From: Nocardioides daedukensis | GTDB lineage: Bacteria; Actinomycetota; Actinomycetes; Propionibacteriales; Nocardioidaceae | DNA length: 64,000 nt | NCBI RefSeq assembly: GCF_013408415.1 | Contig: NZ_JACCAA010000001.1 | Coordinates: forward strand, 1,860,001 to 1,924,000 | Direction of reading: 5' to 3' | Part shown: piece after piece, positions 1 through 64,000 of the stretch | Layout of the letters: each line of letters opens with the position of its first letter | How positions within the stretch are numbered: position 1 is the stretch's first letter | Made by a program: the position numbers and the translations under genes | Notes under the pieces: model-generated | Database searches by the model: none | What the model saw: the letters and a program-made list of their open reading frames with translations, nothing else | Told to the model about the DNA's origin: nothing

Positions 1-24
1 GCGCATCAATTCTGGAATCCGCCG

Positions 25-813
25 CTATTTGCCTGTGGGTGAATTCCTCTGGAAGACCAATTCGAGCCCGATCAACGTCAACCACGCCGAATGCATGGTG
101 AAACAGCGGCATTCATCGAGCACCGCTTGGGTGAGGTGACCCGTGGCGACGACATTGACCTTCTGGTCGGGTTCGTTGAGTTCTGCAATCATTCGCTCGG
201 CCAGGCCGTCAACCATGCTGGCATAGCCGAACAGCATTCCCGATTGCAGTGCCTCGACGGTGTTCTTGGCGATCACGCCGCGCGGGCGCAGCAGCTCGAC
301 CTTGCGCAGCTGCGCACCACGACGCCCCAGCGCTTCCAGCGATATCTCCAAACCGGGAGCAATCGCACCGCCGACATATTCTCCGCGGCCGCTGATCACG
401 TCAAAGGTCGTCGCCGTGCCGAAATCGACAACGATGCTCGGGCCTTCGAACAAGGTGGCAGCAGCAAGCGCGTTGATGATCCGGTCCGCGCCGACTTCGC
501 GTGGATTGTCCATCAGGACCGGGACCCCGGTACGAATTCCCGGCTCGACGACCACTGAATGCAGATCGGCGAAATGGCCCGAAAGCATTTCACGCCATTC
601 ATGCAGCACTGCCGGAACGGTCGAGCAGACGGCGATCCCCGACAATCCCTCTTCGGCGATCACCTGGGAGAACAGTCCACGCACCAGCACCGCCCATTCG
701 TCGGCAGTACGTCGCTCATCGGTGGAGACCCGCCAGTGCTGGCTGACCTCGCCGTCACTCACCAGCCCGAGAACGGTGTGACTGTTGCCGATGTCGGCGG
801 CCAGCAAGGTCAT
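25..813 (-). CDS. coaX: type III pantothenate kinase
   Basis: Phosphorylates pantothenate, the first step of CoA synthesis, in the cytoplasm. The 262-residue product has the acetate-kinase/Hsp70-type fold motifs expected of CoaX: the DIGNS phosphate loop near residue 7, GADRI near 108-112 and DFGTATTFD near 130-138. Its ATG overlaps the nadC stop by four bases, so it is the last gene of the panC-panD-nadB-nadC-coaX operon, which supplies its substrate. Base composition is odd: 33 and 34 of 60 bases are G+C at 421-480 and 541-600, against 49 of 60 in nadC at 1261-1320. The assignment itself is secure. Confidence 0.96.
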   Translation of the reverse strand: MTLLAADIGNSHTVLGLVSDGEVSQHWRVSTDERRTADEWAVLVRGLFSQVIAEEGLSGIAVCSTVPAVLHEWREMLSGHFADLHSVVVEPGIRTGVPVLMDNPREVGADRIINALAAATLFEGPSIVVDFGTATTFDVISGRGEYVGGAIAPGLEISLEALGRRGAQLRKVELLRPRGVIAKNTVEALQSGMLFGYASMVDGLAERMIAELNEPDQKVNVVATGHLTQAVLDECRCFTMHSAWLTLIGLELVFQRNSPTGK

Positions 814-1724
814 GAGCGCAGGTCCATGCCGATGTCGAAGACCTTCGCCGAGTGGGTCAGCGCCCCGACGGCCAGGAAGTCCACCCCGGTCGCGCCATAT
901 TCCGCGGCGACGTCGAGGGTCAGCCCACCCGACGCCTCCAGGGTGGCCCGACCGGCGGTGATCGCGACGGCCTCACGCAGCGTGGTTGGCTCCATGTTGT
1001 CGAGCAGGATCGACTCGACGCCGATCTCCAGCAGTTCGCGCAGCTGCTCCAGCGAGTCGACCTCGACCTGAACCGGCACCGACGGGAACCGGGACCGGAT
1101 CAGCTCATAGGCCGGCACCACGCCTCCGGCGGCGATCACGTGGTTGTCCTTGACCAGTGCCATGTCGGAGAGCGAGTGGCGGTGGTTCACGCCCCCGCCG
1201 CAGCGCACGGCGTACTTCTCTAGGTCGCGCCAGCCCGGGATCGTCTTGCGGGTGTCCCGCACCCGCGCACCGGTGCCCTCCAGCGCGGTCACCCAGGCCG
1301 CCGTGGCGGTGGCGACCCCGGAGAGGTGACAGGCGAAGTTGAGGGCGGTCCGCTCCGCGCTGAGCAGGAGCGCGGTGGGTCCGGTGACGCTGAGGAGTAC
1401 GTCGCCCTGCTGCACCGTCTGCCCGTCGGCGATGGGGCGCCGGACGTCGATGTCGTTGCCGAGCACATAGCGGAAGACCAGCTCGGCGACGCCGAGTCCG
1501 GCCACCGTGCCGGGCTCACGGGCCACGAAGTCGGCGGTCTCGACCTGTTCGGCCGGGATCGTCGCCCAGCTCGTCACGTCGGCCTCGGGGAGGTCCTCGG
1601 CGAGGGCTGCGGCGACCGCCTTGTGCAGCGCCTTGGCGTCGAGCTCGGCCTCGCCGAACTCGGCGGCCAGGCCCGCAGGTACCTCGTCATAGGAGAGTGC
1701 GGCAATGCGGTCGATGGTGCTCAT
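810..1724 (-). CDS. nadC: nicotinate-nucleotide pyrophosphorylase (carboxylating)
   Basis: Converts quinolinate and PRPP to nicotinate mononucleotide in de novo NAD synthesis. The start is set at 1724, where ATG overlaps the nadB stop (ATGA); upstream in-frame codons lie inside nadB and give an arginine-rich non-family sequence. The 304-residue protein shows the quinolinate phosphoribosyltransferase signatures: ERTALNFACHLSG (124-136), DTRKTIPGWR (157-166), a CGGGVNHR stretch (175-182), KDNH (192-195) and LEASGG (262-267). Translational coupling to nadB and coaX on both sides is clear. Confidence 0.97.
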   Translation of the reverse strand: MSTIDRIAALSYDEVPAGLAAEFGEAELDAKALHKAVAAALAEDLPEADVTSWATIPAEQVETADFVAREPGTVAGLGVAELVFRYVLGNDIDVRRPIADGQTVQQGDVLLSVTGPTALLLSAERTALNFACHLSGVATATAAWVTALEGTGARVRDTRKTIPGWRDLEKYAVRCGGGVNHRHSLSDMALVKDNHVIAAGGVVPAYELIRSRFPSVPVQVEVDSLEQLRELLEIGVESILLDNMEPTTLREAVAITAGRATLEASGGLTLDVAAEYGATGVDFLAVGALTHSAKVFDIGMDLRS

Positions 1725-3454
1725 CGGGCGGCTCCCAGGACGGACGGGTCGGTGGCAGGGGATGCATCGAAGGAGACCTCGACGGTGCCGTCGACCAGGA
1801 CGGCGTCGAAGTGGCCGGCCATCTCCTGGTCGTCGCGGTCCGGGAAGTCCTCGCGCCAGTGCGAGCCGCGGGTCTCCCGCCGGCCCACTGCGGCACGGGC
1901 CAGGGCGATGGCGATGGTGACCAGGTTGGTGGTCTCCCACGCCTCGACACCTGCCCCGACCGCTGCCTTGGCATCCATCTCGGCATCAGCCTCCCCCGCG
2001 TTCGCGACGAGCAGCTCGGGGAGCTGGGCGAGCGCGGTGAGCAGGCCCTCCTCGGTCCGCAGCACGCCCACGAAGTCGGTCATCAGCGTCTGCATCGCGG
2101 TCCGCACGTCGGCGCGGGCCAGGGCTGCCGGCCGTTGATCGGTGACCGGGTCGGCCCAGGGCCGCAGCTCTTCGGGAAGCACCTCGGCGATCCGGCGCGA
2201 GAAGACCAGGCCCTCGAGCAGCGAGTTGGAGGCGAGCCGGTTGGCGCCGTGCACCCCGGAGCAGGCCACCTCGCCGGTGGCATAGAGGCCGGGCACGTCG
2301 CAGCGACCGGAGAGGTCGGTGGCCACGCCACCGGAAGCGAAGTGGTGGGCCGGCGCAACCGGGATCAGGTCATTGACCGGGTCCACGCCGTGCGAGCGGC
2401 AGACCGAGAGGATGGTCGGGAACCGCTTGGCCCAGAACTCCGCGCCGAGGTGGCGGGCGTCGAGCCACATGTGCGGCTTGCCGGTCTCGTGCATGCGGCG
2501 GGTGATCGCCTTGGCGACCACGTCGCGCGGTGCCAGGTCGGCGAGCTCGTGCTGGCCCTGCATGAAGCGGACGCCGTCGAAGTCGACCAGGAACGCTCCT
2601 TCGCCACGCACCGCCTCGGAGATCAGCGGCTGCTGGCCCCGGCGGTCCTGGCCCAGGTACATCACGGTCGGGTGGAACTGGACGAACTCCAGGTCACGCA
2701 GGGTGGCACCGGCGCGAATCGCCAGCGCCATCCCGTCACCGGTGGAGACGGCCGGGTTGGTCGACTGGGCGAAGACCTGGCCGATGCCGCCGCTGGCGAG
2801 CACCACGGCCCGGCAGTGCACCGCGCCGACGCCGTCGCGCTGGCCCTCGCCGATCACGTGCAGGGTCAGGCCCGCGACACCGCCGTCGGCGGCGAGCAGC
2901 AGGTCGATGGCCAGTGCGTGCTGGATGACCTCGATGCCCGCAGCGGCCTCGACGGCCGCGATCAGGGCGCGCTGGATCTCCGCTCCGGTGGCGTCGCCGC
3001 CGGCGTGCGCGATCCGGTCCCGGTGGTGCCCACCCTCCCGGGTCAGCGAGAGCTGACCGTCGTGGTGGTCGAAGTTGGTGCCGAGCGCGATCAGCTCACG
3101 TACGGCGTCCGGGCCCTCGGTGACGAGCTGCCGCACAGCGGCCAGGTCACAGGCGCCCGCGCCGGCGACGAGGGTGTCGCGCTCGTGCTGCTCGGGGGTG
3201 TCCCCCTCACCGAGGGCGGCAGCGATGCCGCCCTGCGCCCATTGCGTCGAGCCGGCGCTGAGCACGTCCTTGGTCACCAGCAGGACGGTCGAGCCGTCGT
3301 CCTCGGAGCGGGCGCGCAGGTTGGCGTGGATCCGGAGGGCGGCGGTGAGGCCGGCGATCCCGGATCCGACGACCACGACGTCCGAGCGGGTGGTCCAGCC
3401 GGGCTCGGGAGCGGTCAACCGCGCTGGGATCCCGTCCGGGCAGGAGGAGTTCAT
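1721..3454 (-). CDS. nadB: L-aspartate oxidase
   Basis: FAD enzyme that oxidises L-aspartate to iminoaspartate for quinolinate synthesis. The 577-residue product begins with a short leader, then the dinucleotide-binding VVVGSGIAGLTAAL near 26-39, and ends in the helical fumarate-reductase/succinate-dehydrogenase-type C-terminal domain. Length and order match the family. It is followed directly by nadC; nadA (quinolinate synthase) is not visible in the window, so it must be elsewhere. A 101-bp gap separates it from panD, so expression may come from panD read-through or from its own promoter in that gap. Confidence 0.96.
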   Translation of the reverse strand: MNSSCPDGIPARLTAPEPGWTTRSDVVVVGSGIAGLTAALRIHANLRARSEDDGSTVLLVTKDVLSAGSTQWAQGGIAAALGEGDTPEQHERDTLVAGAGACDLAAVRQLVTEGPDAVRELIALGTNFDHHDGQLSLTREGGHHRDRIAHAGGDATGAEIQRALIAAVEAAAGIEVIQHALAIDLLLAADGGVAGLTLHVIGEGQRDGVGAVHCRAVVLASGGIGQVFAQSTNPAVSTGDGMALAIRAGATLRDLEFVQFHPTVMYLGQDRRGQQPLISEAVRGEGAFLVDFDGVRFMQGQHELADLAPRDVVAKAITRRMHETGKPHMWLDARHLGAEFWAKRFPTILSVCRSHGVDPVNDLIPVAPAHHFASGGVATDLSGRCDVPGLYATGEVACSGVHGANRLASNSLLEGLVFSRRIAEVLPEELRPWADPVTDQRPAALARADVRTAMQTLMTDFVGVLRTEEGLLTALAQLPELLVANAGEADAEMDAKAAVGAGVEAWETTNLVTIAIALARAAVGRRETRGSHWREDFPDRDDQEMAGHFDAVLVDGTVEVSFDASPATDPSVLGAAR

Positions 3455-3555
3455 CGGTGCAGACTAGTGGGTGCGCCGAGAAGGTTCCCGGAGGTGGCCC
3501 GGGCTCGAGCGGCCTGCATCGCAGCGTGGGATCCGACGAGCATCGCGGTGTCCAC

Positions 3556-3975
3556 TCAGCGATTCGCGGTCACGTCACCGCGCAGCAGCCCCGAACCCTC
3601 GGGCGCCTCGGCCGGGTCGAAGCCGGTGGCCAGGACCTTGTTGTCGCCGTCGACGAAGACCACCGCCGGCTTGTACTCCTTGGCCTCGGCGGTGTCCATC
3701 TGGCCATAGCCGATCAGGATCACCATGTCACCGGGGTGGACCAGTCGGGCCGCGGCACCGTTGATGCCGATGACGCCCGAGCCGCGCTCGCCGGCAATCG
3801 TGTAGGTCTCGAGCCGGGCGCCGTTGGTGACGTCCACGATGTGCACGAGCTCACCGGAGAGAAGGTCGGCTGCGTCGAGGAGGTCCTCATCGACCGTCAC
3901 CGATCCCACGTAGTGGAGGTCCGCCTGCGTCACGGTGGCGCGGTGGATCTTGGACTTCATCATGGTGCGCAGCAT
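3556..3975 (-). CDS. panD: aspartate 1-decarboxylase precursor
   Basis: Makes beta-alanine from L-aspartate using a pyruvoyl group formed by self-cleavage. The start at 3975 gives the canonical N-terminus ([12 protein letters not shown]) and places the Gly24-Ser25 processing site exactly where the family has it (HYVGS). The product is 139 residues, slightly longer than typical because of a short C-terminal tail. Its ATG shares one base with the panC stop (TGATG), so PanC and PanD, which need each other's products for pantothenate, are translationally coupled. The longer open frame upstream lies within panC and is not real. Confidence 0.97.
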
Positions 3976-4934
3976 CAGCTGTCTCCCTTTGTTGTCGCCG
4001 ACGAGTCGACGTTCTCTGAGGTGGAGTTCGTGGGTGAGGCGACGGTCGTCGCCGGGACGGGGCCCAGGTGGATGGGCATGTTGTCGATCAACCGGGTGTC
4101 CCCGAGCCGGCCGGCGATCAGGATCCGGCCCTCGCCCTCGGCGGGCGCAGGACCGAGGTCGACGTCGGTGATGACCAGGTAGTCGAGGTCGATGCCGTCG
4201 GAGGCACGCAGCTCGGCACGGGCGGCCGCCAGCGCCGAGTCGACGCCGTACGGCGCGTCCTCGATCGCCCGGCACAGCGTGCGCGACAGCGCGATCGCCT
4301 GGTGTCGCTGCAGGGGGTCGAGGAAGCGGTTGCGCGAGCTCATCGCGAGCCCGTCGGACTCACGGACGGTCTCGGCTCCGACCACGTCGACGCCCAGGCA
4401 GAGGTCCGCGACCATCTGTCGGATCACGACGAGCTGCTGGTAGTCCTTCTGGCCGAAGACCGCCACGTCGGGTCGCACCAGGCCGAAGAGCTTGGCCACC
4501 ACGATGGCGACGCCGGCGAAGTGGGTCGGTCGCGCCTCCCCCTCGAGGATCGTGGCCACCGGACCCGGGTCCACGGTGACCCGGGGCAGCGCAACCGCGC
4601 TGCCGGGGGTCGGCGTACCGGGATAGACCTCGTCGGCGGCCGGTGCGAAGACGATGTCCACACCGTGCGCGGCGCACACCTCCATGTCCGCATCCAAGGT
4701 GCGCGGATAGCGGTCGAGGTCCTCCCCCGGCGCGAACTGGAGCGGGTTGACGAAGATGGACACCACCACCGGGCCGTCGCCGACCTCGGTACGGGCGCGG
4801 TCCATCAGCGAGGCGTGGCCGTCGTGCAGGGCGCCCATCGTGGGCACGAAGCCGACCTTGCGACCCTCGCGCCGAGGACCGGCGAGCAGCTCCGTGAGTT
4901 CGGCACGGGTGCTGGCCAGGACAGGGGTACCCAT
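3975..4934 (-). CDS. panC: pantothenate synthetase (pantoate--beta-alanine ligase)
   Basis: ATP-dependent ligase joining pantoate and beta-alanine. The 319-residue protein carries the nucleotidyltransferase HIGH-like motif [10 protein letters not shown] (31-40), the FVNPLQF segment, FGQKDYQQL in the middle and MSSRN near residue 200, the KMSKS equivalent. It starts with a TGATG overlap on the preceding DUF2520 gene and ends in the same way on panD. The C-terminal 20 residues are polar and probably disordered. Confidence 0.97.
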
Positions 4935-5863
4935 CAGTGGTCGACCTCGGTGTCGCTCGGGGCAGGGATCACGTAGGGAGCCGGCTCGGCGTCCTCGAGC
5001 AGGCGAGCGATCTTGAGCGCGCGGATCGGCAGCAGGCGCCCGTCGGACGTGGCGCGCGACAGCGTGGCCCGGGCCATCGCGATGTAGGAGGCCAGGGTCT
5101 GCGGGGCGTTGGCGGTGAGGTCGTCCAGGTGGGCGGCGACCGTCTGCGCGTCACCGCGCACGATCGGGCCGGTCAGCGCGGCATCGCCCTGGGCCAGGGC
5201 GTTGTCGAGGGCGGCCTCGAGCAGCGGCCGCAACGTGTCGGCAGGGTTGTCCCCACCGGCAGCCGAGAGCATCTCCATCGCCTCGGTGACCAGGGTGACC
5301 AAGTGGTTCGCGCCGTGCGCGAGGCCTGCGTGGTAGAGCGTGCGCCGGTCCTCGGGCACCCACATCGGGCGACCACCCAGGTCGGCGACCAGCCCTTCGG
5401 TGAAGGCGCGGTCCGGCTCGGTGGCGGTGACGCCGAAGACGATGCCAGCCAGGCGCGGCAGGTCGAGGTCGGTGCCGGTGAAGGTCATCGCGGGGTGCAT
5501 CGCGACCGGTCGGGCACCGGCGGCAGCGGCCGCGGCGAGCACCTCGAGGCCGTGCCGGCCGGAGGTGTGCACGACGTACTGGCCCTCGTGCAGGGAACCG
5601 CTGGCGGCGAGAACGCCGACCACGTTGGCCAGCATGTCGTCGGGAACGGTCAGCAGGAGTACGTCGCACGCGCGGGCGACGGCGCTCGGCTTGGCGATGT
5701 TGACGTTCGGCAAGAGCGCTTCGATGCGATCGCGGGATGCGTCCGACTCACCGGCGACGGCGACGATCTCGTGGCCGGCACTGCGGAGCGCCGAGGCCAG
5801 GACGGCGCCGACGCGGCCGGCACCGACGACGCCGATGCGCGCGCGGTTCAGGGGTCCAGTCAT
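4934..5863 (-). CDS. Rossmann-like / DUF2520 oxidoreductase family protein
   Basis: First gene of the pantothenate-NAD operon. The 309-residue protein starts with an NAD(P)-binding GVVGAGRVG motif near residue 12, followed by a DUF2520-type helical C-terminal half. The fold resembles 6-phosphogluconate dehydrogenase and ketopantoate reductase. Its fixed position ahead of panC in actinobacteria suggests a role in pantoate supply or a related reduction, but that is inference; no substrate residues can be assigned from sequence alone. The ATG at 5863 is clear. A 20-bp palindrome lies 34 bp upstream at 5897-5916. Confidence 0.85.
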   Translation of the reverse strand: MTGPLNRARIGVVGAGRVGAVLASALRSAGHEIVAVAGESDASRDRIEALLPNVNIAKPSAVARACDVLLLTVPDDMLANVVGVLAASGSLHEGQYVVHTSGRHGLEVLAAAAAAGARPVAMHPAMTFTGTDLDLPRLAGIVFGVTATEPDRAFTEGLVADLGGRPMWVPEDRRTLYHAGLAHGANHLVTLVTEAMEMLSAAGGDNPADTLRPLLEAALDNALAQGDAALTGPIVRGDAQTVAAHLDDLTANAPQTLASYIAMARATLSRATSDGRLLPIRALKIARLLEDAEPAPYVIPAPSDTEVDH

Positions 5864-5896
5864 GCTGCAAGCCTTTCGTTCCAGTCCCGCCGATGT

Positions 5897-5916
5897 CCGA
5901 CTCGATGTCGAGTCGG
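5897..5916. promoter_or_regulatory. palindrome upstream of the pantothenate-NAD operon
   Basis: CCGACTCGA and TCGAGTCGG are perfect inverted repeats separated by two bases, in the 183-bp divergent gap between the DUF2520 gene (start 5863) and the MidA-like gene (start 6047). Size and position fit a dimeric repressor operator; the regulator is unknown. Confidence 0.4.
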
Positions 5917-6046
5917 CCGGTGTGGGTACCAGACGGTGTGCCTTCAGGTTCGCGTCAACGGTACGCCTGCCCCGCCGGGCAGGGAACCGGGGTGCTCGGT
6001 GGCCTCGGTCACAGGGCCGCCGAGCCGGCGGCGTACTCTCCCGGGC

Positions 6047-6793
6047 ATGGGTTCGACCAGTCTCGGCATGCCGGCGTTGCCGCCGCGCACTGCCCAGCCC
6101 ACGTGGAAGCAGGCGTGGGACTCAGCGCTCTACGGCCAGTCCGGCTATCTGCGGCACCACCCGGTCTCGCTGATCAGGGATCGTGACGAGCTCGTCGACT
6201 TCCTGGTGCCGAGGCTGTCCGGTCACGAGCACGCGGTGCTGCTGGGCGCTGCCGGGGTGCTGGCTCCGCAGCTGAGCAACCTGCTGCCCGGGGTCTCCCT
6301 GCGCCCCGACGTGCCGACCGGCTTCACTGGCATCGTCGTCGCCGTCGACTGGCTCTCCCACGTCCCGGCACATGTCGTCCAGGCCGATGACGACGACCGG
6401 GCCCGGGTCGTGCACGTCGACCCGATCTCCGGTCAGGAGTCCCTCGGGCTGGTGCTCGACGACCCCGGCGTCCCGCCCACGCTCAAGGAATGGCTCGACC
6501 GGCACTGGCCGCTGGCCGGCGACTTCGCGCGTGCCGAGGTGGGCACCACCCGCGAGGCGGCCTGGCGCGACGTGCTGCGTTGCCTGGCCTCGGGTGAGGC
6601 GATCGCGATCGAGCACAACCACCTGGCCTCGGCCCGTCCCCTCACCGGCACCCTGCGCGCCGCCGGTGGCCCGACGATTCCCGACGGCACCCGCGACCTG
6701 TTCGCCGACGTTGCCCTCGACGCGCTCGCCGACGCCTGCGAGGCGACGCTCTTCGTGGAGGACGGACCGGCCCGCATCGAGAGCCGCAAGTGA
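6047..6793 (+). CDS. divergent MidA/NDUFAF7-like (DUF185) protein
   Basis: The 248-residue protein has the layout of actinobacterial MidA-family SAM-dependent methyltransferases: WKQAWDSALYGQSGYL at residues 18-33 resembles the W-x-ALYGPxGFY start, VVAVDWLSHVPAHVV resembles the ANEWLDNxPVD segment, and the C-terminal half has AEVGTTREAAW, GTLRAAGG and a final DVALDALADAC. The glycine-rich SAM motif, usually DVGxGxGxL, is reduced to LLGAAGVL, so catalysis is doubtful. The start at 6047 is the first in-frame ATG outside the divergent promoter region. It overlaps the next gene by four bases (GTGA). Confidence 0.6.
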   Translation: MGSTSLGMPALPPRTAQPTWKQAWDSALYGQSGYLRHHPVSLIRDRDELVDFLVPRLSGHEHAVLLGAAGVLAPQLSNLLPGVSLRPDVPTGFTGIVVAVDWLSHVPAHVVQADDDDRARVVHVDPISGQESLGLVLDDPGVPPTLKEWLDRHWPLAGDFARAEVGTTREAAWRDVLRCLASGEAIAIEHNHLASARPLTGTLRAAGGPTIPDGTRDLFADVALDALADACEATLFVEDGPARIESRK

Positions 6794-7467
6794 GGACCGT
6801 TGCCGTGCTGCTCGCGGGCGGCGTCGGCTCACGGGTCGGTGCCGGTCTGCCCAAGCAGCTCCTCGAGGTCGCCGGAAAGCCGCTGCTGGCCCACTGCCTG
6901 GCCACCTTCGACGCGCACCCGGGGATCGACGAGATCGTCGTGATGATGGTGCCGACGCACCTCGAGGCCGCCCGAGAGCTGGCCGCACCGCACGCCAAGG
7001 TCACCGCGGTGCTGCCCGGCGCGGAGTCCCGGGACGCGACCACCCGAGCGGCACTGGCCGCGCTGGGTGACGACGTACTCGTCCTCCTGCACGATGCCGC
7101 CCGACCGCTCCTCGACGCCGCGACGATCACCGCCTGCCTCAGCGCCCTGGCGGACCACGACGCGGTCACCGTTGCCATCGCCTCGGCCGACACCGTGATC
7201 ACCACCGCCGCCGACGGGTCGATGGACCAGACCCCGGATCGCGCCGGCCTTCGCCGGTTGCAGACGCCGCAGGGCTTCCGGGCGCCGGTGATCCGTCGGG
7301 CGCACGAGCTGGCCCTCGCCGACCCGCGGTTCGTGCCCACCGACGACGCCACCGTCGTACGCCGCTACCTGCCCGAGGTCACGGTCGCGGTCGTCGAGGG
7401 CAGTGAGCGCAACCTCAAGGTCACCACTGCGCTCGACCTGGTGATCGCCGAGCAGCTGCTGCGCTGA
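6790..7467 (+). CDS. IspD/TarI-family cytidylyltransferase
   Basis: Transfers CMP from CTP to a sugar- or polyol-phosphate. The 225-residue product starts with GTG overlapping the previous stop and shows LLAGGVGSRVGAGLPKQ, HDAARP, RLQTPQGF, TDDATVV and a final NLKVTTALDL. All are shared by IspD (methylerythritol phosphate pathway) and TarI (CDP-ribitol). The PDRAGLRR-QTPQGF segment, the RYLPEV block and the KVTTALDL end look nearer to TarI-like proteins, and ispF, the usual partner of ispD, is not adjacent. I therefore leave the symbol blank. Either product is plausible. Confidence 0.85.
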   Translation: MRTVAVLLAGGVGSRVGAGLPKQLLEVAGKPLLAHCLATFDAHPGIDEIVVMMVPTHLEAARELAAPHAKVTAVLPGAESRDATTRAALAALGDDVLVLLHDAARPLLDAATITACLSALADHDAVTVAIASADTVITTAADGSMDQTPDRAGLRRLQTPQGFRAPVIRRAHELALADPRFVPTDDATVVRRYLPEVTVAVVEGSERNLKVTTALDLVIAEQLLR

Positions 7468-7471
7468 CCGC

Positions 7472-7530
7472 GCGGAGCCCTGCGTTGGGGCCCTGCGCGA
7501 ATCCCGGTGCGGAGCCCTGCGTCGGGGCTC
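7472..7530. terminator. convergent terminator with a 20-bp direct repeat
   Basis: GCGGAGCCCTGCGTTGGGGC at 7472-7491 recurs with one change at 7509-7528. The second copy folds as GAGCCC-7 nt-GGGCTC (7512-7530) and overlaps the stop of the osmoprotectant-binding protein. It lies between two convergent genes and probably stops transcription both ways, although there is no T tract. Confidence 0.5.
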
Positions 7531-8464
7531 AGAGCAGGTCGTTGTCCTCGAGATAGTTGCGCGCCACGTCGGCCGCCTTGACCCGCTCGACCGAGACCTG
7601 GCGGTTCAGTTCGACGAGGTCCTCGGTGGTGAGCACCTCCATCAGCGCGTTGAGGATGTCGGCGACGTCGGGGTGGTCGGCGAGGAACTTCTTGCTGACG
7701 GCGGGGACCAGGTTCTGCACCGGCTGGATCGCGAGGTCGTCCTCGAGCAGGACCAGGCCCTGCTCCTCGAGGGTGCCGTCGCTGGTGCTGGTCAGGCCGA
7801 GCTGGGACTCACCGTCGAGGACCGACTTGTACGTCGCGTCCGTGGCGAACCCGGTGGTGAGCACCTTGGAGATCTTGATGCCGTAGTCGTCCTCGAGGCC
7901 CTTGGCGCAGTCGGCACGAGGTGCGCAGTCGGGGTGCGCGGCCAGCACGACGGACTTGCCCTTGAGGTCGGAGAGCTTCTCTAGCTCGAGCTTGTCCGCA
8001 TAGTCCTTGCTGACGAAGAACGCGTTCGCGTCGGTGGCCTGCGCCGGCTCGAGCAGGCTGACTCCGGCCTTGTCCAGCAGCGGCTCGGCGGCCTTCAGCG
8101 TCTCGTCGAGGTCGGCCGTGGTGACCCGCTCCGCGTCCGCACCGTTCTGCGTGGTGTTGAGGAAGTCGACCAGTCCGCCGACATATTCGGGGACGACGTC
8201 GACGTCGTCGGGCATCTGCTGCATGTAGAGGTCCCGGGTCGCGACCAGCTTGGTGTCGACCTCGTAGTCGCCCTTCTCGAGCAGCATCCGATAGAGGTTC
8301 GACAGGACCGTCGCGCTGTCGAAGTTCTGCCCGGAGAGCACGATCGTGCCCTTGGAGCCGTCGCCGCTCGAGTCGTCGTTGCCGAGGTCGTCACCGGCGC
8401 AGGCCGTGACCCCCGCCAGGGAGAGCGTCAGTGTTGCCGCCGTCAGGATCCGTCGTAGTCGCAT
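7529..8464 (-). CDS. osmoprotectant (glycine betaine/choline-type) ABC transporter substrate-binding lipoprotein
   Basis: Extracellular solute-binding protein of the QAT/OpuC family. From the ATG at 8464 it has a basic start (MRLRR), a hydrophobic core and a lipobox ending VTAC, so it should be lipid-anchored outside the membrane. The mature part (IVLSGQNFDSATVLSNLYRMLL, cut here to its family features) shows the typical GSKNFTEQ-like opening, PEYVGGL and the TDA/ELGLT pattern of ProX/OpuCC proteins. It follows two permease genes and overlaps the second by 74 bp. The longer frame (start 8500) lies inside that permease gene. Confidence 0.88.
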   Translation of the reverse strand: MRLRRILTAATLTLSLAGVTACAGDDLGNDDSSGDGSKGTIVLSGQNFDSATVLSNLYRMLLEKGDYEVDTKLVATRDLYMQQMPDDVDVVPEYVGGLVDFLNTTQNGADAERVTTADLDETLKAAEPLLDKAGVSLLEPAQATDANAFFVSKDYADKLELEKLSDLKGKSVVLAAHPDCAPRADCAKGLEDDYGIKISKVLTTGFATDATYKSVLDGESQLGLTSTSDGTLEEQGLVLLEDDLAIQPVQNLVPAVSKKFLADHPDVADILNALMEVLTTEDLVELNRQVSVERVKAADVARNYLEDNDLL

Positions 8465-9194
8465 CGATGCCGCCTTCTGTGTCCCGCGGCGCAGTGCCAC
8501 GCGTGTCCGGTCGTTCGGTGGTGCTCACAGCACGCTGCAGCATAGCGGCACCGACTTCGAGGATCAGAGCGACGACAGCCACCACGATCGCCCCGCCGAG
8601 CCCCTTGGGATAGTTGCCGTTGAAGAACCCGCTGGCGATCACGTTGCCCAACCCGGGGCCCGAGACCAGGGCCGCGATCGTGGCGGTCGCCCAGATCTGC
8701 ACCAACGAGAGCCGGACGCCGGCCGCCACCAGTGGCAGCGCGAGCGGGAGCTCGACCGAGCGGAACTTCTGCCAGCCGCTCATCCCCATCCCGTCGGCGG
8801 CGTCGCGCACGTCGGCGGGCACCTGGCTGACCCCGACGTGGGCATTGGTGACCAGCGGCGGCAGCCCGAACAGGGCCAGGGCGATCAGGGTGGCCAGCCC
8901 GGCGCGGCCATAGGGACCGAGGGTGTCGGTGCCGATCGGGTCGAACATCACCAGCAGCGCGAGTACGGCGAAGGTGGGCACGGCCCGGCCGACACCGGCG
9001 ACGTTGATCGCCAGGAACCCGGCCCGGCCGAGGTGTCCGAGCCACAGGGCCACCGGCAGGGCGATCACCATGGCGATGCCGAGGGCGGTGAAGGTGAGCA
9101 GCAGCTGCTGGACCAGCAGGTGCCACAGGCCTTCGGGGCCGCTCCAGTTCGCGCCGTCGGAGAGCCAGGCGAAGGTGTCGGCGAAGAGCTTCAT
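8391..9194 (-). CDS. osmoprotectant ABC transporter permease
   Basis: Integral membrane subunit with six or so hydrophobic segments and the BPD-type EAA loop (DAADGMGMSGWQKFRSVELP). The ATG at 9194 overlaps the stop of the preceding permease gene (ATGA), which decides the start; the earlier in-frame start would sit inside that gene. The last 40 residues are polar, acidic and threonine-rich, and are encoded where the gene overlaps the binding-protein gene. With the other permease it would form an OpuCB/OpuCD-like heterodimer. Confidence 0.88.
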   Translation of the reverse strand: MKLFADTFAWLSDGANWSGPEGLWHLLVQQLLLTFTALGIAMVIALPVALWLGHLGRAGFLAINVAGVGRAVPTFAVLALLVMFDPIGTDTLGPYGRAGLATLIALALFGLPPLVTNAHVGVSQVPADVRDAADGMGMSGWQKFRSVELPLALPLVAAGVRLSLVQIWATATIAALVSGPGLGNVIASGFFNGNYPKGLGGAIVVAVVALILEVGAAMLQRAVSTTERPDTRGTAPRDTEGGIDATTTDPDGGNTDALPGGGHGLRR

Positions 9195-9898
9195 CCGCGT
9201 GCTCCTGCCGTGCGGGTCCACGGAGTCGACAGGCGCTGGGCGAGCAGGAGCACCAGGTCGAGCAGCAGTGCCATCACCACGCAGATCAGGCTCACTGCCA
9301 GCACCTGCGCGCGGAAGTTAGAGTTCACCCCGTTGAGGAGCAGGATGCCCAGGCCGCCGTCATAGACGATCGCCCCGACGGTGGCCAGCGCGACCGTGGA
9401 GACGGTGGCGATGCGCAGGCCGGCGATGATCACCGGCAGCGCCATCGGCAGCTCGACGCGCCACAGCAGGCGGCCGCGGGAGTAGCCCATCCCGGTCGCG
9501 GACTCGATCACCTCGGGCGGAACCGCGCGCAGGCCCTCGATCATGTTGCGGACCAGGATGGTGAGCGAGTAGATCGCCAGGCCAACCACGACCGTGGTCC
9601 GCGACAGGCCGGTGAACGGCACGATCAGCGGGAAGAGTGCCAGCGACGGCAGCGTGTATAGACCGGTGCAGAAGCCGAGGATGAGCGACTCGAGGCGCTC
9701 GAACCTGCGCGCTGCCAGGGCCAGCGGCAGGGCGAGGGCCAGGCCCAGCAGGACTGCTGCGGCGGTGATCGTGAGGTGATCGAGGGTGGCGCTGATCAGC
9801 TCGTCGCCACGATCCTCGAAGTAGCCCATGCACATCCACTCGTTGACCGTCCGGCTGTAACAGGACGGCGCCGGGGCGGCCGCGTTCAGTAGGGTCAC
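9191..9898 (-). CDS. osmoprotectant ABC transporter permease
   Basis: Second OpuC-type membrane subunit, with the same EAA-type loop (SATGMGYSRGRLLWRVELP) and several transmembrane segments. The start is uncertain. A GTG at 9898 gives 235 residues and keeps an N-terminal SCYSRTVNEWMC segment like the cysteine-containing start common in relatives. ATG codons at 9835 and 9829 would remove it. With the GTG start only three bases separate it from the divergent ATPase gene, so at least one promoter must lie inside coding sequence. Confidence 0.85.
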   Translation of the reverse strand: MTLLNAAAPAPSCYSRTVNEWMCMGYFEDRGDELISATLDHLTITAAAVLLGLALALPLALAARRFERLESLILGFCTGLYTLPSLALFPLIVPFTGLSRTTVVVGLAIYSLTILVRNMIEGLRAVPPEVIESATGMGYSRGRLLWRVELPMALPVIIAGLRIATVSTVALATVGAIVYDGGLGILLLNGVNSNFRAQVLAVSLICVVMALLLDLVLLLAQRLSTPWTRTAGARG

Positions 9899-9901
9899 CG
9901 C

Positions 9902-10891
9902 ATGGACGCTACCGAAGACCCGATGATCCGTCTCGAGGGCGTGGGCAAGACCTATCAGGACGGGACGGTGGCCGTCCACGAGCTCGACCTCGACGTCGGG
10001 CGCGGCGAGATGGTCACCCTGGTCGGCCCCTCAGGATGCGGGAAGTCCACCACGCTCAAGATGATCAACCGGCTGATCGAGCCGACGACGGGCACGATCA
10101 GCATCGACGGCAGCGACGTGACCGACGCCGACCCGGTGAAGCTGCGCCGCAACATCGGCTACGTGATCCAGCAGGTCGGCCTCTTCCCGCACCAGCGGAT
10201 CGTGAACAACGTGATGACGGTCCCGCTGCTGCACGGCGAGAGCAAGGCGTTCGCGCGGGAACGGGCAATGGAGCTGCTCGAGCTGGTCGGTCTCGACCCC
10301 GCCCTGCACGCGGAGCGCTATCCGCACCAGCTCTCCGGCGGTCAGCGCCAACGCGTCGGCGTGGCTCGTGCACTCGCCGCCGATCCCCCGGTGCTGTTGA
10401 TGGACGAGCCCTTCGGCGCAGTCGACCCCGTCGTGCGTGGTCGCCTGCAGGAGGAGTTCCGCAGGCTCCAGCGCGAGCTGGGCAAGACCGTCGTGATGGT
10501 CACCCACGACATCGACGAGGCAGTGCGGATGGGCGACCGGGTCGCGGTCTTCGCCGAGGGCGGACGCCTGGCGCAGTACGACGTACCCGCGGCGGTCCTG
10601 GGTTCCCCGGCCGACGACTTCGTGGCCGACTTCGTGGGCAGCTCGCGAGGAATCCGTCGTCTGGCGGTGACCCCGATCGACGAGGCGTTGCTCGAGCCCC
10701 TCGAGGGTGTCAGTGCCGGCGACCTGGCCGCGGCGATCGACATCGACGCCACGCTCGAGGAGGCACTCGCGGTGCTGATGCGCGAGGACAAGGCCGTGCT
10801 GGGTGTACGTCGCGGCCCGCGGTTCCTCGGGGTGCTGACGCCGAACGGCATCCACCGGGCGCTGCGGGAGTCGGTGCGCTCGGCGCGGTGA
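9902..10891 (+). CDS. osmoprotectant ABC transporter ATP-binding protein with CBS region
   Basis: Energises the betaine/choline-type transporter encoded divergently. It has Walker A GPSGCGKST near residue 42, the Q-loop QQVGLFPH, signature LSGGQRQRVGVARAL, Walker B LLMDEP and the switch histidine VTHD. The last 80 residues resemble the CBS-type region of OpuA/OpuC ATPases, which in studied members senses ionic strength or nucleotides. Start at 9902 (MDATEDPMIRLEG); MIRLEG seven codons later is also possible. It is 329 residues, normal for the family. Confidence 0.9.
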   Translation: MDATEDPMIRLEGVGKTYQDGTVAVHELDLDVGRGEMVTLVGPSGCGKSTTLKMINRLIEPTTGTISIDGSDVTDADPVKLRRNIGYVIQQVGLFPHQRIVNNVMTVPLLHGESKAFARERAMELLELVGLDPALHAERYPHQLSGGQRQRVGVARALAADPPVLLMDEPFGAVDPVVRGRLQEEFRRLQRELGKTVVMVTHDIDEAVRMGDRVAVFAEGGRLAQYDVPAAVLGSPADDFVADFVGSSRGIRRLAVTPIDEALLEPLEGVSAGDLAAAIDIDATLEEALAVLMREDKAVLGVRRGPRFLGVLTPNGIHRALRESVRSAR

Positions 10892-10909
10892 CGCCGAGCC
10901 GTCAGTGGA

Positions 10910-11500
10910 TCAGGCCCGCTTGCGGACCTGGACCTGCTCCCACGCGGCCAGCTCTGCCTTGAGGTCGACGACCTCCTGCTCGAGCTCGGCAACGGAGACG
11001 ATCGCGTCCGCGGCACGGCTCTCGGCCTCTTCGAGGCGGGTGCTCTCCTCACCGAGACGACGCTCGGCCTGGTCGGCACGGCGCGACTCCGAGCCCAGCT
11101 TCAGCCTGGTCTCGGCCACCTGGCGCTGCGCGCCGGCCAGCTCGCCCTCCAGCTCGTGGATGAGCTTCTGGCGAGCCGCGATCCGCTCTGTCATCGTGCG
11201 GGCGAACTCGGCGTTCTCCTCGCTGCGGGTCTCGTCGAGCTTGCGGTAGGCCTGGGCCTGCTCGGCGCGGTCACGGGCTGCGTCACGGCGCGACTGGAGC
11301 AGTTCGGAGTGGGTGATCTTGGTGGCCACGGCACCGAGGATGACCGCGGTCACGGCAGAGACTGCGACCAGGACCGAGGATCCGCCGACCAGTGCGCCGA
11401 GGACGGCGAGGGTGGCGATCATGATGAGGACGACGGCAACCGTCACGCGAGTGGTGCGCTGGCGGCGGCGCATGACGGGTCGAGCATTCGGGGAAGCCAT
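10910..11500 (-). CDS. membrane-anchored coiled-coil protein, unknown function
   Basis: A 196-residue protein with a basic N-terminus (MRRRQRTTR), two close hydrophobic segments at about residues 19-60 and then a long heptad-rich region to the end (EEESTRLEEAESRAA-type sequence), predicting two membrane passes and a cytoplasmic coiled coil. No enzymatic motif is visible. It is the last gene of the dacB-to-folate run and lies 9 bp after the DUF3180 stop. Similar genes follow folK-DUF3180 in related actinobacteria; a cell-envelope scaffold role is only a guess. Confidence 0.75.
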   Translation of the reverse strand: MASPNARPVMRRRQRTTRVTVAVVLIMIATLAVLGALVGGSSVLVAVSAVTAVILGAVATKITHSELLQSRRDAARDRAEQAQAYRKLDETRSEENAEFARTMTERIAARQKLIHELEGELAGAQRQVAETRLKLGSESRRADQAERRLGEESTRLEEAESRAADAIVSVAELEQEVVDLKAELAAWEQVQVRKRA

Positions 11501-11509
11501 GAACTCACA

Positions 11510-11983
11510 CTAGGCTTCCTCGCCGTCGTCCCGGACCCGACACGCGCGTTCCAGCAGAAGTGCTGCGACACACATCGCCAGGCCGGCCACTGCGGCCAGT
11601 CCCGAGCGGATCATCCGCTGCTCGGCCAGCTCGGCGGGTTCGCCGATCCAGGCGATCGCATATCCGGCATATCCGCCGGCCACCAGCGCGCCGACCAGCG
11701 CGCACGCCTTGGCCAGCACCAGCAGGTTGACCGCCTTGTGCGGGTCGATCCAGCTCCGCCTCGAGATCGTCCGGTGGGTCACCCACGCCGTACCGGCCAG
11801 GAACGCGGCCACGAAGACCAGTGCGGCGACCTGGAGCCAGGTGACCACCGGGGACGAGTCGGCATAGTTCTGGGTGAGCGGACGCAGTGCCCAGCCGCCG
11901 ACAAGTCCTACGACGCCCCACGCTGCCAGTGCCGCGAACGGCGTCGGGGTGACGTGTGGTTCGGGCGACTGGTCCCGGGTCAC
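11510..11983 (-). CDS. DUF3180 family membrane protein
   Basis: Small four-helix membrane protein of 157 residues with hydrophobic segments near residues 17-35, 50-70, 88-110 and 125-145. The start is GTG at 11983, overlapping the folK stop as GTGA; the longer frame upstream is an arginine-rich shadow of folK. DUF3180 proteins habitually follow folK in actinobacteria, but no function is established. The acidic tail (RVRDDGEEA) is probably cytoplasmic. Confidence 0.82.
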   Translation of the reverse strand: MTRDQSPEPHVTPTPFAALAAWGVVGLVGGWALRPLTQNYADSSPVVTWLQVAALVFVAAFLAGTAWVTHRTISRRSWIDPHKAVNLLVLAKACALVGALVAGGYAGYAIAWIGEPAELAEQRMIRSGLAAVAGLAMCVAALLLERACRVRDDGEEA

Positions 11984-12549
11984 TGCACGTTGAGGGTGAG
12001 GTCCTCGCGGAGCTTGATCCCGCTCTCGTCGAGGCCCTCGAGGAGCTCGACGATCGGGCCGCTGTCGAGCAGGACCGCGTCGGACTCGAGCTCGGCCCAC
12101 GGGCGCAGCACGAAGGCGCGCTCCTTGGCCCGCGGGTGCGGCAGGGTCAGGAAGTCGTCGTCGGCACGGCGGTCGCCGACCACGATCAGGTCGACGTCGA
12201 GGGTCCGCGGCGCATTGCGCTCGACCGGGCGGACCCGGTGGAAGGCGTCCTCGATGGCCAGGGCACGGTCCAGGAGCGTCGGCGCGGAGAGGGTGGTGTC
12301 GATCAGCACGACGGCGTTGAGGAACTTCTCCGAATCGGCCGGGCTGGCGACCGGCTCGGTCTCGTAGACGCTGGAAACACCGGTGACCCAGACCTCCGGG
12401 GTGTCGGCAAGGGAGTCGACGGCCCCCTGGAGGGCGGTCAGACGTTCGCCGAGGTTGGAGCCCAACGCCAGGACCGCACGGCGGATGGGGTGCATCTCGC
12501 CGGTGAGGGTGTCGGCGTCGATGATGTTCGGGTTGGGGGTTTCAGTCAC
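11980..12549 (-). CDS. folK: 6-hydroxymethyl-7,8-dihydropterin pyrophosphokinase
   Basis: Transfers pyrophosphate from ATP to hydroxymethyldihydropterin. The 189-residue protein shows ALGSNLGER near residue 28, SSVYETEP, FLNAVV and the ATP/pterin signature RNAPRTLDVDLI near 111, with the PHPRAKERAFVL loop after it. A 20-residue N-terminal extension precedes the usual start. It overlaps folB by four bases upstream and DUF3180 by four bases downstream. Confidence 0.96.
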   Translation of the reverse strand: MTETPNPNIIDADTLTGEMHPIRRAVLALGSNLGERLTALQGAVDSLADTPEVWVTGVSSVYETEPVASPADSEKFLNAVVLIDTTLSAPTLLDRALAIEDAFHRVRPVERNAPRTLDVDLIVVGDRRADDDFLTLPHPRAKERAFVLRPWAELESDAVLLDSGPIVELLEGLDESGIKLREDLTLNVQ

Positions 12550-12929
12550 GGCTGCAACGTCCTCTTCCGGGTGATCGTCAGCGCGACATCCGAGAAAGTC
12601 GCGTCAATGGGGGCGTCCGGCTTGTGCACCGTCACCCGGCACCATTCAACACGATGCTCCAAGAGGCAGACATCCGCCACCCGTTGCGCAAGTGTTTCGA
12701 TGAGGTCCACCGGATCACGCTCCACGGCGGCCTTCACCGCCTCCACGAGGGTCCCGTAGTGAGCCGTGTCACGCAAGTCGTCGGAGGCCGCTGCGGGACG
12801 GGTGTCGATGCCGAGGACGAGGTCGATCACGAAGACCTGGCCGTCTCGTCGCTCGAAGTCGAAGACCCCGTGATGGCCGAAGCACTCGACCCCGGTGATG
12901 GCGAGTTCGTCGATGTTCTGGTCGTTCAT
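12546..12929 (-). CDS. folB: dihydroneopterin aldolase
   Basis: Cleaves 7,8-dihydroneopterin to hydroxymethyldihydropterin and glycolaldehyde. The 127-residue product has the family features GVECFGHHGVFDFERRDGQ at residues 13-31, the acidic D(L)VLG strand, the VDLIETLAQR helix and the VHKPDAPI loop near the C-terminus. Size is normal for FolB. It overlaps both neighbours by four bases. Confidence 0.96.
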   Translation of the reverse strand: MNDQNIDELAITGVECFGHHGVFDFERRDGQVFVIDLVLGIDTRPAAASDDLRDTAHYGTLVEAVKAAVERDPVDLIETLAQRVADVCLLEHRVEWCRVTVHKPDAPIDATFSDVALTITRKRTLQP

Positions 12930-13381
12930 TCACGCTCCACGTCGGTCAGGATCGGTCCGGACATGTGACTCCACAGGCGCCAGCCGACCTCGGTGCGGAC
13001 CAGCGTGCTGCTGACCGCCAGCCGCGACAGCGGCGCCTCGGCGACCTCCTCGAAGGACCGGTCGCCGGGCATCAGGACGTGTTCGATGCAGGTCAGCCGG
13101 GCCACGTCGCCCTGGACGGCGAAACGCAGGTCCTCGAAGAGGAACTGGATGCCACGGGTGAAGTCCATCGCTTCGGCGAGCTGCTCGAGCACGGCCTCGC
13201 GGCCCCACGTCGGCGACCCACCGGGGAAGGCGATCGAGATGTCCTCGGAGTCGAGCCACAGCTGTGCGGCGGCGGCGATGTCGGCGGCCTCCCAGGCGGC
13301 ATAGAAAGCCCGGTGGGTGGTCTCCACGTCCCGGATGGGCTCGCGATCCTGCGGAGCGTCGTCCTCGACCATCCGGGTCAC
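12926..13381 (-). CDS. NTF2/SnoaL-like protein in the folate operon
   Basis: A 151-residue alpha-beta cone-fold protein: helical start (HRAFYAAWEAADIAAAAQLW), SIAFPGGSPTWGREAVLEQL, then alternating strands ending in EVGWRLWSHMSGPIL. This is the pattern of SnoaL-like/ketosteroid-isomerase-type proteins, whose members are enzymes or binding proteins. It overlaps folP and folB by four bases each, so it is made together with the folate enzymes. The dephosphorylation of dihydroneopterin triphosphate has no assigned enzyme here, but linking this gene to that step is speculation. Confidence 0.8.
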   Translation of the reverse strand: MTRMVEDDAPQDREPIRDVETTHRAFYAAWEAADIAAAAQLWLDSEDISIAFPGGSPTWGREAVLEQLAEAMDFTRGIQFLFEDLRFAVQGDVARLTCIEHVLMPGDRSFEEVAEAPLSRLAVSSTLVRTEVGWRLWSHMSGPILTDVERE

Positions 13382-14244
13382 TGCGCGCCTCCGGGGTCCG
13401 CACTACCCCCGGGGTTCGACCGGAGCTGGGCCACCACGCGCAAGGCGTCCGATGCTGCGCCCACGTCGTGCACCCGCACGCCCCAGACGCCGTGCAGGGC
13501 GACGAGGGTGGTGAGGGCCGTGTTGGCGGCCTCTCGTCCGTCGACTGGCCGGGAGGATCCCTGGTCGTCGGCCAGGAGTGCGCCCAGGAAGGACTTGCGG
13601 CTGGCGCCGATGAGGACCGGCAGGCCGAGCTCGTCGAGGGCGGGCAGGGCTCGGAGCAGGTCCCAGTTGTGGGTGCCTCGCTTGGCGAAGCCCAGGCCGG
13701 GGTCGACGATGACCCGGTCGCGTCGGACACCGGCGGCCTCGGCGTCGGCGATCCGTGCGGCGAGCTCCTCGCACACCGCCGCGACCACGCCGCCGGGTCC
13801 GTCGTACACGGCAAGGTCCTGCATGTGCGTGCTGTGTGCGCGCCAGTGCATGGCGATGTAGTCCACGTCGTGCGCGGCCACCACCCGCAGGATCTCGGGA
13901 TCGGCGAGCCCACCGGAGACGTCGTTGATGATCGCGGCGCCGGCGCGGACCGAGGCCTCGGCCACCTCGGAGCGCATGGTGTCGACCGAGAGGACCGCAC
14001 CCTCGGCGCTGAGCGCCTCGATCACCGGGATCACCCGGTCCAGCTCCTCGCTGACCAACGGGCGCGTGGCACCCGGGCGGGTGGACTCCCCGCCGATGTC
14101 GAGGATGTCGGCACCCTGGGCGAGCAGGTGCCGGCCGTGCGCGATCGCCGCCTCGGTGGTGGCCCAGCGGCCACCGTCGGAGAACGAGTCGGGGGTGACG
14201 TTGACGATCCCCATGATCCGGGGCAGGTCCGCTGCCGTCACCAT
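13378..14244 (-). CDS. folP: dihydropteroate synthase
   Basis: Condenses hydroxymethyldihydropterin pyrophosphate with p-aminobenzoate. The 288-residue TIM-barrel protein has all landmarks: IMGIVNVTPDSFSDGG at 10-25, DIGGESTRPGA, VDTMRSEVA, INDVSGG, DPGLGFAK and IGASRKSFLG. The C-terminus ends in a short glycine-rich tail. ATG at 14244 lies just after an 11-bp tandem repeat that separates it from folE. Confidence 0.96.
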   Translation of the reverse strand: MVTAADLPRIMGIVNVTPDSFSDGGRWATTEAAIAHGRHLLAQGADILDIGGESTRPGATRPLVSEELDRVIPVIEALSAEGAVLSVDTMRSEVAEASVRAGAAIINDVSGGLADPEILRVVAAHDVDYIAMHWRAHSTHMQDLAVYDGPGGVVAAVCEELAARIADAEAAGVRRDRVIVDPGLGFAKRGTHNWDLLRALPALDELGLPVLIGASRKSFLGALLADDQGSSRPVDGREAANTALTTLVALHGVWGVRVHDVGAASDALRVVAQLRSNPGGSADPGGAQ

Positions 14245-14245
14245 G

Positions 14246-14300
14246 TCATCACCGGATCATCACTGGGTCGTCACCGAGTCATCACCGCGTCGTCACCGGG
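14246..14300. repeat. 11-bp tandem repeat between folE and folP
   Basis: Five head-to-tail units of 11 bp (tcatcaccgga, tcatcactggg, tcgtcaccgag, tcatcaccgcg, tcgtcaccggg) fill the folE-folP junction. The last one and a half units run over the folE stop (14293-14295), so copy-number change would alter the last FolE residues or the spacing to folP. Confidence 0.85.
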
Positions 14301-14903
14301 CGCTGTGGATGAGCGCCATCGCCTCGGAACGGGTGGCGGCGTTGTGCATCATGCCGCGCACCGCGGACGTGATCGTGCGGGCGCCGGCCTTGCGGACACC
14401 TCGCATGGTCATGCACAGGTGCTCGGCCTCGATCACCACGATCACGCCGCGGGCCTCGAGGATCTCGACCAGCGCATCGGCGACCTGGGTGGTCAGTCGT
14501 TCCTGGACCTGGGGCCGCTTGGCATAGACGTCGACCAGCCGGGCCAGCTTGGACAGGCCGGTGATCTTGCCGCTCTCTGCCGGGATGTAGCCGACGTGGG
14601 CGACACCGGTGAACGGGACCAGGTGGTGCTCGCACATCGACCAGAGCTCGATGTCACGGACCAGGACCATCTCGTCGTGGCCGATGTCGAAGGTCGTGGT
14701 CAGGACGTCCTCGGGAGCCTGGCGCAGGCCCGCGGTCACCTCGGCATACGCACGCGCGACCCGGGCCGGGGTCTCGCGCAGGCCCTCACGCTCGGGGTCC
14801 TCGCCCATTGCGTGGAGGAGCTCACGGACCGCGGCCTCGGCGCGGGCGTGGTCGAAGTCCGGGATGCTGGCAGGGTCCCGGTCGGCGGCACCGATCGGCG
14901 AGA

Positions 14904-14907
<4 letters not shown>
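14293..14907 (-). CDS. folE: GTP cyclohydrolase I
   Basis: Opens the guanine ring of GTP to give dihydroneopterin triphosphate, the entry to folate. The 204-residue protein has [14 protein letters not shown] near residue 40, the zinc ligands in [11 protein letters not shown] near 90-100 and HLCMTMRGV near 165, with ITSAVRG after it. The start overlaps the ftsH stop by four bases. The complete decamer-type C-terminus is present. Confidence 0.97.
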
Positions 14908-16964
<2,057 letters not shown>

Positions 16965-17084
16965 AGACTTCTCTCGGGACAGCTCAACACGTCGTGCGAG
17001 CGGTGACCATGTGAGGTTTGACGGTACATGGTCCCAGAAACCCTCCGGGTGTCAGGAGTCCAGGCCCTGAGTCCATGGGGCCGG

Positions 17085-17636
17085 TCAGGAGTAGACGTGC
17101 GGAGCGAGCGTCCCGATGTCGCGCAGGTTGCGGTAGCGCTCCTTGAAGTCGAGCCCGTAGCCGACCACGAACTCGTTCGGGATGTCCCAGCCGACGTACT
17201 TCGGCTCGACGGGCATTGCCAGCGCCTCCGGCTTGCGCAGCAGGGTGGCAATCTCGACGCTGGCCGGGTTGCGGCTGCTCAGGTTGGAGATCAGCCAGCT
17301 CAGGGTCAGCCCGGTGTCGATGATCTCGTCGACCACGAGGACGTGGCGCCCGGAGATGTCGGTGTCGAGGTCCTTGAGAATCCGCACCACACCGCTGGAC
17401 TTGGTGCCCGAGCCGTAGGAGCTCACCGCCATCCAGTCCATCTCGACGTGACCGTGCAGCGAGCGGGCCAGATCGGCCATCACCATCACCGCACCGCGCA
17501 GGACTCCCACCATCAGGAGCTCCTTGCCGGCGTAGTCGGCCTCGATCTGGGTGGCCATTTCCTTCAGCTTTGCCTGGATCTGCTCCTCGGTGAAGAGGAT
17601 GTTGACCAGATCGCTCTCGACGTCGGAGGCATCCAT
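17085..17636 (-). CDS. hpt: hypoxanthine phosphoribosyltransferase
   Basis: Purine salvage enzyme making IMP or GMP from hypoxanthine or guanine and PRPP. The 183-residue protein contains the PRPP-binding motif VVDEIIDTGLT (101-111), the flexible-loop segment SSYGSGTKSSG and YVGWDIPNEFVVGYGLDF near the C-terminus, which contacts the purine. The start ATG is at 17636. It follows tilS after a 120-bp gap filled by a triple palindrome. Confidence 0.95.
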   Translation of the reverse strand: MDASDVESDLVNILFTEEQIQAKLKEMATQIEADYAGKELLMVGVLRGAVMVMADLARSLHGHVEMDWMAVSSYGSGTKSSGVVRILKDLDTDISGRHVLVVDEIIDTGLTLSWLISNLSSRNPASVEIATLLRKPEALAMPVEPKYVGWDIPNEFVVGYGLDFKERYRNLRDIGTLAPHVYS

Positions 17637-17666
17637 GGGCGCCAGCCTGCCACACCGGCTCGGACG

Positions 17667-17751
17667 GAGTCACCGGGTACCCGGTGACTCTGGTGCTTCC
17701 CGGGCAAGATCTTGCCCGGGAAGTGGTGGAGTCACCCGGTACCCGGTGACT
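17667..17751. repeat. triple palindrome (REP-like) between tilS and hpt
   Basis: Three palindromes in a row: a perfect 24-mer at 17667-17690 (core CACCGGGTACCCGGTG), a perfect 28-mer at 17696-17723 (core GGGCAAGATCTTGCCC) and a near copy of the first at 17731-17750 with one mispaired position. The outer two are nearly the same sequence. On the minus strand they follow the tilS stop at once and could act as terminator or RNA-stabilising hairpins before hpt. No transposase is near. Confidence 0.85.
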
Positions 17752-17756
17752 TCTGA

Positions 17757-18722
17757 CTACTCCTGGGACGAGCGGAACTCGATCACGCCGCCGGTGCGGA
17801 AGGCCCGCAGGTGGCCCGGGAGGTCGATCCACTTCTGGCCGTGCCAGTCGGTGACGAGGCGGTCGACGGCGATCACGTGCTCGTGGAAGAGCTCGGCGCC
17901 GGGAGCGCCCGCGGCCAGGGCGGCAAGGCGCAGGACGCGGGTACGGATCGGGGCCGGCAGAGCTGCCAGCGAGTCGACGGTGAGGGCGTCGGCAGCGGCG
18001 TACGCCGTGTGGGTGAGGTCGTCGAGCAGCTCCATGTCGGGGCGGAGCAGGTCGGCGGTGCGGGCGAGCGCGACGGCCACGCCCGGGCCGAGCTCGGTCT
18101 CGAGCACCGGCAGCACCTTGTGCCGCACCCGGACCCTGGTGAACTTCGGGTCCTCGTTGTGCGGGTCCGCCCACACGCTCAGCCCTTCGGCCTCGCAGGA
18201 CTCCTTCGTGTCTGCGCGCGAGACGTCGAGCAGCGGTCGACGGAAGCGATCGAACTCGCGGCGCATCCCGGCCACGGCCCGGCCGCCGGATCCGCGCGCC
18301 AGACCGAGCAGCACGGTCTCGGCCTGGTCGTCACGGGTGTGGCCCAGGAGCACGAGCGCGGCACCGAAGTGATCGGCCATCTGCTCCAGCACCGCATAGC
18401 GGGCCTCGCGTGCCGCTGCCTCGGGTCCGCCGGCACCGTCCACGGACACCCGCGCGGAGACGGTCTCGTCGCAGCCCATCGCCGCCATCTGCGTGACAAG
18501 TGATGAGGCGCGCGTGTCCGATCCGTCCTGGAGCCCGTGGTCCACGGTCGCGCCGATCACCCGCAGGGCCATCCGCCGTCCCTCGAAGATCGTCGCGGCG
18601 AGCAACGCCAACGAGTCGGCTCCGCCTGAGCAGGCCACCACGACCGCCTCGCCGGGCGCGAGGGGGGCGAGCACTCGGCGTACCCCGATCCGCACCGCGG
18701 CCGTGGCCGGGTGGAGGGTCAT
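17757..18722 (-). CDS. tilS: tRNA(Ile)-lysidine synthetase
   Basis: Converts the wobble cytidine of tRNA-Ile(CAU) to lysidine, needed to read AUA. The 321-residue protein has the PP-loop SGGADS at 32-37, ATVDHGLQ near 57, LLGHTRDDQAETVLLGLARGSG (family signature, in part) and RRPLLDVSR. It is the short actinobacterial form, with only part of the C-terminal TilS domain. It overlaps the metalloprotease gene by four bases; hpt and ftsH follow, a common actinobacterial order. Confidence 0.95.
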   Translation of the reverse strand: MTLHPATAAVRIGVRRVLAPLAPGEAVVVACSGGADSLALLAATIFEGRRMALRVIGATVDHGLQDGSDTRASSLVTQMAAMGCDETVSARVSVDGAGGPEAAAREARYAVLEQMADHFGAALVLLGHTRDDQAETVLLGLARGSGGRAVAGMRREFDRFRRPLLDVSRADTKESCEAEGLSVWADPHNEDPKFTRVRVRHKVLPVLETELGPGVAVALARTADLLRPDMELLDDLTHTAYAAADALTVDSLAALPAPIRTRVLRLAALAAGAPGAELFHEHVIAVDRLVTDWHGQKWIDLPGHLRAFRTGGVIEFRSSQE

Positions 18723-19753
18723 GCGTGGACCCGGGCCACCCAGGCCTCGTGGTCGCCGATCTCGGCCTTCGAGGGAAGGTTCTCCGGCGACTCCCAGACC
18801 GCGTTGAAGCCGTCCATGCCGACCTTGGCGATCACACCGCGCACGAAGATCGCGCCGTCTCGATATTGCGCCATCTTGGCCTCGAGGCCGAGCACCCGGC
18901 GAAGCACCCGGTCCAGGGGCCCGATGCCCTTGCGCCGGACGTTGAACTTGCGACGAATCGCGTTCACCGACGGAATCACTTCCGGGCCGACCCCGTCCAT
19001 CACCACGTCGGCGTGCCCTTCGAGCAGCGACATCACGCCGGTCACGCCGTCGATCAGCTCGCGCTGCTCGGGGGTGGACATCAGGTCCACCAGGCTGCCG
19101 CTTCCGCCACGCAGTGACTCACCGATCCGCTTGATGCCGTTCTCGAGCGACTCGCCGACCTCGACGGAGTCGGCGAGGGCGTTCATCTGGGCGTGGAGGT
19201 GGTCGCGCATCCACGGCACGGCTGTGAACTGCACCCGGTGGGTCTCCTCGTGCAGGGTGACCCAGAGCCGGAAGTCGGTCGGGTCCACCTCGAGCTCACG
19301 CTCGATGTGCACGACGTTGGGCGCGACGAGCAGGAGGCGTCCGTGCGGGTCGTGGAACGGGTCGAACTGGCCCAGCACCTTGGACCCCATGAAGCCGAGC
19401 ACGACGCCGACCTCGGCGCCGGTGATCCGGGACCCGATCGCCGCGCTGATCCCGCTCGGCGTCCCCTTCTTGGCCGTGAGGCGGCCCACGATCGGGGTGA
19501 GGATCTTCTCGAACGTCTCGGCATTGGCCTTGATCCAGCCCGCGCGATCCACCACCAGGACCGGGGCGGTGTGCTCGGCGGCGCTCAGTGAGGTGAACTC
19601 ACGGACCAGGCCGGTGGAGCGCTCGGCGCCGGCGCGCAGCTCACGCACGGCCTCGTCGGCCGCGGCGGCACTGACGTCCGGACCCTCCCCTGCAAATCGG
19701 GAGCCCAGGCGGACCGCGAGGTCCCAGTCGATCATCGACGGCGCATCAGTCAT
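18719..19753 (-). CDS. zinc-dependent metalloprotease (DUF2342/F420-associated hydrolase family)
   Basis: A 344-residue protein with the zincin motif HEETH at 168-172 in the helix LHEETHRVQF, and a downstream acidic EGHADVVMDG segment that could give the third zinc ligand. Members of this family sit next to tilS across actinobacteria, where databases often label them as F420-biosynthesis associated; no substrate is established. ATG at 19753 is used; the track upstream of it (to 19831) is arginine-rich and runs into an inverted repeat. Confidence 0.83.
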   Translation of the reverse strand: MTDAPSMIDWDLAVRLGSRFAGEGPDVSAAAADEAVRELRAGAERSTGLVREFTSLSAAEHTAPVLVVDRAGWIKANAETFEKILTPIVGRLTAKKGTPSGISAAIGSRITGAEVGVVLGFMGSKVLGQFDPFHDPHGRLLLVAPNVVHIERELEVDPTDFRLWVTLHEETHRVQFTAVPWMRDHLHAQMNALADSVEVGESLENGIKRIGESLRGGSGSLVDLMSTPEQRELIDGVTGVMSLLEGHADVVMDGVGPEVIPSVNAIRRKFNVRRKGIGPLDRVLRRVLGLEAKMAQYRDGAIFVRGVIAKVGMDGFNAVWESPENLPSKAEIGDHEAWVARVHA

Positions 19754-19781
19754 GGGTCGAACCCTACGTCGCTGCCCTATC

Positions 19782-19846
19782 CGTCGACCCGTCGCTTGTT
19801 GACGTTCCACCCGCCGGCCGAGCGTCAACAACTGCCGGGTCGGCGA
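19782..19846. repeat. dispersed 23-bp repeat, locus A: inverted pair after dacB
   Basis: A reverse copy at 19782-19804 (CGTCGACCCGTCGCTTGTTG plus ACG, four changes) and a forward copy at 19822-19846 (GTCAACAAC then TGCCGGGTCGGCGA) face each other across 17 bp. They fold into a stem with a 9-bp inner part (TTGTTGACG/CGTCAACAA) and a 7-bp outer part (CGACCCG/CGGGTCG). The forward copy ends 4 bp from the dacB stop. It is the same family as loci at 43770 and 58540. Confidence 0.85.
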
Positions 19847-19850
19847 GGGG

Positions 19851-21386
19851 TCACGACGAGCAGTGGCAGGAGGCCAGCGCCGCGGTCAGGTCCACCAGCG
19901 CCGCCCGCGCGTCCAGGGTCTTCTCCACCTTCACCCGGTCGGCGACGAAGACGAACGTGAACACGTTGCCGTCCAGGTCGGTGGTGACGCCGGCCAGGCC
20001 GTGCACGCCGGTCAGCGTCCCGGTCTTGGCGCGGACCCGGCCGGCACCGGCCTGGGGCGCCTCGGCATACCGGTTGGCCAACGACCCGGTGAACCCGGCG
20101 ACCGGCAGCCCGGTGATCACCGGGCGCAGCTCGGGGTGCTCGGGCGAGGCAGCCACGGAGAGTACGTCGAGCAGCGTCGAGGCGGTCAGCACGTTGCCGC
20201 GCGAGAGCCCGCTGGCGTCGAGGATCGTGTCGCCGGTGATGTCGACGCCAAGTTGTTGCAGGGTCGTCTCGACGGCGATCGCGCCGCCTTCGAAGCTCGG
20301 CTCGGCGCCGAGCTCGATCGCCACGTGGTGTGCGAGCAGCTCCGCGCCCTCGTTGTCGCTGATCGCGAGCACCCGCTCCACGATCTGCCAGACCGGTGCG
20401 CTGTGCACGACGGCGAGCTCGCTGCCCGGGGTGAGGGCCTGGGTCGAGTCGACGTCCTCGTCGGCCGGCGCCACCTCGGTCGAGGATGGTGCCACGGTCC
20501 GACGCGCTCCGCCGGTGACGGTGATCCCGCGCTTGCCCAGCTCCTGCTTGAACGCGTCGGCGGCAGCCTTGGCCGGGTCGGTCTCGAACCCCCAGCCCCC
20601 TTCCTTGGCTCCCTGGTCGATGAAGAGCGCAGAGATCGGGGAGACCACGGCGTCGGTGACGTAGTCGGCCGGCCAGTCCTCGCTGACGCGTGGACCGGAG
20701 AAGAGCGAGTCGTCGAAGCCGAGCTTGACCGTCGTGGTGCCTGCCTCCTTCAGCGAGGCAGCGGTCCGGGCCGCGAGCGTGACCAGGTCTGCCTGGGCGG
20801 GATAGGCATCCTTCTCGGCCTTGCGCATCAGGTAGGGGTCTCCGCCGCCGACCAGGACGATCTCGTCCGCGCTCGCTCCCACCCGCACCGTGGTGTCGAA
20901 CGTCCGCGCGGAGCCGAGTGCCTCCAGGGCGGCCGCACCGGTGAGGATCTTCATCGTGGAGGCCGGGATGGTCTCGGCGTGCCTGCTCTCGTAGTGGACC
21001 GTGCCGTCCACCCCGCCGATGGCCAGCGTGCGGCGGGGGCCGAACGCCGACGCGGTGGTGTACTTCGAGATGGCGCTGCGCACCTTCGCTGCGCTCACCG
21101 TGCCGCTCGCACCGGCCGGGGCAGCGACCGCGTCCGGGTCCGAGAGCTCCGGGAGGTCCAGTCCCTCGGGCGGTTCGATGGAGGCGGGGCTGGCCGTTCC
21201 CGGCTCGGCCCAACCGAGCTCGACGGCCAGGTCATATTCGAACGAGGCGAACGCGGCGGCGAGCACGACGAGGACGACGCCCACCGGCAGCCATGCTGCG
21301 GAGCGGCTCGGAGGCGGGCGTTTGCGACCGTCCCTGCGTGATCCAGCCACCGAGAATTCCTTCCCCACTTCCACGTTTGCGACCAT
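19851..21386 (-). CDS. dacB: D-alanyl-D-alanine carboxypeptidase/endopeptidase (PBP4, S13 family)
   Basis: Trims or cleaves peptidoglycan cross-links outside the membrane. The 511-residue protein has a cytoplasmic basic start, one signal-anchor helix at about 32-50, then the S13 catalytic triad motifs STMK (143-146), SDN (in [14 protein letters not shown]) and KTG (in RAKTGTLTG). The C-terminus is CHCSS. It heads a minus-strand run into the metalloprotease, tilS and hpt, though the hairpin at 19782-19846 may limit read-through. Confidence 0.93.
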
Positions 21387-21470
21387 TGTGCGCGAAGATG
21401 TCGCCAGCCCGAACTTCGGGCCTTGATCTTTCGCGGCCCGAAGCCGGGCCCGCGAGTGTGCCGATGATGC

Positions 21471-21484
21471 GGAGGAATGAAGTG
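21471..21484 (+). promoter_or_regulatory. ribosome binding site and GTG start of ppa
   Basis: GGAGG at 21471-21475 followed six bases later by GTG at 21482 decides the start. It gives the family N-terminus (M)[12 protein letters not shown], and rejects in-frame ATG codons upstream. Confidence 0.8.
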
Positions 21485-21976
21485 CTCGAGTTCGATGTCC
21501 TGGTGGAGATTCCCAAGGGTGAGCGCAACAAGTACGAGGTCGACCACGAGTCGGGGCGCCTGCGCCTGGACCGTCTGCTGTTCACCTCGACGCAGTATCC
21601 CGCCGACTACGGCTACATCGAGAACACCCTGGGCCAGGACGGCGACCCGCTCGACGCTCTCGTCCTGCTCCAGGCGCCGACGTTCCCGGGCTGCCTGATC
21701 AAGTGCCGCGCGATCGGCATGTTCCGGATGACCGACGAGGCCGGCGGCGACGACAAGGTCCTCTGCGTCCCCTCGGGTGACCCGCGCCAGGAGCACCTGC
21801 GCGACATCAACCACGTCTCGAAGTTCGACCGCCTCGAGATCCAGCACTTCTTCGAGGTCTACAAGGACCTCGAGCCCGGCAAGTCCGTCGAAGGCGCTGA
21901 CTGGGTGGGCCGCGCCGAGGCCGAGGCCGAGGTGCACGCCTCCTTCGCCCGCTTCAAGGACAACGGCGGCCACTGA
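21482..21976 (+). CDS. ppa: inorganic pyrophosphatase (family I, soluble)
   Basis: Hydrolyses pyrophosphate and pulls biosynthetic reactions forward. The 164-residue cytoplasmic protein shows [14 protein letters not shown] at the start, the [22 protein letters not shown] core with the metal-binding aspartates (DGDPLD), and [13 protein letters not shown] near the end. Length is typical. The window also encodes a membrane-bound pyrophosphatase (hppA), so this organism uses both soluble and energy-conserving hydrolysis. A strong hairpin follows the stop. Confidence 0.96.
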
Positions 21977-21996
21977 GCCACCTCGCTCCGCAACAA

Positions 21997-22030
21997 GAGC
22001 GGCCGTACGACGAAAGTCGTGCGGCCGCTC
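21997..22030. terminator. bidirectional terminator hairpin between ppa and acyl-CoA oxidase
   Basis: GAGCGGCCGTACGAC (21997-22011) pairs with 22016-22030 over a GAAA tetraloop; only one position is a G-T wobble. It sits between two convergent stops and should end transcription in both directions. Confidence 0.85.
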
Positions 22031-22072
22031 CTGCATTTCGGCCGGGCCCCGGAGCGGGGCCCAGCACTCAGC

Positions 22073-24085
22073 TCAGGCGTCGCCCCAGGTGAGCAGCTCC
22101 TCGGCGCGGATGACCTCCGGCGGGATGCCGAAGGCGTCGACCAGATCGCCGGCGAGCGGGCGCAGCTTGCGGCACAGCGAGTTGATCTCGCGCGAGATCG
22201 CCTTGGAGCGCGGGCTGGTCAGCCGGCCGTGCTCCATGAACCAGGCGCGGTTCTCCTCGATGGTGGTCAACGCGAAGAGGTCGAGGAGGAGGCCCAGCGC
22301 GACCTTGTTGTCCGAGTCGGGCAGTGACTGGACCTTGTCGACGAAGGCGTCCAGGACGAGCCGCTCGACGTGCGCGTGACCGATCGCGATGACGTGGTCC
22401 TGCACCCGGGAGAAGACCTCCGCGGGCTCCATGCCCTGGTCCACGCCGCGCTTGAGACGACGAGCCGCCCCGCTGACCAGGTGCTCCTCGCGGAAGCGGA
22501 ACATCGCCTCGTGGAAGTTCGGGTCGAGCAGGCCTGCCTCCTGGTCCCACTCGTCGTCGCCGGGCAGCAGGTCGCGGACCCGCTCCAGCAGCTTGTGGAC
22601 GTTGGTGCGCTCGACGACCGTCTCGACGGCCATCCCTGCCACGAACCGCACCATGCCCAGCTGGTCCATGTCGGAGAAGTCCGAGGCATAGCCTGTCAAC
22701 AGGCCCTTGGCCACCAGCTGCATCAGGACGGTGTTGTCGCCCTCGAAGGTGGTGAACACGTCCGTGTCGGCCTTGAGCGCGGCGAACCTGTTGCGCGACA
22801 TGTAGCCGGCACCACCGCAGGCCTCACGGCTCTCCTGGATCGTGCGCGTGCTGTGCCAGGTCGCCAGCGCCTTGGTGCCGGCAGCGCGGGACTCGAGGGC
22901 GCGACGGTAGTCCTCGTCGTCGTTCTCGCCGGAGAACGCCTTGTGGGTCTGGTCGGTCAGCACCTCTTGGGCGAAGTGCAGGGCATAGGTCTTCGCGAGC
23001 AGCGGGAGGAGTCGGCGCTGGTGCTGACCGTAGTCGAGCAGCAGTTGCTCGGGCTCGCCGTCTGCTGACTCGAACTGGCGGCGGCGGTCGGCGTACTTGA
23101 TGGCGATGGTGAGGGCCATCTTGGCTGCGCTGTTGCCCGCTGCGCCGATGCAGACCCGGCCCAGGACCAGGGTGCCGAGCATCGTGAAGAACCGTCGGCC
23201 CGGGCTCTCGATCGGCGACTCGTAGACGCCTTCGGGCGTGACGTCGGCGAACCTGTTGAGCAACGCGGTGCGCGGGATCCGGACTCCGTCGAACCACAGG
23301 CGGCCGTTGTCGACGCCGTTGAGGCCCATCTTGAGCCCGGAGTCCTCGATGCGTACGCCGGGGGCGGGCTTGTTGTCGATGCGGATCGGGACCACGAAGG
23401 CGTGCACGCCCTCGGACTTGCCGTCGATCTCAAGCTGGGCGAAGACCACGGCCATCTCGCCGTGCCGGGCGGCGTTGCCGATGTAGTCCTTGTAGGCGGA
23501 CTCGGTCGGCGTATTGATCACGAACTCCTGCGAGTCGGCGTCGTAGGTCGCCACCGTCTCGAGGGCCTGCACGTTGGAGCCGTGACCGCCCTCGGTCATC
23601 GCGAAGCAGCCGAGAAGCTTGCCGGAGATGACGTCGGGGAGATATTTCGCGTGGTGCTCCTCGTTGCCGAGGTTCTGGATCGCGCCACCGAAGAGGCCGA
23701 ACTGGACCCCCATCTTGACCAGCACCGAGAGGTCTCCGAAGCCCATGGTCTCGAAGGCGGCGATGGCTCCACCGGTGCTGTTGGAGCCGCCCTGGGCCTT
23801 CGGGAAGCCGAGCGCGGTCTGGCCGGTCCCTGCCACGCTGACCACGACGTCGCGGACGCGGTCGCGGAACTCGTCGTGACCGAGGGTCTCGGCCTCCTCC
23901 AGCACGTCGGCGTTCTCGACGAGGTTCTTGCGGACCAGCTCGCGCACCTCGGCATAGTCGCCGTCGAGGAGGGAGCGCAGCGCTGCAAGGTCGATCTCGG
24001 GTTGCAGGTAGCCGGTTTCGTGGTCGTCGGGAGTGGTGGCTGGGTCCTTGCCGGACTCGGTCGTCGCGGGCGTCTCAGTGGCCAT
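22073..24085 (-). CDS. acyl-CoA oxidase / acyl-CoA dehydrogenase family protein
   Basis: Flavoenzyme of fatty acid beta-oxidation. The 670-residue protein is long, as in acyl-CoA oxidases (two C-terminal helical ACOX domains), not the 380-residue dehydrogenases. It has the FAD/acyl binding segment CFAMTEGGHGSNVQALET, EACGGAGYMSRNR and FTTFEGDNTVLMQL, whose glutamate aligns with the catalytic base of ACOX enzymes. Chain length and electron acceptor cannot be read from sequence. ATG at 24085 is used; a GTG two codons earlier (24091) is also possible. It stands alone, convergent with ppa. Confidence 0.85.
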   Translation of the reverse strand: MATETPATTESGKDPATTPDDHETGYLQPEIDLAALRSLLDGDYAEVRELVRKNLVENADVLEEAETLGHDEFRDRVRDVVVSVAGTGQTALGFPKAQGGSNSTGGAIAAFETMGFGDLSVLVKMGVQFGLFGGAIQNLGNEEHHAKYLPDVISGKLLGCFAMTEGGHGSNVQALETVATYDADSQEFVINTPTESAYKDYIGNAARHGEMAVVFAQLEIDGKSEGVHAFVVPIRIDNKPAPGVRIEDSGLKMGLNGVDNGRLWFDGVRIPRTALLNRFADVTPEGVYESPIESPGRRFFTMLGTLVLGRVCIGAAGNSAAKMALTIAIKYADRRRQFESADGEPEQLLLDYGQHQRRLLPLLAKTYALHFAQEVLTDQTHKAFSGENDDEDYRRALESRAAGTKALATWHSTRTIQESREACGGAGYMSRNRFAALKADTDVFTTFEGDNTVLMQLVAKGLLTGYASDFSDMDQLGMVRFVAGMAVETVVERTNVHKLLERVRDLLPGDDEWDQEAGLLDPNFHEAMFRFREEHLVSGAARRLKRGVDQGMEPAEVFSRVQDHVIAIGHAHVERLVLDAFVDKVQSLPDSDNKVALGLLLDLFALTTIEENRAWFMEHGRLTSPRSKAISREINSLCRKLRPLAGDLVDAFGIPPEVIRAEELLTWGDA

Positions 24086-24118
24086 GCCCACACGCTACCG
24101 GCCGGGGTGTGCCGTGGG

Positions 24119-25486
24119 TCAGGGTCGACCGTAGAAGTTCGGCGGGATCCAGTAGTACAGCGACTCCTCGGTCACCGGGCGGCCGGTGCGCGGGGCGTGG
24201 ATGATCCGCCCGTTCCCGGCATAGAGCGCCACGTGATAGATCGACGAGGGATCGCTGGAGGATCCCCAGAAGACGAGGTCGCCGGCCTTCAGCGAGCCCG
24301 CCGAGATCGGCGTGGTGGCGGAGTACTGGCCGACCGAGTAGTGCGGCAACGACTTGCCGCCCTGTCGCCAGGCCATCATCGTCAGGCCCGAGCAGTCCCA
24401 GGAGCTGGGTCCGGCGGCCGCCCACACGTAGGGCTCGCCGATCTGAGCGCGGGCGAAGCTGATCGCGGCCGACGCGCCGCCGCTCGACGGCGGGGGTGTC
24501 GGGTCCGGTCGCGGCTTGGGCTTGGGCGTCGGGGCCGGCGCGGGCTCGGGCTCGGGAGCCGGTGCCGACGGGGTGTTGTCGCCGCCGTTGTCCGAGGAGC
24601 TGTCCCCCCCGGTCGACCCGCCGGTCGACCCACCGGTCGATCCACCGGCGCCGGAGCTGGAGTTGCTGGCAGGGCGCGTGGGCTGCGTCTGCTCGCTCTC
24701 ACGCTCCTGCTCGGCCGCTGCGGCGGCGGCACGACGACGCTGTACTGCCTCCTCGAGCGAGGCCTGACGACGCGTGGCCAGGTCGACCGAGATGCCCTGC
24801 AGCTCGGCGAGCTCGGCGAGGAGCTCGTCCTTCTGCTTCGCCACGGAGGTGGACGCAGCCATTGCTGCCTGGGCCTCGCCCTCGGCGGTGAGTCGGGCCT
24901 GTGCGGCGCCCTTCTCGAGGCGGGCTGCGGCATCACGGGCGTCCTGGGCCTGGCCGGTGGCCAGGTCGGCAACCGTGCGCGCGGCCTCATAGGCGGAAGT
25001 GATGTCGCCCATCGAGGAGTTCACGTTGTAGACGGTGTTGGAGTTCTCCAGGACACCTTCGATGCCCTGCTCGCTCGCGATCGCGTTGAGGCTGGTCAGG
25101 CCCGGGGACATCTCATAGGTGCTGGCGAGGAGCGCGAAGTAGGACTCCTCCTGCTCTGCCAGCTTCTTGCCTGCCGTGGCGGACCTGCGGTCGGCCGCCC
25201 GGACCCGTCCCGCGGCCTGGTCGAGCTCCCACTTGGCGGCGCTGTAGGCCTCACCGGCCTGGGCCGCCTTGATGCTCGCGGCCTCCAGTCGCTGGTTGGC
25301 CAGGACCAGGTCGGTCTGGACCTCGGCGACGGTGCGCTCGGCGGCCTGCGCGTCCTGCTTGGCCCGGTCGACCTCCTCCTGGGAGGGCGTCTGAGGGTCA
25401 GCGATGGCGGCCGGCACGGTCAGTGACAAGGCAAGCACGCCGGCCAGCGCAGCCAGCAGCGGGCGTCCGGAGGTTGTCCGTCGCAC
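24119..25486 (-). CDS. secreted NlpC/P60 peptidoglycan hydrolase with coiled coil
   Basis: Cell-wall endopeptidase cutting stem peptides. In 455 residues: signal peptide (hydrophobic 10-29, AIA cut), long coiled-coil region about 35-265, a glycine/serine/threonine repeat (GGSTGG three times), a proline/lysine linker (PEPEPAPAPTPKPKP), then NlpC/P60 domain with catalytic Cys365 (SSWDCSGL), His418 (IYHVALY) and His430 (IIHAPR). This RipA/PcsB-like layout suggests a role in division and separation. GTG start at 25486 with AAGGGGA upstream. Confidence 0.92.
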   Translation of the reverse strand: MRRTTSGRPLLAALAGVLALSLTVPAAIADPQTPSQEEVDRAKQDAQAAERTVAEVQTDLVLANQRLEAASIKAAQAGEAYSAAKWELDQAAGRVRAADRRSATAGKKLAEQEESYFALLASTYEMSPGLTSLNAIASEQGIEGVLENSNTVYNVNSSMGDITSAYEAARTVADLATGQAQDARDAAARLEKGAAQARLTAEGEAQAAMAASTSVAKQKDELLAELAELQGISVDLATRRQASLEEAVQRRRAAAAAAEQERESEQTQPTRPASNSSSGAGGSTGGSTGGSTGGDSSSDNGGDNTPSAPAPEPEPAPAPTPKPKPRPDPTPPPSSGGASAAISFARAQIGEPYVWAAAGPSSWDCSGLTMMAWRQGGKSLPHYSVGQYSATTPISAGSLKAGDLVFWGSSSDPSSIYHVALYAGNGRIIHAPRTGRPVTEESLYYWIPPNFYGRP

Positions 25487-25504
25487 GAGAGTCCCCTTTG
25501 CGTT

Positions 25505-25540
25505 TGAAGACCTCAGGCGGCTTCCCCACCGCCCGAGGCA
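25505..25540 (-). promoter_or_regulatory. leader hairpin upstream of the NlpC/P60 gene
   Basis: On the minus strand CCTCGGGCGG and CCGCCTGAGG pair over an 8-base loop (about 25512-25539), some 25 bases before the GTG start. It could be an attenuator or RNA-stability element. The sequence further upstream to 25670 is AT-rich and probably holds the promoter; GTCACAAAGGAAACA at 25565-25579 loosely resembles an MtrA-type site. Confidence 0.4.
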
Positions 25541-25689
25541 CTCTGAGCACGCTAGTACTCAGGAGTCACAAAGGAAACACTTTTCACAGGTTTTCTTGCA
25601 CTTGTCGGCGTGTCGGCTTGCTAATTACATCAATGTAGTTCTCACATTTCGGCCGAAAGGCGCATTTCAGCGCCGAGGAATCACCCCGC

Positions 25690-25873
25690 GTGGGGTCGTC
25701 GGAAGGCACGTTCGGCGCTGGCGCGCACCACCCGCAGGGGTACGCCGACCCCGCGGCGTACGACGTACCGCCTCAGCAGGGCAGCACCCAGCCACCCCGC
25801 GGGCGTACGACGAACCGCCTGAGCAGGCAGCACCCAGCGACCCGACGCCGAGGCGTCGGCAGAGCCCGCAGGC
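25690..25873. pseudogene. degraded repeat remnant near the PAP2 gene
   Basis: The 387-bp gap 25487-25873 has the NlpC leader on its left; its right half looks like old coding DNA. A roughly 45-bp segment (GGCGTACGACGTACCGCCT... at 25755) recurs at 25801 with a one-base deletion. In plus-strand frames the two copies read as AYDVPPQQGSTQP and AYDEPPEQAAPSDP in different frames, as expected of a frameshifted proline/glutamine-rich repeat. I see no intact gene here. Confidence 0.4.
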
Positions 25874-26914
25874 TCAGTCCCGCTCGACCGGGACCTTGGA
25901 GGTGGTGGTCGTCGGGTGCGACGACAGCCCATGTCTGTCGAACTTCTGCCCTGAGGCCAGACCGCCCAGGTAGAAGGCGAGCACGGCGATGACGATGCCG
26001 GCGATGTCGTCGGCGACGTAGTGCCAACCGAAGTAGAGGGTCGCGATCACGGTGAGCCCGAAGTTGACCCAGAGCACCCAGTGCACCCATCGGACGCGGA
26101 TCGTGTACTGCGCCATCAGCGCCACGAGCAGCGTGATTGCCGTGTGCAGGCTGGCGAAGGCAGCCACCGACTGCACGCCGTCGACACCGCCCCACATCAC
26201 CGCGACGCGGCCATACGAGAGGCTCTCCATCAGGTCGGTGGTCGGGGTGTGCGCGAGCTCGGTGTAGCGCCATGGATAGGCGAAGCCCGGCCCGGTGGCG
26301 GGAAGTGCGTAGTAGGACGCCGTGCCCAGGCTCCAGGCGATCGCCTGCGAGGTGGCGAACCAGTAGCCGTAGGAGATGTTCTTCGACCAGATCAGCCAGC
26401 CGGTCAGCAGCAGCGGCACCATCGGCAGGAACCACAGATAGATCAGCGAGAGCGCGAAGGCCATCACGCTGGTGCCGAAGACCGTGTGCAGGACGACCGC
26501 CGGCTCGTTGCCGAAGAAGATCGCCTGGTCGAGCAGGTCCAGCGGCCGGTCGAACTTGGCGTCATAGACCTGCGGCAGGAACGACTTCAGGTTTCGGTAG
26601 CACACGTAGGTGATGTAGAAGCAGACGATTCCCATCACCACGAGGGTGATCCGCTCCCGGTTCCAGTGCGACTTCCAGCGGTCGATGACCACCTGCTTCA
26701 TCATCGGGAACTTGCCCTTGCCCTGCCACAGGGCGCGGGGCAGCATGTCGAGCAGGAGGGCGCCGAAGACCAGCATCGGCAGCCGCACCCAGGCCGGGCC
26801 GAGGAAGCCCTCGGGGTCCCGCAGGCCTTCTCCCACGCTGATTGCCGTGCCGATCGCGAGCACACCCATGACGGTGGCGACTCCGACGAGGAGCACGTAG
26901 GCGCGGCGATACAC
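25874..26914 (-). CDS. PAP2-superfamily membrane phosphatase / inositol-phosphotransferase-like
   Basis: A 346-residue integral membrane protein with about six to eight helices. It has the PAP2 motifs in the form seen in AUR1-like enzymes: SVAAFASLHTA (motif 2, histidine proton donor) and GWHYVADDIAG (motif 3, catalytic histidine). The YALPATGPGFAYPW loop is also typical. Such actinobacterial proteins dephosphorylate lipid phosphates or transfer phosphoinositol; which one applies here cannot be said. Start is a GTG at 26914. Runs the same way as, and 34 bp downstream of, thiQ. Confidence 0.82.
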   Translation of the reverse strand: MYRRAYVLLVGVATVMGVLAIGTAISVGEGLRDPEGFLGPAWVRLPMLVFGALLLDMLPRALWQGKGKFPMMKQVVIDRWKSHWNRERITLVVMGIVCFYITYVCYRNLKSFLPQVYDAKFDRPLDLLDQAIFFGNEPAVVLHTVFGTSVMAFALSLIYLWFLPMVPLLLTGWLIWSKNISYGYWFATSQAIAWSLGTASYYALPATGPGFAYPWRYTELAHTPTTDLMESLSYGRVAVMWGGVDGVQSVAAFASLHTAITLLVALMAQYTIRVRWVHWVLWVNFGLTVIATLYFGWHYVADDIAGIVIAVLAFYLGGLASGQKFDRHGLSSHPTTTTSKVPVERD

Positions 26915-26948
26915 GCAGGGCAGTCTAGGGGAGACCAGGTGACCTTGA

Positions 26949-27941
26949 TCAGTCGGTGATCACGGCGATTCGGTCCGGGGCCACCATCAGGTGCACCTTT
27001 TGTCCGGGACCGGGCGGTTGTACGCCGTCCCGGGTCACCGCAGCCACCGCTCCGACGCCTGTGACATCCACCTCGACCCGCACCGCTTCTGGTGTCAGCC
27101 GCGAGGAGAGCACGACCCCCTCGAGCGGTCCCTGCTCGACGATCTGCAGTGCCGAGCGACGCAACGCCACCCGATGGCCGGTCTCACTGCCTGCCGCGGC
27201 GAGCACCACATCGGCAGCAGCTCCCTCCAGCACGGTCGAGTAGCCCAGGAACGAGGCCGCCTCCGGATCGGCCGGGTGCTCCCAGACCTCGGAGAGGGTC
27301 CCCTCCTGGACCAGCCGGCCACCACGCATCAGCGCCATCCGGTCGGCGACTGCGAACGCCTCCTCGTGGTCATGGGTGACCAGCAACGCGGTGGTGCTGG
27401 CGGCCACCAGGATCTCGCGCAGGTCTGACGCGAGCCGTTCGCGCAATGACTTGTCCAGGGCACTCAGCGGCTCGTCGAGCAGCAGCAGCTTGGGTTCGAC
27501 GGCCAGCGCGCGGGCCAGCGCGACCCGCTGCCGCTCCCCTCCCGAGAGGGTGGCCGGGGCGCGATCCCCATGTCCGCCGAGCCCGACGAGCTCCAACAGC
27601 TCGGCGACCCGGGCTGCCACCTCGCGGCGCGGGCGGTGTCGCAGCCGCAGCGGATAGCCCACGTTTGCGGCAACGCTCTGGTGGGCGAAGAGCTGGCCGT
27701 CCTGGAACATCAGCGCGAATCCCCGTTTGTGGGTCGGGATCTGGTCCTGGTCGCGGCCGTCGTACGAGATCGTCCCGGAGCGCACCGGCTCGAGGCCGGC
27801 GACCGCGCGCAGCAGTGTGGACTTCCCGCAACCCGAGGGGCCGAGCACGGCGAGCACCTGGCCGGTCGGCAGGTCGAGGGTGACGTCCTGCACTGCCGGG
27901 ACACCCGCATAGGAGACGCTCAGTCCCCGGATCGACAACAT
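26949..27941 (-). CDS. thiQ: thiamine ABC transporter ATP-binding protein
   Basis: ATPase subunit for thiamine uptake. It has Walker A GPSGCGKST near 34-42, a Q-loop MFQDGQLF, signature LSGGERQRVALARAL, LLLDEPLSALD and VTHD. At 330 residues it is longer than E. coli ThiQ and carries a C-terminal TOBE-like domain, as in Fe3+/spermidine-type ATPases. The thiamine role is inferred from the shared operon with thiB and from the TPP riboswitch. It begins two bases after the thiP stop. Confidence 0.87.
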   Translation of the reverse strand: MLSIRGLSVSYAGVPAVQDVTLDLPTGQVLAVLGPSGCGKSTLLRAVAGLEPVRSGTISYDGRDQDQIPTHKRGFALMFQDGQLFAHQSVAANVGYPLRLRHRPRREVAARVAELLELVGLGGHGDRAPATLSGGERQRVALARALAVEPKLLLLDEPLSALDKSLRERLASDLREILVAASTTALLVTHDHEEAFAVADRMALMRGGRLVQEGTLSEVWEHPADPEAASFLGYSTVLEGAAADVVLAAAGSETGHRVALRRSALQIVEQGPLEGVVLSSRLTPEAVRVEVDVTGVGAVAAVTRDGVQPPGPGQKVHLMVAPDRIAVITD

Positions 27942-27943
27942 GT

Positions 27944-29593
27944 TCAGAACCCTCCCACTCCGGGCACCCGGAGTCGTTCGACGACCAGCATCACCAGTGC
28001 CGTGGTGAGGGCGAGGATCACCGAGGCGGCCAGCGCCATCCCGTAGTTGTCGGCACCCTGCTCACCGAGCAACCGGAAGATGATCACCGGGAGCGTCGGG
28101 TGGTCCACCCGGGAGAGGAAGGAGGTCGCACCGAACTCGCCCAGCGAGATCGCGAAGGCGAAGCCGCCGGCGGCCAGCAGTGGCTTCCAGACCACGGCCA
28201 GGTCGATGGTGAGCAGCGCGCGCAACGGCGAGGCACCCAGCGAGTTCGCGGCCTGTCGTTGCCGGTCGTCGATGCCGGCCAGCACCGGCACCAGGGTCCG
28301 GACCACCAGTGGCAGCGCCACCAGTGCCTGCGCGATCGGCACCAGCAGGGCCGAGTCGCGGAAGTTCACCGGTGGCTCGTCGAGGGTGATCAGGAAGCCG
28401 AAGCCCAGGGTCACCGCGGACACACCCAGCGGCAGCATGAAGAAACCGTCGAGCACACCGCGCATTCGGCGCTCGGCCGTCGAGTGCGAGCGACGGGTGA
28501 CGATCACCGAGACCAGCAGGCCCAGCAGCAACGCCATCCAGGTCGCGTCGACCGCGGTGCGCAGCGAGTTGAGCAGCGCGTCGAGGACAGATGCTTCGAC
28601 CAGGCTGCCCTCCCCCACCGTGCCCAGCGAGCGATAGTTCCCCAGTCCCCATCCCCCCTGCACCCGGAACGAGCCGGCCACCAGGTCGAGGACCGGTGCG
28701 GTCACCAGGAGCATTCCCAGCCCCATGATCCCCAGCGCCGGGAGGTCGCGACGACGGATCGCCACGGGTGCGACCGCTCGACGCTCCACCGACGTGCCAC
28801 TGCCCGAACGCGCGCGGTGTGCGGCGTACAACAGGAGGGTGACGACCACGAGCTGAAGCAGGCACAGCGCCGCGGCCGCCGGCAGGTCGAAGAGGGTCGT
28901 GGTGAGCAGGTAGACCTCGGTCTCGATCGTCGCGTAGCGCAACCCGCCGAGGATCAGCACGACGCCGAACGCCGTCGCGCAGAAGAGGAAGACCACGCTG
29001 GCCGCCGAGATGATCGAGCCGCGCAGTGCGGGCAGGGTCGCGGTCCGGAAGACCTGCCACGGCGTCGCGCCGAGGGCGGCGGCCGCCTCACCGGATCGCG
29101 GGTCGAGTCCCTCCCAGGCGGTACCGACGGTGCGCACCACCACGGCCAGGTTGAAGAAGACCATCGCGGCGATGATCGCTACCGGGGTGCCCTCCAGGTC
29201 GAGGGCCGCGAGCGGGCCACCCAGCAGGTGCTTGAAGGCGATGCCGACCACGACGGTGGGCAGCACGAACGGCACCAGGAAGAGCGCACGCAACACGGTG
29301 CGACCCGGGAAGCGGAGCCGGTGCAGGACGTATGCCGTGGGGATGCCGAGGGCGAGCGTGGCCAGGGTGGCGACGCTCGCCGACCAGACGGTGAACCACA
29401 GGACGCGTCCGACCCGGGGCCGGCCCAGCACCTCGAGCACCGCAAAGGGCGAGAAGTCGCCGTCGGGCCACAGGCCCAGGGCGAGCATCCCGCTGACGGG
29501 GAGCACGAAGAAGACGCCCATCACCAGGACCGGCACGAGTGCCAGCCCGGCAAGGGCGCTCAGTCTTCTCAACGGCTGGTGATGTCCGTCCAC
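27944..29593 (-). CDS. thiP: thiamine ABC transporter permease
   Basis: A 549-residue membrane protein with about twelve helices and two BPD/EAA-type loops (EAAAALGATPWQVFRTATLP and AANSLGASPLRALLTIDL), so it is a fused permease of the FbpB/ThiP type. The start is taken as GTG at 29593, giving a 25-bp overlap with thiB. Starts further upstream lie within thiB and add basic, non-hydrophobic sequence. It passes thiamine from ThiB to the cytoplasm. Confidence 0.87.
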   Translation of the reverse strand: MDGHHQPLRRLSALAGLALVPVLVMGVFFVLPVSGMLALGLWPDGDFSPFAVLEVLGRPRVGRVLWFTVWSASVATLATLALGIPTAYVLHRLRFPGRTVLRALFLVPFVLPTVVVGIAFKHLLGGPLAALDLEGTPVAIIAAMVFFNLAVVVRTVGTAWEGLDPRSGEAAAALGATPWQVFRTATLPALRGSIISAASVVFLFCATAFGVVLILGGLRYATIETEVYLLTTTLFDLPAAAALCLLQLVVVTLLLYAAHRARSGSGTSVERRAVAPVAIRRRDLPALGIMGLGMLLVTAPVLDLVAGSFRVQGGWGLGNYRSLGTVGEGSLVEASVLDALLNSLRTAVDATWMALLLGLLVSVIVTRRSHSTAERRMRGVLDGFFMLPLGVSAVTLGFGFLITLDEPPVNFRDSALLVPIAQALVALPLVVRTLVPVLAGIDDRQRQAANSLGASPLRALLTIDLAVVWKPLLAAGGFAFAISLGEFGATSFLSRVDHPTLPVIIFRLLGEQGADNYGMALAASVILALTTALVMLVVERLRVPGVGGF

Positions 29594-30630
29594 TCGGAGA
29601 GCCAGGCGGACCTGTTCTCGGCGATCTCTGCGGGCGGCACCGTGTAGGGATCGCTCGGCTGCTCGGCGAACTTCTCCCACGCCTCGGGCAGGGCGACGCT
29701 GTCGTCGACCGGGAAGACGTACATGCTGTCCGGCAGGGCCTTCTGCACGTCCTCGCTGAGCAGGAAGTCGATCAACGCGCGCGCACCCTCGGGGTTGTCC
29801 GCGTTGGCCAGGACGCCGGCATATTCGACCTGCTCGAAGCAGGTGTCGAGCAGGGCTGCGGTCGTCGTCGTGCCGTCATCGGTGACGGTGAAGGCCGGCG
29901 AGGTGTCGTAGGAGACCACGATCGGGCGCTTGCCCTTGTCGCTGGCTCCGGTGAAGTCACCCTCGTAGGCGTCGCTCCAGCCCTGGGTCAGCTTGGCCCC
30001 GTTGGCCATCAGCTTCTTCCAGTACGCCGGCCACTGGTCGCCGTACTCCGCGATCGTGGCGAGCAGGAACGCCATCCCCGGTGTGCTGGTCGACGCGCCG
30101 GGGATGACGAAGAGGTCCTTGTACGCCGGCTCGGTGAGGTCGGCGAGCCGCTTGGGCGCCTTCAGGTCCTTCTCGGCGAACCAGTCGAGGTCGACGTTCA
30201 CGCAGACCGATCCGTGGTCGACCGGGACCATCATCTCGGCGCCCTCGCCCTGGATCCGCAGGCTCTCCGCGCCAGCCGGCAGCTCGGGCTCGTAGGCCTC
30301 GAAGACCTTCTCCTCGATCGCCCGGGAGGCGAAGGTGTTGTCCACACCGAAGGCGACGTCGCCGGTGGGGTTGTTCCGGTTCAGCGCGAGCTCGTTGGTG
30401 AGCGTCCCGCCGTCGCCGGCCGCCTTCACCTTGAGCTGGTGGCCGGAGTCCTCCTCGAACTGCTCGATGAGCTCCTTGGGCAGGTTGAAGGACGAGTGGG
30501 TGACCAGGGTGACGGTGCTGCCGCCCTCGTCGTCGTCTCCGCCCCCGACGAGCGAACAGGACGACAGCGTCGCAGTCGCCAGGAGGGTGGCTGTGGCCGT
30601 GGACAGTGCAGTGCGCAGCGCGCGGTTCAT
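29569..30630 (-). CDS. thiB: thiamine ABC transporter substrate-binding lipoprotein
   Basis: Extracellular thiamine-binding protein of 353 residues. Signal peptide with lipobox LSSC (ATLSSCSLVGG), an acidic linker, then the ThiB/TbpA pattern: THSSFN at the mature start, DVAFGVDNTFASRA, MMVPVDHGSVCVNVD and a STSTPGMAFL loop. A TPP riboswitch ends about eight bases upstream of the ATG, and GGAG precedes the start, so ribosome access is probably gated by TPP. First gene of thiBPQ. Confidence 0.92.
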   Translation of the reverse strand: MNRALRTALSTATATLLATATLSSCSLVGGGDDDEGGSTVTLVTHSSFNLPKELIEQFEEDSGHQLKVKAAGDGGTLTNELALNRNNPTGDVAFGVDNTFASRAIEEKVFEAYEPELPAGAESLRIQGEGAEMMVPVDHGSVCVNVDLDWFAEKDLKAPKRLADLTEPAYKDLFVIPGASTSTPGMAFLLATIAEYGDQWPAYWKKLMANGAKLTQGWSDAYEGDFTGASDKGKRPIVVSYDTSPAFTVTDDGTTTTAALLDTCFEQVEYAGVLANADNPEGARALIDFLLSEDVQKALPDSMYVFPVDDSVALPEAWEKFAEQPSDPYTVPPAEIAENRSAWLSEWTDITSR

Positions 30631-30637
30631 CGTTTCT

Positions 30638-30731
30638 CCGACTCCCTTCGCCGGTGCTAACCGGATCAGGTCCTGAGGGTCTGCGGCGGTTCCGCACTCT
30701 CAGCCCTCCGTCGGAGGGCTCCCCTGTCTGT
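30638..30731 (-). ncRNA. TPP riboswitch (THI element)
   Basis: On the minus strand the sequence runs GACAGGGGAGCCC, then GGGCTGAGAGT, AGACCCTCAGGACCTGATC, CGGTTAGCACCGGCGAAGGGAGTC. These are the conserved TPP-aptamer parts: the CUGAGA loop, the ACCUGAUC/GGUUAGCACC arm and the GCGAAGGGA closing strand. Since the 3' strand ends next to the thiB ribosome site, TPP binding most likely blocks translation initiation. Confidence 0.96.
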
Positions 30732-30885
30732 GCTTGGCAATCTACCCGGTCGGCGACTCCGCGTTTGCGACACCCCGCGACGTGGGGCAGTGTGTGATGA
30801 ACCGGCACCGCGGCCGGGCCACCTGGGGAGGGGCCAGACAGATGAACAGAAAAATGAACGGTCAGCTGAACGGGTACTGCGCACA

Positions 30886-31506
30886 ATGACTCGCACCGCT
30901 CGGGCCTACGCCGTGGCAGCCGTGATCGCCCTCGCCCTGCTGATCGGACTGGCCGTGGCCGTCAACCCGTTCGGGGACGACTCCGCGTCGCCGCCCGGCT
31001 CCGTCGCACCCACCGCGTCCGCGACCCCGAGCCTGGCCCCCACCCCGAGTGTGCGGCCGCGCACCGCCACCGGGCCCGGCAGACCCGATCGCATCCTGAT
31101 CCCGGCCCTCGAGGTCGACTCGCCCGTGGTCCCGATCCGGTCCAAGAACCGGGTGCTCGACCCGCCGGCCGATGCCAACGTGATCGGGTGGTGGAGCGAG
31201 GGCGCCAGGCCCGGCGCGAAGCGCGGCTCCGCGCTGGTCACCGGGCACACCATCCACACCGGCGCCGGCGCCCTCAAGGACCTGGAGAACCTCAAGGACG
31301 GTGACGCGGTCAGCGTGCACACCGACAAGGGCAACATCGACTACGTCGTCGAGGACGTCCGAGTGCTCACCAAGGAGGAGCTCGCCGCCCAGGCGGAGAC
31401 CCTCTTCGACCAGACCAGCGAGGCGCGCCTGGTGGTGATCACCTGCGAGGACTGGGACGGCTCGTCCTGGCAGAGCAACGTCGTGGTCACCGCACTGCCC
31501 AGCTGA
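30886..31506 (+). CDS. class F-type sortase
   Basis: Membrane-anchored transpeptidase of 206 residues. N-terminal helix about 7-27, a proline/threonine-rich linker to 65, then the sortase barrel with catalytic His121 (VTGHTIH) and Cys187 (VVITCEDW). The usual arginine a few residues after the cysteine is not evident: the C-terminal strand reads SSWQSNVVV, with Q/S where many sortases have R. Substrate sorting signals are not in the window, as is common for class F. ATG at 30886; divergent from the thiamine operon. Confidence 0.86.
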   Translation: MTRTARAYAVAAVIALALLIGLAVAVNPFGDDSASPPGSVAPTASATPSLAPTPSVRPRTATGPGRPDRILIPALEVDSPVVPIRSKNRVLDPPADANVIGWWSEGARPGAKRGSALVTGHTIHTGAGALKDLENLKDGDAVSVHTDKGNIDYVVEDVRVLTKEELAAQAETLFDQTSEARLVVITCEDWDGSSWQSNVVVTALPS

Positions 31507-31509
31507 GCC

Positions 31510-32685
31510 TCACCGCCCGGCGAGCACCGGGCAGTGCGTCCCACCGATCGCATAGATGGTCGGCATGCACCGGTTGCAGTGGATGCACGCGCCGGCTCCG
31601 CCGACCTCCCCGGCCAGCCTGTTGACCAGTCCCGGCTCGAAGAGGAGCGCGCGTCCCATCGCGACGTAGTCGAAGCCGAGCTCCATCGCCTTCTCGATCG
31701 TGGCGCGCTCGTTGATCCCACCGAGCAGCATCAGCGGCATCTGGACCGCCTCGCGGAACTGGAGCGCCTTCTCGAGGAAGTAGGCCTCCTCGAAGGGATA
31801 TTCCTTGAGGAAGCCCTTGCCGACGGTCCGCATCCCCCATCGCACCGGGAGCGGCATCGACGCGGCGAACTCCTTGAGCGGGACGCCGCCACGGAAGAGG
31901 TACATCGGGTTCATCAGGGAGCTGCCGCCGGTGAGCTGCAGCGCGTCGAGGGTCCCGTCGGACTCCAGCATCTGCGCGAGCTCGATGCCCTCGGGGGTGG
32001 TCAGGCCGCCCTTGAACCCGTCGCTGAGGCTGCTCTTGGCGATCACCGCGACCTCGTCGCCGACCTCGTCACGGACCGCCTGGGCGACTTGGCGTGCCAG
32101 GCGGGCACGGTTCTCCAGCGAACCGCCCCAACGGTCCTTGCGCCGGTTGAGGGCGGGGGCGAGGAAGGAGGAGATCAGATAGCTGTGGCTCATGTGCACC
32201 TCGAGCACGTCGAACCCGGCGTCGACCAGGATGCGCGCGGAGGCGGCGTACTGCTTGGTGATCCTGGCCAGGTCGGCCTCGCTGGCGGTGCGGATCATCT
32301 GCATCGACAGCGGGCTGGGCATCCGGCTGGCGGCAAGGGCGTGTACGCCGTTGGAGCGGCCGTTGGCGACCGGCCCGGCGTGGCCGAGTTGGGCGGAGAT
32401 CGCCCCGCCTTCGGCGTGCACCGCGTCGGCCAGGCGGGCCAGGCCGGGCGCGGTGCGTGGACCGATCACCAGCTGCTCGGCGTGGGTGCGGCCCTCCGGA
32501 GCGACGGCGCAGTAGGCGACCGTGGTCAGTCCGACTCCGCCGGCGGCCATGGTGCGGTGGAAGTCGATGAGCGCATCGGAGACGACCCCGTCGGGGGTGC
32601 GCCCCTCGAAGGTCGCGGCCTTCACGACCCGGTTGCGGAGGCGGACCGGGCCGAGGGTGGCGGGGGCGAACGGGTCGGGGATCAT
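31510..32685 (-). CDS. NADH:flavin oxidoreductase / old yellow enzyme family
   Basis: FMN-dependent ene-reductase type TIM barrel of 391 residues. It has PVRLRNRVVKAAT at the start, a AQLGHAGPVANGRS segment that binds substrate and FMN, the H-x-x-HSYLISSFLAPALNRRKD motif, and a C-terminal YVAMGRALLFEP followed by four cysteines (CIHCNRCMPT). The cysteines hint at a 2,4-dienoyl-CoA-reductase-like Fe-S remnant, though only part of that domain exists. A KstR-type box lies 11 bp upstream of the ATG, suggesting a role in steroid or sterol breakdown. Confidence 0.88.
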   Translation of the reverse strand: MIPDPFAPATLGPVRLRNRVVKAATFEGRTPDGVVSDALIDFHRTMAAGGVGLTTVAYCAVAPEGRTHAEQLVIGPRTAPGLARLADAVHAEGGAISAQLGHAGPVANGRSNGVHALAASRMPSPLSMQMIRTASEADLARITKQYAASARILVDAGFDVLEVHMSHSYLISSFLAPALNRRKDRWGGSLENRARLARQVAQAVRDEVGDEVAVIAKSSLSDGFKGGLTTPEGIELAQMLESDGTLDALQLTGGSSLMNPMYLFRGGVPLKEFAASMPLPVRWGMRTVGKGFLKEYPFEEAYFLEKALQFREAVQMPLMLLGGINERATIEKAMELGFDYVAMGRALLFEPGLVNRLAGEVGGAGACIHCNRCMPTIYAIGGTHCPVLAGR

Positions 32686-32696
32686 GGGGACTATGC

Positions 32697-32710
32697 TAGA
32701 ACAGGTTTCA
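32697..32710. promoter_or_regulatory. KstR-type operator upstream of the old yellow enzyme gene
   Basis: TAGAACAGGTTTCA fits TNNAACNNGTTNNA, the published KstR (cholesterol regulon repressor) consensus, at every fixed position. It is 11 bp upstream of the OYE start and 58 bp upstream of the divergent 96-residue gene. Confidence 0.6.
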
Positions 32711-32768
32711 GTTCTGGTCTTCTACTACTGTCGTTCCCGACAGCAACGCAGATGATCGGGAGACAGAG

Positions 32769-33059
32769 ATGACCGAAGAGCACGAAGACGTCGAGGCCAG
32801 CTTGAGCGTGGCCGCACGGTCGCTGGGAGAGGACGCACTGCACGTCGCCCCCCTCAGCGTCGAGAAGCCCGGACTGCACCTGCAGCTGGTCGACTTCAGC
32901 AACCCGCAGTCCGCCGAGGACGACGAGGACTGGGACCTGGACCCGAGCTCCGACCTGGGCCTCAAGATCACCCTGGCCGGGCTCGACCCCGAGGTTGCCG
33001 TGCAGCTGCTCACCGTGGCCGCGGAGTTCCTCAGCCAGGCCGAGTTCGAAGAAGGCTGA
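32769..33059 (+). CDS. small acidic protein of unknown function
   Basis: A 96-residue, strongly acidic protein (EDDEDWDLD in the middle) with an AARSLGEDALHVAPL helix and a C-terminal helix DPEVAVQLLTVAAEFLSQAE. No known motif. GGGAGA six bases before the ATG is a fair ribosome site and the codon use is normal, so the gene looks real. It diverges from the OYE gene and may share the KstR-type box. Confidence 0.65.
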   Translation: MTEEHEDVEASLSVAARSLGEDALHVAPLSVEKPGLHLQLVDFSNPQSAEDDEDWDLDPSSDLGLKITLAGLDPEVAVQLLTVAAEFLSQAEFEEG

Positions 33060-33102
33060 GCTCGAAGGCTGAGCGACGCACCACTGCGTCCTCTCCGGCC
33101 TC

Positions 33103-33160
33103 TCCCTCCAGGAGCTCCCTGCCCTTGCCGCAAGGCCGTGGTGGGAGCACACTGGAGGGA
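33103..33160. promoter_or_regulatory. spaced inverted repeat upstream of hypothetical gene
   Basis: TCCCTCCAG (33103-33111) and CTGGAGGGA (33152-33160) are perfect 9-bp inverted repeats 40 bp apart in the 121-bp gap before the 33181 gene, with a small CTTGCCGCAAG hairpin between. They may form a leader hairpin. Confidence 0.35.
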
Positions 33161-33180
33161 AGGCACAGGAGATGACTGCC

Positions 33181-33843
33181 ATGCACGACCCCCTCGAGAT
33201 CAGCATCACCGCAACCCACGACGTCCTCGACACCCGGCTGTCCACGGCCGAGTTCAGCCGGCCCGACGCCCGCAACCCTCGCGCCCGCTTTCCCACGACG
33301 GACACGTTCCTGGCCAGCGCCAGCCGTCACGTCGCTGCCGCCAACGAGGTCCTGGTCGACGCGTGTCGCCGGCACCTCTCGGACGGCGAGGCCAAGGCGC
33401 GCCAGCTCACCGCGCGCAGCCGGCACCTGGAACAGGCGATGGCCCAGGCGAAGGCCAAGCTCTATGGCGGATCCCAGGCGGTACGCCGTCCGTGGTCGGA
33501 GATCTGGGTCGACCTGCACCGTGAGTTCGACGCGTTCATGGAGCTCGAGGAGAAGCTCGCCGGCGAGCTGGTGAACGCAACGGCCCCCGAGTTCCACGAC
33601 CGGCTGGCCGAGCGCATCCACCGCGCCGAGCTCAAGGCACCGACCCGTCCACATCCCTATGTCCCGCACCGGGGGCTCACCGGACGCGTGGCGCGCCGCC
33701 TGGCGTTGCGGGTCGACCTGTTCTGGGACACGACCGAGGCACGGATGATCCCGGCGCCGGTGCGTCCGCACGACCGTTCCAAGGACGGCCCGCTGCGGCA
33801 GTACCTGCTCGCCGACCCGCACCTCGACGGGCCCACGAAATAA
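33181..33843 (+). CDS. conserved hypothetical protein, helical
   Basis: A 220-residue, mostly helical basic protein. The middle (SRHLEQAMAQAKAKLYGG, EFDAFMELEEKLAGELV) has heptad character; the last 70 residues are basic and proline-containing (RPHPYVPHRG). No transmembrane helix or enzyme motif is seen. The start at 33181 is preferred because AGGAG at 33167-33171 has a nine-base spacing to it and none to the ATG at 33172. Convergent with the metallo-beta-lactamase gene. Confidence 0.65.
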   Translation: MHDPLEISITATHDVLDTRLSTAEFSRPDARNPRARFPTTDTFLASASRHVAAANEVLVDACRRHLSDGEAKARQLTARSRHLEQAMAQAKAKLYGGSQAVRRPWSEIWVDLHREFDAFMELEEKLAGELVNATAPEFHDRLAERIHRAELKAPTRPHPYVPHRGLTGRVARRLALRVDLFWDTTEARMIPAPVRPHDRSKDGPLRQYLLADPHLDGPTK

Positions 33844-33854
33844 CGTCGTACGGA

Positions 33855-34865
33855 TCAGGCGGTGGCGTAGATCCAGGCGCCGTCGACCAGGGTGCGAGTC
33901 ATCTCGCCCCGGGCCACCAGCAGCTCCACGTGGGCGCGGGTCTCGAGGGTGGCCAAGGCCGAGTTGAAGAGATCGAGCTCGGCGAACGCGCGGCCCCGCT
34001 TGGTCCACGGCAGCTGGTTGGCCACGTCGTGGGAGGTGCCGGGGTTCTTCGCGATCACCGCCCGGCACAGGTCCAGGCGCTGGTCGTGGAACGCGATCAG
34101 TTCGTCGACGCGGGCGTGGCTCGACTCGGTCACCGCACCGTGCGCGGGCAGCAGTCGCAGGTCCGGCATCGCCCGGACCTTGGCCAGTGAGTCGAGGAAG
34201 TCGATCAGCGGCTGGTCGGCCAGCACCGGCTCGAACCCGATCGACGGGGTGATCGTCGGCAGCACGTGGTCACCGGCGAACAGCAGCTGGTCGGCGAGGT
34301 CGGCGAAGACGAAGTGGCCCTGGGTGTGGCCCGGTGTCGAGACCGCATCGATCGTCCGCTCCCCCACGGCGACCTGGTGGTCACCCTCGAGCCAGGTGTC
34401 CGGGTAGTCCCACAGGGACAGGTCCGGCGTCGCGTCCTTGGTGTAGTCACCCCACTCACGTGCCAGCTGCGCGGCACCGGCCAGCCGCAGCATCGGGATG
34501 TGCGGGTCCTCCGCGGTGTGCGGATCGTGGATCAGGTCGAGGGTCGGCTTGTCGCCGATGCCGAGGGACACGTGCGAGCCGAACTCCCGGCTGATCACCG
34601 CCGCCTGCGTGTAGTGGTCCCGGTGCACGTGCGTGACCAGGAAGCTTGTGATGTCCGAGACCTTCTTCTCGATCGACGCGAGCGACGTCTCCAGCAGGGT
34701 CCGGGCCTCCTCGATCGCCCAGCCACCGTCGATCAGGGTCAGGCCCTCGTCGGTCTCGATCGCATAGACGTTGACTGCGCGGAGCCCGTCCATCGGCAGT
34801 GGAAGCGGAATGCGGTGCACGCCGGGGGCGACCTCGAAGGTGCCGGGCTCGGTCCAGTCGTTCAT
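33855..34865 (-). CDS. metallo-beta-lactamase fold hydrolase
   Basis: A 336-residue MBL-fold protein with the dinuclear zinc motif THVHRDHYT near residue 78-86, then STPGHTQGH and FAGDH, completing the ligand set. Probably hydrolyses a thioester or lactone. It is the last gene of the DHDPR-SDR-MBL operon, 12 bp after the SDR gene. With the KstR-type box at the head of the operon, a CoA-thioester from steroid breakdown is a reasonable but unproven substrate. Confidence 0.85.
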   Translation of the reverse strand: MNDWTEPGTFEVAPGVHRIPLPLPMDGLRAVNVYAIETDEGLTLIDGGWAIEEARTLLETSLASIEKKVSDITSFLVTHVHRDHYTQAAVISREFGSHVSLGIGDKPTLDLIHDPHTAEDPHIPMLRLAGAAQLAREWGDYTKDATPDLSLWDYPDTWLEGDHQVAVGERTIDAVSTPGHTQGHFVFADLADQLLFAGDHVLPTITPSIGFEPVLADQPLIDFLDSLAKVRAMPDLRLLPAHGAVTESSHARVDELIAFHDQRLDLCRAVIAKNPGTSHDVANQLPWTKRGRAFAELDLFNSALATLETRAHVELLVARGEMTRTLVDGAWIYATA

Positions 34866-34877
34866 TCCTTGATCAGA

Positions 34878-35678
34878 TCACACCAGATCTGGGAGGTTGA
34901 GGTCGAGGTTCGGCGCCTGGATCCCGCCGTCGATCTCGAGGAGCTTCCCGGTGACGTACTTCCCGGCCGGTGACGCGAGGTAGAGCACGCCGGCGGCGAT
35001 GTCCTCGGCCTCTCCGACCCGGCCCAGGGGTGTCTTGGTCTCGAGCTGGTCCATCATCTCCGGGACCCCGGCGACGAACTCGAGCGCGCTGGTCATCACC
35101 GAGCCGACATAGATGCCGTTGACCCGGATCCTGGGCGCCAGGTCGGTCGCGGCGAGCCTCGACCAGTGCGCCAGCGCCGCCTTCGCGGTGCCGTAGGCGA
35201 GGTAGCCGCGACCGGCGCTGCGGCCGATCATCGAGCTGATCGAGGTGATCGACTTCTGGCCCTCCTCGCCCTTGAGCATCAGCGGTACGGCGGCCAGCGA
35301 GAGCGCGTGCGCGGTGCTGACGTTGAAGTGGAAGGACTCTTCGAGATAGGCCACGTCGGTGTCCAGGAACGCGTTCGGGATGGTGCCGCCCACGTTGTTG
35401 ACGATGATGTCGAGGCGCCCGAACTCGTCGTACGCCGCCTGGGCGAGCCCGGCTGCTGCGTCGGTGTCCGACAGGTCGGCCGGCACCACGAGGGCTCGCC
35501 GTCCGGCCTCTCGGACCTTGCTCGCCACTGCCTCGAGCTGGTTGACGTGGCGGGCCGAGATGAGCACGTCGGCGCCGGCCTCGGCCAGCGCGATCGCGGT
35601 GGCGGCGCCGATGCCACGTCCGGCGCCGGTGACGACGGCGACGTGGTCGGTGAGGGAGAAGCGGTCCAGGATGCTCAT
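34878..35678 (-). CDS. short-chain dehydrogenase/reductase
   Basis: Classical 266-residue SDR: cofactor motif TGAGRGIG near residue 17-24, NNVGG strand end, catalytic serine in SISSM, YGTAK with the Tyr-Lys pair, and the usual VNGIYVG segment. An arginine-type ARHVN after the second strand suggests NADP preference. TGATG overlap with the upstream gene shows translational coupling. Substrate unknown; operon context suggests steroid catabolism. Confidence 0.9.
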   Translation of the reverse strand: MSILDRFSLTDHVAVVTGAGRGIGAATAIALAEAGADVLISARHVNQLEAVASKVREAGRRALVVPADLSDTDAAAGLAQAAYDEFGRLDIIVNNVGGTIPNAFLDTDVAYLEESFHFNVSTAHALSLAAVPLMLKGEEGQKSITSISSMIGRSAGRGYLAYGTAKAALAHWSRLAATDLAPRIRVNGIYVGSVMTSALEFVAGVPEMMDQLETKTPLGRVGEAEDIAAGVLYLASPAGKYVTGKLLEIDGGIQAPNLDLNLPDLV

Positions 35679-36823
35679 CAGTTCGTCTCCTTGCTCGAGA
35701 CCAGGCCGCGCCCGGTGACGTGGAACAGGTCGAGTGCGGTGACGATGCCGGACTCGGCCGCGACCACGGAGGAGACCGAGTTGACCAGGCGCTGTGCCGT
35801 GGTGATCATCCCGGAGTCGTTGTGGTCACCGTTCTCGCCGCAGTGGGTGAAGTCGACCTTCATGTTCGGCTCGCCGGTGATCTCGACGCGATAGCAACCG
35901 CCGCCGTCCGGAGGTGTGGGCCACTCGGGCACCTGGTCCTCGGCGGTGCGGGTGACGTGCTCGAGGACGACCCGGTCCACGCCGTCGACGCGGCCGATCA
36001 CCTGGAACTTCACGGCACCCATCGCGCCGGCCTCGATGTCGACGCTGACGGTCTTGGTGTCCACGGGCGCGGGGCGCCGGTCGACGGACTCCACGAGTGG
36101 CTCGTCGAGGGTGAGGCCGAGGCCGGCAGCGATCTGTCGGACCACCGATCCCCAACCCATGCTGAGGATCCCGGGCTTCCAGAGCATCGGCTCCTCGTCG
36201 TCGACGGCCTTGCCGAAGCCGAAGATGTCGCGCATCACCACGGGTTGGTAGTAGGTCGAGTAGTCGGCGATCTCGCTGACCTTCACCTGGTCGATCCGCT
36301 GGGAGAGCGAGGTCATCACCAGCGGGAGCACGTCGTTGGCGAAGCCGGGGTCGATCCCGTTGACGTGGATGCTGGCGTTGCCGCGGGTGCAGGCCTCCTC
36401 GACCTCGCGCAGGCCGTCCTCCCACAGGACGCCGTAGGGGTACTGCAGGAGCACGGGTCCGCTGGAGACCACGTTGACGCCGGCGTTGAGGAACGACTTG
36501 AGGTCCTCGATCGACTCGAAGATCCGGTCGTCGGTCATCGCTGTGTGGATGATCGCGTCCGGCTTGAGTGCGAGGAGCGCGTCACGGTCGTTGGTGGCGG
36601 TGACGCCGAGCTCGCGGCCGAGGCCGGCCAGCTCGCCGGCGTCCTTGCCGGCCTTGTCCGGGTTCGAGACCCAGAGGCCGACCAGCTCGAGGTCGGGGTG
36701 CCGGTCGACGCCGACGATCACGTGGCGACCGACGGTGCCGGTGGACCAGCCGACGACACGGAGCTTGCGGGGGTCTCCGGTGGCGTCGTTCTGGGACGAC
36801 GCAGCAGTGGCGTGAGTGCTCAT
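35678..36823 (-). CDS. dihydrodipicolinate reductase-like NAD(P)-dependent dehydrogenase
   Basis: A 381-residue protein with an N-terminal Rossmann domain (VVGWSTGTVGRHVI near residue 23-36) of DHDPR/DapB or amine-dehydrogenase type and a long C-terminal alpha-beta domain. It is not DapB itself: much longer and lacking the DapB E(L)HH-type signature. Similar proteins are annotated as DHDPR-family in actinobacterial steroid and terpenoid clusters. First gene of a three-gene operon with a KstR-type box 10 bp upstream of its ATG. Confidence 0.8.
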   Translation of the reverse strand: MSTHATAASSQNDATGDPRKLRVVGWSTGTVGRHVIVGVDRHPDLELVGLWVSNPDKAGKDAGELAGLGRELGVTATNDRDALLALKPDAIIHTAMTDDRIFESIEDLKSFLNAGVNVVSSGPVLLQYPYGVLWEDGLREVEEACTRGNASIHVNGIDPGFANDVLPLVMTSLSQRIDQVKVSEIADYSTYYQPVVMRDIFGFGKAVDDEEPMLWKPGILSMGWGSVVRQIAAGLGLTLDEPLVESVDRRPAPVDTKTVSVDIEAGAMGAVKFQVIGRVDGVDRVVLEHVTRTAEDQVPEWPTPPDGGGCYRVEITGEPNMKVDFTHCGENGDHNDSGMITTAQRLVNSVSSVVAAESGIVTALDLFHVTGRGLVSSKETN

Positions 36824-36833
36824 TGCAACAATC

Positions 36834-36847
36834 TAGAACACGTTTCA
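36834..36847. promoter_or_regulatory. KstR-type operator upstream of the DHDPR-SDR-MBL operon
   Basis: TAGAACACGTTTCA matches TNNAACNNGTTNNA and differs from the box at 32697 by one base; both are 10-11 bp upstream of an ATG. This shared sequence and position argue for a common repressor. Confidence 0.62.
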
Positions 36848-36879
36848 CTTTTGCGACAGACCCCAGATCAGGGTCGTTC

Positions 36880-36943
36880 GCCCGGCCGTGCCGTGTGCCG
36901 CGCGCGGGCGGGCGGCGTGCTGCCCGCGTTGGGACGGCCGGGC
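36880..36943 (-). terminator. terminator downstream of ilvA
   Basis: GCCCGGCCGT (36880-36889) and ACGGCCGGGC (36934-36943) are perfect inverted repeats, with a smaller GCGGGC/GCCCGC pair inside. The structure abuts the ilvA stop and lies just before the KstR-controlled operon, so it would insulate the two. Confidence 0.6.
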
Positions 36944-38188
36944 TCAGAGCAGGAAGGTGAAGACCGGCGACCCGGGCGGGACCAGCTCGATCGTGAGCGG
37001 GCTCATCTCCATCCGGTCCAGCAACGGCTGCAGGTCGCCAGCGGTGTCGAGCTCGATGCCGACCAGCGCCGGGCCGGTCTCGCGGTTGTTCTTCTTCACA
37101 TATTCGAACAGGACGATGTCCGCGCCCTCGATCAGGACGTCCTCGAGGAAGTGGCGAAGCGCGCCGGGCTCCTGGGGGAAGGTGACCAGGAAGTAGTGGC
37201 GCAGCCCCTCGTGCAGCAGGGATCGCTCGACGATCTCGGCATAGCGGGAGACGTCGTTGTTCCCGCCGGACACGATCGCGACCACCGGTCCCTCGCCCAC
37301 GTCGATCAGCTTCGCGGCCGCGCTGGCCAACGCTCCTGCGGGCTCGGCGATGACGCCCTCGACCTGGTAGAGCTCGAGCATCTCGGTGCTGACGGCCCCT
37401 TCGGAGACGGTGACCACCTCGTCGACCAGGTCGCGCACGATCGGGTAGGTCAGGCGACCGGCCAGGCCGACCGCGGCGCCGTCGACGAAGGTGTCCACCT
37501 CCTCGAGTGCGACCGGTCCGCCGGCCGCGAGCGCTGCGGTCATGCTGGCCGCGCCGGCGGGCTCGGCGCCGATGATGCGGATGTGCGGGTGGCGTTCCTT
37601 GAGCCAGACGGCCAGCCCGGAGATCAGTCCGCCGCCGCCGATCGGCACGATCACCGTCTTCACGTCGGGTGCCTGCTCGAGCAGCTCCAGCGCGACGGTG
37701 CCCTGCCCGACGATCGTGCGCGGGTCGTCGAAGGGGTGGACATAGACCGCACCCGAGGCCTCGGCGAGCTCATGGGCGGCCGCGGATGCCTCGTCATACG
37801 AGCTGCCCGTGGTGACCAGGTCCACCAGCCCGTTGCCGAGGGTGATGATGCGGCGCCGCTTCTGGCGCGGCGTGTTCTGCGGCACCACGACGGTTCCGCG
37901 GATGCCGAGCGCGGCGCAGGCATAGGCGACGCCCTGGCCGTGGTTCCCGGCGCTGGCGCAGACCACTCCCCGCTCACGTTCCGCGGCCGAGAGCCCGGAG
38001 ATCAGGTGATAGGCGCCGCGCACCTTGTAGGAGCGGGCCAGCTGCTGGTCCTCGCACTTGAGCAGCACCGGGACCCCGACGTCCTCGGTGAGGCGCGGTG
38101 ACTGGAAGAGGGGGGTACGACGTACCACCGGCCGCAGCACGTCGGCTGCGCGTTCGACGGACGCGGCGTTGAGCTCCGGAAGGTCCAC
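36944..38188 (-). CDS. ilvA: threonine ammonia-lyase (threonine deaminase)
   Basis: PLP enzyme giving 2-oxobutanoate from threonine for isoleucine synthesis. The 414-residue protein has the Schiff-base lysine in SYKVRGAY (Lys55), the phosphate-binding GGGGLISGL, SAGNHGQGVA, and a single C-terminal ACT-like domain (HYFLVTFPQEPGALRHFLE). The short regulatory domain is the one-domain form found in many Gram-positives; feedback by isoleucine is possible. Starts with GTG at 38188. Confidence 0.94.
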   Translation of the reverse strand: MDLPELNAASVERAADVLRPVVRRTPLFQSPRLTEDVGVPVLLKCEDQQLARSYKVRGAYHLISGLSAAERERGVVCASAGNHGQGVAYACAALGIRGTVVVPQNTPRQKRRRIITLGNGLVDLVTTGSSYDEASAAAHELAEASGAVYVHPFDDPRTIVGQGTVALELLEQAPDVKTVIVPIGGGGLISGLAVWLKERHPHIRIIGAEPAGAASMTAALAAGGPVALEEVDTFVDGAAVGLAGRLTYPIVRDLVDEVVTVSEGAVSTEMLELYQVEGVIAEPAGALASAAAKLIDVGEGPVVAIVSGGNNDVSRYAEIVERSLLHEGLRHYFLVTFPQEPGALRHFLEDVLIEGADIVLFEYVKKNNRETGPALVGIELDTAGDLQPLLDRMEMSPLTIELVPPGSPVFTFLL

Positions 38189-38213
38189 CCGTTCACCTTA
38201 AGTGCCCCACGCC

Positions 38214-38245
38214 GTCGCCGAACGGGCGGCGGCTCGATCGGCGAC
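38214..38245 (-). terminator. hairpin abutting the DadA-like stop
   Basis: GTCGCCGA (38214-38221) pairs with TCGGCGAC (38238-38245) over 16 bases, immediately after the stop of the 38246 gene and before ilvA starts. Likely terminator or spacer hairpin. Confidence 0.45.
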
Positions 38246-39511
38246 TCAGCGCAGCGGGTCGAAGGCACCGAGCAGCTCGTGCTCCGCGGCGCCCGCGATC
38301 TGATCGGCCAGGATCCGCCCGGTGAGCGGGCCCAGCGCGATGCCCCACATCCCGTGGCCGCCGGCGACGTGGACGCGACTCGACCTCGTGCGCCCGACCA
38401 GCGGCAGGCCGTCGGTGGTGCAGGGCCGCGAGCCCACCCACTCGTCCGTACGCCGGGTCCAGTCGACGCCACCGAGCATCGGCGTCGCGGCATCGACGAT
38501 CGCCTTGATCCGCCGGGGGTCCAGCGGCGCGTCGGGGCTGCGGAACTCCATCATCCCGGCCACGCGCAGACCCTCCTCGGGCTTGCCCAACGGGGTGCAG
38601 GCCACCCGCTGGGTCGGGAAGTAGACCGGTCCGGCCGGGACGTGGTCCGGGTGCACCGTGAAGCTGTAGCCGCGGCCGGCCTGGACCACGCGGCGTACGC
38701 CGTGCGGGCGGACCAGCCGGTCGAGCCAACTGCCGCTGGCGATCACCGCGGCGTCCGCGATGAGCTCCTGGGTCCCGCTGACCCGCACCTGGTTGCCGCG
38801 CTGCTCGACCGCGGTGACCTCGTGATCGTCGAGCACCCGTCCACCGCGGGCGAGGACGGCATCGGCGAGCGCGTGCACGAACCGACCGGGGTTGAGGAAG
38901 CGTTGGTCGTGCAGGCGTACGCCGCACTGCACCGCCGACCCGAGGCCGGGTTCGAGCGCGTGCACCGCCTCGCGGTCCAGGAGCTCATAGGAGGTCGTTC
39001 CGCCGGTCTCGGCGACGTGGGCGAACTCCTTGACGAGGACGTCGCGATCAGCTTCGCTCGCGAAGGCTGCCAGGAACGGCTCCGCCGGCGTCGTCGGCGC
39101 CTCGACCCGGCCCGGGCCAGAGTGCTCGGTGAGCAGGTCATAAGCGTCCAGAGCACCGGCGTTGGCGCGGTTGAATACCGCGATCGCCTCGTCCCACTTC
39201 TTCGGCGTGCAGTGCCGCGCGAAGCCGATCAGGAACCTGATCAGGCGCGGATCGGGCCGGAACGGGACATAGACCGGGGAGTCCGGCTTGAGGGTGGCGA
39301 GGATCCCGGACTTCAGGATCGCCGGGTCGGGCAGCGGCAGGGTCAGGGCCGGCGCGAGCCAGCCGGCGTTGCCCCACGAGGACCCGGCGGCAACTCCGTC
39401 CCGGTCGACGACGGTGACCCGGACGCCGTGCTCCTGGAGGAACCAGGCGGTGGAGAGCCCGACCATGCCGGCACCTACGACGACCACGTGCTGAGGTTGC
39501 TGCCCATTCAT
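38246..39511 (-). CDS. D-amino acid dehydrogenase-like FAD oxidoreductase
   Basis: A 421-residue DadA-type (DAO family) flavoprotein. From the ATG at 39511 it has VVVVGAGMVGLSTAWFL near 9-25, SSWGNAGW (flavin loop), and a C-terminal GGHGMWGIALGP. The frame upstream to 39586 is not family-like, so the inner ATG is chosen. Oxidative deamination of D-amino acids is likely: the next genes up are a PucR regulator and a D-aminoacylase, a coherent D-amino-acid module. Confidence 0.87.
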   Translation of the reverse strand: MNGQQPQHVVVVGAGMVGLSTAWFLQEHGVRVTVVDRDGVAAGSSWGNAGWLAPALTLPLPDPAILKSGILATLKPDSPVYVPFRPDPRLIRFLIGFARHCTPKKWDEAIAVFNRANAGALDAYDLLTEHSGPGRVEAPTTPAEPFLAAFASEADRDVLVKEFAHVAETGGTTSYELLDREAVHALEPGLGSAVQCGVRLHDQRFLNPGRFVHALADAVLARGGRVLDDHEVTAVEQRGNQVRVSGTQELIADAAVIASGSWLDRLVRPHGVRRVVQAGRGYSFTVHPDHVPAGPVYFPTQRVACTPLGKPEEGLRVAGMMEFRSPDAPLDPRRIKAIVDAATPMLGGVDWTRRTDEWVGSRPCTTDGLPLVGRTRSSRVHVAGGHGMWGIALGPLTGRILADQIAGAAEHELLGAFDPLR

Positions 39512-39649
39512 GGCTCCATGATCGCGCGGACACCCACGTCCGGTCAGTGCTCTTTCGGCCACGGATCGACGATGGCCCATGTGCAATCGGCCAAGGCCTG
39601 TGGATTCACGATCACCAGAGCGGCGTCGAGGTTCGCGACCGGCGGGTCG

Positions 39650-40792
39650 TCACCGGCGCGCCACCCGCAGCTCGATCATCAGTGCGAGACGGGTGCCCGG
39701 ATCAGAGAGGTCGACTCCGCACTGCTCGCGAGCGCGGCGCAGTCGGTTGCGCACGGTGTTGGGGTGCACCAGGAGGAGCTCGGCCGCCGCGGAGATCTCT
39801 CCTGAGTCGAGGAATGCCCGCACCGCGTCGACCAGGCCGGCGTCCTTGTGCTGGCGGTCGTGCTGGACGAGGCGGGCCAGCGGGCTGGCGTCCGTGTGCT
39901 GGTGGAGAAACCCCTCGAGCCGGTCGACGAGAACGTCCGCGAAGACGTCCTCCAACGTGGCGATCACGCCCAGCCGGCCACGCTTGTGCAGGGCATCGGC
40001 GACGTGGTCGGCGACCTGGCGCGACTCCGCGAGGTCGGCTGCCTGGACGACCGGCGTGCCGATCCCGACAGCGAGCTCGGCTCCACCGCCGAATCGGTTG
40101 AGGAAGTCGTCCAGGATCCGCGGCGCCGACGCCGGGAGTACGCCGTACAGGCCACGCGGCAGCGGAGCACTCAATGCAGTCGGCGCCACCGCAGAGAGGT
40201 GGAGGTTGAGCGGTCCGGCCGCCCGGTGGGCAAGCTCTTCGCTGCTCCCTCGCACCGTGACCACGACGAACGGCCCGGTCATGTCGCGATCCACGGCAAT
40301 TGCCCCTGCTGCCTCCCCGCCGCTGATCAGGGTGGACACGAGGTCGATCCGCTCCCGACGGCCGCGATCTGCCCGGTCCCGCTCCGCCCCCAGGCGGGCC
40401 GCAACCACAGGTGCCGCAGCCCGCAGGATCTCTTCCTGCGCCGGGCTCGGACCACCGGGGATGGCTGCCCAGATCGAACCGGTCAGACGGTCGTCGTTGC
40501 GGACCGCGATGACGGCGCGGGCCACCATGTGTTCCTCCGGCAGGTCTAGAACGATCACCTCGTCGGAGGTCCTCAACTTCTCGAAGACACCGGTGGCCGC
40601 GATCGCGTCCCGGTAGTGCACCGGGACCTGCCTCCCCAGAATGGTCCCTATCCGAGCCTCATCGACGTCCTGCTGTCCGCCAGAGTAGGCAAGGACGATG
40701 GTGTCGCGATCCTCGATGGTGATCGGCGCGCCCATCAGCCCGGCCAACGAGTTGGCGAGGTCGAAGAGGTCGCCGTCGAGGTTGAGGGACAT
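39650..40792 (-). CDS. PucR/CdaR-family transcriptional regulator
   Basis: A 380-residue protein with an N-terminal sensory region (the first 130 residues, GAF/PucR-like), a GGDEF-related central part and the C-terminal PucR HTH: AAELLLVHPNTVRNRLRRAREQCG near residues 335-358 is diagnostic in its VHxNTVxxRL core. Activators of this family usually control purine, amino acid or diacid catabolism from adjacent genes. It sits between the DadA-like and D-aminoacylase genes on the same strand and probably regulates both. Confidence 0.88.
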   Translation of the reverse strand: MSLNLDGDLFDLANSLAGLMGAPITIEDRDTIVLAYSGGQQDVDEARIGTILGRQVPVHYRDAIAATGVFEKLRTSDEVIVLDLPEEHMVARAVIAVRNDDRLTGSIWAAIPGGPSPAQEEILRAAAPVVAARLGAERDRADRGRRERIDLVSTLISGGEAAGAIAVDRDMTGPFVVVTVRGSSEELAHRAAGPLNLHLSAVAPTALSAPLPRGLYGVLPASAPRILDDFLNRFGGGAELAVGIGTPVVQAADLAESRQVADHVADALHKRGRLGVIATLEDVFADVLVDRLEGFLHQHTDASPLARLVQHDRQHKDAGLVDAVRAFLDSGEISAAAELLLVHPNTVRNRLRRAREQCGVDLSDPGTRLALMIELRVARR

Positions 40793-40872
40793 TATCCGAG
40801 CCTACGGAAGCGAGCCGACAAGTGGTGGGGGCGCCACGTCGTCGTGCGGACTCGCTGGGTTCCACACGACAA

Positions 40873-42657
40873 CTACACCTTGACGCGAGCCTGGGCGGAC
40901 AGCCGCGGGGCCACCTTCCGCGCGGCCGGCAGGAAGGAGCCGGTGCCGAATGTGGTGCCGAGGCCGGATGCCATCTCACCGTCCTCGAAGACCACGCGAC
41001 CGGAGATGATGGTGGCGGTCACTGCGTCGTCGTTGCGGTTCACCATCCGGCTGATTCCGCCGAGCTCCTCCAACTTCGCCTCGTGGTAGTCGTCCACTGA
41101 ACCGTTGAGGCCGGCCGGGTCGATGACCACGAGGTCCGCTCGGTCGCCCTCCCGGATCCGCCCCGCGTCGAGACGATAGAACTCCGCGAGCTCACCGGTC
41201 AGCTTGTGCACTGCCTGCTCCAGGCTGATGAAGGGCTCGCCCTTCTGCTCGGCGGTGTGCACCCGGTCGAGGAGGCAGACCGCGTAGTTGTAGAACGCCA
41301 TGTTGCGCAGGTGCGCCCCAGCGTCGGAGAAGCCGATGGTGACACCGGGCGTGTTGACCAGGCGGTTGGCCACCTTGGCGCGGTCGTTGGCGATCACCGT
41401 CGTCCAGCGGAACGCCCGGCCGTGCTCGACGACCATGTCGAGGAAGCAGTCGACCGGGTGGATGCCGCGGCTCCGGGCGACGTCGCCGACGGACTTGCCC
41501 ACCAGGGAAGCGTCCGGGCACTCGGTGATCCGGGCGTCGTCGAAGTCGCGGTGCCAGACCCGCGGCGAGAAGCGCTTCTCGAAGTCGGCGCGGAACCAGC
41601 GCCGGTAGGCCTCGTCCTGCAGCAGGGTGTTGCGGCCCATCTCCTCGTTGAGGTGCAGGGCTTCGCGGCCGGACCCGAACTCCTCGAAGACCACGAGGTC
41701 GATGCCGTCCGCCCACACCTGGAAGGTGGTGGGCAGGTGCTGCCAGACGAACTTGCCCCGGCCCAGACGGTTGGCCAGGTAGGCGATCGGGGCGAAGATC
41801 CGGTTGACCCAAGGCTCGGCCCGGGTGTCGGCGGCGGCGAGCAGGGACACCCGCAGCGGCTTGCGGAACAGGCCCACCGAGGTTGCCGCGAAGAAGGCGA
41901 CGTCGACCTTGGTGTTGAGGTTCGGCACACCCTGCATGACGCCGTCGCGTCGGCGCAGGATCCGGCTGATCGCGCGACGTTCCTTCCAGGTGGCGTGCGT
42001 CGAGGGCAGGGTCCGGGACCGGTAGCGGTCGCCGTCCATCTTGTCCCACGGGTTCGTCATCGTGGAGACACCGAGGAACCCGGCGTCCATCGCCTCTTCG
42101 ATCCGCCGGGCGATCTCGCGCTGCTCGCGGCGACTCGCCCGGTGGGCCGGGTCGGTCGAGCGGCCCAGTCCCATCACCGATGCACGGACGTCGGAGTGGC
42201 CCAGGAAGGAGGCCACGTTCGGGCCCAGTGCGAGGCGGTTCAGGGCCTCGACCCATTCCTGCGGCTTCTGCCAGGTCTTCTTCTCCTGCATGGCTGCCAC
42301 CACGGCGTCGCGGGGCAGCGCTTCGACCCGGCTGAACAGGTCGGCGACGTCGATCGGGTCGCTGTAGACGGCGGAGATCGAGCAGTTGCCCACCAGCACC
42401 GTGGTCACCCCGTGACGCACCGACTCGCTCAGGGACGGTGCCACCAGGACTTCGGCGTCGTAGTGGGTGTGCACGTCGACGAAGCCCGGCATCACCCAGC
42501 GCCCCTCGGCCTCCACCACGCGTACGCCGTCCTCGACGGGCAGCGGGGTCTCGCTCACCGACACGACCACACCGTCGCGGATGCCGACATCGGCCCGGCG
42601 GCCCGGGGCCCCGGTTCCGTCCAGATAGAGGCCGCCACGAATCACCAGGTCGAACAT
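40873..42657 (-). CDS. N-acyl-D-amino-acid deacylase / D-aminoacylase family amidohydrolase
   Basis: A 594-residue amidohydrolase. It opens with the metal-dependent hydrolase signature DLVIRGGLYLDGTG, then MPGFVDVHTHYD near residue 57-68 (two metal histidines) and DAGAHLRN late in the chain; PAGLNGSVDDY is typical of the D-aminoacylase branch. The start at 42657 is chosen because GAGGAG lies seven to eight bases upstream. Releases D-amino acids or dipeptides for the DadA-like enzyme. Confidence 0.86.
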   Translation of the reverse strand: MFDLVIRGGLYLDGTGAPGRRADVGIRDGVVVSVSETPLPVEDGVRVVEAEGRWVMPGFVDVHTHYDAEVLVAPSLSESVRHGVTTVLVGNCSISAVYSDPIDVADLFSRVEALPRDAVVAAMQEKKTWQKPQEWVEALNRLALGPNVASFLGHSDVRASVMGLGRSTDPAHRASRREQREIARRIEEAMDAGFLGVSTMTNPWDKMDGDRYRSRTLPSTHATWKERRAISRILRRRDGVMQGVPNLNTKVDVAFFAATSVGLFRKPLRVSLLAAADTRAEPWVNRIFAPIAYLANRLGRGKFVWQHLPTTFQVWADGIDLVVFEEFGSGREALHLNEEMGRNTLLQDEAYRRWFRADFEKRFSPRVWHRDFDDARITECPDASLVGKSVGDVARSRGIHPVDCFLDMVVEHGRAFRWTTVIANDRAKVANRLVNTPGVTIGFSDAGAHLRNMAFYNYAVCLLDRVHTAEQKGEPFISLEQAVHKLTGELAEFYRLDAGRIREGDRADLVVIDPAGLNGSVDDYHEAKLEELGGISRMVNRNDDAVTATIISGRVVFEDGEMASGLGTTFGTGSFLPAARKVAPRLSAQARVKV

Positions 42658-42698
42658 GCAGGACTCCTCATTCACCGAACGCCGTAGACGTGACGCAA

Positions 42699-42714
42699 CG
42701 TAACCCAGTTCACA
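42699..42714. promoter_or_regulatory. CRP-like site between the D-aminoacylase and K+ channel genes
   Basis: CGTAACCCAGTTCACA is half-sites CGTAA and TCACA six bases apart, the TGTGA-N6-TCACA spacing of CRP/GlxR sites. It is 41 bp upstream of the D-aminoacylase start. Its 18-bp context is nearly the same as that before the FAD gene at 56040. Confidence 0.45.
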
Positions 42715-42828
42715 TTGCCGCGCCAGACTTCTGATGTCTTACGCTGGGCCACCCAACACGTTCCGTTCCCGGGCCACCGTCGGGAGGTTCGTCAAAGAAG
42801 CACACTCAGGGACGAGCGTCAGAAATCT

Positions 42829-43587
42829 GTGACAGTCGAAACGTGGGACCGCAAGGCCGAGATTCCCCTGCTCCTTCTCGCCGTGGCCTTTCTCGCCGCC
42901 TACGCCTGGCCCATTCTCGACACCGACCTGCCCTCATGGGTCGGCCAAGCGTGTCGTACCACGGTCTGGGTGACCTGGCTCCTGTTCGCCCTCGACTATC
43001 TCGTCCGCCTCTGGCTGGTGGACAACAAGCTCCGGTTCGTGCGCTCGAACCTGATCGCCCTGGCCGTCATCGCGCTCCCACTCCTGCGGCCGTTGCGTCT
43101 GCTGCGCCTGGTCACCCTCATCAATGTCCTGAACCGTCAGGCCTCGACCACGCTGCGGGGCAAGGTCGCCGTCTACGTGTTCGGCGGATCGTCACTCCTC
43201 GCGTTCCTCGGCGCACTGGCCGTGCTCGACGCCGAACGCCATGCGCCCGACTCCCCGATCCAAAGTTTTGGCGACGCGATCTGGTGGGCGATCACCACCA
43301 TGACCACAGTCGGCTACGGCGACACCTTTCCGATCACCACGACAGGCCGCTTCGTTGCCGCCGGGTTGATGATCTCCGGGATCGCGCTGCTCGGAATGGT
43401 GACGGCCACTCTCGCCTCGTGGCTGGTCGACAGGGTCGCCGACGAGGCCGGCGAGGCCGGCGAGCTGCGCGGTGAGATCAGAGCCCTGAACGAGCAGGTC
43501 GCCCGGCTGACCGAGGCTCTCGCCCGCGGCGACGAGGCTGAACGGTCAGGGACATCGGACGCGGACGGACCGCAGCAGGCGAAATGA
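42829..43587 (+). CDS. voltage-gated-like potassium channel
   Basis: A 252-residue channel with four or more hydrophobic segments before the pore and the selectivity filter TVGYGD at 160-165 (in WWAITTMTTVGYGDTFP). A reduced S4-like RPLRLLRLV near 87-95 has arginines every third residue. The C-terminus (205-235) is a coiled coil that would assemble the tetramer. The start is a GTG at 42829; the frame upstream is arginine-rich and not membrane-like. Followed by a strong terminator. Confidence 0.85.
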   Translation: MTVETWDRKAEIPLLLLAVAFLAAYAWPILDTDLPSWVGQACRTTVWVTWLLFALDYLVRLWLVDNKLRFVRSNLIALAVIALPLLRPLRLLRLVTLINVLNRQASTTLRGKVAVYVFGGSSLLAFLGALAVLDAERHAPDSPIQSFGDAIWWAITTMTTVGYGDTFPITTTGRFVAAGLMISGIALLGMVTATLASWLVDRVADEAGEAGELRGEIRALNEQVARLTEALARGDEAERSGTSDADGPQQAK

Positions 43588-43624
43588 GAACAGCCCCCAC
43601 CCGTCTTCGGGTGAGGGACTGTTT
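43588..43624 (+). terminator. terminator between the K+ channel and tRNA-Thr
   Basis: CACCCG-TCTT-CGGGTG forms the tip, with CCC/GGG and AACAG/CTGTT pairing below it around single mismatches, followed by TTTC. It serves the channel gene and also lies just past the 3' end of the opposite-strand tRNA. Confidence 0.85.
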
Positions 43625-43628
43625 CGCG

Positions 43629-43704
43629 TGGAGCCGCCTATCGGAATCGAACCGATGACCTAATCATTACGAGTGATTCGCTCTACCGACTGAGCTAAGG
43701 CGGC
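43629..43704 (-). tRNA. tRNA-Thr (anticodon CGT)
   Basis: On the minus strand the cloverleaf is complete: acceptor GCCGCCT/AGGCGGC, D arm TTAGCTCAGTCGGTAGAGC, anticodon arm AATCA-CTCGTAA-TGATT with anticodon CGT, and T arm TCGGTTCGATTCCGA. The 3' CCA is encoded (43631-43629). It reads ACG codons. No pseudogene features. Confidence 0.98.
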
Positions 43705-43769
43705 GTGCTGTCCGGCCCGCCGGACAACCCGGGGAAGTATACGGTCCCGGCTGCACAGCGTCGAAATCA

Positions 43770-43855
43770 CGTCGACCCGGCAGTTGTTGACGCGAGATGG
43801 TGTCAACAACTGCCGGGTCGGCGGGATCGAGTGTCAGCAAGTGCCGGGTCGGCGA
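43770..43855. repeat. dispersed 23-bp repeat, locus B: one reverse and two forward copies
   Basis: Reverse copy 43770-43793 (CGACCCGGCAGTTGTTGACG core) and forward copies 43800-43824 and 43831-43855, whose GTCAAC/GTCAGC cores are exactly 31 bp apart. The reverse and first forward copies form a hairpin. The last copy ends 9 bp from the stop of the 66-residue zinc-protein gene. The region 43705-43864 holds nothing else I can name. Confidence 0.87.
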
Positions 43856-43864
43856 GATGCGGGG

Positions 43865-44065
43865 TCAGGCAGACGCGGACGCGGACGCGGTGGCGGTGAC
43901 GGTCGGGGCCTGGGCGTTCTTCATGCCCTCGTGCCACAGCTGCTCCGCGCCGCACCAGCAGGTGTAGGTCATCGCGACGACGCCGTCGACCTTGGCCATG
44001 CCGGTGACCTGGCTCGGGAAGATCAGCATCTTCTTGTCGCAGTGCGTGCAGTGGTTGACGAACAT
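43865..44065 (-). CDS. small zinc-ribbon-like protein
   Basis: A 66-residue protein with CTHC near residue 6-9 and CWC near 36-38, enough cysteines (with a nearby histidine) to hold one zinc in a ribbon. The C-terminus is a low-complexity Thr/Ala/Ser run (TATASASASA). A strong GGAGG ribosome site precedes the ATG, so the gene is probably expressed. Function unknown; it diverges from the LysR gene. Confidence 0.68.
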   Translation of the reverse strand: MFVNHCTHCDKKMLIFPSQVTGMAKVDGVVAMTYTCWCGAEQLWHEGMKNAQAPTVTATASASASA

Positions 44066-44158
44066 GGTGACCTCCTCGGTCGAACAGACGTGTGGCGCTT
44101 CTGCACCAATTGTCCGTCATTCCAACCAATAGGAGTAGCCTGTCTTTCCGATACAAAC

Positions 44159-44175
44159 CATAGGGAGTTCCTATG
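44159..44175. promoter_or_regulatory. palindrome over the LysR start codon
   Basis: CATAGG-gagtt-CCTATG covers the ribosome site and ATG of the LysR gene. Upstream, AACCAATAGGAG and AACCATAGGGAG form a direct repeat (44133-44144 and 44156-44167). Either could be an autoregulatory site, and the palindrome could also act on the mRNA. Confidence 0.45.
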
Positions 44176-45156
44176 CTTTCCCTGCACCAGCTCCGCTGCT
44201 TCCTGGCCGTCTTCGAGCTCGGCTCGCTGACCGCCGCCGCCGAGGAGCTGGGCTACGCCCAGCCGTCCATCTCCGAGCAGATCCGGTCGTTGGAGAAGTC
44301 CCTCGGCATCGAGCTCTTCGCCAGGATCGGTCGGGGCGTGACGCCGACCGAGGCCGCCCATGAGCTCCGCCCGCACGCCGAGCGGACCCTCGAAGCAGCC
44401 GCCGAGGCGCGCCGCGCAGTGATGTCGGTCAGCGCGATCGAGACCGGCACCATCCGCTTCGGCATGTTCGGCACCGCCCGCCTCTATGCCGGCGCCGCGC
44501 TCATCGCCGACGTTCTCGAGCGCCACCCCGGCGTACGGGTCGAGCTGGTCGGCCAGAACTCCTCCGACGTATTCGACGACCTGCGCCGCGGTCGGTTGGA
44601 GGCGGCGATGATCGCCGTACCCGGCGTGATCAGCGAGGGGATGACCGTGGTGCCGGTCGCCCACGACGAGCTGGTCTACATCAGCGCCGACCTCGACCGC
44701 ATCCGGCAACCGATCACCGCGGCCAAGCTCGCGACCGCCAACCTGGTCATGCCCGACTCCACCTTTCGCGCCGAGGACTCCACCCGGATCGTCCTGCGCA
44801 AGCTGCTCCACGAGACCGGCCACAACCCCCAGACCCGGATCGAGGTCGAGGACGTCGAGACCGCTGTCGAGCTGGTCGGCATGGGCCTGGTCGACACCGT
44901 CATCCCCAAGGGTGCTGCCGAGCAGCTGCTCCCCCGCCTGGCGCCGAACGCGGGCTACGTCGGGTTGCGTCCCAAGCAGGTCGACACGATCGCGATCGTG
45001 CACCGCGCCAACGCACGGCTCTCACCGGCTGCCCGACTGATGATCGAGCTGGCGACCCGTCGGATCCAGGCCATCGCAGACCCGATCGCCGGCGTGCCGG
45101 ACTATGCGCCGCAGTCGACGAAGTCCTCGTCCGGCACCTCGCCGTCGACCAGATAG
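44173..45156 (+). CDS. LysR-family transcriptional regulator
   Basis: A 327-residue LTTR: N-terminal winged HTH (LHQLRCFLAVFELGSLTAAAEELGYAQPSISEQI, cut to its core) with the SLTAAAEELGYAQPS recognition segment, and a C-terminal effector domain (IRFGMFGTARLY...). The last 25 residues, encoded in the 55-bp overlap with the convergent hydrolase gene, look like an extra tail compared with typical LTTRs. Target unknown; probably its own promoter and the divergent 66-residue gene. Confidence 0.9.
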   Translation: MLSLHQLRCFLAVFELGSLTAAAEELGYAQPSISEQIRSLEKSLGIELFARIGRGVTPTEAAHELRPHAERTLEAAAEARRAVMSVSAIETGTIRFGMFGTARLYAGAALIADVLERHPGVRVELVGQNSSDVFDDLRRGRLEAAMIAVPGVISEGMTVVPVAHDELVYISADLDRIRQPITAAKLATANLVMPDSTFRAEDSTRIVLRKLLHETGHNPQTRIEVEDVETAVELVGMGLVDTVIPKGAAEQLLPRLAPNAGYVGLRPKQVDTIAIVHRANARLSPAARLMIELATRRIQAIADPIAGVPDYAPQSTKSSSGTSPSTR

Positions 45157-46667
45157 GACTCGATCGTCTCGTCGATGCAGTCATCGCCGGAGTTGTACGC
45201 CGTGTGCCCGTCGCCGTCTCGGCGCACCAGGATCGCCGACTCGAGCTGTTCGGCCATCGACTCCGCACCGGCATAGGGGGTCGCGGGATCGCGTGAGGTG
45301 CCGACCACCAGCAGCGGATCCGCGCCGGCGCCGGTGATCGGCGCTCGCTGCTCGGGCGGATCCACCTTGAGCCCCGCGCACGAGTGCTCGCCCCAAGCGA
45401 AGAACTCGCCGAACGTGGGCGAGACCTGCTGATAGGTCTTGATCCGCCCCGGGATCTTGCTGAGCGGCGTGGACGACGGGTCGTCGAGGCAGTTGATCGC
45501 CCAGATCGCCTCCATGCTGTTGTCCTCATAGCCGTTCGCTCCGCGCGAGGAGTAGTAGTCGGCGAGCTGCAGCAGCTTCGTGCCGTCGCCCGCGAGCGCC
45601 TTCTCGAGGGCGTCATCGAGGAGGATCCAGTAGTCCTTGCTGTAGAGCGGGAGCGCGATCCCATAGAACGCGGTGCCCTCGGTGAGCTGGCGCGCACCCA
45701 CCGTGATCGGCTTCCGGTCCAGCCCGGTCAGGAAGGACTGGATGGTCTTCTGGCCCTCGGCGGCGGTCTTGCCGAGATAACAGTCGCCCTTCTCGACGCA
45801 ATCCTCGACGTACGCCGTCAGCGCGGTCTCGAAGCCACCGGCCTGCTCGAGGTTGGACTCGGCATAGTCCAGGGAGAGGTCGACCGCACCGTCGAGGACA
45901 AGGCGTCCGGACGTCTCGGGGAACAAGTCGGCATAGGTCGCGCCCAGCTTGGTGCCGTAGGAATAGCCGAAGTAGTCCAGCTTGTCCCGGCGCATCGCGC
46001 CGCGCAGCACATCCATGTCGCGGGCCACCTCGACCGTGGAGATGTGGGCGGAGACCTCGGGACTCTTCGTCGCGCAACCGGCGCCGAAGGCGGAGACGTC
46101 AGAGGCCAGTGACTTCCGCTCGTCAGCGGTGTCCGGTGTGGGGTCGGCGGCGACGAAGGTGTCGAGCTCGGTGTCGCTGAGGCAGTCGACCGGGGCGGAC
46201 TCGCCGGTGCCCCGCGGGTCGAACCCGACGACGTCGAAGCTCTCGAGCAGCGGCTCGCCGAACGAAAGATCGGCCTGCTCGGCCAAGCTCGTGCCGCCCT
46301 GCCCGGGGCCGCCGGGGTTGACCACCAGCGGTCCGACCTTGGACCCCTGGTCATCGGCGGGCCGCATCAGCAGGTTGAGCTCGATCGTCTTGCCGGTCGG
46401 GTCGGCGTAGTCCAGCGGCACCGCAAGCGTGCCGCACTGGAACTTGGACTTGCACGACTCCCAGTCGATCCGCTGGTCGTAGAACTCCTGCAACGCCGGG
46501 TCGGGGGCCGTCTGGTCCCCCTGCTCGGTGTCCGCACCGGACCCGGCCGCATCGCCCACCTGTCCTCGTGAGTCGGTCGACCCACCGGAGGTGATCGCCA
46601 GGACGGCGCCGCCAAGGCCGAGCAGGACCAGGGCAAGGATCGCCACGATGGCCACGACACGCTTCAT
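45102..46667 (-). CDS. secreted alpha/beta hydrolase, TAP-like (proteinase-type)
   Basis: A 521-residue exported hydrolase of the SlpD/E-TAP type. Signal anchor 1-26, then the fold: oxyanion loop NPGGPG (117-122), FDPRGTGES, the nucleophile GYSYG with Ser236, and a C-terminal TAP-like domain (GTSRDPATPY, GDGHTAYNSGDDC) with the catalytic Asp and His. Four or more cysteines (GAGCAT, VEDCVEKGDCY) suggest disulfides. These enzymes cut tripeptides from protein ends or act on esters. The frame upstream (to 47435) is a shadow of holB. Confidence 0.88.
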   Translation of the reverse strand: MKRVVAIVAILALVLLGLGGAVLAITSGGSTDSRGQVGDAAGSGADTEQGDQTAPDPALQEFYDQRIDWESCKSKFQCGTLAVPLDYADPTGKTIELNLLMRPADDQGSKVGPLVVNPGGPGQGGTSLAEQADLSFGEPLLESFDVVGFDPRGTGESAPVDCLSDTELDTFVAADPTPDTADERKSLASDVSAFGAGCATKSPEVSAHISTVEVARDMDVLRGAMRRDKLDYFGYSYGTKLGATYADLFPETSGRLVLDGAVDLSLDYAESNLEQAGGFETALTAYVEDCVEKGDCYLGKTAAEGQKTIQSFLTGLDRKPITVGARQLTEGTAFYGIALPLYSKDYWILLDDALEKALAGDGTKLLQLADYYSSRGANGYEDNSMEAIWAINCLDDPSSTPLSKIPGRIKTYQQVSPTFGEFFAWGEHSCAGLKVDPPEQRAPITGAGADPLLVVGTSRDPATPYAGAESMAEQLESAILVRRDGDGHTAYNSGDDCIDETIESYLVDGEVPDEDFVDCGA

Positions 46668-46687
46668 CAAGTCGCCTTCCGAAGGCC

Positions 46688-47845
46688 TCAGGGACGCTGC
46701 CCCTCGGGCAGTCGCAGTCCCACCATCATGGACTCCAGTGCCAACTGCGCCGGCACGTTGAACTCCAGCATCTGCTCGCGTGCGGTGAAGACCGCGGTGA
46801 TCCGCGCCAGGTTGGACTCCGGTGTCGTCACCCGGACCAGACGCTCGAGGTCCTGGCGCATCTCCGCGTTGACCAGCTCGGTGCCGGAGCCGGCAGGAAC
46901 CGTGGCCAGCACGATCGCATCGCGATAGACCGAGACCAGGTCCATCAGCCCACGGTCCACGACGTCGAGGATGCGGCGCTTGGCCCGGGTCTTCTGACCC
47001 TTCTCCAGGGCCGAGAGTGCGGGCGCATATTCCCTCGGACGCCGACCCCGCTCGACCACACCGAAGGCCGAGTCCAGGTCGGCCTTCTCGCGGGCGTCGA
47101 GGGCCGAGGTGATCGCCTCGGCCTCCTCCTTGGCGACATCGAAGAGGTTGGTCGCGGCCGTCATGCACGATCCGAGCGAGGTGAGCCGGATCGGCAGGGA
47201 GACGATCTCCTGCCGGCGGATCCGGGTGGCCTCGTCCTTGGCCAGTGCCTTGGCCCGCCCGATGTGGCCCTGGCTGGCGCGGGCGGCGTGCGCGGCCAGC
47301 TCGGGCGCTACGGCTTCCACCCGGACCAGGAAGTCGGCCACGTCGGCGGAGGATGGTGTGGACAGGGTGACCAGGCGGCACCGCGAACGGATCGTCGGCA
47401 GCACGTCCTCGACGGTGGGCGCACAGAGCACCCACACGGTGCGGTCGGTCGGCTCCTCGATCGCCTTGAGCAGCGCATTGCAGGCCTGCTCGGTGAGCCT
47501 GTCGGCGTCCTCCACGATCAGCACCTGCCAGCGCCTGCCCACCGGGGCGAGCGCGGAGCGGCGTACCAGGTCTCGGACCTCATCGACCCCGATCGAGAGC
47601 TTCTCGGTGCGGATCAACGACACGTCGGCGTGCGATCCGGCGAGCACCGTGTGGCAGGACTGGCACGTCCCACAACCGGCCTGCTCGCACTGGAGCGCGG
47701 CCGCGAATGCGACGGCAGCATTCGACCGGCCCGACCCGGGAGGCCCGGTGAAGAGGAACGCCTGGCTCATCCCGCGCCCGGAGGCGGCGTCGCTGAGCGC
47801 GGTGATCACCGGGCGCTGCCCGACCAGGGCGTCCCAGACGGTCAT
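46688..47845 (-). CDS. holB: DNA polymerase III subunit delta'
   Basis: Clamp-loader subunit of 385 residues. Walker-A-like GPPGSGRS near residue 34-41, the zinc-binding CEQAGCGTCQSC near 53-64, VLIVEDADRLTEQACNALLKAIEEPTDRTVW (typical delta' sequence in part) and SRCRLVTL (sensor). It overlaps tmk by four bases and lies 20 bp upstream of the TAP hydrolase, a common actinobacterial order. Confidence 0.94.
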   Translation of the reverse strand: MTVWDALVGQRPVITALSDAASGRGMSQAFLFTGPPGSGRSNAAVAFAAALQCEQAGCGTCQSCHTVLAGSHADVSLIRTEKLSIGVDEVRDLVRRSALAPVGRRWQVLIVEDADRLTEQACNALLKAIEEPTDRTVWVLCAPTVEDVLPTIRSRCRLVTLSTPSSADVADFLVRVEAVAPELAAHAARASQGHIGRAKALAKDEATRIRRQEIVSLPIRLTSLGSCMTAATNLFDVAKEEAEAITSALDAREKADLDSAFGVVERGRRPREYAPALSALEKGQKTRAKRRILDVVDRGLMDLVSVYRDAIVLATVPAGSGTELVNAEMRQDLERLVRVTTPESNLARITAVFTAREQMLEFNVPAQLALESMMVGLRLPEGQRP

Positions 47846-48531
47846 GCCTGCTCCTCGGAGGCCTTCCGGGCCTGCGCCAGCATCGGCGAGACCCGCGAGC
47901 GGATCGCCTCGGCGATCTCCTCGATCGGCTTGCGCGCGTCGAGGACCAGGTAGTGCTCGGGCGCCGCTGAGGCCATCGTCAGGAAGGAGTCGCGGACCCG
48001 GATGTGGAAGTCGACCGGCTGGCCCTCGATCCGGTCGCGCTCCTCGAAGCGGCCCAGGCCCTCGGCCGGGGCCAGGTCCAGCAGGACAGTGAGGTGCGGG
48101 CGCAGGTCACGGGTGGCCCACCTGGCGATCGCCTCGAGCTCGCGGCCGTCCACCTGCCGGCCGGCGCCCTGATAGGCCAGCGTGGAGTCGACGTAGCGGT
48201 CGGTGATCACCACCGCGCCCCGCTCCAGGGCCGGCTCCACCACGGTGTCGACGTGCTCGGCCTTGTCGGCGGCATAGAGCAACACCTCGGTGCGGTTGGA
48301 CAGGTCGCCCGTGGCGGGGTCCAGCACGATCTCGCGCAGGCGCTTGCCGACGGCCGTGTCGCCGGGCTCGAAGGTGCGGGTCACCGAGTAGCCCTCGCCC
48401 TCCAGCCAGTCAGCCAACAGCCGCGACTGGGTCGACTTGCCGGCACCTTCACCGCCCTCGAAGCAGACGAAGACCCCGGTGGTCGCATAGCGGCCACCGT
48501 GCTCGAACAGGTTGCGCAGGTCCTCGCTCAA
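47842..48531 (-). CDS. tmk: thymidylate kinase
   Basis: Phosphorylates dTMP to dTDP. P-loop FEGGEGAGKSTQ, the DRYVDSTLAYQGAGRQ substrate segment and an RFEERDRIE lid are all present. The start is uncertain: a TTG at 48531 (GGAAGGGACCC upstream) gives 229 residues with a 20-residue lead before the core, while ATG-only frames reach further up and look random. Operon with holB. Confidence 0.93.
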   Translation of the reverse strand: MSEDLRNLFEHGGRYATTGVFVCFEGGEGAGKSTQSRLLADWLEGEGYSVTRTFEPGDTAVGKRLREIVLDPATGDLSNRTEVLLYAADKAEHVDTVVEPALERGAVVITDRYVDSTLAYQGAGRQVDGRELEAIARWATRDLRPHLTVLLDLAPAEGLGRFEERDRIEGQPVDFHIRVRDSFLTMASAAPEHYLVLDARKPIEEIAEAIRSRVSPMLAQARKASEEQA

Positions 48532-48666
48532 CAGGGTCCCTTCCGATCGTCCATGGCACGGTAGGCGGCGAGACCGACAACGCTCGGCACCACCCCCGAG
48601 ATCAGGACGGTAGCGGGTGCACGCCCCCACGTCACCGCCCGCTCCCCCGCGGCCGGTCGCACTCGG

Positions 48667-51393
48667 TCAAGACTTCTTGGCTGCGCTCTTCTTCGTCGCC
48701 GACTTCTTGGCCGCAGTCTTCTTCGCCGTGGTCTTCTTCGCAGCCTTCTTGGCGGGAGCCTTCTTCGCGCCCTTCTTGGCAGCCTTCTTCGCCGGGCCCT
48801 TGGCCCGACGCTCGGCCAGCAGCTCGGCGGCGCGCTCGATGGTGATCTCCTCGACCGTGTCGTCCTTGCGGAGCGTGGCGTTGTACTCGCCGTCGGTCAC
48901 GTAGTCACCGAAACGACCGGACTTCACCACGACCGGCTGGCCCGAGACCGGGTCCGGGCCGAGCTCCTTGAGCGGAGGGGTCGCGGCACCACGGCCACGC
49001 TGCTTGGGCTGGGCGTAGATCGCCAGCGCCTCGTCGAGCGTGATCGACAGCAGCTGCTCCTCGGACGCGATCGTCCGCGAGTCCGTGCCCTTCTTGAGGT
49101 AGGGCCCGTAGCGACCGTTCTGTGCGGTGATCTCGACGCCATCGGCATCGGTGCCGACCACGCGGGGCAGCGACAGCAGCTTGACCGCGTCGTCGAGGGT
49201 GACCGTGTCCAGGGACATCGACTTGAAGAGCGAGCCGGTGCGGGGCTTCTCCTTCTTCGGCGCGTCCTCGGGCAGCACCTCGGTGACGTAGGGGCCGTAG
49301 CGGCCGTTCTTCGCCACCACGGTCAGGCCGGACTCCGGGTGCTCGCCGAGGACGGTCTCCTCGCCGGCCGGGTTGGCCATCAGCTCGCGGGCCTTCTCCA
49401 GGGTGAGCTCGTCGGGAGGCAGGTCGTCGGGCACGTTGGCCCGCTTGGGCGCCTCGGTGCCGTCATCGTCCGGGCCGGGCACCTGCTCGATGTAGGGGCC
49501 GTAGCGACCGACCCGCAGCTGGATCCCGGACTCCTTGCCACCGATCGGGAAGGTGGCCAGCTCCTTGGCGTCGATGTCGCCGAGCTCGGTGACCAGCGTC
49601 TTGAGCCCCTCGACGTCCCCGGTGCCGTAGTAGAACTCCCCGAGCTCGGTCTGGCGGTCCTTGCGACCGGCCGCGATCTCGTCGAGGACGTCCTCCATCT
49701 CGGCGGTGAACTCGTAGGAGATCTGGCGCGGGAAGTGCTCGACCAGCAGCCGGGTCACCGAGAACGCCAGCCATGCCGGCACCAGCGCGGTGCCCTTCTT
49801 GTAGACGTAGCCGCGGTTGAGGATCGTGCCGATGATCGAGGCGTACGTCGAGGGTCGGCCGATCTCGCGGTCCTCGAGCTCCTTGATCAGCGTGGCCTCG
49901 GTGAAGCGCGACGGCGGCTTCGTCTCGTGGCCCTGCGCCTGGAGCGAGGCCGAGGTGACCCGGTTGCCCTCCTCCAGCTTGGGCAGGCGGGTCTCCTGGT
50001 CGTCGCGGGCAGCGGCCTTGTCGTCGGTGCCCTCGACATATGCCTTGAGGAAGCCGTGGAAGGTGATCACGCGACCGCTCGAGGAGAACACGACGTCCTC
50101 GCCCGAGGTTGCCGCGCCGCCATAGCGGATCGAGACCGATTGACCGACGGCATCCTTCATCTGCGAGGCGACCGTGCGCATCCAGATCAGCTCGTAGAGC
50201 CGGAACTGCTCGCCCTTGAGGCCGGTCTGGGCCGGCGTACGGAACTGCTCGCCGGCCGGACGGATCGCCTCGTGCGCCTCCTGGGCGTTCTTCACCTTGG
50301 AGGTGTAGGAGCGGGGCGTGTCCGGGAGGTATTCGGAACCGTAGAGCTCACGGACCTGGTCGCGAGCGGCACCGATCGCGGCGCCCGAGAGCGTCGTGGA
50401 GTCTGTCCGCATGTAGGTGATGAAGCCGTTCTCATAGAGACGCTGCGCCACCGACATCGTGACCGAGGCGCTCATCCCGAGCTTGCGGCTTGCTTCCTGC
50501 TGCAACGTGGTCGTGCGGAACGGCGCGTAGGGCGAGCGCTTGTAGGGCTTCGACTCGACCGAGCGGACGTCGTACGTCGTGTCCTGCAGCGCGGCAGCCA
50601 GGGCCTCGGCGCGGTTGCGGTCGAGGTGGACGACCTTGCCCTCGGCGGATGCCTTGAGCTGGCCGTCGTCGTTGAAGTCCGATCCACGCGCCACGCGGGA
50701 CCCGTCGACGGTGTGCAGCTTTCCGGGGAAGATCCTCGGGTCGTGGCCGGTGCCGGCGTCGAACGAGCCGTCCAGGTCCCAGTAGGACGCCGTACGGAAG
50801 GCCATCCGCTCGCGCTCGCGGTCGACGACCAGGCGGGTCGCCACGGACTGCACGCGGCCGGCGGACAGGCCGCTCATCACCTTGCGCCACAGCACCGGGG
50901 AGACCTCGTAGCCGTAGAGGCGGTCGAGTATGCGCCGGGTCTCCTGGGCCTCGACGAGATCCATCGCGATCTCGCGCGGGTTCTCGACGGCCTCGAGGAT
51001 GGCCGGCTTGGTGATCTCGTGGAAGACCATCCGCTTGACGGGGATGTTCTTCGGCTTCAGCTCGTCGAGAAGGTGCCAGGCGATCGCCTCACCCTCGCGG
51101 TCCTCATCGGTGGCGAGGAAGAGCTCGTCGGCGCCCTTGAGCAGGCCCTTGAGCTTGGTGATGTGGCTCTTCTTGTCGCGGGGGACGACGTAGTAGGGCT
51201 CGAAGCCGTTCTCGACGTCGACGGCCAAGCGGCCCCAGGACTTGTCCTTGATCTTCGCCGGGGTGTCGGCGGCGTTGTTCGGGAGGTCGCGGATGTGGCC
51301 GATCGATGACTCGACGACATAGCCGTCCCCGAGGTATCCCCCAATGGTCCGGGCCTTTGCCGGGGACTCGACGATGACCAGCTTGTGTGCCAC
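48667..51393 (-). CDS. topA: DNA topoisomerase I
   Basis: Relaxes negative supercoils. The 908-residue protein has TOPRIM at the start (VIVESPAKARTIGGYLG), the catalytic tyrosine in FITYMRTDST, and three or so topo-C repeats near 590-840 (GRYGPYV-type motifs repeated) before the lysine/alanine tail (KKAAKK...) of actinobacterial TopA, which binds DNA. There is no zinc-finger cysteine set, as usual in this group. ATG at 51393; 132 bp separate it from the DUF2510 gene. Confidence 0.97.
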   Translation of the reverse strand: MAHKLVIVESPAKARTIGGYLGDGYVVESSIGHIRDLPNNAADTPAKIKDKSWGRLAVDVENGFEPYYVVPRDKKSHITKLKGLLKGADELFLATDEDREGEAIAWHLLDELKPKNIPVKRMVFHEITKPAILEAVENPREIAMDLVEAQETRRILDRLYGYEVSPVLWRKVMSGLSAGRVQSVATRLVVDRERERMAFRTASYWDLDGSFDAGTGHDPRIFPGKLHTVDGSRVARGSDFNDDGQLKASAEGKVVHLDRNRAEALAAALQDTTYDVRSVESKPYKRSPYAPFRTTTLQQEASRKLGMSASVTMSVAQRLYENGFITYMRTDSTTLSGAAIGAARDQVRELYGSEYLPDTPRSYTSKVKNAQEAHEAIRPAGEQFRTPAQTGLKGEQFRLYELIWMRTVASQMKDAVGQSVSIRYGGAATSGEDVVFSSSGRVITFHGFLKAYVEGTDDKAAARDDQETRLPKLEEGNRVTSASLQAQGHETKPPSRFTEATLIKELEDREIGRPSTYASIIGTILNRGYVYKKGTALVPAWLAFSVTRLLVEHFPRQISYEFTAEMEDVLDEIAAGRKDRQTELGEFYYGTGDVEGLKTLVTELGDIDAKELATFPIGGKESGIQLRVGRYGPYIEQVPGPDDDGTEAPKRANVPDDLPPDELTLEKARELMANPAGEETVLGEHPESGLTVVAKNGRYGPYVTEVLPEDAPKKEKPRTGSLFKSMSLDTVTLDDAVKLLSLPRVVGTDADGVEITAQNGRYGPYLKKGTDSRTIASEEQLLSITLDEALAIYAQPKQRGRGAATPPLKELGPDPVSGQPVVVKSGRFGDYVTDGEYNATLRKDDTVEEITIERAAELLAERRAKGPAKKAAKKGAKKAPAKKAAKKTTAKKTAAKKSATKKSAAKKS

Positions 51394-51525
51394 TTGAACT
51401 CGACGCTCCTCTTCTGCTGCGGGAGCTCATGCACGGACGTGGCCGAGCCCCTCGGCGGCTTTACGGTAGCGCGTGTTCGGCCAGTCCCCACTCCGGACGG
51501 CTGTTCGGACCACTGGGCGGAGCCT

Positions 51526-52689
51526 CTAGGAGACCTTCATCCCCGCGATCATCGTGTCCATCGCCTTCTCCAGCTGGGCGTCGCCGATCGGGGTGACGCC
51601 GATGAACATGGCGAAGTTCTCGCCGTCGCCCAGGTCCACCACGGTGACCTCCGAGAGATCGCCCTCTGCCTTGACCCGCTCGTCGTTGACCCGGATCTCG
51701 GTGCGATAGCTCCACCCGTCCTTGCCGTCGACCGTGACGGCCTTGTCGTGGACGTCGGTGGTGCCGCTGAACCCGCTGTAGAGCGTGTCCTGGCGCGTCA
51801 TGCACTCCTGGATCGCGTGGGCCGCCTGCTGGGGCGTGGTGAAGCCGCTGGCGCGCTCGATCCGACCGACGATCAGGGTCGAGATCCAGAACTCCTCGAT
51901 GCTGCGATAGGCCACGTCGGTGTCAAAGGCCCAAGCGAACGCCTCGCCATAGCGCGGTTCGCGGGTGTAGCCGGGCGGGATGGTGGCGCTCAGTCCGCCA
52001 CCGACGAGCTGCTTCGGCTTGGCCGTCGACTCGCGCTCCATCGGCTTGCCGCTCTCGCAGTTGACGAAGTCGGCACCCGGCGGCTTCGTGCTGGGCGTGC
52101 CCGAGGGGCCGCCGCTGCCCTGGGAGTCCGACGGACTCGGCGTGGCGGCGGTGGACTTGTCGTCGCTGACGTTCTTCTTGTCTTCGTCATCGCCACCGGT
52201 GACCAGCACCGCGGTCAGGATGCCGCCGGCGACCAGCAGCACCGCGAGCGCCGCGATCAGCGGGATCAGCCACTTCGGCCGGCCATATGCCTGGTTGTCG
52301 GGGCCTTGGTTGCCCGTTCCTTGGTTGCCGGGACCCTGGGGGCCACCGAACTGGCCGCTGCCGGCGCCGTACGCCGTCTGTCCGTAGGCCCCTTGGCCGC
52401 CTTCTCCATAACCCTGGCCCTGTCCCTGGCCGTAGGAGGTCGCACCATAGGGAGCCTGGCCATAGCCCTGTCCCTGACCGGTCTGGGGCTGGCCGGACTG
52501 GGGTTGGCCGGACTGGGGGTAGCCACCCTGCGTCTGGCCATAGCCGCCGGACTCATACGGGTTCGGGCCCGAGCCCGGGGCGGGGCTGGTCGGGTCGCCG
52601 GTCGTCTCGTTGCTCCAGGCGCTGCCGTCCCAGTAGCGGAAACGGTTCGGCTCACCCGACGGATCTGGATACCAACCTGTGGAAGACAC
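51526..52689 (-). CDS. DUF2510 membrane protein with glycine/glutamine-rich linker
   Basis: A 387-residue protein. It starts with the DUF2510 motif GWYPDPSG...RYWDGSAW (residues 5-26), followed by a long Gly/Gln/Tyr/Pro-rich low-complexity region (27-137), one transmembrane helix at about 143-165 and an extracellular domain with two cysteines. DUF2510 is thought to bind cell-envelope partners. It follows the methyltransferase gene by 10 bp. The domain outside the membrane has no family I recognise. Confidence 0.78.
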   Translation of the reverse strand: MSSTGWYPDPSGEPNRFRYWDGSAWSNETTGDPTSPAPGSGPNPYESGGYGQTQGGYPQSGQPQSGQPQTGQGQGYGQAPYGATSYGQGQGQGYGEGGQGAYGQTAYGAGSGQFGGPQGPGNQGTGNQGPDNQAYGRPKWLIPLIAALAVLLVAGGILTAVLVTGGDDEDKKNVSDDKSTAATPSPSDSQGSGGPSGTPSTKPPGADFVNCESGKPMERESTAKPKQLVGGGLSATIPPGYTREPRYGEAFAWAFDTDVAYRSIEEFWISTLIVGRIERASGFTTPQQAAHAIQECMTRQDTLYSGFSGTTDVHDKAVTVDGKDGWSYRTEIRVNDERVKAEGDLSEVTVVDLGDGENFAMFIGVTPIGDAQLEKAMDTMIAGMKVS

Positions 52690-52699
52690 GTCTGCTCCT

Positions 52700-54175
52700 T
52701 TACCCTTCGGCGCCCGAGAAGAAACCCTCGGCGAGTAGTTCGGTGACGACCGGAAGATAGCTCGCGAGCGCGGTCGACTCCTCGACGTCCAGCAACTGGG
52801 CCAGCGCCGCGATGATCTGGCCGACGGTCAGCTCCCCGTCGCAGGCGCCCAGCAGCGCCGCCTCCATCGTGTCGGCCGTGCGGGCGCGGCGCAGGCCACG
52901 CTGCTGGCGCAGCACGACGGTGTGCGGATCCGCCGCACCCGGCGCCCCGAAGGTCTCCTGCTGGATGTCGTCGCGTGCGCGCAGCCGGGTCCCCAGCAAC
53001 GCGGCATCATCGAGGCCGGCCAGCCGGTCGACGGCCACACCCCAGTCGTGGACTGTCGAGGCGATCGGTTGCTCGACCTCCCACGGCCACTCCTCGAAGC
53101 GCAGCGTCGGGGTCGCGTCGGTGCGGCGCAGGTTGATCCAGCCGAAGCCGACGGCCTCGATCCCCTGCTCCTCGAACCAGCGCAACCAGGTGTCATAACG
53201 GCGTACGTAGTCGGGCGTGGCCTGCAGCCCGGCGTCCTTGAGCCAGAGCTCGACGTACGACGCGGGGTCGAGGACCTCGCGCTGGACGACCCAGGCGTCG
53301 GCGTCCTGGACCCATTCGGAGAGCCGGTCGTCCCAGCTGCGCCCTTCGGCGATCACCCAGTTGGCCAGGATCTGGCACCAGCCGCCGGGGGTGAGGTGGG
53401 CGGGGGCGGCGCGGACGATGTCCTCCACCACGCGGTCGCCGGGCAGCCCGGAGTCGCGGTAGACCAAGCGCTCCCCGGTCGCCGGCGAGATGACGAACGG
53501 CGGGTTGGTGGCGATCAGGTCGAACTGCTCACCCCGGACCGGCTCGAAGAACGAGCCGTCGCGGACGTCGATGTTGCTGAACCCGTTGAGGGCGGCGTTG
53601 AGCTTGGTGATCCGCAAGGCGCGCTGGTTCACGTCGGTGGCGACGACCTGCGCGCTGTGCTCGGCGAGGTGCAGCGCCTGTACGCCGCAGCCGGTGCCCA
53701 GGTCGAGGGAGCGGGTGACTTCCTCGCGAATCGTCAACTGGGCAAGGGATGTGGAGGCGCTGCTGATGCCGAGGACGTGATCGGCGCCGACCTTGTTCGG
53801 CACGCCGTCGAGGCCGGGAGTGAGGTCGCTGATCACCCACAGGTCCTTGTCCTCGTCCGCATAGGGCCGGACGTCGAGGCGAGCCGCGACCTCGCTGAGG
53901 CTCTGCTCGACGATGCCCTCGTTGGCGAGCTGGTCGACCAAGCCGGGGAGCGCCCTCTCGGCACTCTCCAGCGAGACCGGTGCCTGCAGCAGGAAGAGCC
54001 GGGTCAGCGTCTCGAGGGGGCTGCCGCCGGTGGTGCGCTGGAGGCCAGGAACGGTCTCGTTGCGTGAGAGCGCCTGGTGGGCGGTCGGCCCGAGCAACTC
54101 GGCCACGCCGTCATAGGTGAAGTCGGCGCTGGTCAGGGCGTCGCGGAGACGGGCAGCGAGGTCACTTGAGGTCAC
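52700..54175 (-). CDS. SAM-dependent methyltransferase, PrmC-like
   Basis: A 491-residue protein with a helical N-terminal third, then a class I methyltransferase core: SAM motif LDLGTGCGVQAL (near 165-177) and DLIATNPPFVIS, the N-D-P-P-(Y/F) catalytic motif of N5-glutamine and related N-methyltransferases. The last 120 residues are a separate helical region (winged-helix like). Similar genes sit near topA in actinobacteria. The substrate is unknown; a release-factor or protein-glutamine target is possible but is not shown. Confidence 0.83.
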   Translation of the reverse strand: MTSSDLAARLRDALTSADFTYDGVAELLGPTAHQALSRNETVPGLQRTTGGSPLETLTRLFLLQAPVSLESAERALPGLVDQLANEGIVEQSLSEVAARLDVRPYADEDKDLWVISDLTPGLDGVPNKVGADHVLGISSASTSLAQLTIREEVTRSLDLGTGCGVQALHLAEHSAQVVATDVNQRALRITKLNAALNGFSNIDVRDGSFFEPVRGEQFDLIATNPPFVISPATGERLVYRDSGLPGDRVVEDIVRAAPAHLTPGGWCQILANWVIAEGRSWDDRLSEWVQDADAWVVQREVLDPASYVELWLKDAGLQATPDYVRRYDTWLRWFEEQGIEAVGFGWINLRRTDATPTLRFEEWPWEVEQPIASTVHDWGVAVDRLAGLDDAALLGTRLRARDDIQQETFGAPGAADPHTVVLRQQRGLRRARTADTMEAALLGACDGELTVGQIIAALAQLLDVEESTALASYLPVVTELLAEGFFSGAEG

Positions 54176-54222
54176 CCGCAGAGCCTACGTCCCCGATGAG
54201 GTGCGACCAGGTGCGCCCGCCG

Positions 54223-56040
54223 TCAGTATCGGCCCTTGACCGGGAGGTCCAGGGCGTTCGGGAGGCCGAGCCTGTAGAGCGCGGCGTCGGTCTGCTTGAG
54301 GAGCGCGAAAGCAGGGTTCTCGTACATCTCGAAGATCTCTGCCGGTTCGGCCTTGGAACCCACCCGATCCAGGATCGCGTTGGCAGCCATCCGCCCGGAC
54401 TCGTTCGCGCCCTCCATCGTGGCCAAATCGATGTTGGTCTGCACGAAGTCACCACCGAGGAACAGGTTGGGGATCCTTGTGGTCGCAAGGGGCCGATTGT
54501 CCCACGAGCCGGCAGTGTTGATCAGCAGTGGCGTCTCGTTGGTGTTCTTCTTGGTCCGGGCATTCCACTGCACTCCCGGGTCGAGGAACCACGAGTGGAT
54601 GATGCTGTCGGGGAGCACATCACCGACGGTGTGGTGATAACGGATCTGAGCCAGCACCTCGGCCGCGATCTCGTCCGGAGTGCACTGCTTGGCCGGCTTG
54701 TCGTAGAGCATCCCGGGCTTGTCCCAGTTGGAGATGTCGATGCTGAGACAGTCGGCGACCGACCCGTCACCGTAGTCGCGGGTGAACTCGCGCGACGGCC
54801 AGAACTGGGCCTGGGTCAGCGCCGTCAACGACCAGGGCGAGTCGATGAAGGTGATGTGCCCCTTGGTGACGTTGATCTTCTCCTTGAGGAAGAACTGGAT
54901 GCCGACCATCCAGTCGGTCTTCAGGGCGTCCATCCGGGCCAGCTGCGGATCCTGGCGACGCATGCCTGCGGTCCAGAAGGTGCGCGCCTTCTCCACCGGC
55001 ATGGCGCTGACGAACCAGTCCGACTCGTGGCGGGTCACGTTGCCCCGGGCGTCGACGATACGGACCGCGTCGATCTGACCGTTGCGCATCTCGTAGCCGG
55101 CCAGGCCGTGGTTGGCCACGAACGTCACCCCGAGGGTGCGCAGGTGGTCGATCCAGGGATTGATCCAGGCTTCGTTGGTGGGCAGGTTCAGCACCCGGTC
55201 GAGGGCACCGTCGTTCCCCTGTCCGAAGATGTTGTAGATGAACGCCTCGCCCATGTTGCCGATGGTGCGGGTGCTGGCAACCGTCTCCTTGGCCGCGACG
55301 AGGTTGCGGGTCAGCCCCGCCGCCAGGACGTGCTGATAGTCGGCCGAACGGGTCTCGGCACCGACGAAGTCCCACCAGGACGTCTTCTCCCACTGCCCCA
55401 TCCGGCGCTCGTTCGAGCTGGTCACATAGACCATCAGCCGGCTGACGAAATAGGACAGCTCGTCGGGCGGGACGTTCTGCCCCTTCAGGGTCTCGGTGAG
55501 ATAGCGACGCAGCCCGTCGACGGTGAGCAGCGCCTGCGGGTCCGGCCCGATGCCGAACACGAAGGCGTCGGCACGGTCGCCGCCGCGGAGGAACTTCGCA
55601 CCCGAAGCAGCGGCAAGGTTGTCACCGACTCCGTTGGGGTTGTCCCCGAACGGGATCCGCCGCATCGTGTCGGGGGTGTGGTGGTAGAAGCCCGGGAAGA
55701 ACCGGAAGCCGTGCTCGCCGGGGAGGTTGCGGCGAGGGCCGACCTTCGTGCCCGCGACCGGGATGCTGCGCGCCTTGCCACCCCAGGCGGTCGGTTCGAA
55801 GACCGTCACCTGGAAGCCTCGCTCGGCGAGCTCGTGGGCTGCGGTGAGCCCGGCCATCCCGCCCCCGAGGACGGTGACTCGCCTCCCGGGAGCCCTGGCG
55901 AACGCTGGTGCGTTCATGCCGAGCACGGCTGCTCCGCCCAAGGCTCCGGCGACGGCGGAACCCTTCAGGACGGTACGACGGTCAGTGGTCGGCAGGACAG
56001 GTCGGTCCACGAGCACTCCCGAGTTCGAAGGTTTGCTCAT
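54223..56040 (-). CDS. Tat-exported FAD oxidoreductase (hydroxysqualene dehydroxylase-like)
   Basis: A 605-residue FAD/NAD(P)-type amine-oxidase fold protein. The start at 56040 gives a twin-arginine signal (DRRTVLKG and a hydrophobic stretch ending AFA). Mature part: FAD motif VTVLGGGMAGLTAAHEL, GEHGFRFFPGFYHH and a C-terminal GGDFVQTNIDLATMEGANESG. Family members include carotenoid desaturases and squalene-pathway HpnE, but no partner genes are near, and export of such an enzyme is unusual. A CRP-like site lies 13 bp before the ATG. Confidence 0.8.
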   Translation of the reverse strand: MSKPSNSGVLVDRPVLPTTDRRTVLKGSAVAGALGGAAVLGMNAPAFARAPGRRVTVLGGGMAGLTAAHELAERGFQVTVFEPTAWGGKARSIPVAGTKVGPRRNLPGEHGFRFFPGFYHHTPDTMRRIPFGDNPNGVGDNLAAASGAKFLRGGDRADAFVFGIGPDPQALLTVDGLRRYLTETLKGQNVPPDELSYFVSRLMVYVTSSNERRMGQWEKTSWWDFVGAETRSADYQHVLAAGLTRNLVAAKETVASTRTIGNMGEAFIYNIFGQGNDGALDRVLNLPTNEAWINPWIDHLRTLGVTFVANHGLAGYEMRNGQIDAVRIVDARGNVTRHESDWFVSAMPVEKARTFWTAGMRRQDPQLARMDALKTDWMVGIQFFLKEKINVTKGHITFIDSPWSLTALTQAQFWPSREFTRDYGDGSVADCLSIDISNWDKPGMLYDKPAKQCTPDEIAAEVLAQIRYHHTVGDVLPDSIIHSWFLDPGVQWNARTKKNTNETPLLINTAGSWDNRPLATTRIPNLFLGGDFVQTNIDLATMEGANESGRMAANAILDRVGSKAEPAEIFEMYENPAFALLKQTDAALYRLGLPNALDLPVKGRY

Positions 56041-56052
56041 GCAACGAGGTGA

Positions 56053-56068
56053 TGTGATCCGGGTTACG
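56053..56068. promoter_or_regulatory. CRP-like site upstream of the Tat-exported FAD gene
   Basis: TGTGATCCGGGTTACG: half-sites TGTGA and TTACG, six bases apart, 13 bp upstream of the start codon. On the minus strand the sequence reads CGTAACCCGGATCACA and resembles sites at 42699 and 58458. Confidence 0.45.
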
Positions 56069-56082
56069 TTGCGGCCGCAGCC

Positions 56083-56129
56083 GGACGGCAGTGGAATGCT
56101 CGCCTCGGGCGAGCGATCCACTGCCGTCC
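56083..56129 (-). terminator. terminator hairpin downstream of hppA
   Basis: GGACGGCAGTGGA (56083-56095) pairs perfectly with TCCACTGCCGTCC (56117-56129); inside, GCTCGCC and GGCGAGC pair over a TCG loop. It lies 10 bp after the hppA stop and is the strongest hairpin seen in the window. Confidence 0.8.
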
Positions 56130-56138
56130 CGACTGGTC

Positions 56139-58442
56139 TCAGGCCTCGATCGCGACCGGGCGCCGCTTCGAGATCCAGACCGCGACCACGATGATCGCCG
56201 TGGCCACCAGGGCGATCGCGATCGAGATCGGCCGGTTCGCGTTCTCACCCATGTTGAGCGAGATGATCGCCCCGACGATCAGCAACGAGACCAGGTTCAT
56301 CACCTTGATCAGCGGGTTGATCGCGGGACCCGCGGTGTCCTTGAACGGGTCGCCGACGGTGTCACCGATGATCGTGGCCTCGTGGGCCGGCGATCCCTTG
56401 CCACCGTGGTTGCCGTCCTCGACCAGCTTCTTGGCGTTGTCCCAGGCACCACCGGCGTTGGCGAGGAAGACCGCCATCAGGGTGCCGGAGCCGATCGCGC
56501 CGGCGAGGAAGCCGGCCAGGGGTCCGACGCCGAGTCCGAACCCGACCGCGATCGGCGCCAAGATCGCCAGAATGCCGGGTGTGGCCAGCTCGCGCAGGGA
56601 GTCCTTGGTGACGATGTCGACGACCTTGCCATATTCGGGTCGACCCGTTCCCTCCATGATTCCGGGGATCTCGCGGAACTGACGACGTACCTCGTAGACC
56701 ACCGCCCCGGCAGCCCGGCCGACGGCGTTGATCGCGAGGCCGGAGAAGAGGAAGACCACCGCGACGCCGATCAGCAGCCCGACCAGGACGTCGGGGCTGA
56801 AGACGAAGAACGAGGTGAACAGGTCCGTCGACTCCTCCTGGCTGAGCTTGGAGTCCTTGACCGCGTCGATCGCCGACCCGATGTAGGAGCCGAACAGGGC
56901 GCTCGCCGCGAGCACCGCCGTGGCGATGGCGATGCCCTTGGTGATCGCCTTGGTCGTGTTGCCGACCGCGTCGAGCTCGGTGAGGATCTGCGCGCCTTCC
57001 TCGCTGACGTCGCCCGACATCTCGGCGATGCCCTGGGCGTTGTCGGAGACCGGGCCGAAGGTGTCCATCGCGACGATCACGCCGACGGTGGTGAGCAGGC
57101 CGCATCCGGCCAGGGCGACCGCGAACAGCGCGATCGAGAGCGAGCCGGAGCCGAGCAGGAACGCCCCGAAGACGGCCGCGCCGATCACCAGCGTGGTGTA
57201 GACCGCGGACTCGAACCCGACCGAGAGCCCGGAGAGGATCACCGTTGCCGCACCGGTGAGGGAGGTGGTCCCGACGTCCTTGACCGGCTTGTGCTCGGTG
57301 CCGGTGAAGTAGCCGGTGAGGGCGAGGATCACGGCGGCCAGGACGATCCCGATCAGCACCGCGGCTGCGGCGATCAGGGCGGGGTTTCCGTCGGGCGCGG
57401 AGGTGGCGCCGGCCAGAGTGTCGAGGGCTGCGACCTCGTCGCTGACGCCGAGCTCGCCGAACGAGGTCGGCAGATAGGCGAAGGACAGGATCGTGCATCC
57501 CACCGCGGCGATCGCGGCGGAGATGTAGAAGGCCCGGTTGATCGTGGTGAGTCCGTTCTCGCCCGGGCGCGGCTTGCACAGATAGATCCCGGCGACGGCG
57601 GTGAGTGCCCCGACGGCCGGGATCAACAGCGGGAAGACCAGGCCCTTGTCGCCGAATGCCGCGGCGCCGAGGATCAGCGCGGCGACCAGGGTCACGGCGT
57701 ACGACTCGAAGAGGTCGGCGGCCATTCCGGCGCAGTCACCCACGTTGTCGCCCACGTTGTCCGCGATGGTCGCGGCGTTGCGCGGGTCGTCCTCGGGGAT
57801 GTTGTTCTCCACCTTTCCGACCAGGTCGGCGCCGACGTCGGCGGCCTTGGTGAAGATGCCGCCACCGACGCGCATGAACATCGCCAGCAGCGCGGCGCCG
57901 AAGCCGAAGCCCTCGAGCACGTGCGGTGCCTCGTCGCGATAGAGGAGCACGACGACGCTGGCGCCGAGCAGGCCCAGGCCGACGGTCAGCATGCCGACCA
58001 TCGCGCCGGTACGGAAGCCGATCTTCATCGCCGGGTCACGGCCCTCGGCGTTGGCTGCGGCGGCGACGCGGAGGTTGGACTGGACGGCCAGGGACATGCC
58101 CAGGTAGCCGACCGCGGCCGAGAAGCCCGCCCCGACCAGGAAGAAGAGCGACCTGCCGATCCTCACGGCCATGTCATCGGCCGGCAGGGCCAGGAGCAGG
58201 AAGAAGGCAACCGCGGCGAAGATGCCGAGGGTGCGGAACTGTCGGGTCAGGTAGGCGTTGGCGCCTTCCTGGACTGCTAGGGCGATCCGCTTCATGTTGT
58301 CGGTGCCTTCACCGGCGGCCAGCACCTCGGACCGGAACATCGCGGCGAGGCCGAGCGCAACGAGCGCAATCACGGCGACGACGATGACCAGGACGAGATT
58401 GCCTCCGGAGACATCCACAGCTGCGGGGTGAATCCCGGGCAT
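56139..58442 (-). CDS. hppA: K+-independent proton-translocating inorganic pyrophosphatase
   Basis: Membrane H+ pump using pyrophosphate. The 767-residue protein has about 16 helices and the substrate segments DNVGDNVGDCAGMAADLFESY and its neighbours (DVGADLVGKVE). GNTTKAITKG carries lysine at the position that distinguishes the K+-independent class. Start ATG at 58442 with GGAGAG upstream; further ATG codons to 58496 are unlikely. It likely recovers energy from biosynthetic PPi while ppa removes the rest. Confidence 0.96.
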   Translation of the reverse strand: MPGIHPAAVDVSGGNLVLVIVVAVIALVALGLAAMFRSEVLAAGEGTDNMKRIALAVQEGANAYLTRQFRTLGIFAAVAFFLLLALPADDMAVRIGRSLFFLVGAGFSAAVGYLGMSLAVQSNLRVAAAANAEGRDPAMKIGFRTGAMVGMLTVGLGLLGASVVVLLYRDEAPHVLEGFGFGAALLAMFMRVGGGIFTKAADVGADLVGKVENNIPEDDPRNAATIADNVGDNVGDCAGMAADLFESYAVTLVAALILGAAAFGDKGLVFPLLIPAVGALTAVAGIYLCKPRPGENGLTTINRAFYISAAIAAVGCTILSFAYLPTSFGELGVSDEVAALDTLAGATSAPDGNPALIAAAAVLIGIVLAAVILALTGYFTGTEHKPVKDVGTTSLTGAATVILSGLSVGFESAVYTTLVIGAAVFGAFLLGSGSLSIALFAVALAGCGLLTTVGVIVAMDTFGPVSDNAQGIAEMSGDVSEEGAQILTELDAVGNTTKAITKGIAIATAVLAASALFGSYIGSAIDAVKDSKLSQEESTDLFTSFFVFSPDVLVGLLIGVAVVFLFSGLAINAVGRAAGAVVYEVRRQFREIPGIMEGTGRPEYGKVVDIVTKDSLRELATPGILAILAPIAVGFGLGVGPLAGFLAGAIGSGTLMAVFLANAGGAWDNAKKLVEDGNHGGKGSPAHEATIIGDTVGDPFKDTAGPAINPLIKVMNLVSLLIVGAIISLNMGENANRPISIAIALVATAIIVVAVWISKRRPVAIEA

Positions 58443-58457
58443 GGGCTCTCCTTCGAG

Positions 58458-58473
58458 TGTGACGCGCGTTACA
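58458..58473. promoter_or_regulatory. CRP-like site upstream of hppA (proximal)
   Basis: TGTGACGCGCGTTACA, half-sites TGTGA and TTACA six bases apart, 16 bp upstream of the hppA ATG; overlap with the promoter or ribosome-site region suggests repression if a CRP-type protein binds. A small inverted repeat, GAGTGT/ACACTC, lies at 58485-58500. Confidence 0.45.
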
Positions 58474-58512
58474 TCCGTGGTCGGGAGTGTACGCACACTC
58501 AGAGCTCATAAA

Positions 58513-58528
58513 TGTGATCCGCGCCACA
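58513..58528. promoter_or_regulatory. CRP-like site upstream of hppA (distal)
   Basis: TGTGATCCGCGCCACA, half-sites TGTGA and CCACA with the same 6-bp spacing, 71 bp upstream of the hppA ATG. It is weaker than the proximal site. Confidence 0.38.
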
Positions 58529-58539
58529 CCAATCCCCCA

Positions 58540-58740
58540 CGCCGACCCGGCAGTTGTTGACGCTGCACCACGCCGGATCACGCCGAGTCGGCAGTTGTTG
58601 ACGCCCCCACCTCGCCGGATCACGACGAGTCGGCAGTTGTTGACGCTGCGAAGGCGTCAACAAGTGCCGGGTCGACGAAACGCGCGGTCAACAAGTGCCG
58701 GGTCGGCGAAGCATCCGGTCAACAGCTGCCGGGTCGGCGA
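58540..58740. repeat. dispersed 23-bp repeat, locus C: array of three reverse and three forward copies
   Basis: Reverse copies at 58540-58563, 58581-58604 and 58623-58646; forward copies at 58654-58678, 58685-58709 and 58715-58740. Cores are 41 and 42 bp apart in the reverse set and 31 and 31 bp apart in the forward set. The two sets meet at 58646/58654 and form a hairpin with 18 of 21 positions paired (loop TGCGAAG). The last copy ends 7 bp after (minus strand) the STAS stop. The 305-bp gap 58443-58747 contains this array and the hppA promoter only. Confidence 0.9.
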
Positions 58741-58747
58741 AACGAGA

Positions 58748-59083
58748 TCAGGAAGTGGTGGCGGCTTCTGCGGTCTCGTGGATCGTGAAGACCTTCGCCA
58801 GTCCGGTGATCCGGAAGATCTTGAGGAGGCGCTCCTGGTTGCAGACCAGCTGGAGCGAACCGTCGTGGGCGCGCACCTTCTTCAGTCCGCCGACCAGAAC
58901 GCCGAGGCCGGTGGAGTCGAGGAACTCGACCGCGGCCATGTCGATGATGATGTGGTAGACGCCGTCACCGACGAGCTCGGTGATCTTGTCCCGCAGTTTG
59001 GGCGCGGTGTAGACGTCGATCTCGCCCTCGACCGCGACGATGGTGGCGCCATCGGTATCGCGCGTCACAAGCGTCAGGTCCAC
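58748..59083 (-). CDS. STAS-domain anti-anti-sigma factor
   Basis: A 111-residue SpoIIAA-like protein: [15 protein letters not shown], then the phosphorylation-site loop [12 protein letters not shown] with Ser57. In the partner-switch scheme, dephosphorylated STAS frees a sigma factor from its anti-sigma kinase. No anti-sigma kinase or sigma factor gene is in the window. Start is GTG at 59083, with GGAGGAG five bases upstream. Confidence 0.9.
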
Positions 59084-59253
59084 GTGTCTCCTCCGGCTAC
59101 CGAGAGCCCCCAGTCAATCGAGGCACCCCAAGTCACCCCGATATTGCTCCGACTATCAAACCATGCGGCGACACATGCACGCATGCAGGTCGCCACATTT
59201 TACGCAGAACGTGTCATGTCAGGGCTGTCGGAGCCGTCGACTACCTTGGCCGC

Positions 59254-61566
59254 ATGCCTGCCCAGACGACTCCGATCCGGGAGCTCGTCACCTCACTCGC
59301 GACGCCCTCCCGCGCCGATCGGCTGCGCCATCTCGAGGTGCTGCCACCCCGTGCCGCAACCCACACCGCCTGGCCCGAGTGGGTGGCCCCGGCGGTCCGC
59401 GAGGCCTTCGAGCAGCGAGGCATCGAACGTCCGTGGCAGCACCAGGTCGAGGCCGCGCAGTCGGCGTACGACGGTCAGCACACGGTGATCGCCACCGGCA
59501 CCGCGTCTGGGAAGTCGCTGTCCTACCAACTGCCTGCCCTCACCGCGAGCCTCACCCAGCGCGGACCTCGCGGTGAGCGGGGTGCCACTGCCCTCTACAT
59601 CGCACCGACTAAGGCCCTGGCCCAGGACCAGCTCGCCTCGATCCGCGACCTCGGCCTCGACATCCGGGTCAGCACCCATGACGGTGACAGCTCACGCGAG
59701 CTGCGCGACTGGTCACGCGACCACGGCGAATACCTGCTCACCAACCCCGACATGCTGCACCGCTCGATGCTTCCGGGCCATGCCCGGTGGGCCCGGTTCT
59801 GGAAGTCGTTGCGCTATGTGGTGATCGATGAGTGCCACCACTATCGCGGCGTCTTCGGGGCCCACGTCTCGCACGTGCTGCGCCGGCTGCGCCGGATCTG
59901 TGCGCTCTATGGCGCGAACCCCACCTTCGTGCTCGCCTCCGCCACGGTGGCCGAGCCTGCAGACCTCGGCGAGCGCCTCGTCGGCGCCGCCGTCACCGCG
60001 ATCACCCACGACACCTCCCCTCGCGGCCAGGTGGGACTGGTCCTGTGGGAGCCGCCGTTCACCTCGCACCTCGGTGAGAACGGCGCGCCCGTACGCCGTG
60101 CCGCGACGTCGGAGGTCGCCGACCTGATGACCGACCTCGTCGTCGCCGGGGTGCGCACCCTGGCCTTCGTCCGGTCCCGGCGAGGGGCCGAGGCGGTCGC
60201 GGCGACGTCGCGAGATCTGCTCACCGAGGTCGCACCCGAGCTGGCCGGGCGGGTGGCGCCCTATCGGGGTGGCTACCTGCCCGAGGAGCGTCGCGCCATC
60301 GAGCAACGGCTCCGCTCCGGAGAGCTGGTCGGGCTGGCCGCGACCAACGCGCTCGAGCTGGGCATCGACATCAGCGGACTCGATGCCATCCTGCTCGCGG
60401 GATTCCCCGGCACCCGCGCCGCCCTGTGGCAGCAGGTCGGCCGTGCCGGTCGCGACGGCCAGGACGCGCTCGGCGTGATGGTGGCCAGGGACGATCCGCT
60501 CGACACCTATCTGGTCAACCACCCTTCGGCGCTGCTCGACCGACCGGTCGAAGCCTGCGTCTTCGATCCCACCAACCACTACGTCCTCGGCCCCCACCTG
60601 TGCGCGGCGGCCGAGGAGTCCCCGCTCGTCCCGGACGACCTGGTCCTCTTCGGTCCGACCGCGCCCGCCGCGGTCGAGGCCCTGACCGACGCCGGGCTGC
60701 TGCGCCGTCGCGGGCAACGCTGGTTCTGGACCGACCGACGACGGGCCAGCGACCTGGCTGACATCCGCTCCACCGGAGGCTCGCCGGTGCAGCTCGTGGA
60801 GGGCAGCACCGGCCGGGTCGTGGGCACTGTCGATGCCGGCGCGGCGCACGGCACGGCGCACACCGGAGCCGTCTACGTCCACCTGGGCGAGACCTGGCTG
60901 GTGACCGACTTCGACATCGAGGAGAACGTCTCGATGATCGAGCGCGCGGATCCGCCCTGGTCCACGTCCGCGCGCGAGATCACCGACATCCGCGTCGCCG
61001 CCGAACGGCTGCACGAGACCTGGGGTCGGTGCCGCCTCTCCTTCGGTGAGGTCGACGTCTCGCACCAGGTCGTCTCCTACCTGAAGCGGCGGATCCCCTC
61101 CGGTGAGGTGATGTCGGAGGAGCCCCTCGACCTGCCGGTCCGGACCCTGCACACCTCGGCGGTCTGGTGGACGGTGCCACCCGGCGTGCTCTCCGATGCC
61201 GGGCTCGAAGAGGCCGACCTTCCCGGCGCCGCGCACGCCGCGGAGCATGCGTCGATCGGGCTGCTGCCGCTCTTCGCCACCTGCGACAGGTGGGACATCG
61301 GTGGCGTCTCCACGGCGCTGCATCCCGACACCGGCCAGCTGACGGTCTTCGTCTATGACGGCCACCCGGGCGGTGCCGGCTTCTCCGAGCGTGGGTTCGC
61401 GGTGGCCCGCGAGTGGCTCACCGCCACCCGCGAGGCGATTGTCGACTGTGCCTGCCGCGAGGGTTGCCCGTCGTGCATCCAGTCCCCCAAGTGCGGCAAC
61501 CAGAACAACCCACTCGACAAGGCAGGTGCCGTGCGCCTGCTCGACGTACTGCTTGCCGAACGCTGA
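59254..61566 (+). CDS. DEAD/DEAH-box helicase with DUF1998 zinc domain (YprA/Hrq1-like)
   Basis: A 770-residue ATP-dependent helicase. Walker A GTASGKS at 82-88, DECH in motif II (VIDECHHYRGVFGAH), SATVAEP, and motif VI QQVGRAGRDGQ. The C-terminal part has the four-cysteine zinc site CACREGCPSCIQSPKCG of MZB/DUF1998 domain helicases. Relatives unwind DNA in repair (crosslink or mitomycin resistance) or RNA. It stands alone on the plus strand. Confidence 0.9.
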   Translation: MPAQTTPIRELVTSLATPSRADRLRHLEVLPPRAATHTAWPEWVAPAVREAFEQRGIERPWQHQVEAAQSAYDGQHTVIATGTASGKSLSYQLPALTASLTQRGPRGERGATALYIAPTKALAQDQLASIRDLGLDIRVSTHDGDSSRELRDWSRDHGEYLLTNPDMLHRSMLPGHARWARFWKSLRYVVIDECHHYRGVFGAHVSHVLRRLRRICALYGANPTFVLASATVAEPADLGERLVGAAVTAITHDTSPRGQVGLVLWEPPFTSHLGENGAPVRRAATSEVADLMTDLVVAGVRTLAFVRSRRGAEAVAATSRDLLTEVAPELAGRVAPYRGGYLPEERRAIEQRLRSGELVGLAATNALELGIDISGLDAILLAGFPGTRAALWQQVGRAGRDGQDALGVMVARDDPLDTYLVNHPSALLDRPVEACVFDPTNHYVLGPHLCAAAEESPLVPDDLVLFGPTAPAAVEALTDAGLLRRRGQRWFWTDRRRASDLADIRSTGGSPVQLVEGSTGRVVGTVDAGAAHGTAHTGAVYVHLGETWLVTDFDIEENVSMIERADPPWSTSAREITDIRVAAERLHETWGRCRLSFGEVDVSHQVVSYLKRRIPSGEVMSEEPLDLPVRTLHTSAVWWTVPPGVLSDAGLEEADLPGAAHAAEHASIGLLPLFATCDRWDIGGVSTALHPDTGQLTVFVYDGHPGGAGFSERGFAVAREWLTATREAIVDCACREGCPSCIQSPKCGNQNNPLDKAGAVRLLDVLLAER

Positions 61567-61636
61567 CCCGTCGATTCCAGCCCGATCTGCTGCCGCAGGT
61601 CGGCGTGAAACCACCGGCAAGCAACCAGGACGGTCC

Positions 61637-62272
61637 TCAGCGCAGGAACTGCAGGACAGCAAGCACCCGGCGGTGGGCGGAGTCGTCGGGCAGCAGACCG
61701 AGCTTGGCGAAGATCCGTTGGGTGTGCTTCTCCACGCCGCCCAGGGTCACGGTGAGCTGCTCGGCGATCGAGCCATTCGACAGGCCCTGCGCCATCAGGC
61801 CGAGGACCTCGCGCTCTCGCGGGGTGAGGGACTCGAGCGGATCCCGACGGCGCCGCATGAGCGTGCTGATCACCATCGGGTCCATCGCGGTGCCACCGTC
61901 GGCTACCCGTTCCAGTGCCTCGAGGAAGTCGTCGATGTCGCTGACCCGGTCCTTGAGCAGGTAACCGATCGCGCCCTGTCCGCCGGCCAGCAGCTCGTCG
62001 GCGTAGGACGCCTCCACATATTGCGAGAGCACCATCACCGGCGCCGCAGGCCAGGAGCGGCGCACTTCGACCGCCGCACGTAGGCCCTCGTCGGTGTGTG
62101 AGGGCGGCATCCGAACGTCCACGATGCTGATGTCGGGGCGGTGCTCCAGCGCCGTCTTGACCAGGGACGGCCCGTCGCCCACCGAGGCGACCACGTCGTG
62201 GCCGGCCTCGGTGAGCAGGAGCTGGAGTCCCTCGCGCAGGAGCAGCGAGTCGTCCGCGATGACTATCCGCAT
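61637..62272 (-). CDS. NarL/LuxR-family response regulator
   Basis: A 211-residue regulator. Receiver domain: DD pair near 7-8, phosphorylated Asp52 (VDVRMPP) and Lys in YLLKDR; C-terminal LuxR HTH: LTPREREVLGLMAQGLSNGSIA followed by VEKHTQRIFAKLGL. ATG at 62272; the kinase stop overlaps it by ten bases, so the pair is cotranslated. Targets are unknown; the inverted repeat upstream of the kinase gene (63718) is a good autoregulatory candidate. Confidence 0.93.
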   Translation of the reverse strand: MRIVIADDSLLLREGLQLLLTEAGHDVVASVGDGPSLVKTALEHRPDISIVDVRMPPSHTDEGLRAAVEVRRSWPAAPVMVLSQYVEASYADELLAGGQGAIGYLLKDRVSDIDDFLEALERVADGGTAMDPMVISTLMRRRRDPLESLTPREREVLGLMAQGLSNGSIAEQLTVTLGGVEKHTQRIFAKLGLLPDDSAHRRVLAVLQFLR

Positions 62273-63663
62273 GCAATCTCCGCTCGCACCGTTGTCGGTC
62301 CGCCGACCGGGGAATCGATCCACAGCGTGCCGTCGGCCGCACGGACCCGCTGGTCGAGGCCGGCCAGTCCGTGGCCCTTGGCGACGGCCGCACCGCCGGT
62401 GCCGTTGTCGACGACCTCGATGAGCAGTACGCCGTTCTCCCGGCGCGCGGTGAGCTCGATCCGGTCGGCGCCACTGTGCTTGGCGACGTTGGTCAGCGCC
62501 TCGGAGGCAACGTAGTAGGCGGCCGTCTCGACGTGCGGGGGCAGTTCCCCGTCGACAGCGAGATGGGTGGTGACCGGAATGGTGGACCGGGACGCGAGCT
62601 CGTCGAGCGCAGGCAGCAGACCGCGGTCGACCAGGATCGGCGGCGCGATGCCTCGGGAGAGCTGGCGCAGCTCTTCGACCGTCTCCCGGGCACCTCTCAG
62701 CGCCTGCTCGATGGTGGCGCGGGCGAGCTCGGGGTCGGTGTCCATCTGCTTGCGGGCCCGCCCGAGGTCCATGGTCAGGCGGACGAGTCCCTGCTGCGGA
62801 CCGTCGTGGATGTCGCGCTCCAACCGGCGCAGCGATCCGGCCTCGGCGGCGCGGGCGGCATCGCGGGTGTCGTTCAGGTGAACCATCTCCTGCTGCAGCT
62901 CGGCGCGGCTGGAGAGCATGACCCGGCCGATGCTCGACTGGACCAGGGCGGTGAGGCGCATCGCGAGCGGCAGGGTGAGGGCCGCGACGACGCCGATCGC
63001 GAGGTTCAGCAGGCTCTCGGTGATTCGTCCGTCACCGAGACCGATCAACTCGGCGAGCGTCTCGTTCTGCTCGGGGTCATTGGGGAGCCACTGCTGCCAG
63101 AACCAGTAGGTCAGCCCAACCAGGGCCACGGACCACCACACCACCGTGACGACGAAGGTGACGATCGCGGTGACGAAGCTGACGATCGACCAGACGACGT
63201 CGAGCCAGGACTGCGGGTCGGTCAGTGGGGCCATCGCCCGGCGCAACCAACCGGCATCCGAAGGCCCCCGGTGGTAGCGCGGCGTCGGGGCGTCGGTGAA
63301 CAGCAATCGCCGGATGCGTACCCGTTCCACGTGTGCGAAACCCCTGGCGACGAACGTGGTGAGAGCCAGGACCGGAAACCCGAACAGGGTGATTGCCAGC
63401 GCGCCCCCGATCGAGAGACCGGCGATCATCAGCACGAACGCGGGGATAGCGAGCACCAGCGCGGTCAGGTTGTAGGCCGTGTCGGGCAGGACTCGCCGCC
63501 GCCACGGGACCCCTGCCGATTTCGCCCGGTCCGCCGGCGCAGGCGGGGGCACAGATGGGGGCTCGGAAGCCCGCCCAAGGGGGCTGCTCTGCTCGAACTG
63601 GGTGGGCATGTCGTCGGTGACCTGCAGGATCTCGGTGGGTTGGTCGGCAAGTGAATGGCTCAT
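62263..63663 (-). CDS. membrane sensor histidine kinase (HisKA_3 type)
   Basis: A 466-residue kinase: 50-residue acidic/proline N-tail, a putative-sensor membrane region with about four helices (70-240), then the dimerisation helix with phosphorylated His in RLERDIHDGPQQGLV and a HATPase (ALTNVAKHSGAD, DNGTGG, GHGLAGLDQRV). It pairs with the NarL-type regulator in one operon. The ligand is unknown. The start at 63663 precedes the hydrophobic region, whereas the longer frame upstream is low in ribosome site and arginine-rich. Confidence 0.92.
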   Translation of the reverse strand: MSHSLADQPTEILQVTDDMPTQFEQSSPLGRASEPPSVPPPAPADRAKSAGVPWRRRVLPDTAYNLTALVLAIPAFVLMIAGLSIGGALAITLFGFPVLALTTFVARGFAHVERVRIRRLLFTDAPTPRYHRGPSDAGWLRRAMAPLTDPQSWLDVVWSIVSFVTAIVTFVVTVVWWSVALVGLTYWFWQQWLPNDPEQNETLAELIGLGDGRITESLLNLAIGVVAALTLPLAMRLTALVQSSIGRVMLSSRAELQQEMVHLNDTRDAARAAEAGSLRRLERDIHDGPQQGLVRLTMDLGRARKQMDTDPELARATIEQALRGARETVEELRQLSRGIAPPILVDRGLLPALDELASRSTIPVTTHLAVDGELPPHVETAAYYVASEALTNVAKHSGADRIELTARRENGVLLIEVVDNGTGGAAVAKGHGLAGLDQRVRAADGTLWIDSPVGGPTTVRAEIACG

Positions 63664-63717
63664 GTCCTCAACGCTAGGAACTCCGAGCCGCTGCCACGAT
63701 CCTGCCAGCACCACACC

Positions 63718-63741
63718 TGGTGTCGGGCTAACCCGACACCA
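63718..63741. promoter_or_regulatory. 10-bp inverted repeat upstream of the two-component operon
   Basis: TGGTGTCGGG and CCCGACACCA are perfect inverted repeats with a 4-base spacer (CTAA), 55 bp upstream of the kinase start. Size and position fit a dimer of the LuxR-type regulator or a repressor. Confidence 0.5.
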
Positions 63742-63862
63742 CCGAGTCCGACAACCGCGGTCCGATGCTCGTTCACACCGACTCACGCTGGCCACGCGCA
63801 GGCCGCGCCAAGCACCGCGGGCGCCCCGAGCTCCACCGTGCCCCGGGGTGCTCTCGCAAGGC

Positions 63863-64000
63863 TCACCCGGGTCCGGCGCGCGCATTGCCCCGGGTGGTGA
63901 AGGAATGGCCCAGGAACTCCGGACCCGCGACCTCCACCCGGACCAGCACGTCCTCGCCCTCGACGAGGCACCCGACCAGGACGACTCCGTTGGCACCGGC
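63863..64000 (-). CDS. partial CDS, C-terminus only
   Basis: The minus-strand frame from the right edge to a stop at 63863 is open for 45 codons and reads as a beta-strand-rich tail: AGANGVVLVGCLVEGEDVL then VRVEVAGPEFLGHSF. Codon use is good for this genome. The 5' part is outside the window, so I cannot name it. It would end about 200 bp before the kinase gene. Confidence 0.5.
   Translation of the reverse strand, partial: AGANGVVLVGCLVEGEDVLVRVEVAGPEFLGHSFTTRGNARAGPG

Follow-up and report, generated by a model that had tools for sequence, protein, structure and literature searches.

The three palindromes between tilS and hpt of Nocardioides daedukensis are almost certainly one member of a dispersed repeat family, and that family was very probably mobile in the past. 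We further propose, as a reading whose chances we hold to be even, that the block is a solo A-B-A copy of a genus-wide mobile family, a system resembling REP/RAYT but with a Vsr-type nuclease as its driver. The family of repeats itself is firm; the link to the nuclease is a strong anatomical lead. The block was analyzed within a window (the whole stretch of 64,000 nucleotides), within the host genome (G000; 3.81 Mb, a single contig), and in other genomes, which are designated by G numbers and their loci by L numbers. The features of the block and its neighbors are as follows.

17085-17636, minus strand: hpt (hypoxanthine phosphoribosyltransferase; NCBIfam TIGR01203), downstream of the block
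17667-17690, no strand: A module, perfect 24-bp palindrome GAGTCACCGGGTACCCGGTGACTC, from the palindrome scan and genome matches
17696-17723, no strand: B module, perfect 28-bp palindrome CTTCCCGGGCAAGATCTTGCCCGGGAAG, with its centre 31 bp from each A centre
17728-17751, no strand: second A module, one mismatch relative to the first A, 62-bp pitch
17667-17751, no strand: whole A-B-A element, 84-85 bp, matched on both strands by covariance model R1
17757-18722, minus strand: tilS (tRNA lysidine synthetase; NCBIfam TIGR02432), upstream of the block

An earlier note on this DNA had described two perfect palindromes of 24 and 28 bp, along with a near copy of the first, in this interval, and the scan bore this out; the outer two palindromes share sequence, as the note had said, and differ by the single mismatch listed above. 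A and B were the sole perfect palindromes of at least 20 bp within the 64-kb window. The note's view that palindromes of this length are uncommon by chance agreed with 100 first-order Markov simulations, which gave 0.29 palindromes of ≥20 bp and 0.01 of ≥24 bp per window. A-like sequences with up to 3 mismatches occurred twice in the window, versus an expected 0.01. Covariance model R1 matched the block at 17668-17744 on the plus strand (76.4 bits) and at 17675-17751 on the minus strand (69.6 bits). The element lies 5 bp away from the tilS stop codon and is able to fold as one long hairpin (z of -11.8 as DNA and -9.3 as RNA). A search for intrinsic terminators (a GC hairpin followed by a T-tract) found 0 sites in 17560-17860, and an Rfam 15 scan gave no match at the gathering threshold and 14 sub-threshold matches, mostly to generic hairpin (miRNA) families.

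Counting A and B across the genome, the check that the note had proposed, gave 21 places for GTCACCGGGTACCCGGTGAC with up to 2 mismatches and 15 places for the B palindrome with up to 1 mismatch; the reversed-pattern control was 0 in both cases. An A unit flanked each of the 15 B palindromes, on one side or both, at a distance of exactly 31 bp; the genome contained one solo A in addition. Seven copies, including the tilS-hpt block, had the layout A-B-A (two of the seven with a hybrid third module), and eight had the layout A-B-half-B, where half-B is the repeated right arm of B (ACTTGCCCGGGAAGT). The centres of A, B, and A were rigidly spaced at 31 bp, giving a pitch of 62 bp between A units. 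Three of the full copies (L026, L029, and L030; C1 near 571804, 1827350, and 2612498) were adjoined by decayed half-A units at a pitch of ~22-23 or 39 bp, not 31. The note had also held the block to be different from a 23-bp family of repeats (GTCAACAASTGCCGGGTCGGCG; window positions 19824-19846, 43755-43867, and 58525-58740). This is right by sequence, though the 31-bp pitch is common to both: among the 162 unit matches of the 23-bp family in G000 (≤2 mismatches), direct copies were often 31 bp apart, the same spacing as that of A and B, and head-to-head inverted copies were common. The 23-bp family may be a related class of repeat.

The tilS-hpt junction was also compared among relatives. 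tilS was read in 29, hpt was also found in 27 of these, and 22 of the 27 belonged to the same genus; in those 22, eleven spacers measured 4-18 bp, five measured 56-97 bp, and six were at least 823 bp long. The block was absent from the spacers of the relatives, which were often just 4-18 bp long. The note had named a genome lacking other copies, together with a short simple spacer in relatives, as grounds for abandoning its reading, and with 15 full copies in the genome that is not the situation here. G024 has its own palindrome in this spacer, and G003 has an unrelated gene and a palindrome near hpt. In G005 (L084) and G007 (L086), the spacer holds a gene of the AbiEi-Vsr type described below, bracketed by another palindrome family (ACTTCCACTCG..CGAGTGGAAGT); solo copies of that family also lie at the G005 L295 locus (L358 near 8813-9234).

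Across the genus, the family was found in distinct sequence dialects. The pattern AGTCACC(N8)GGTGACT was present in 24 of 196 same-genus genomes, with up to 23 copies, and its reversed control gave 0 in every same-genus genome but one. The central 8 bp of this dialect vary by genome and are largely self-complementary (GGGTACCC, GGATATCC, GGTTAACC, GGTCGACC, and others). Genomes that carry this dialect again show the 62-bp pitch. A second dialect, WYCCCCGG(N4)CCGGGGRW, was counted in five genomes, which had 22, 13, 3, 3, and 0 copies against 0 for the controls, and here, too, B-like hairpins adjoin A. In several genomes (L200, L203, L176, and L383), the place of B beside A is taken by yet another type of hairpin (GATCGTGGAGCTC...GAGCTCCACGATC and its variants). 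A covariance model built from 67 elements of 13 genomes found the family in at least 45 of 59 same-genus genomes versus at least 1 of 37 other-genus genomes of the order (Fisher 1e-13); these counts are lower bounds, as 49 candidates per genome were scored, and G021, with 22 copies by the WYCCCCGG pattern, was missed by this search. Sixty loci were fetched from the matches of the model, among the strongest; nearly all strong matches in the 79 fetched loci spanned 77 of 77 model positions with length unchanged. Copy number per genome ranged from none to dozens. Among 138 elements of 27 genomes, mean identity over the first 62 bases was 0.87 within genomes versus 0.61 between genomes, and 93 of 134 elements had their nearest neighbor within their own genome. 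In contigs of 84,980 species, the exact A pattern was found in nine stretches, the ninth being a Streptomyces contig; of the eight stretches inspected, the setting was repeat-like only in Nocardioides potassii, and none held the B module. Plasmids and phages gave no DNA match to the repeat, and viral contigs gave one A-like match without an adjoining B and no match to B.

Judging from the pattern of substitutions, the palindromes are kept as DNA symmetry and not as RNA pairing. In an ungapped alignment, both sides had changed in 23 of 31 pairs, and two-sided changes numbered 309 cells versus 116 ± 9 when shuffled and 54-117 with the partners slid; this alignment leans towards pairing, as rows were kept at a B complementarity of ≥0.6 (80 of 190 row-orientations, 67 unique elements). 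A pitch control made without that filter found 73 of 86 A sites to be ≥60% complementary at the 31-bp pitch versus 0-4 at 15 other pitches, and these 86 sites, which include a few repeats of one locus, answer the filter bias in part. On the transcribed strand in tandem contexts, the mismatches among 1,674 pairs were G.U in 56 cases, A.C in 63, and other in 107. Since RNA hairpins should favor G.U over A.C, it is on DNA that the constraint or mutational process acts. Perfect palindromes may also arise in part, without selection, from template switching between arms, which passages of PMC8794818 describe as a route to making and repairing perfect stems.

The genomic placement of the elements bears on a different explanation, namely, that they serve as RNA structures at 3' ends (as bidirectional terminators or to stabilize mRNA) that are selected and are homogenized by gene conversion, with mobility being incidental. 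According to a custom codon-usage gene caller, 68 of the 138 elements lie in convergent gaps, 54 in tandem contexts, 11 in divergent gaps, and 5 inside called genes (one of these calls, that at G030 L061, is a weak ORF), whereas convergent gaps account for 536 of the 5,986 bp of intergenic DNA in the window. A median of 14 bp separates an element from the nearest stop codon (122 elements with one facing), a stop codon lies within 40 bp of 105 of the 133 non-genic elements, and for 38 of the 54 elements in tandem contexts transcription reaches the A end first. The abundance in convergent gaps, the proximity to stop codons, and the very stable RNA fold of the block all speak for a role at RNA 3' ends. 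We nevertheless consider this explanation unlikely, because the tandem copies show no preference for G.U over A.C, the tilS-hpt block has no T-tract terminator, G000 has just ~15 copies, elements occur in divergent gaps and within called genes, and an element of G012 is missing at the orthologous site of the close species G022. Survival of promoter-sparing insertions or insertion at natural 3' ends would each explain the 3'-end placement. The earlier note had suggested that the block was another mobile repeat or an RNA 3'-end stabilizer. Its first suggestion is upheld by the 15 dispersed full copies, the short element-free spacers, the in-frame copies described below, and presence/absence differences between close species; the second holds by location only, and the mismatch counts, the missing T-tract, and the copies in genes and divergent gaps tell against anything beyond that.

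The differences between close species were as follows. In G173 and G108, which are ~91% identical at shared loci, one site differs by exactly one 62-bp A-B unit. The G012 element absent at the orthologous G022 site has flanks that are 91 to 93% identical, and another site shared by G012 and G022 carries different element types in the two species. No target-site duplication was seen at the G173/G108 and G012/G022 junctions, which are too diverged or ambiguous to define one, and no transposition intermediate was seen. G022 also has ~297 bp (L305:804-1100), including a short reading frame that we take to be glutaredoxin-like, with no counterpart in its close relative G012 (L383:2506-2507).

Some copies of the family bracket a gene. 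At G000 L027, G012 L295, G024 L240, and G019 L355, a gene of ~320 codons is flanked by inverted A-B-half-B copies; G019 L355 is orthologous to G012 L295, so that these four gene-bearing loci include three independent ones. In all four units, half-B points inwards to the gene and the A end lies on the outside; the units are 1,187 to 1,256 bp long with two ends that are 73 to 94% identical. Related genes with long inverted repeats were found at a second locus, presumably next to miaB, in G053 (L200), G149 (L203), G022 (L372), and G019 (L117). Long inverted repeats on one or both sides also accompany the tilS-hpt genes of G005 and G007 and the genes at G053 L196 and G001 L364. The G022 gene (L372:4234-5313) lies between GTGCGGCCC...GGGCCGCAC hairpins that match each other and differ in type from both A and B. 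An automatic test was applied to 13 nuclease genes, which represent ~7 independent loci and were mostly found through an element. Nine of the 13 had inverted repeats on both sides, versus 8 of 287 size-matched other genes; a 10-mer was common to the two flanking repeats for 5 of the 13 and for none of the 287. The control genes came from the window and 31 fetched regions, leaving out the nuclease regions L354, L355, L360, L364, and L372, as well as L357. Counted per independent locus, 5 of 7 passed the two-sided test (p = 1.5e-6), and of the four nuclease genes found without an element query (L084, L086, L364, and L372), 2 passed, versus 8 of 287 controls (p = 0.006). The genes at G053 L196 and G019 L117 had a recognizable repeat on one side only, and at G001 L364 neither side passed, although a long hairpin is visible 5' of the gene. 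Among the element loci, just 4 of 131 contained a nuclease gene. G012, G022, and G019 all carry the unit at the L295 locus; G017 and G024 have neither nuclease gene nor palindrome there, and G007 and G005 have no nuclease gene and only other palindromes. The 3' end of rpoC in G003 was considered as an empty site for the G000 unit; it holds no unit, but synteny was not found on the other side, and it was not counted.

The bracketed gene likely encodes a DNA-cutting enzyme in which an AbiEi-like part is joined to a Vsr/I-Bth0305I domain, as predicted from profile matches and a structural model. Pfam AbiEi_4 (cut-off, 25) scored 33.5 bits in G053 L200, 24.6 bits in G000 L027, just below the cut-off, and 17.1 bits in G053 L196, also below it; there was no match in G012 L295. 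The AlphaFold model of the G000 protein (pLDDT 86.6, pTM 0.82; from a thin alignment of 9 sequences) matched the AbiEi antitoxin 6y8q (Z 12.1) and Rv2827c 1zel (Z 9.8) over residues 1-197, and residues 202-314 matched I-Bth0305I 3r3p (Z 11.9, rmsd 2.4 over 97 residues) and Vsr 1cw0 (Z 10.2, rmsd 3.2 over 106). The acidic residues E205, D237, E248, and D250, which may belong to an active site, were invariant in all 9 aligned proteins. The protein gave two weak plasmid matches and no match to phages. AbiEi and Rv2827c are autoregulators that recognize inverted repeats within the promoters of their own genes (passages of PMC7319586), and the I-Bth0305I family dimerizes on a target of nearly 60 bp (passages of PMC3943268). 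Because both properties fit, we predict that the protein would read the 62-bp palindromic unit.

The same background supports two readings in which the repeats are binding sites. Since AbiEi-type proteins autoregulate via inverted repeats, according to those passages of PMC7319586, the repeats at AbiEi-Vsr genes may be operators. More broadly, the whole family could be a binding-site array for a dimeric DNA-binding protein (as an operator or in nucleoid or chromosome organization), with the 31-bp pitch placing sites on one helix face. The loop-free perfect palindromes, their rigid 31/62-bp pitch, symmetry at the DNA and not the RNA level, and the binding of AbiEi-family proteins to inverted repeats in their own promoters (PMC7319586, in the passages cited) are consistent with such an array. 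We regard it as very unlikely, however, because the sequence is replaced wholesale between species with symmetry retained, the copies lie mostly at 3' ends and not at promoters, with some inside genes, and copy number runs from none to dozens.

A third alternative is that these are ordinary non-autonomous elements of the REP/MITE type that owe their movement to a conventional transposase, either supplied in trans or since lost, with the nuclease genes as passengers or as occupants of a hot spot. Short, dispersed, mostly extragenic palindromes with inverted doublets and lineage-specific sequence are shared with the REP/BIME/REPIN and RAYT systems, in which small inverted dispersed palindromes are typical (passages of PMC3116915 and PMC3733652), and CGTC REPs are reported without a dedicated transposase (passages of PMC3733652). 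The longer gene-bearing version bracketed by A-B repeats likewise recalls the REPtron of REP/RAYT systems. Such an origin nonetheless seems improbable to us. Y1_Tnp (RAYT; PF01797), which marks GTAG-type REPs, had 0 matches in G000 in a search that was positive in 5 of 14 control genomes; no IS with the same ends was seen, the half-motif occurring only within or beside element copies; neither GTAG nor CGTC is found in 17667-17751, the G000 copies ending in AGTCACC or AAGT; and one gene family is bracketed at several loci. The Nocardioides unit also differs from REP/RAYT in its fixed length of 77-84 bp, its three modules, and the AbiEi-Vsr type of the bracketed gene. A MITE would be expected to share terminal inverted repeats with an autonomous element; gene-bearing units with matching inverted ends exist, but their gene is nuclease-like and not a known transposase.

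The predicted fold of the protein has counterparts in two other systems. Its C-terminal fold resembles those of the Vsr-like/EDxHD homing endonucleases such as I-Bth0305I, whose ~60-bp target (per the passages of PMC3943268 cited above) is near in size to the 62-bp A-B unit; unlike I-Bth0305I, the putative Nocardioides nuclease is joined to an AbiEi-like N part, and its gene is free-standing between palindromic repeats, not in an intron or intein. The N-terminal two thirds of the fold resemble AbiEi and Rv2827c of the AbiE type IV toxin-antitoxin systems, a family that binds inverted repeats (PMC7319586, same passages). It departs from AbiE antitoxins in having a nuclease-like domain, and no AbiEii-type toxin gene lies beside the nuclease gene at the two loci checked; one has as neighbors a gene for RNA polymerase (Rpb1 domain 5) and an unassigned ORF of 165 amino acids, and the other has PAP2 and NlpC/P60 genes. 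Titles and opening lines of abstracts, with few subscription journals among them, held no description of the repeat family in Nocardioides and none of an AbiEi-Vsr protein linked to palindromic repeats.

We therefore return to the nuclease as the mover of the repeats, a reading to which we assign a little under an even chance. The full element would be a ~1.2-kb unit consisting of A-B-half-B, the AbiEi-Vsr gene, and half-B-B-A. Its AbiEi-like winged helix would recognize the inverted repeats, its Vsr-like domain would cut or nick DNA, and break repair would copy the element into new sites and homogenize copies within a genome. Solo A-B-half-B copies would be single ends of the full unit; the A-B-A form seen between tilS and hpt could come from deletion between the two B palindromes of the full unit, and a solo A could come from recombination between two A modules, as at the G173/G108 site. 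Template switching between arms may help keep the palindromes perfect, and insertions would survive best just downstream of stop codons. That the family represents a new class of mobile DNA, in which palindromic repeats are spread by an AbiEi-Vsr homing-type nuclease and not by a transposase, with nuclease and dialects coevolving by species, is a more tentative proposal. Palindromic repeats that lack a known transposase include the CGTC REPs of PMC3733652 (in the passages cited); in Nocardioides, the repeats enclose a candidate mover. If the nuclease does move them, it would pair a nuclease with palindromic DNA in a new way and amount to homing directed at intergenic repeats. Many Nocardioides genomes have been sequenced, and the species-specific divergence among them is strong.

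The family also offers a natural experiment on concerted evolution, as a single in-frame site in hutF (formimidoylglutamate deiminase) carries each species' own dialect and the symmetry of the palindromes persists without signs of RNA pairing rules. In G000, an 84-bp A-B-A copy adds 28 in-frame codons near the N terminus of hutF, and the protein with the insert still scores 587.8 bits versus a cut-off of 362. Among 27 genomes in which this loop was readable, G009 and G024 have elements of their own dialects, G010 and G020 have perfect palindromes, and G003 has a remnant. The elements of G000, G009, and G024 are 0.94, 0.85, and 0.80 identical, respectively, to other copies of their own genomes and 0.52-0.65 identical to one another. 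Either the dialect of each species has overwritten an old insertion or the site has been targeted repeatedly. Asked whether the insertions go back to one ancestral event, a tree of 27 rows (4 labeled, with G010 and G020 outside the label set) gave three unclustered changes, and 83 of 500 shuffles were as low. A second in-frame insertion lies in a carboxyl-transferase gene of G030. Rickettsia palindromic elements (RPE) insert in frame inside protein genes, and the hutF and carboxyl-transferase insertions resemble them in this respect. RPE, which are named in passages of PMC3733652, differ in sequence and phylum, and in-gene copies are a small minority of the Nocardioides family (5 of 138 as called).

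Follow-up and report, generated by a model that had tools for sequence, protein, structure and literature searches.

Helically phased, polar repeat arrays behind genes of Nocardioides daedukensis and related species: a possible protein-bound boundary of transcription units

Short repeats dispersed through bacterial genomes are usually interpreted as remnants of transposons or as hairpins formed in RNA, and some DNA uptake sequences of the Neisseriaceae occur as inverted pairs after genes. Among the described systems, the closest to the arrays reported here are the REPs of the GTAG and CGTC types (PMC3733652, PMC2817692), repeats of 20-40 bp that combine a tag with a small palindromic stem-loop, reach tens to hundreds of copies, lie outside genes in mostly downstream or convergent positions, form inverted pairs and are in some cases found in-frame within genes. 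GTAG-type REPs are accompanied by a RAYT transposase, the CGTC families have no dedicated transposase, head-to-tail dimers are rare or negligible in REPs, and in BIMEs the orientation of the repeats alternates. Rickettsia palindromic elements (RPEs; PMC10969869) are elements of ~150 bp that are inserted in-frame in conserved genes and add a characteristic peptide. The Neisseriaceae DNA uptake sequences (PMC3630211) are short dispersed motifs with species dialects, and the TTF-I/Sal-box arrays behind mammalian rRNA genes (PMC3772059) are clustered, cooperatively bound sites that end transcription.

The arrays of N. daedukensis (genome G000, 3.81 Mb) are filed here as a REP/BIME-like family outside the described ones. 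With REPs they share a short unit (22 bp, GTCAACAASTGCCGGGTCGGCG) in which a tag stands beside a small stem-loop, the range of copy numbers, the mostly downstream or convergent extragenic positions, the inverted pairs and some in-frame copies. They differ from REPs in the tag, which is GTCAAC and not an unpaired GTAG or CGTC (a preceding C, found in 125 of 210 G000 units, ~60%, gives CGTC), and in their actinobacterial host genus, a group unmentioned in the GTAG/CGTC survey (PMC3733652). Head-to-tail tandems dominate, there are hardly any pairs whose tags lie on the outside, and in contrast to BIMEs the orientation is sorted (<<<>>>), with '><' at 3 of 147 steps. A REP-associated tyrosine transposase, considered as a mobiliser in the initial annotation, finds no support: the RAYT/Y1 family (PF01797), expected beside GTAG-type REPs, is unmatched in G000 and 38 relatives (0/39) and in 12 further, mostly array-rich species (0/12), while control genomes respond; the CGTC families likewise lack a dedicated transposase. 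The arrays resemble RPEs as palindromic repeats that lie in-frame in conserved genes and add a characteristic peptide, and differ from them in being built of a 21-33 bp repeat that is mostly placed behind genes with helical spacing. Like the DNA uptake sequences, the unit has species dialects; unlike them, it stands in phased arrays, at about one copy per 20 kb in G000, and is absent from most species of its genus. The comparison with TTF-I/Sal-box arrays is functional only; that system is eukaryotic, confined to a single locus type and served by a known protein, and homology is not claimed. The initial annotation knew of no described family with the sequence of the unit, and none was found in the open-access papers searched.

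The window, a 64-kb stretch of the N. daedukensis genome (contig NZ_JACCAA010000001.1, positions 1,860,001 to 1,924,000), holds 11 copies of the unit at ≤3 mismatches, compared with a chance expectation of 0.00 and with 0 copies in all 100 shuffles, and these copies form three arrays (Table 1). The positions of the repeat and the spacings of its reverse and forward sets agree with the initial annotation; across the inverted junctions the spacings are 33, 32 and 42 bp. The same annotation placed the clusters after minus-strand stop codons; they do lie downstream of such stops at short distances, but on the plus strand they end, rather than begin, beside the stop. An Rfam search of the window gave no match at the arrays, the sole matches being one tRNA and one TPP riboswitch; the array at 43770 is located ~66 bp upstream of the minus-strand tRNA.

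Table 1. Repeat units and neighbouring features in the window (coordinates of the 64-kb stretch).
Feature	Position	Strand	Remarks
Unit, left arm outermost, first array (58540)	58540..58561	-	0 mismatches; GTCAACAACTGCCGGGTCGGCG
Unit, left arm, first array	58581..58602	-	2 mismatches; spacing 41; GTCAACAACTGCCGACTCGGCG
Unit, left arm innermost, first array	58623..58644	-	3 mismatches; spacing 42
Unit, right arm innermost, first array	58656..58677	+	1 mismatch; 33 to inverted partner
Unit, right arm, first array	58687..58708	+	0 mismatches; spacing 31
Unit, right arm outermost, first array	58718..58739	+	1 mismatch; spacing 31; STAS stop codon at 8 bp
Unit, left arm, second array (43770)	43770..43791	-	1 mismatch
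Unit, right arm, second array	43802..43823	+	0 mismatches; 32 to inverted partner
Unit, right arm, second array	43833..43854	+	1 mismatch; spacing 31; stop codon of 66-aa ORF at 10 bp
Unit, diverged, left arm, third array (19782)	19782..19803	-	3 mismatches
Unit, right arm, third array	19824..19845	+	0 mismatches; 42 to inverted partner; dacB stop codon at 5 bp
STAS-domain gene (PF01740), array at its 3' end	58748..59083	-	Pfam match
H+-translocating pyrophosphatase gene	56139..58442	-	conserved promoter region between the 58540 array and the start codon
dacB-type D-Ala-D-Ala carboxypeptidase gene (Peptidase_S13), upstream of the 19782 array	19851..21386	-	
66-aa Cys-rich ORF, zinc-ribbon-like by eye, upstream of the 43770 array	43865..44065	-	without Pfam match
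tRNA	43632..43704	-	
TPP riboswitch	30626..30735	-	Rfam RF00059

A genome-wide search, proposed in the initial annotation, confirms its view of the repeat as a dispersed family: at ≤3 mismatches the unit has 196 copies in G000, versus 4 for the backwards-read control. Across 216 genomes of the genus, a relaxed pattern gave 195 copies in G000, 201 in G124, 172 in G226, 102 in G003, 53 in G137, 39 in G230, 37 in G158 and 29 in G178, and the majority of the genomes had few copies, at or near background. A second relaxed pattern gave 287 copies in G124 and 133 in G137, and the counts for related dialects in several other Nocardioides range from roughly 40 to 290. Named matches of the relaxed pattern concentrate in this genus (N. 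ungokensis, Nocardioides sp. Soil797, N. currus and N. pelophilus), and among 392 genomes of the order only background was found outside it, save for seven forward-only matches in G305, a member of another genus of the same family; these seven forward and zero reverse matches are possibly a tandem repeat within one gene. Phage and plasmid collections searched with the unit gave nothing convincing. Every array-rich species has its own version of the unit, or dialect, such as GTCAACAASTGCCGGGTCGGCG in G000, GTCAACACGTGCCGRSTCGGCG in G003, GTCAACSAGCGCCGACTCGGCG in G124 and N. ungokensis, and GTCAACWCGTGCCGACTCGGCG in Soil797; the outer parts, GTCAAC and GCCGNNTCGGCG, are common to the dialects, and most of the difference falls on bases 7-10. 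A two-unit array at ~202836-202878 of G000 (stretch L063) is in the G003 and Soil797 dialect (GTCAACACGTGCCGGCTCGGCG); Soil797 has an array at that site too, and the G000 array either survives from an older dialect or was transferred. A divergent subfamily of CAACAAYTGCMGGTTCGACG-like units in contiguous 22-bp tandem was observed at ~2998310-2998515 of G000 (~810-1020 of stretch L050).

Array architecture was analysed in 860 kb of G000, a set of stretches mostly picked around copies and hence not an estimate of density, which contains 63 clusters made of 210 units. Within a cluster, reverse units nearly always precede forward units, so that the GTCAAC ends meet in the middle; the arms of one array can be unequal in length, and either arm may be absent. 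Most direct neighbours stand 31 bp from each other and others group at 22, 41-44 and 51-53 bp, and inverted neighbours are separated by 32-33, 41-43 or 20-24 bp. G124, G003 and N. ungokensis show these groups again; G137 has a contiguous 21-bp tandem. Taken over direct and inverted pairs of several species, the spacings fall near 21, 31-33, 42-44, 52-54 and 63-65 bp, which correspond to whole turns of B-DNA. For 60 spacings from which recent duplicates and the modal class had been removed, the Rayleigh R at 10.5 bp is 0.71, matched by 0 of 2000 random sets, a signal that may be overestimated if several spacings derive from old duplications that went unrecognised; for 98 inverted pairs R is 0.85. 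The helical phasing noticed in the initial annotation is upheld by these tests in several species. The linkers between G000 units are mostly unrelated to one another, and after tandem duplication the units retain greater similarity than the linkers in 17 of 20 triplets in G000 and in 21 of 28 in G124; what is kept constant is therefore the site rather than the repeat as a whole.

Genes were called from codon usage with a simple program that overlooks RNA genes and some of the short ones; on these calls, the median distance between a cluster and a stop codon is 9 bp. The G000 set includes 53 intergenic clusters, 31 of them convergent and 5 divergent, convergent gaps being only ~1/5 of all intergenic gaps. 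For arrays in tandem gene pairs, the upstream stop is nearer than the downstream start in 36 of 41. Because palindromic arrays point at a stop by construction, polarity can be tested with one-armed arrays only; among those located ≤20 bp from a stop, G137 excluded, the unit points at the stop in 17 of 18. In G137, which has in-gene arrays, there is no polarity (3 toward the stop, 4 away). Between convergent genes, the part of the gap outside the array measures ≤30 bp in 37 of 69 pairs, which leaves little room for another terminator. The place behind stops and the filling of convergent gaps together suggest a boundary to transcription. The frequency of convergent positions would also be expected of a topological element, with sites at which DNA gyrase or a nucleoid protein binds or cleaves and which take up supercoils where genes converge, a role suggested for E. 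coli BIME-2, to which gyrase binds (PMC2817692). We consider this very improbable, because the arrays also stand, in polar orientation, behind single tandem genes, and because a general topological need is not expected in some species only. The genes beside divergent-gap arrays, considered as candidates for an autoregulated factor, showed nothing unusual on visual inspection (metal ABC transporter, glycyl-tRNA synthetase, MMPL-type transporter and others), and this candidate was rejected.

Palindromic arms directly behind stop codons also call to mind an element acting at the RNA level, with both arms folding into a long transcript hairpin that ends or stabilises the mRNA from either side. The minus-strand RNA of 58536-58745 does fold at -120.8 kcal/mol (z -6.8), and the best post-stop hairpins are somewhat stronger with arrays (median -22.4 vs -19.4). 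However, in G000 the similarity of inverted partners does not exceed that of direct neighbours, and in G124, G003 and G230 it is clearly lower, G158 alone showing the opposite, which argues that pairing is not what is preserved; compensatory pairing between the arms was not seen in most species compared. Moreover, one-armed arrays, which are common, are unable to form the long hairpin, and helical phasing plays no part in RNA. Judged as intrinsic terminators, the arrays have the GC hairpin and lack the U-tract, with ≥5 T in 9 nt behind 3.5% of inner hairpins. An RNA-level element thus appears quite improbable. The initial annotation's 'family of terminators' retains its terminator-like position and is weakened in the ordinary sense of the term by the missing U-tract and by arm pairing that is not specially kept. 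The unit's own stem, GCCG-NNT-CGGC, has only 4-5 bp; the GCCG-GGT-CGGC mini-hairpin described in that annotation is present, but it is broken in the common subtypes TGACGGGTCGGCG and GGGTCGACG.

Comparison of species pairs revealed 15 array pairs at orthologous gene ends. Orthologues of array-bearing genes bear arrays with an odds ratio of 21 relative to other genes of the same stretches, a figure in which the pairs are not independent and both flanks of one array can count, and 131 of the 149 units at shared orthologous sites are in the dialect of their own genome. At the 3' end of the STAS gene, the G003 orthologue has an array like that of G000, in the G003 dialect; in 28 other species the locus has no array, and an ordinary GC hairpin is seen by eye in several of them. 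Where orthologues have no array, testing for ordinary terminators gave no significant result (median -23.4 vs -19.9 kcal/mol, p 0.13). Other repeats occur behind this gene as well. In G029 (L262, L263, ~1490-1600) the palindromic repeat TGCAGGTTTCACCGGTCGACCGGTGAAACCTG, with 2 exact copies in the genus, lies once behind STAS and once elsewhere with shared flanks, and was rejected as part of the phased-array family; in G031 (L250) a long direct repeat is found downstream of STAS, with a stretch like AACCTTCTCACTTCTCGGCCTTTGCAACGCCCGAGAAGTGAGG present twice.

The best-supported reading, to which we assign a probability of roughly 0.4, takes each array as a polar and helically phased set of protein-binding sites that delimits transcription units; we infer the protein, its binding and its effect on transcription. 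The unit would be a directional site for a putative sequence-specific DNA-binding protein; its copies, arranged as a single arm or as two, would share one helical face, with the CGGCG end of each arm toward the stop codon. By binding cooperatively, the protein would set up a boundary where transcription units end, stopping or releasing RNA polymerase that comes from the gene and shielding convergent neighbours from each other. Arms would lengthen or shorten by tandem duplication, with occasional spread to new sites, and the unit would drift jointly with the protein, resulting in one dialect per genome. Why units are phased and polar, why the site stays constant between freely changing linkers and why dialects exist would all be accounted for by a DNA-bound protein. 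From their spacing and order through to their polarity and dialects, the arrays look like DNA that is read by a protein at gene ends, and the protein-binding array that was one option of the initial annotation is, judged from sequence, likely. The boundary is further supported by the excess of copies over the control, the proximity to stops, the shared orthologous sites, the filled convergent gaps and the STAS arrays at a place where other species show an ordinary hairpin. A terminator function is suggested by position rather than by transcripts. Counted against a boundary are the absence of arrays from most Nocardioides, which makes such a role dispensable at the level of the genus, the in-gene arrays and missing polarity of G137, and the non-significant terminator test in array-less orthologues. 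More speculative, and on balance unlikely, is a bacterial counterpart of roadblock terminators, in which a putative co-evolving protein would polymerise on one DNA face over the polar arrays and, with no need of a U-tract hairpin, end transcription behind dozens of genes. Discovery of a bound protein would reveal a new bacterial way of ending genes and would explain how a repeat keeps its places while its sequence changes.

The main rival to such a boundary is selfish DNA tolerated at gene ends: a palindromic repeat like REPs or RPEs, devoid of host function and spread by some enzyme, that survives mainly behind genes as selection removes other insertions. We regard it as a serious possibility. 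It fits the patchy distribution among species, the preference of REP families in general for convergent and downstream positions (PMC3733652) and the in-frame arrays in conserved genes, as described for RPEs (PMC10969869). It does not predict the phasing, the strict <<<>>> order or the one-armed polarity, nor a unit kept over its linker or the replacement of dialects at shared orthologous sites. Should no bound protein be found, the arrays would still be a well-defined REP-like family of an actinobacterial genus, mobilised by some putative enzyme. In-frame arrays are found in MiaB, RsmB and others in G137 and in CydDC, MenE and a Mg-chelatase-like ATPase in G000. The in-gene unit copies translate as ESALVD or STSADS; the arrays occupy loops or linkers in all of these named proteins except MenE, in which the array lies within the domain. 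The MiaB loop that holds the array is short or unrelated, and without a unit array, in nine other species. By analogy with RPEs, these in-frame arrays suggest that the repeat is capable of moving. Two in-frame arrays are also present in a gene at L202:8431-11922 (-), which encodes a 1164-aa protein, Fe-S oxidoreductase-like by eye, with a long tail of GGSLFD repeats.
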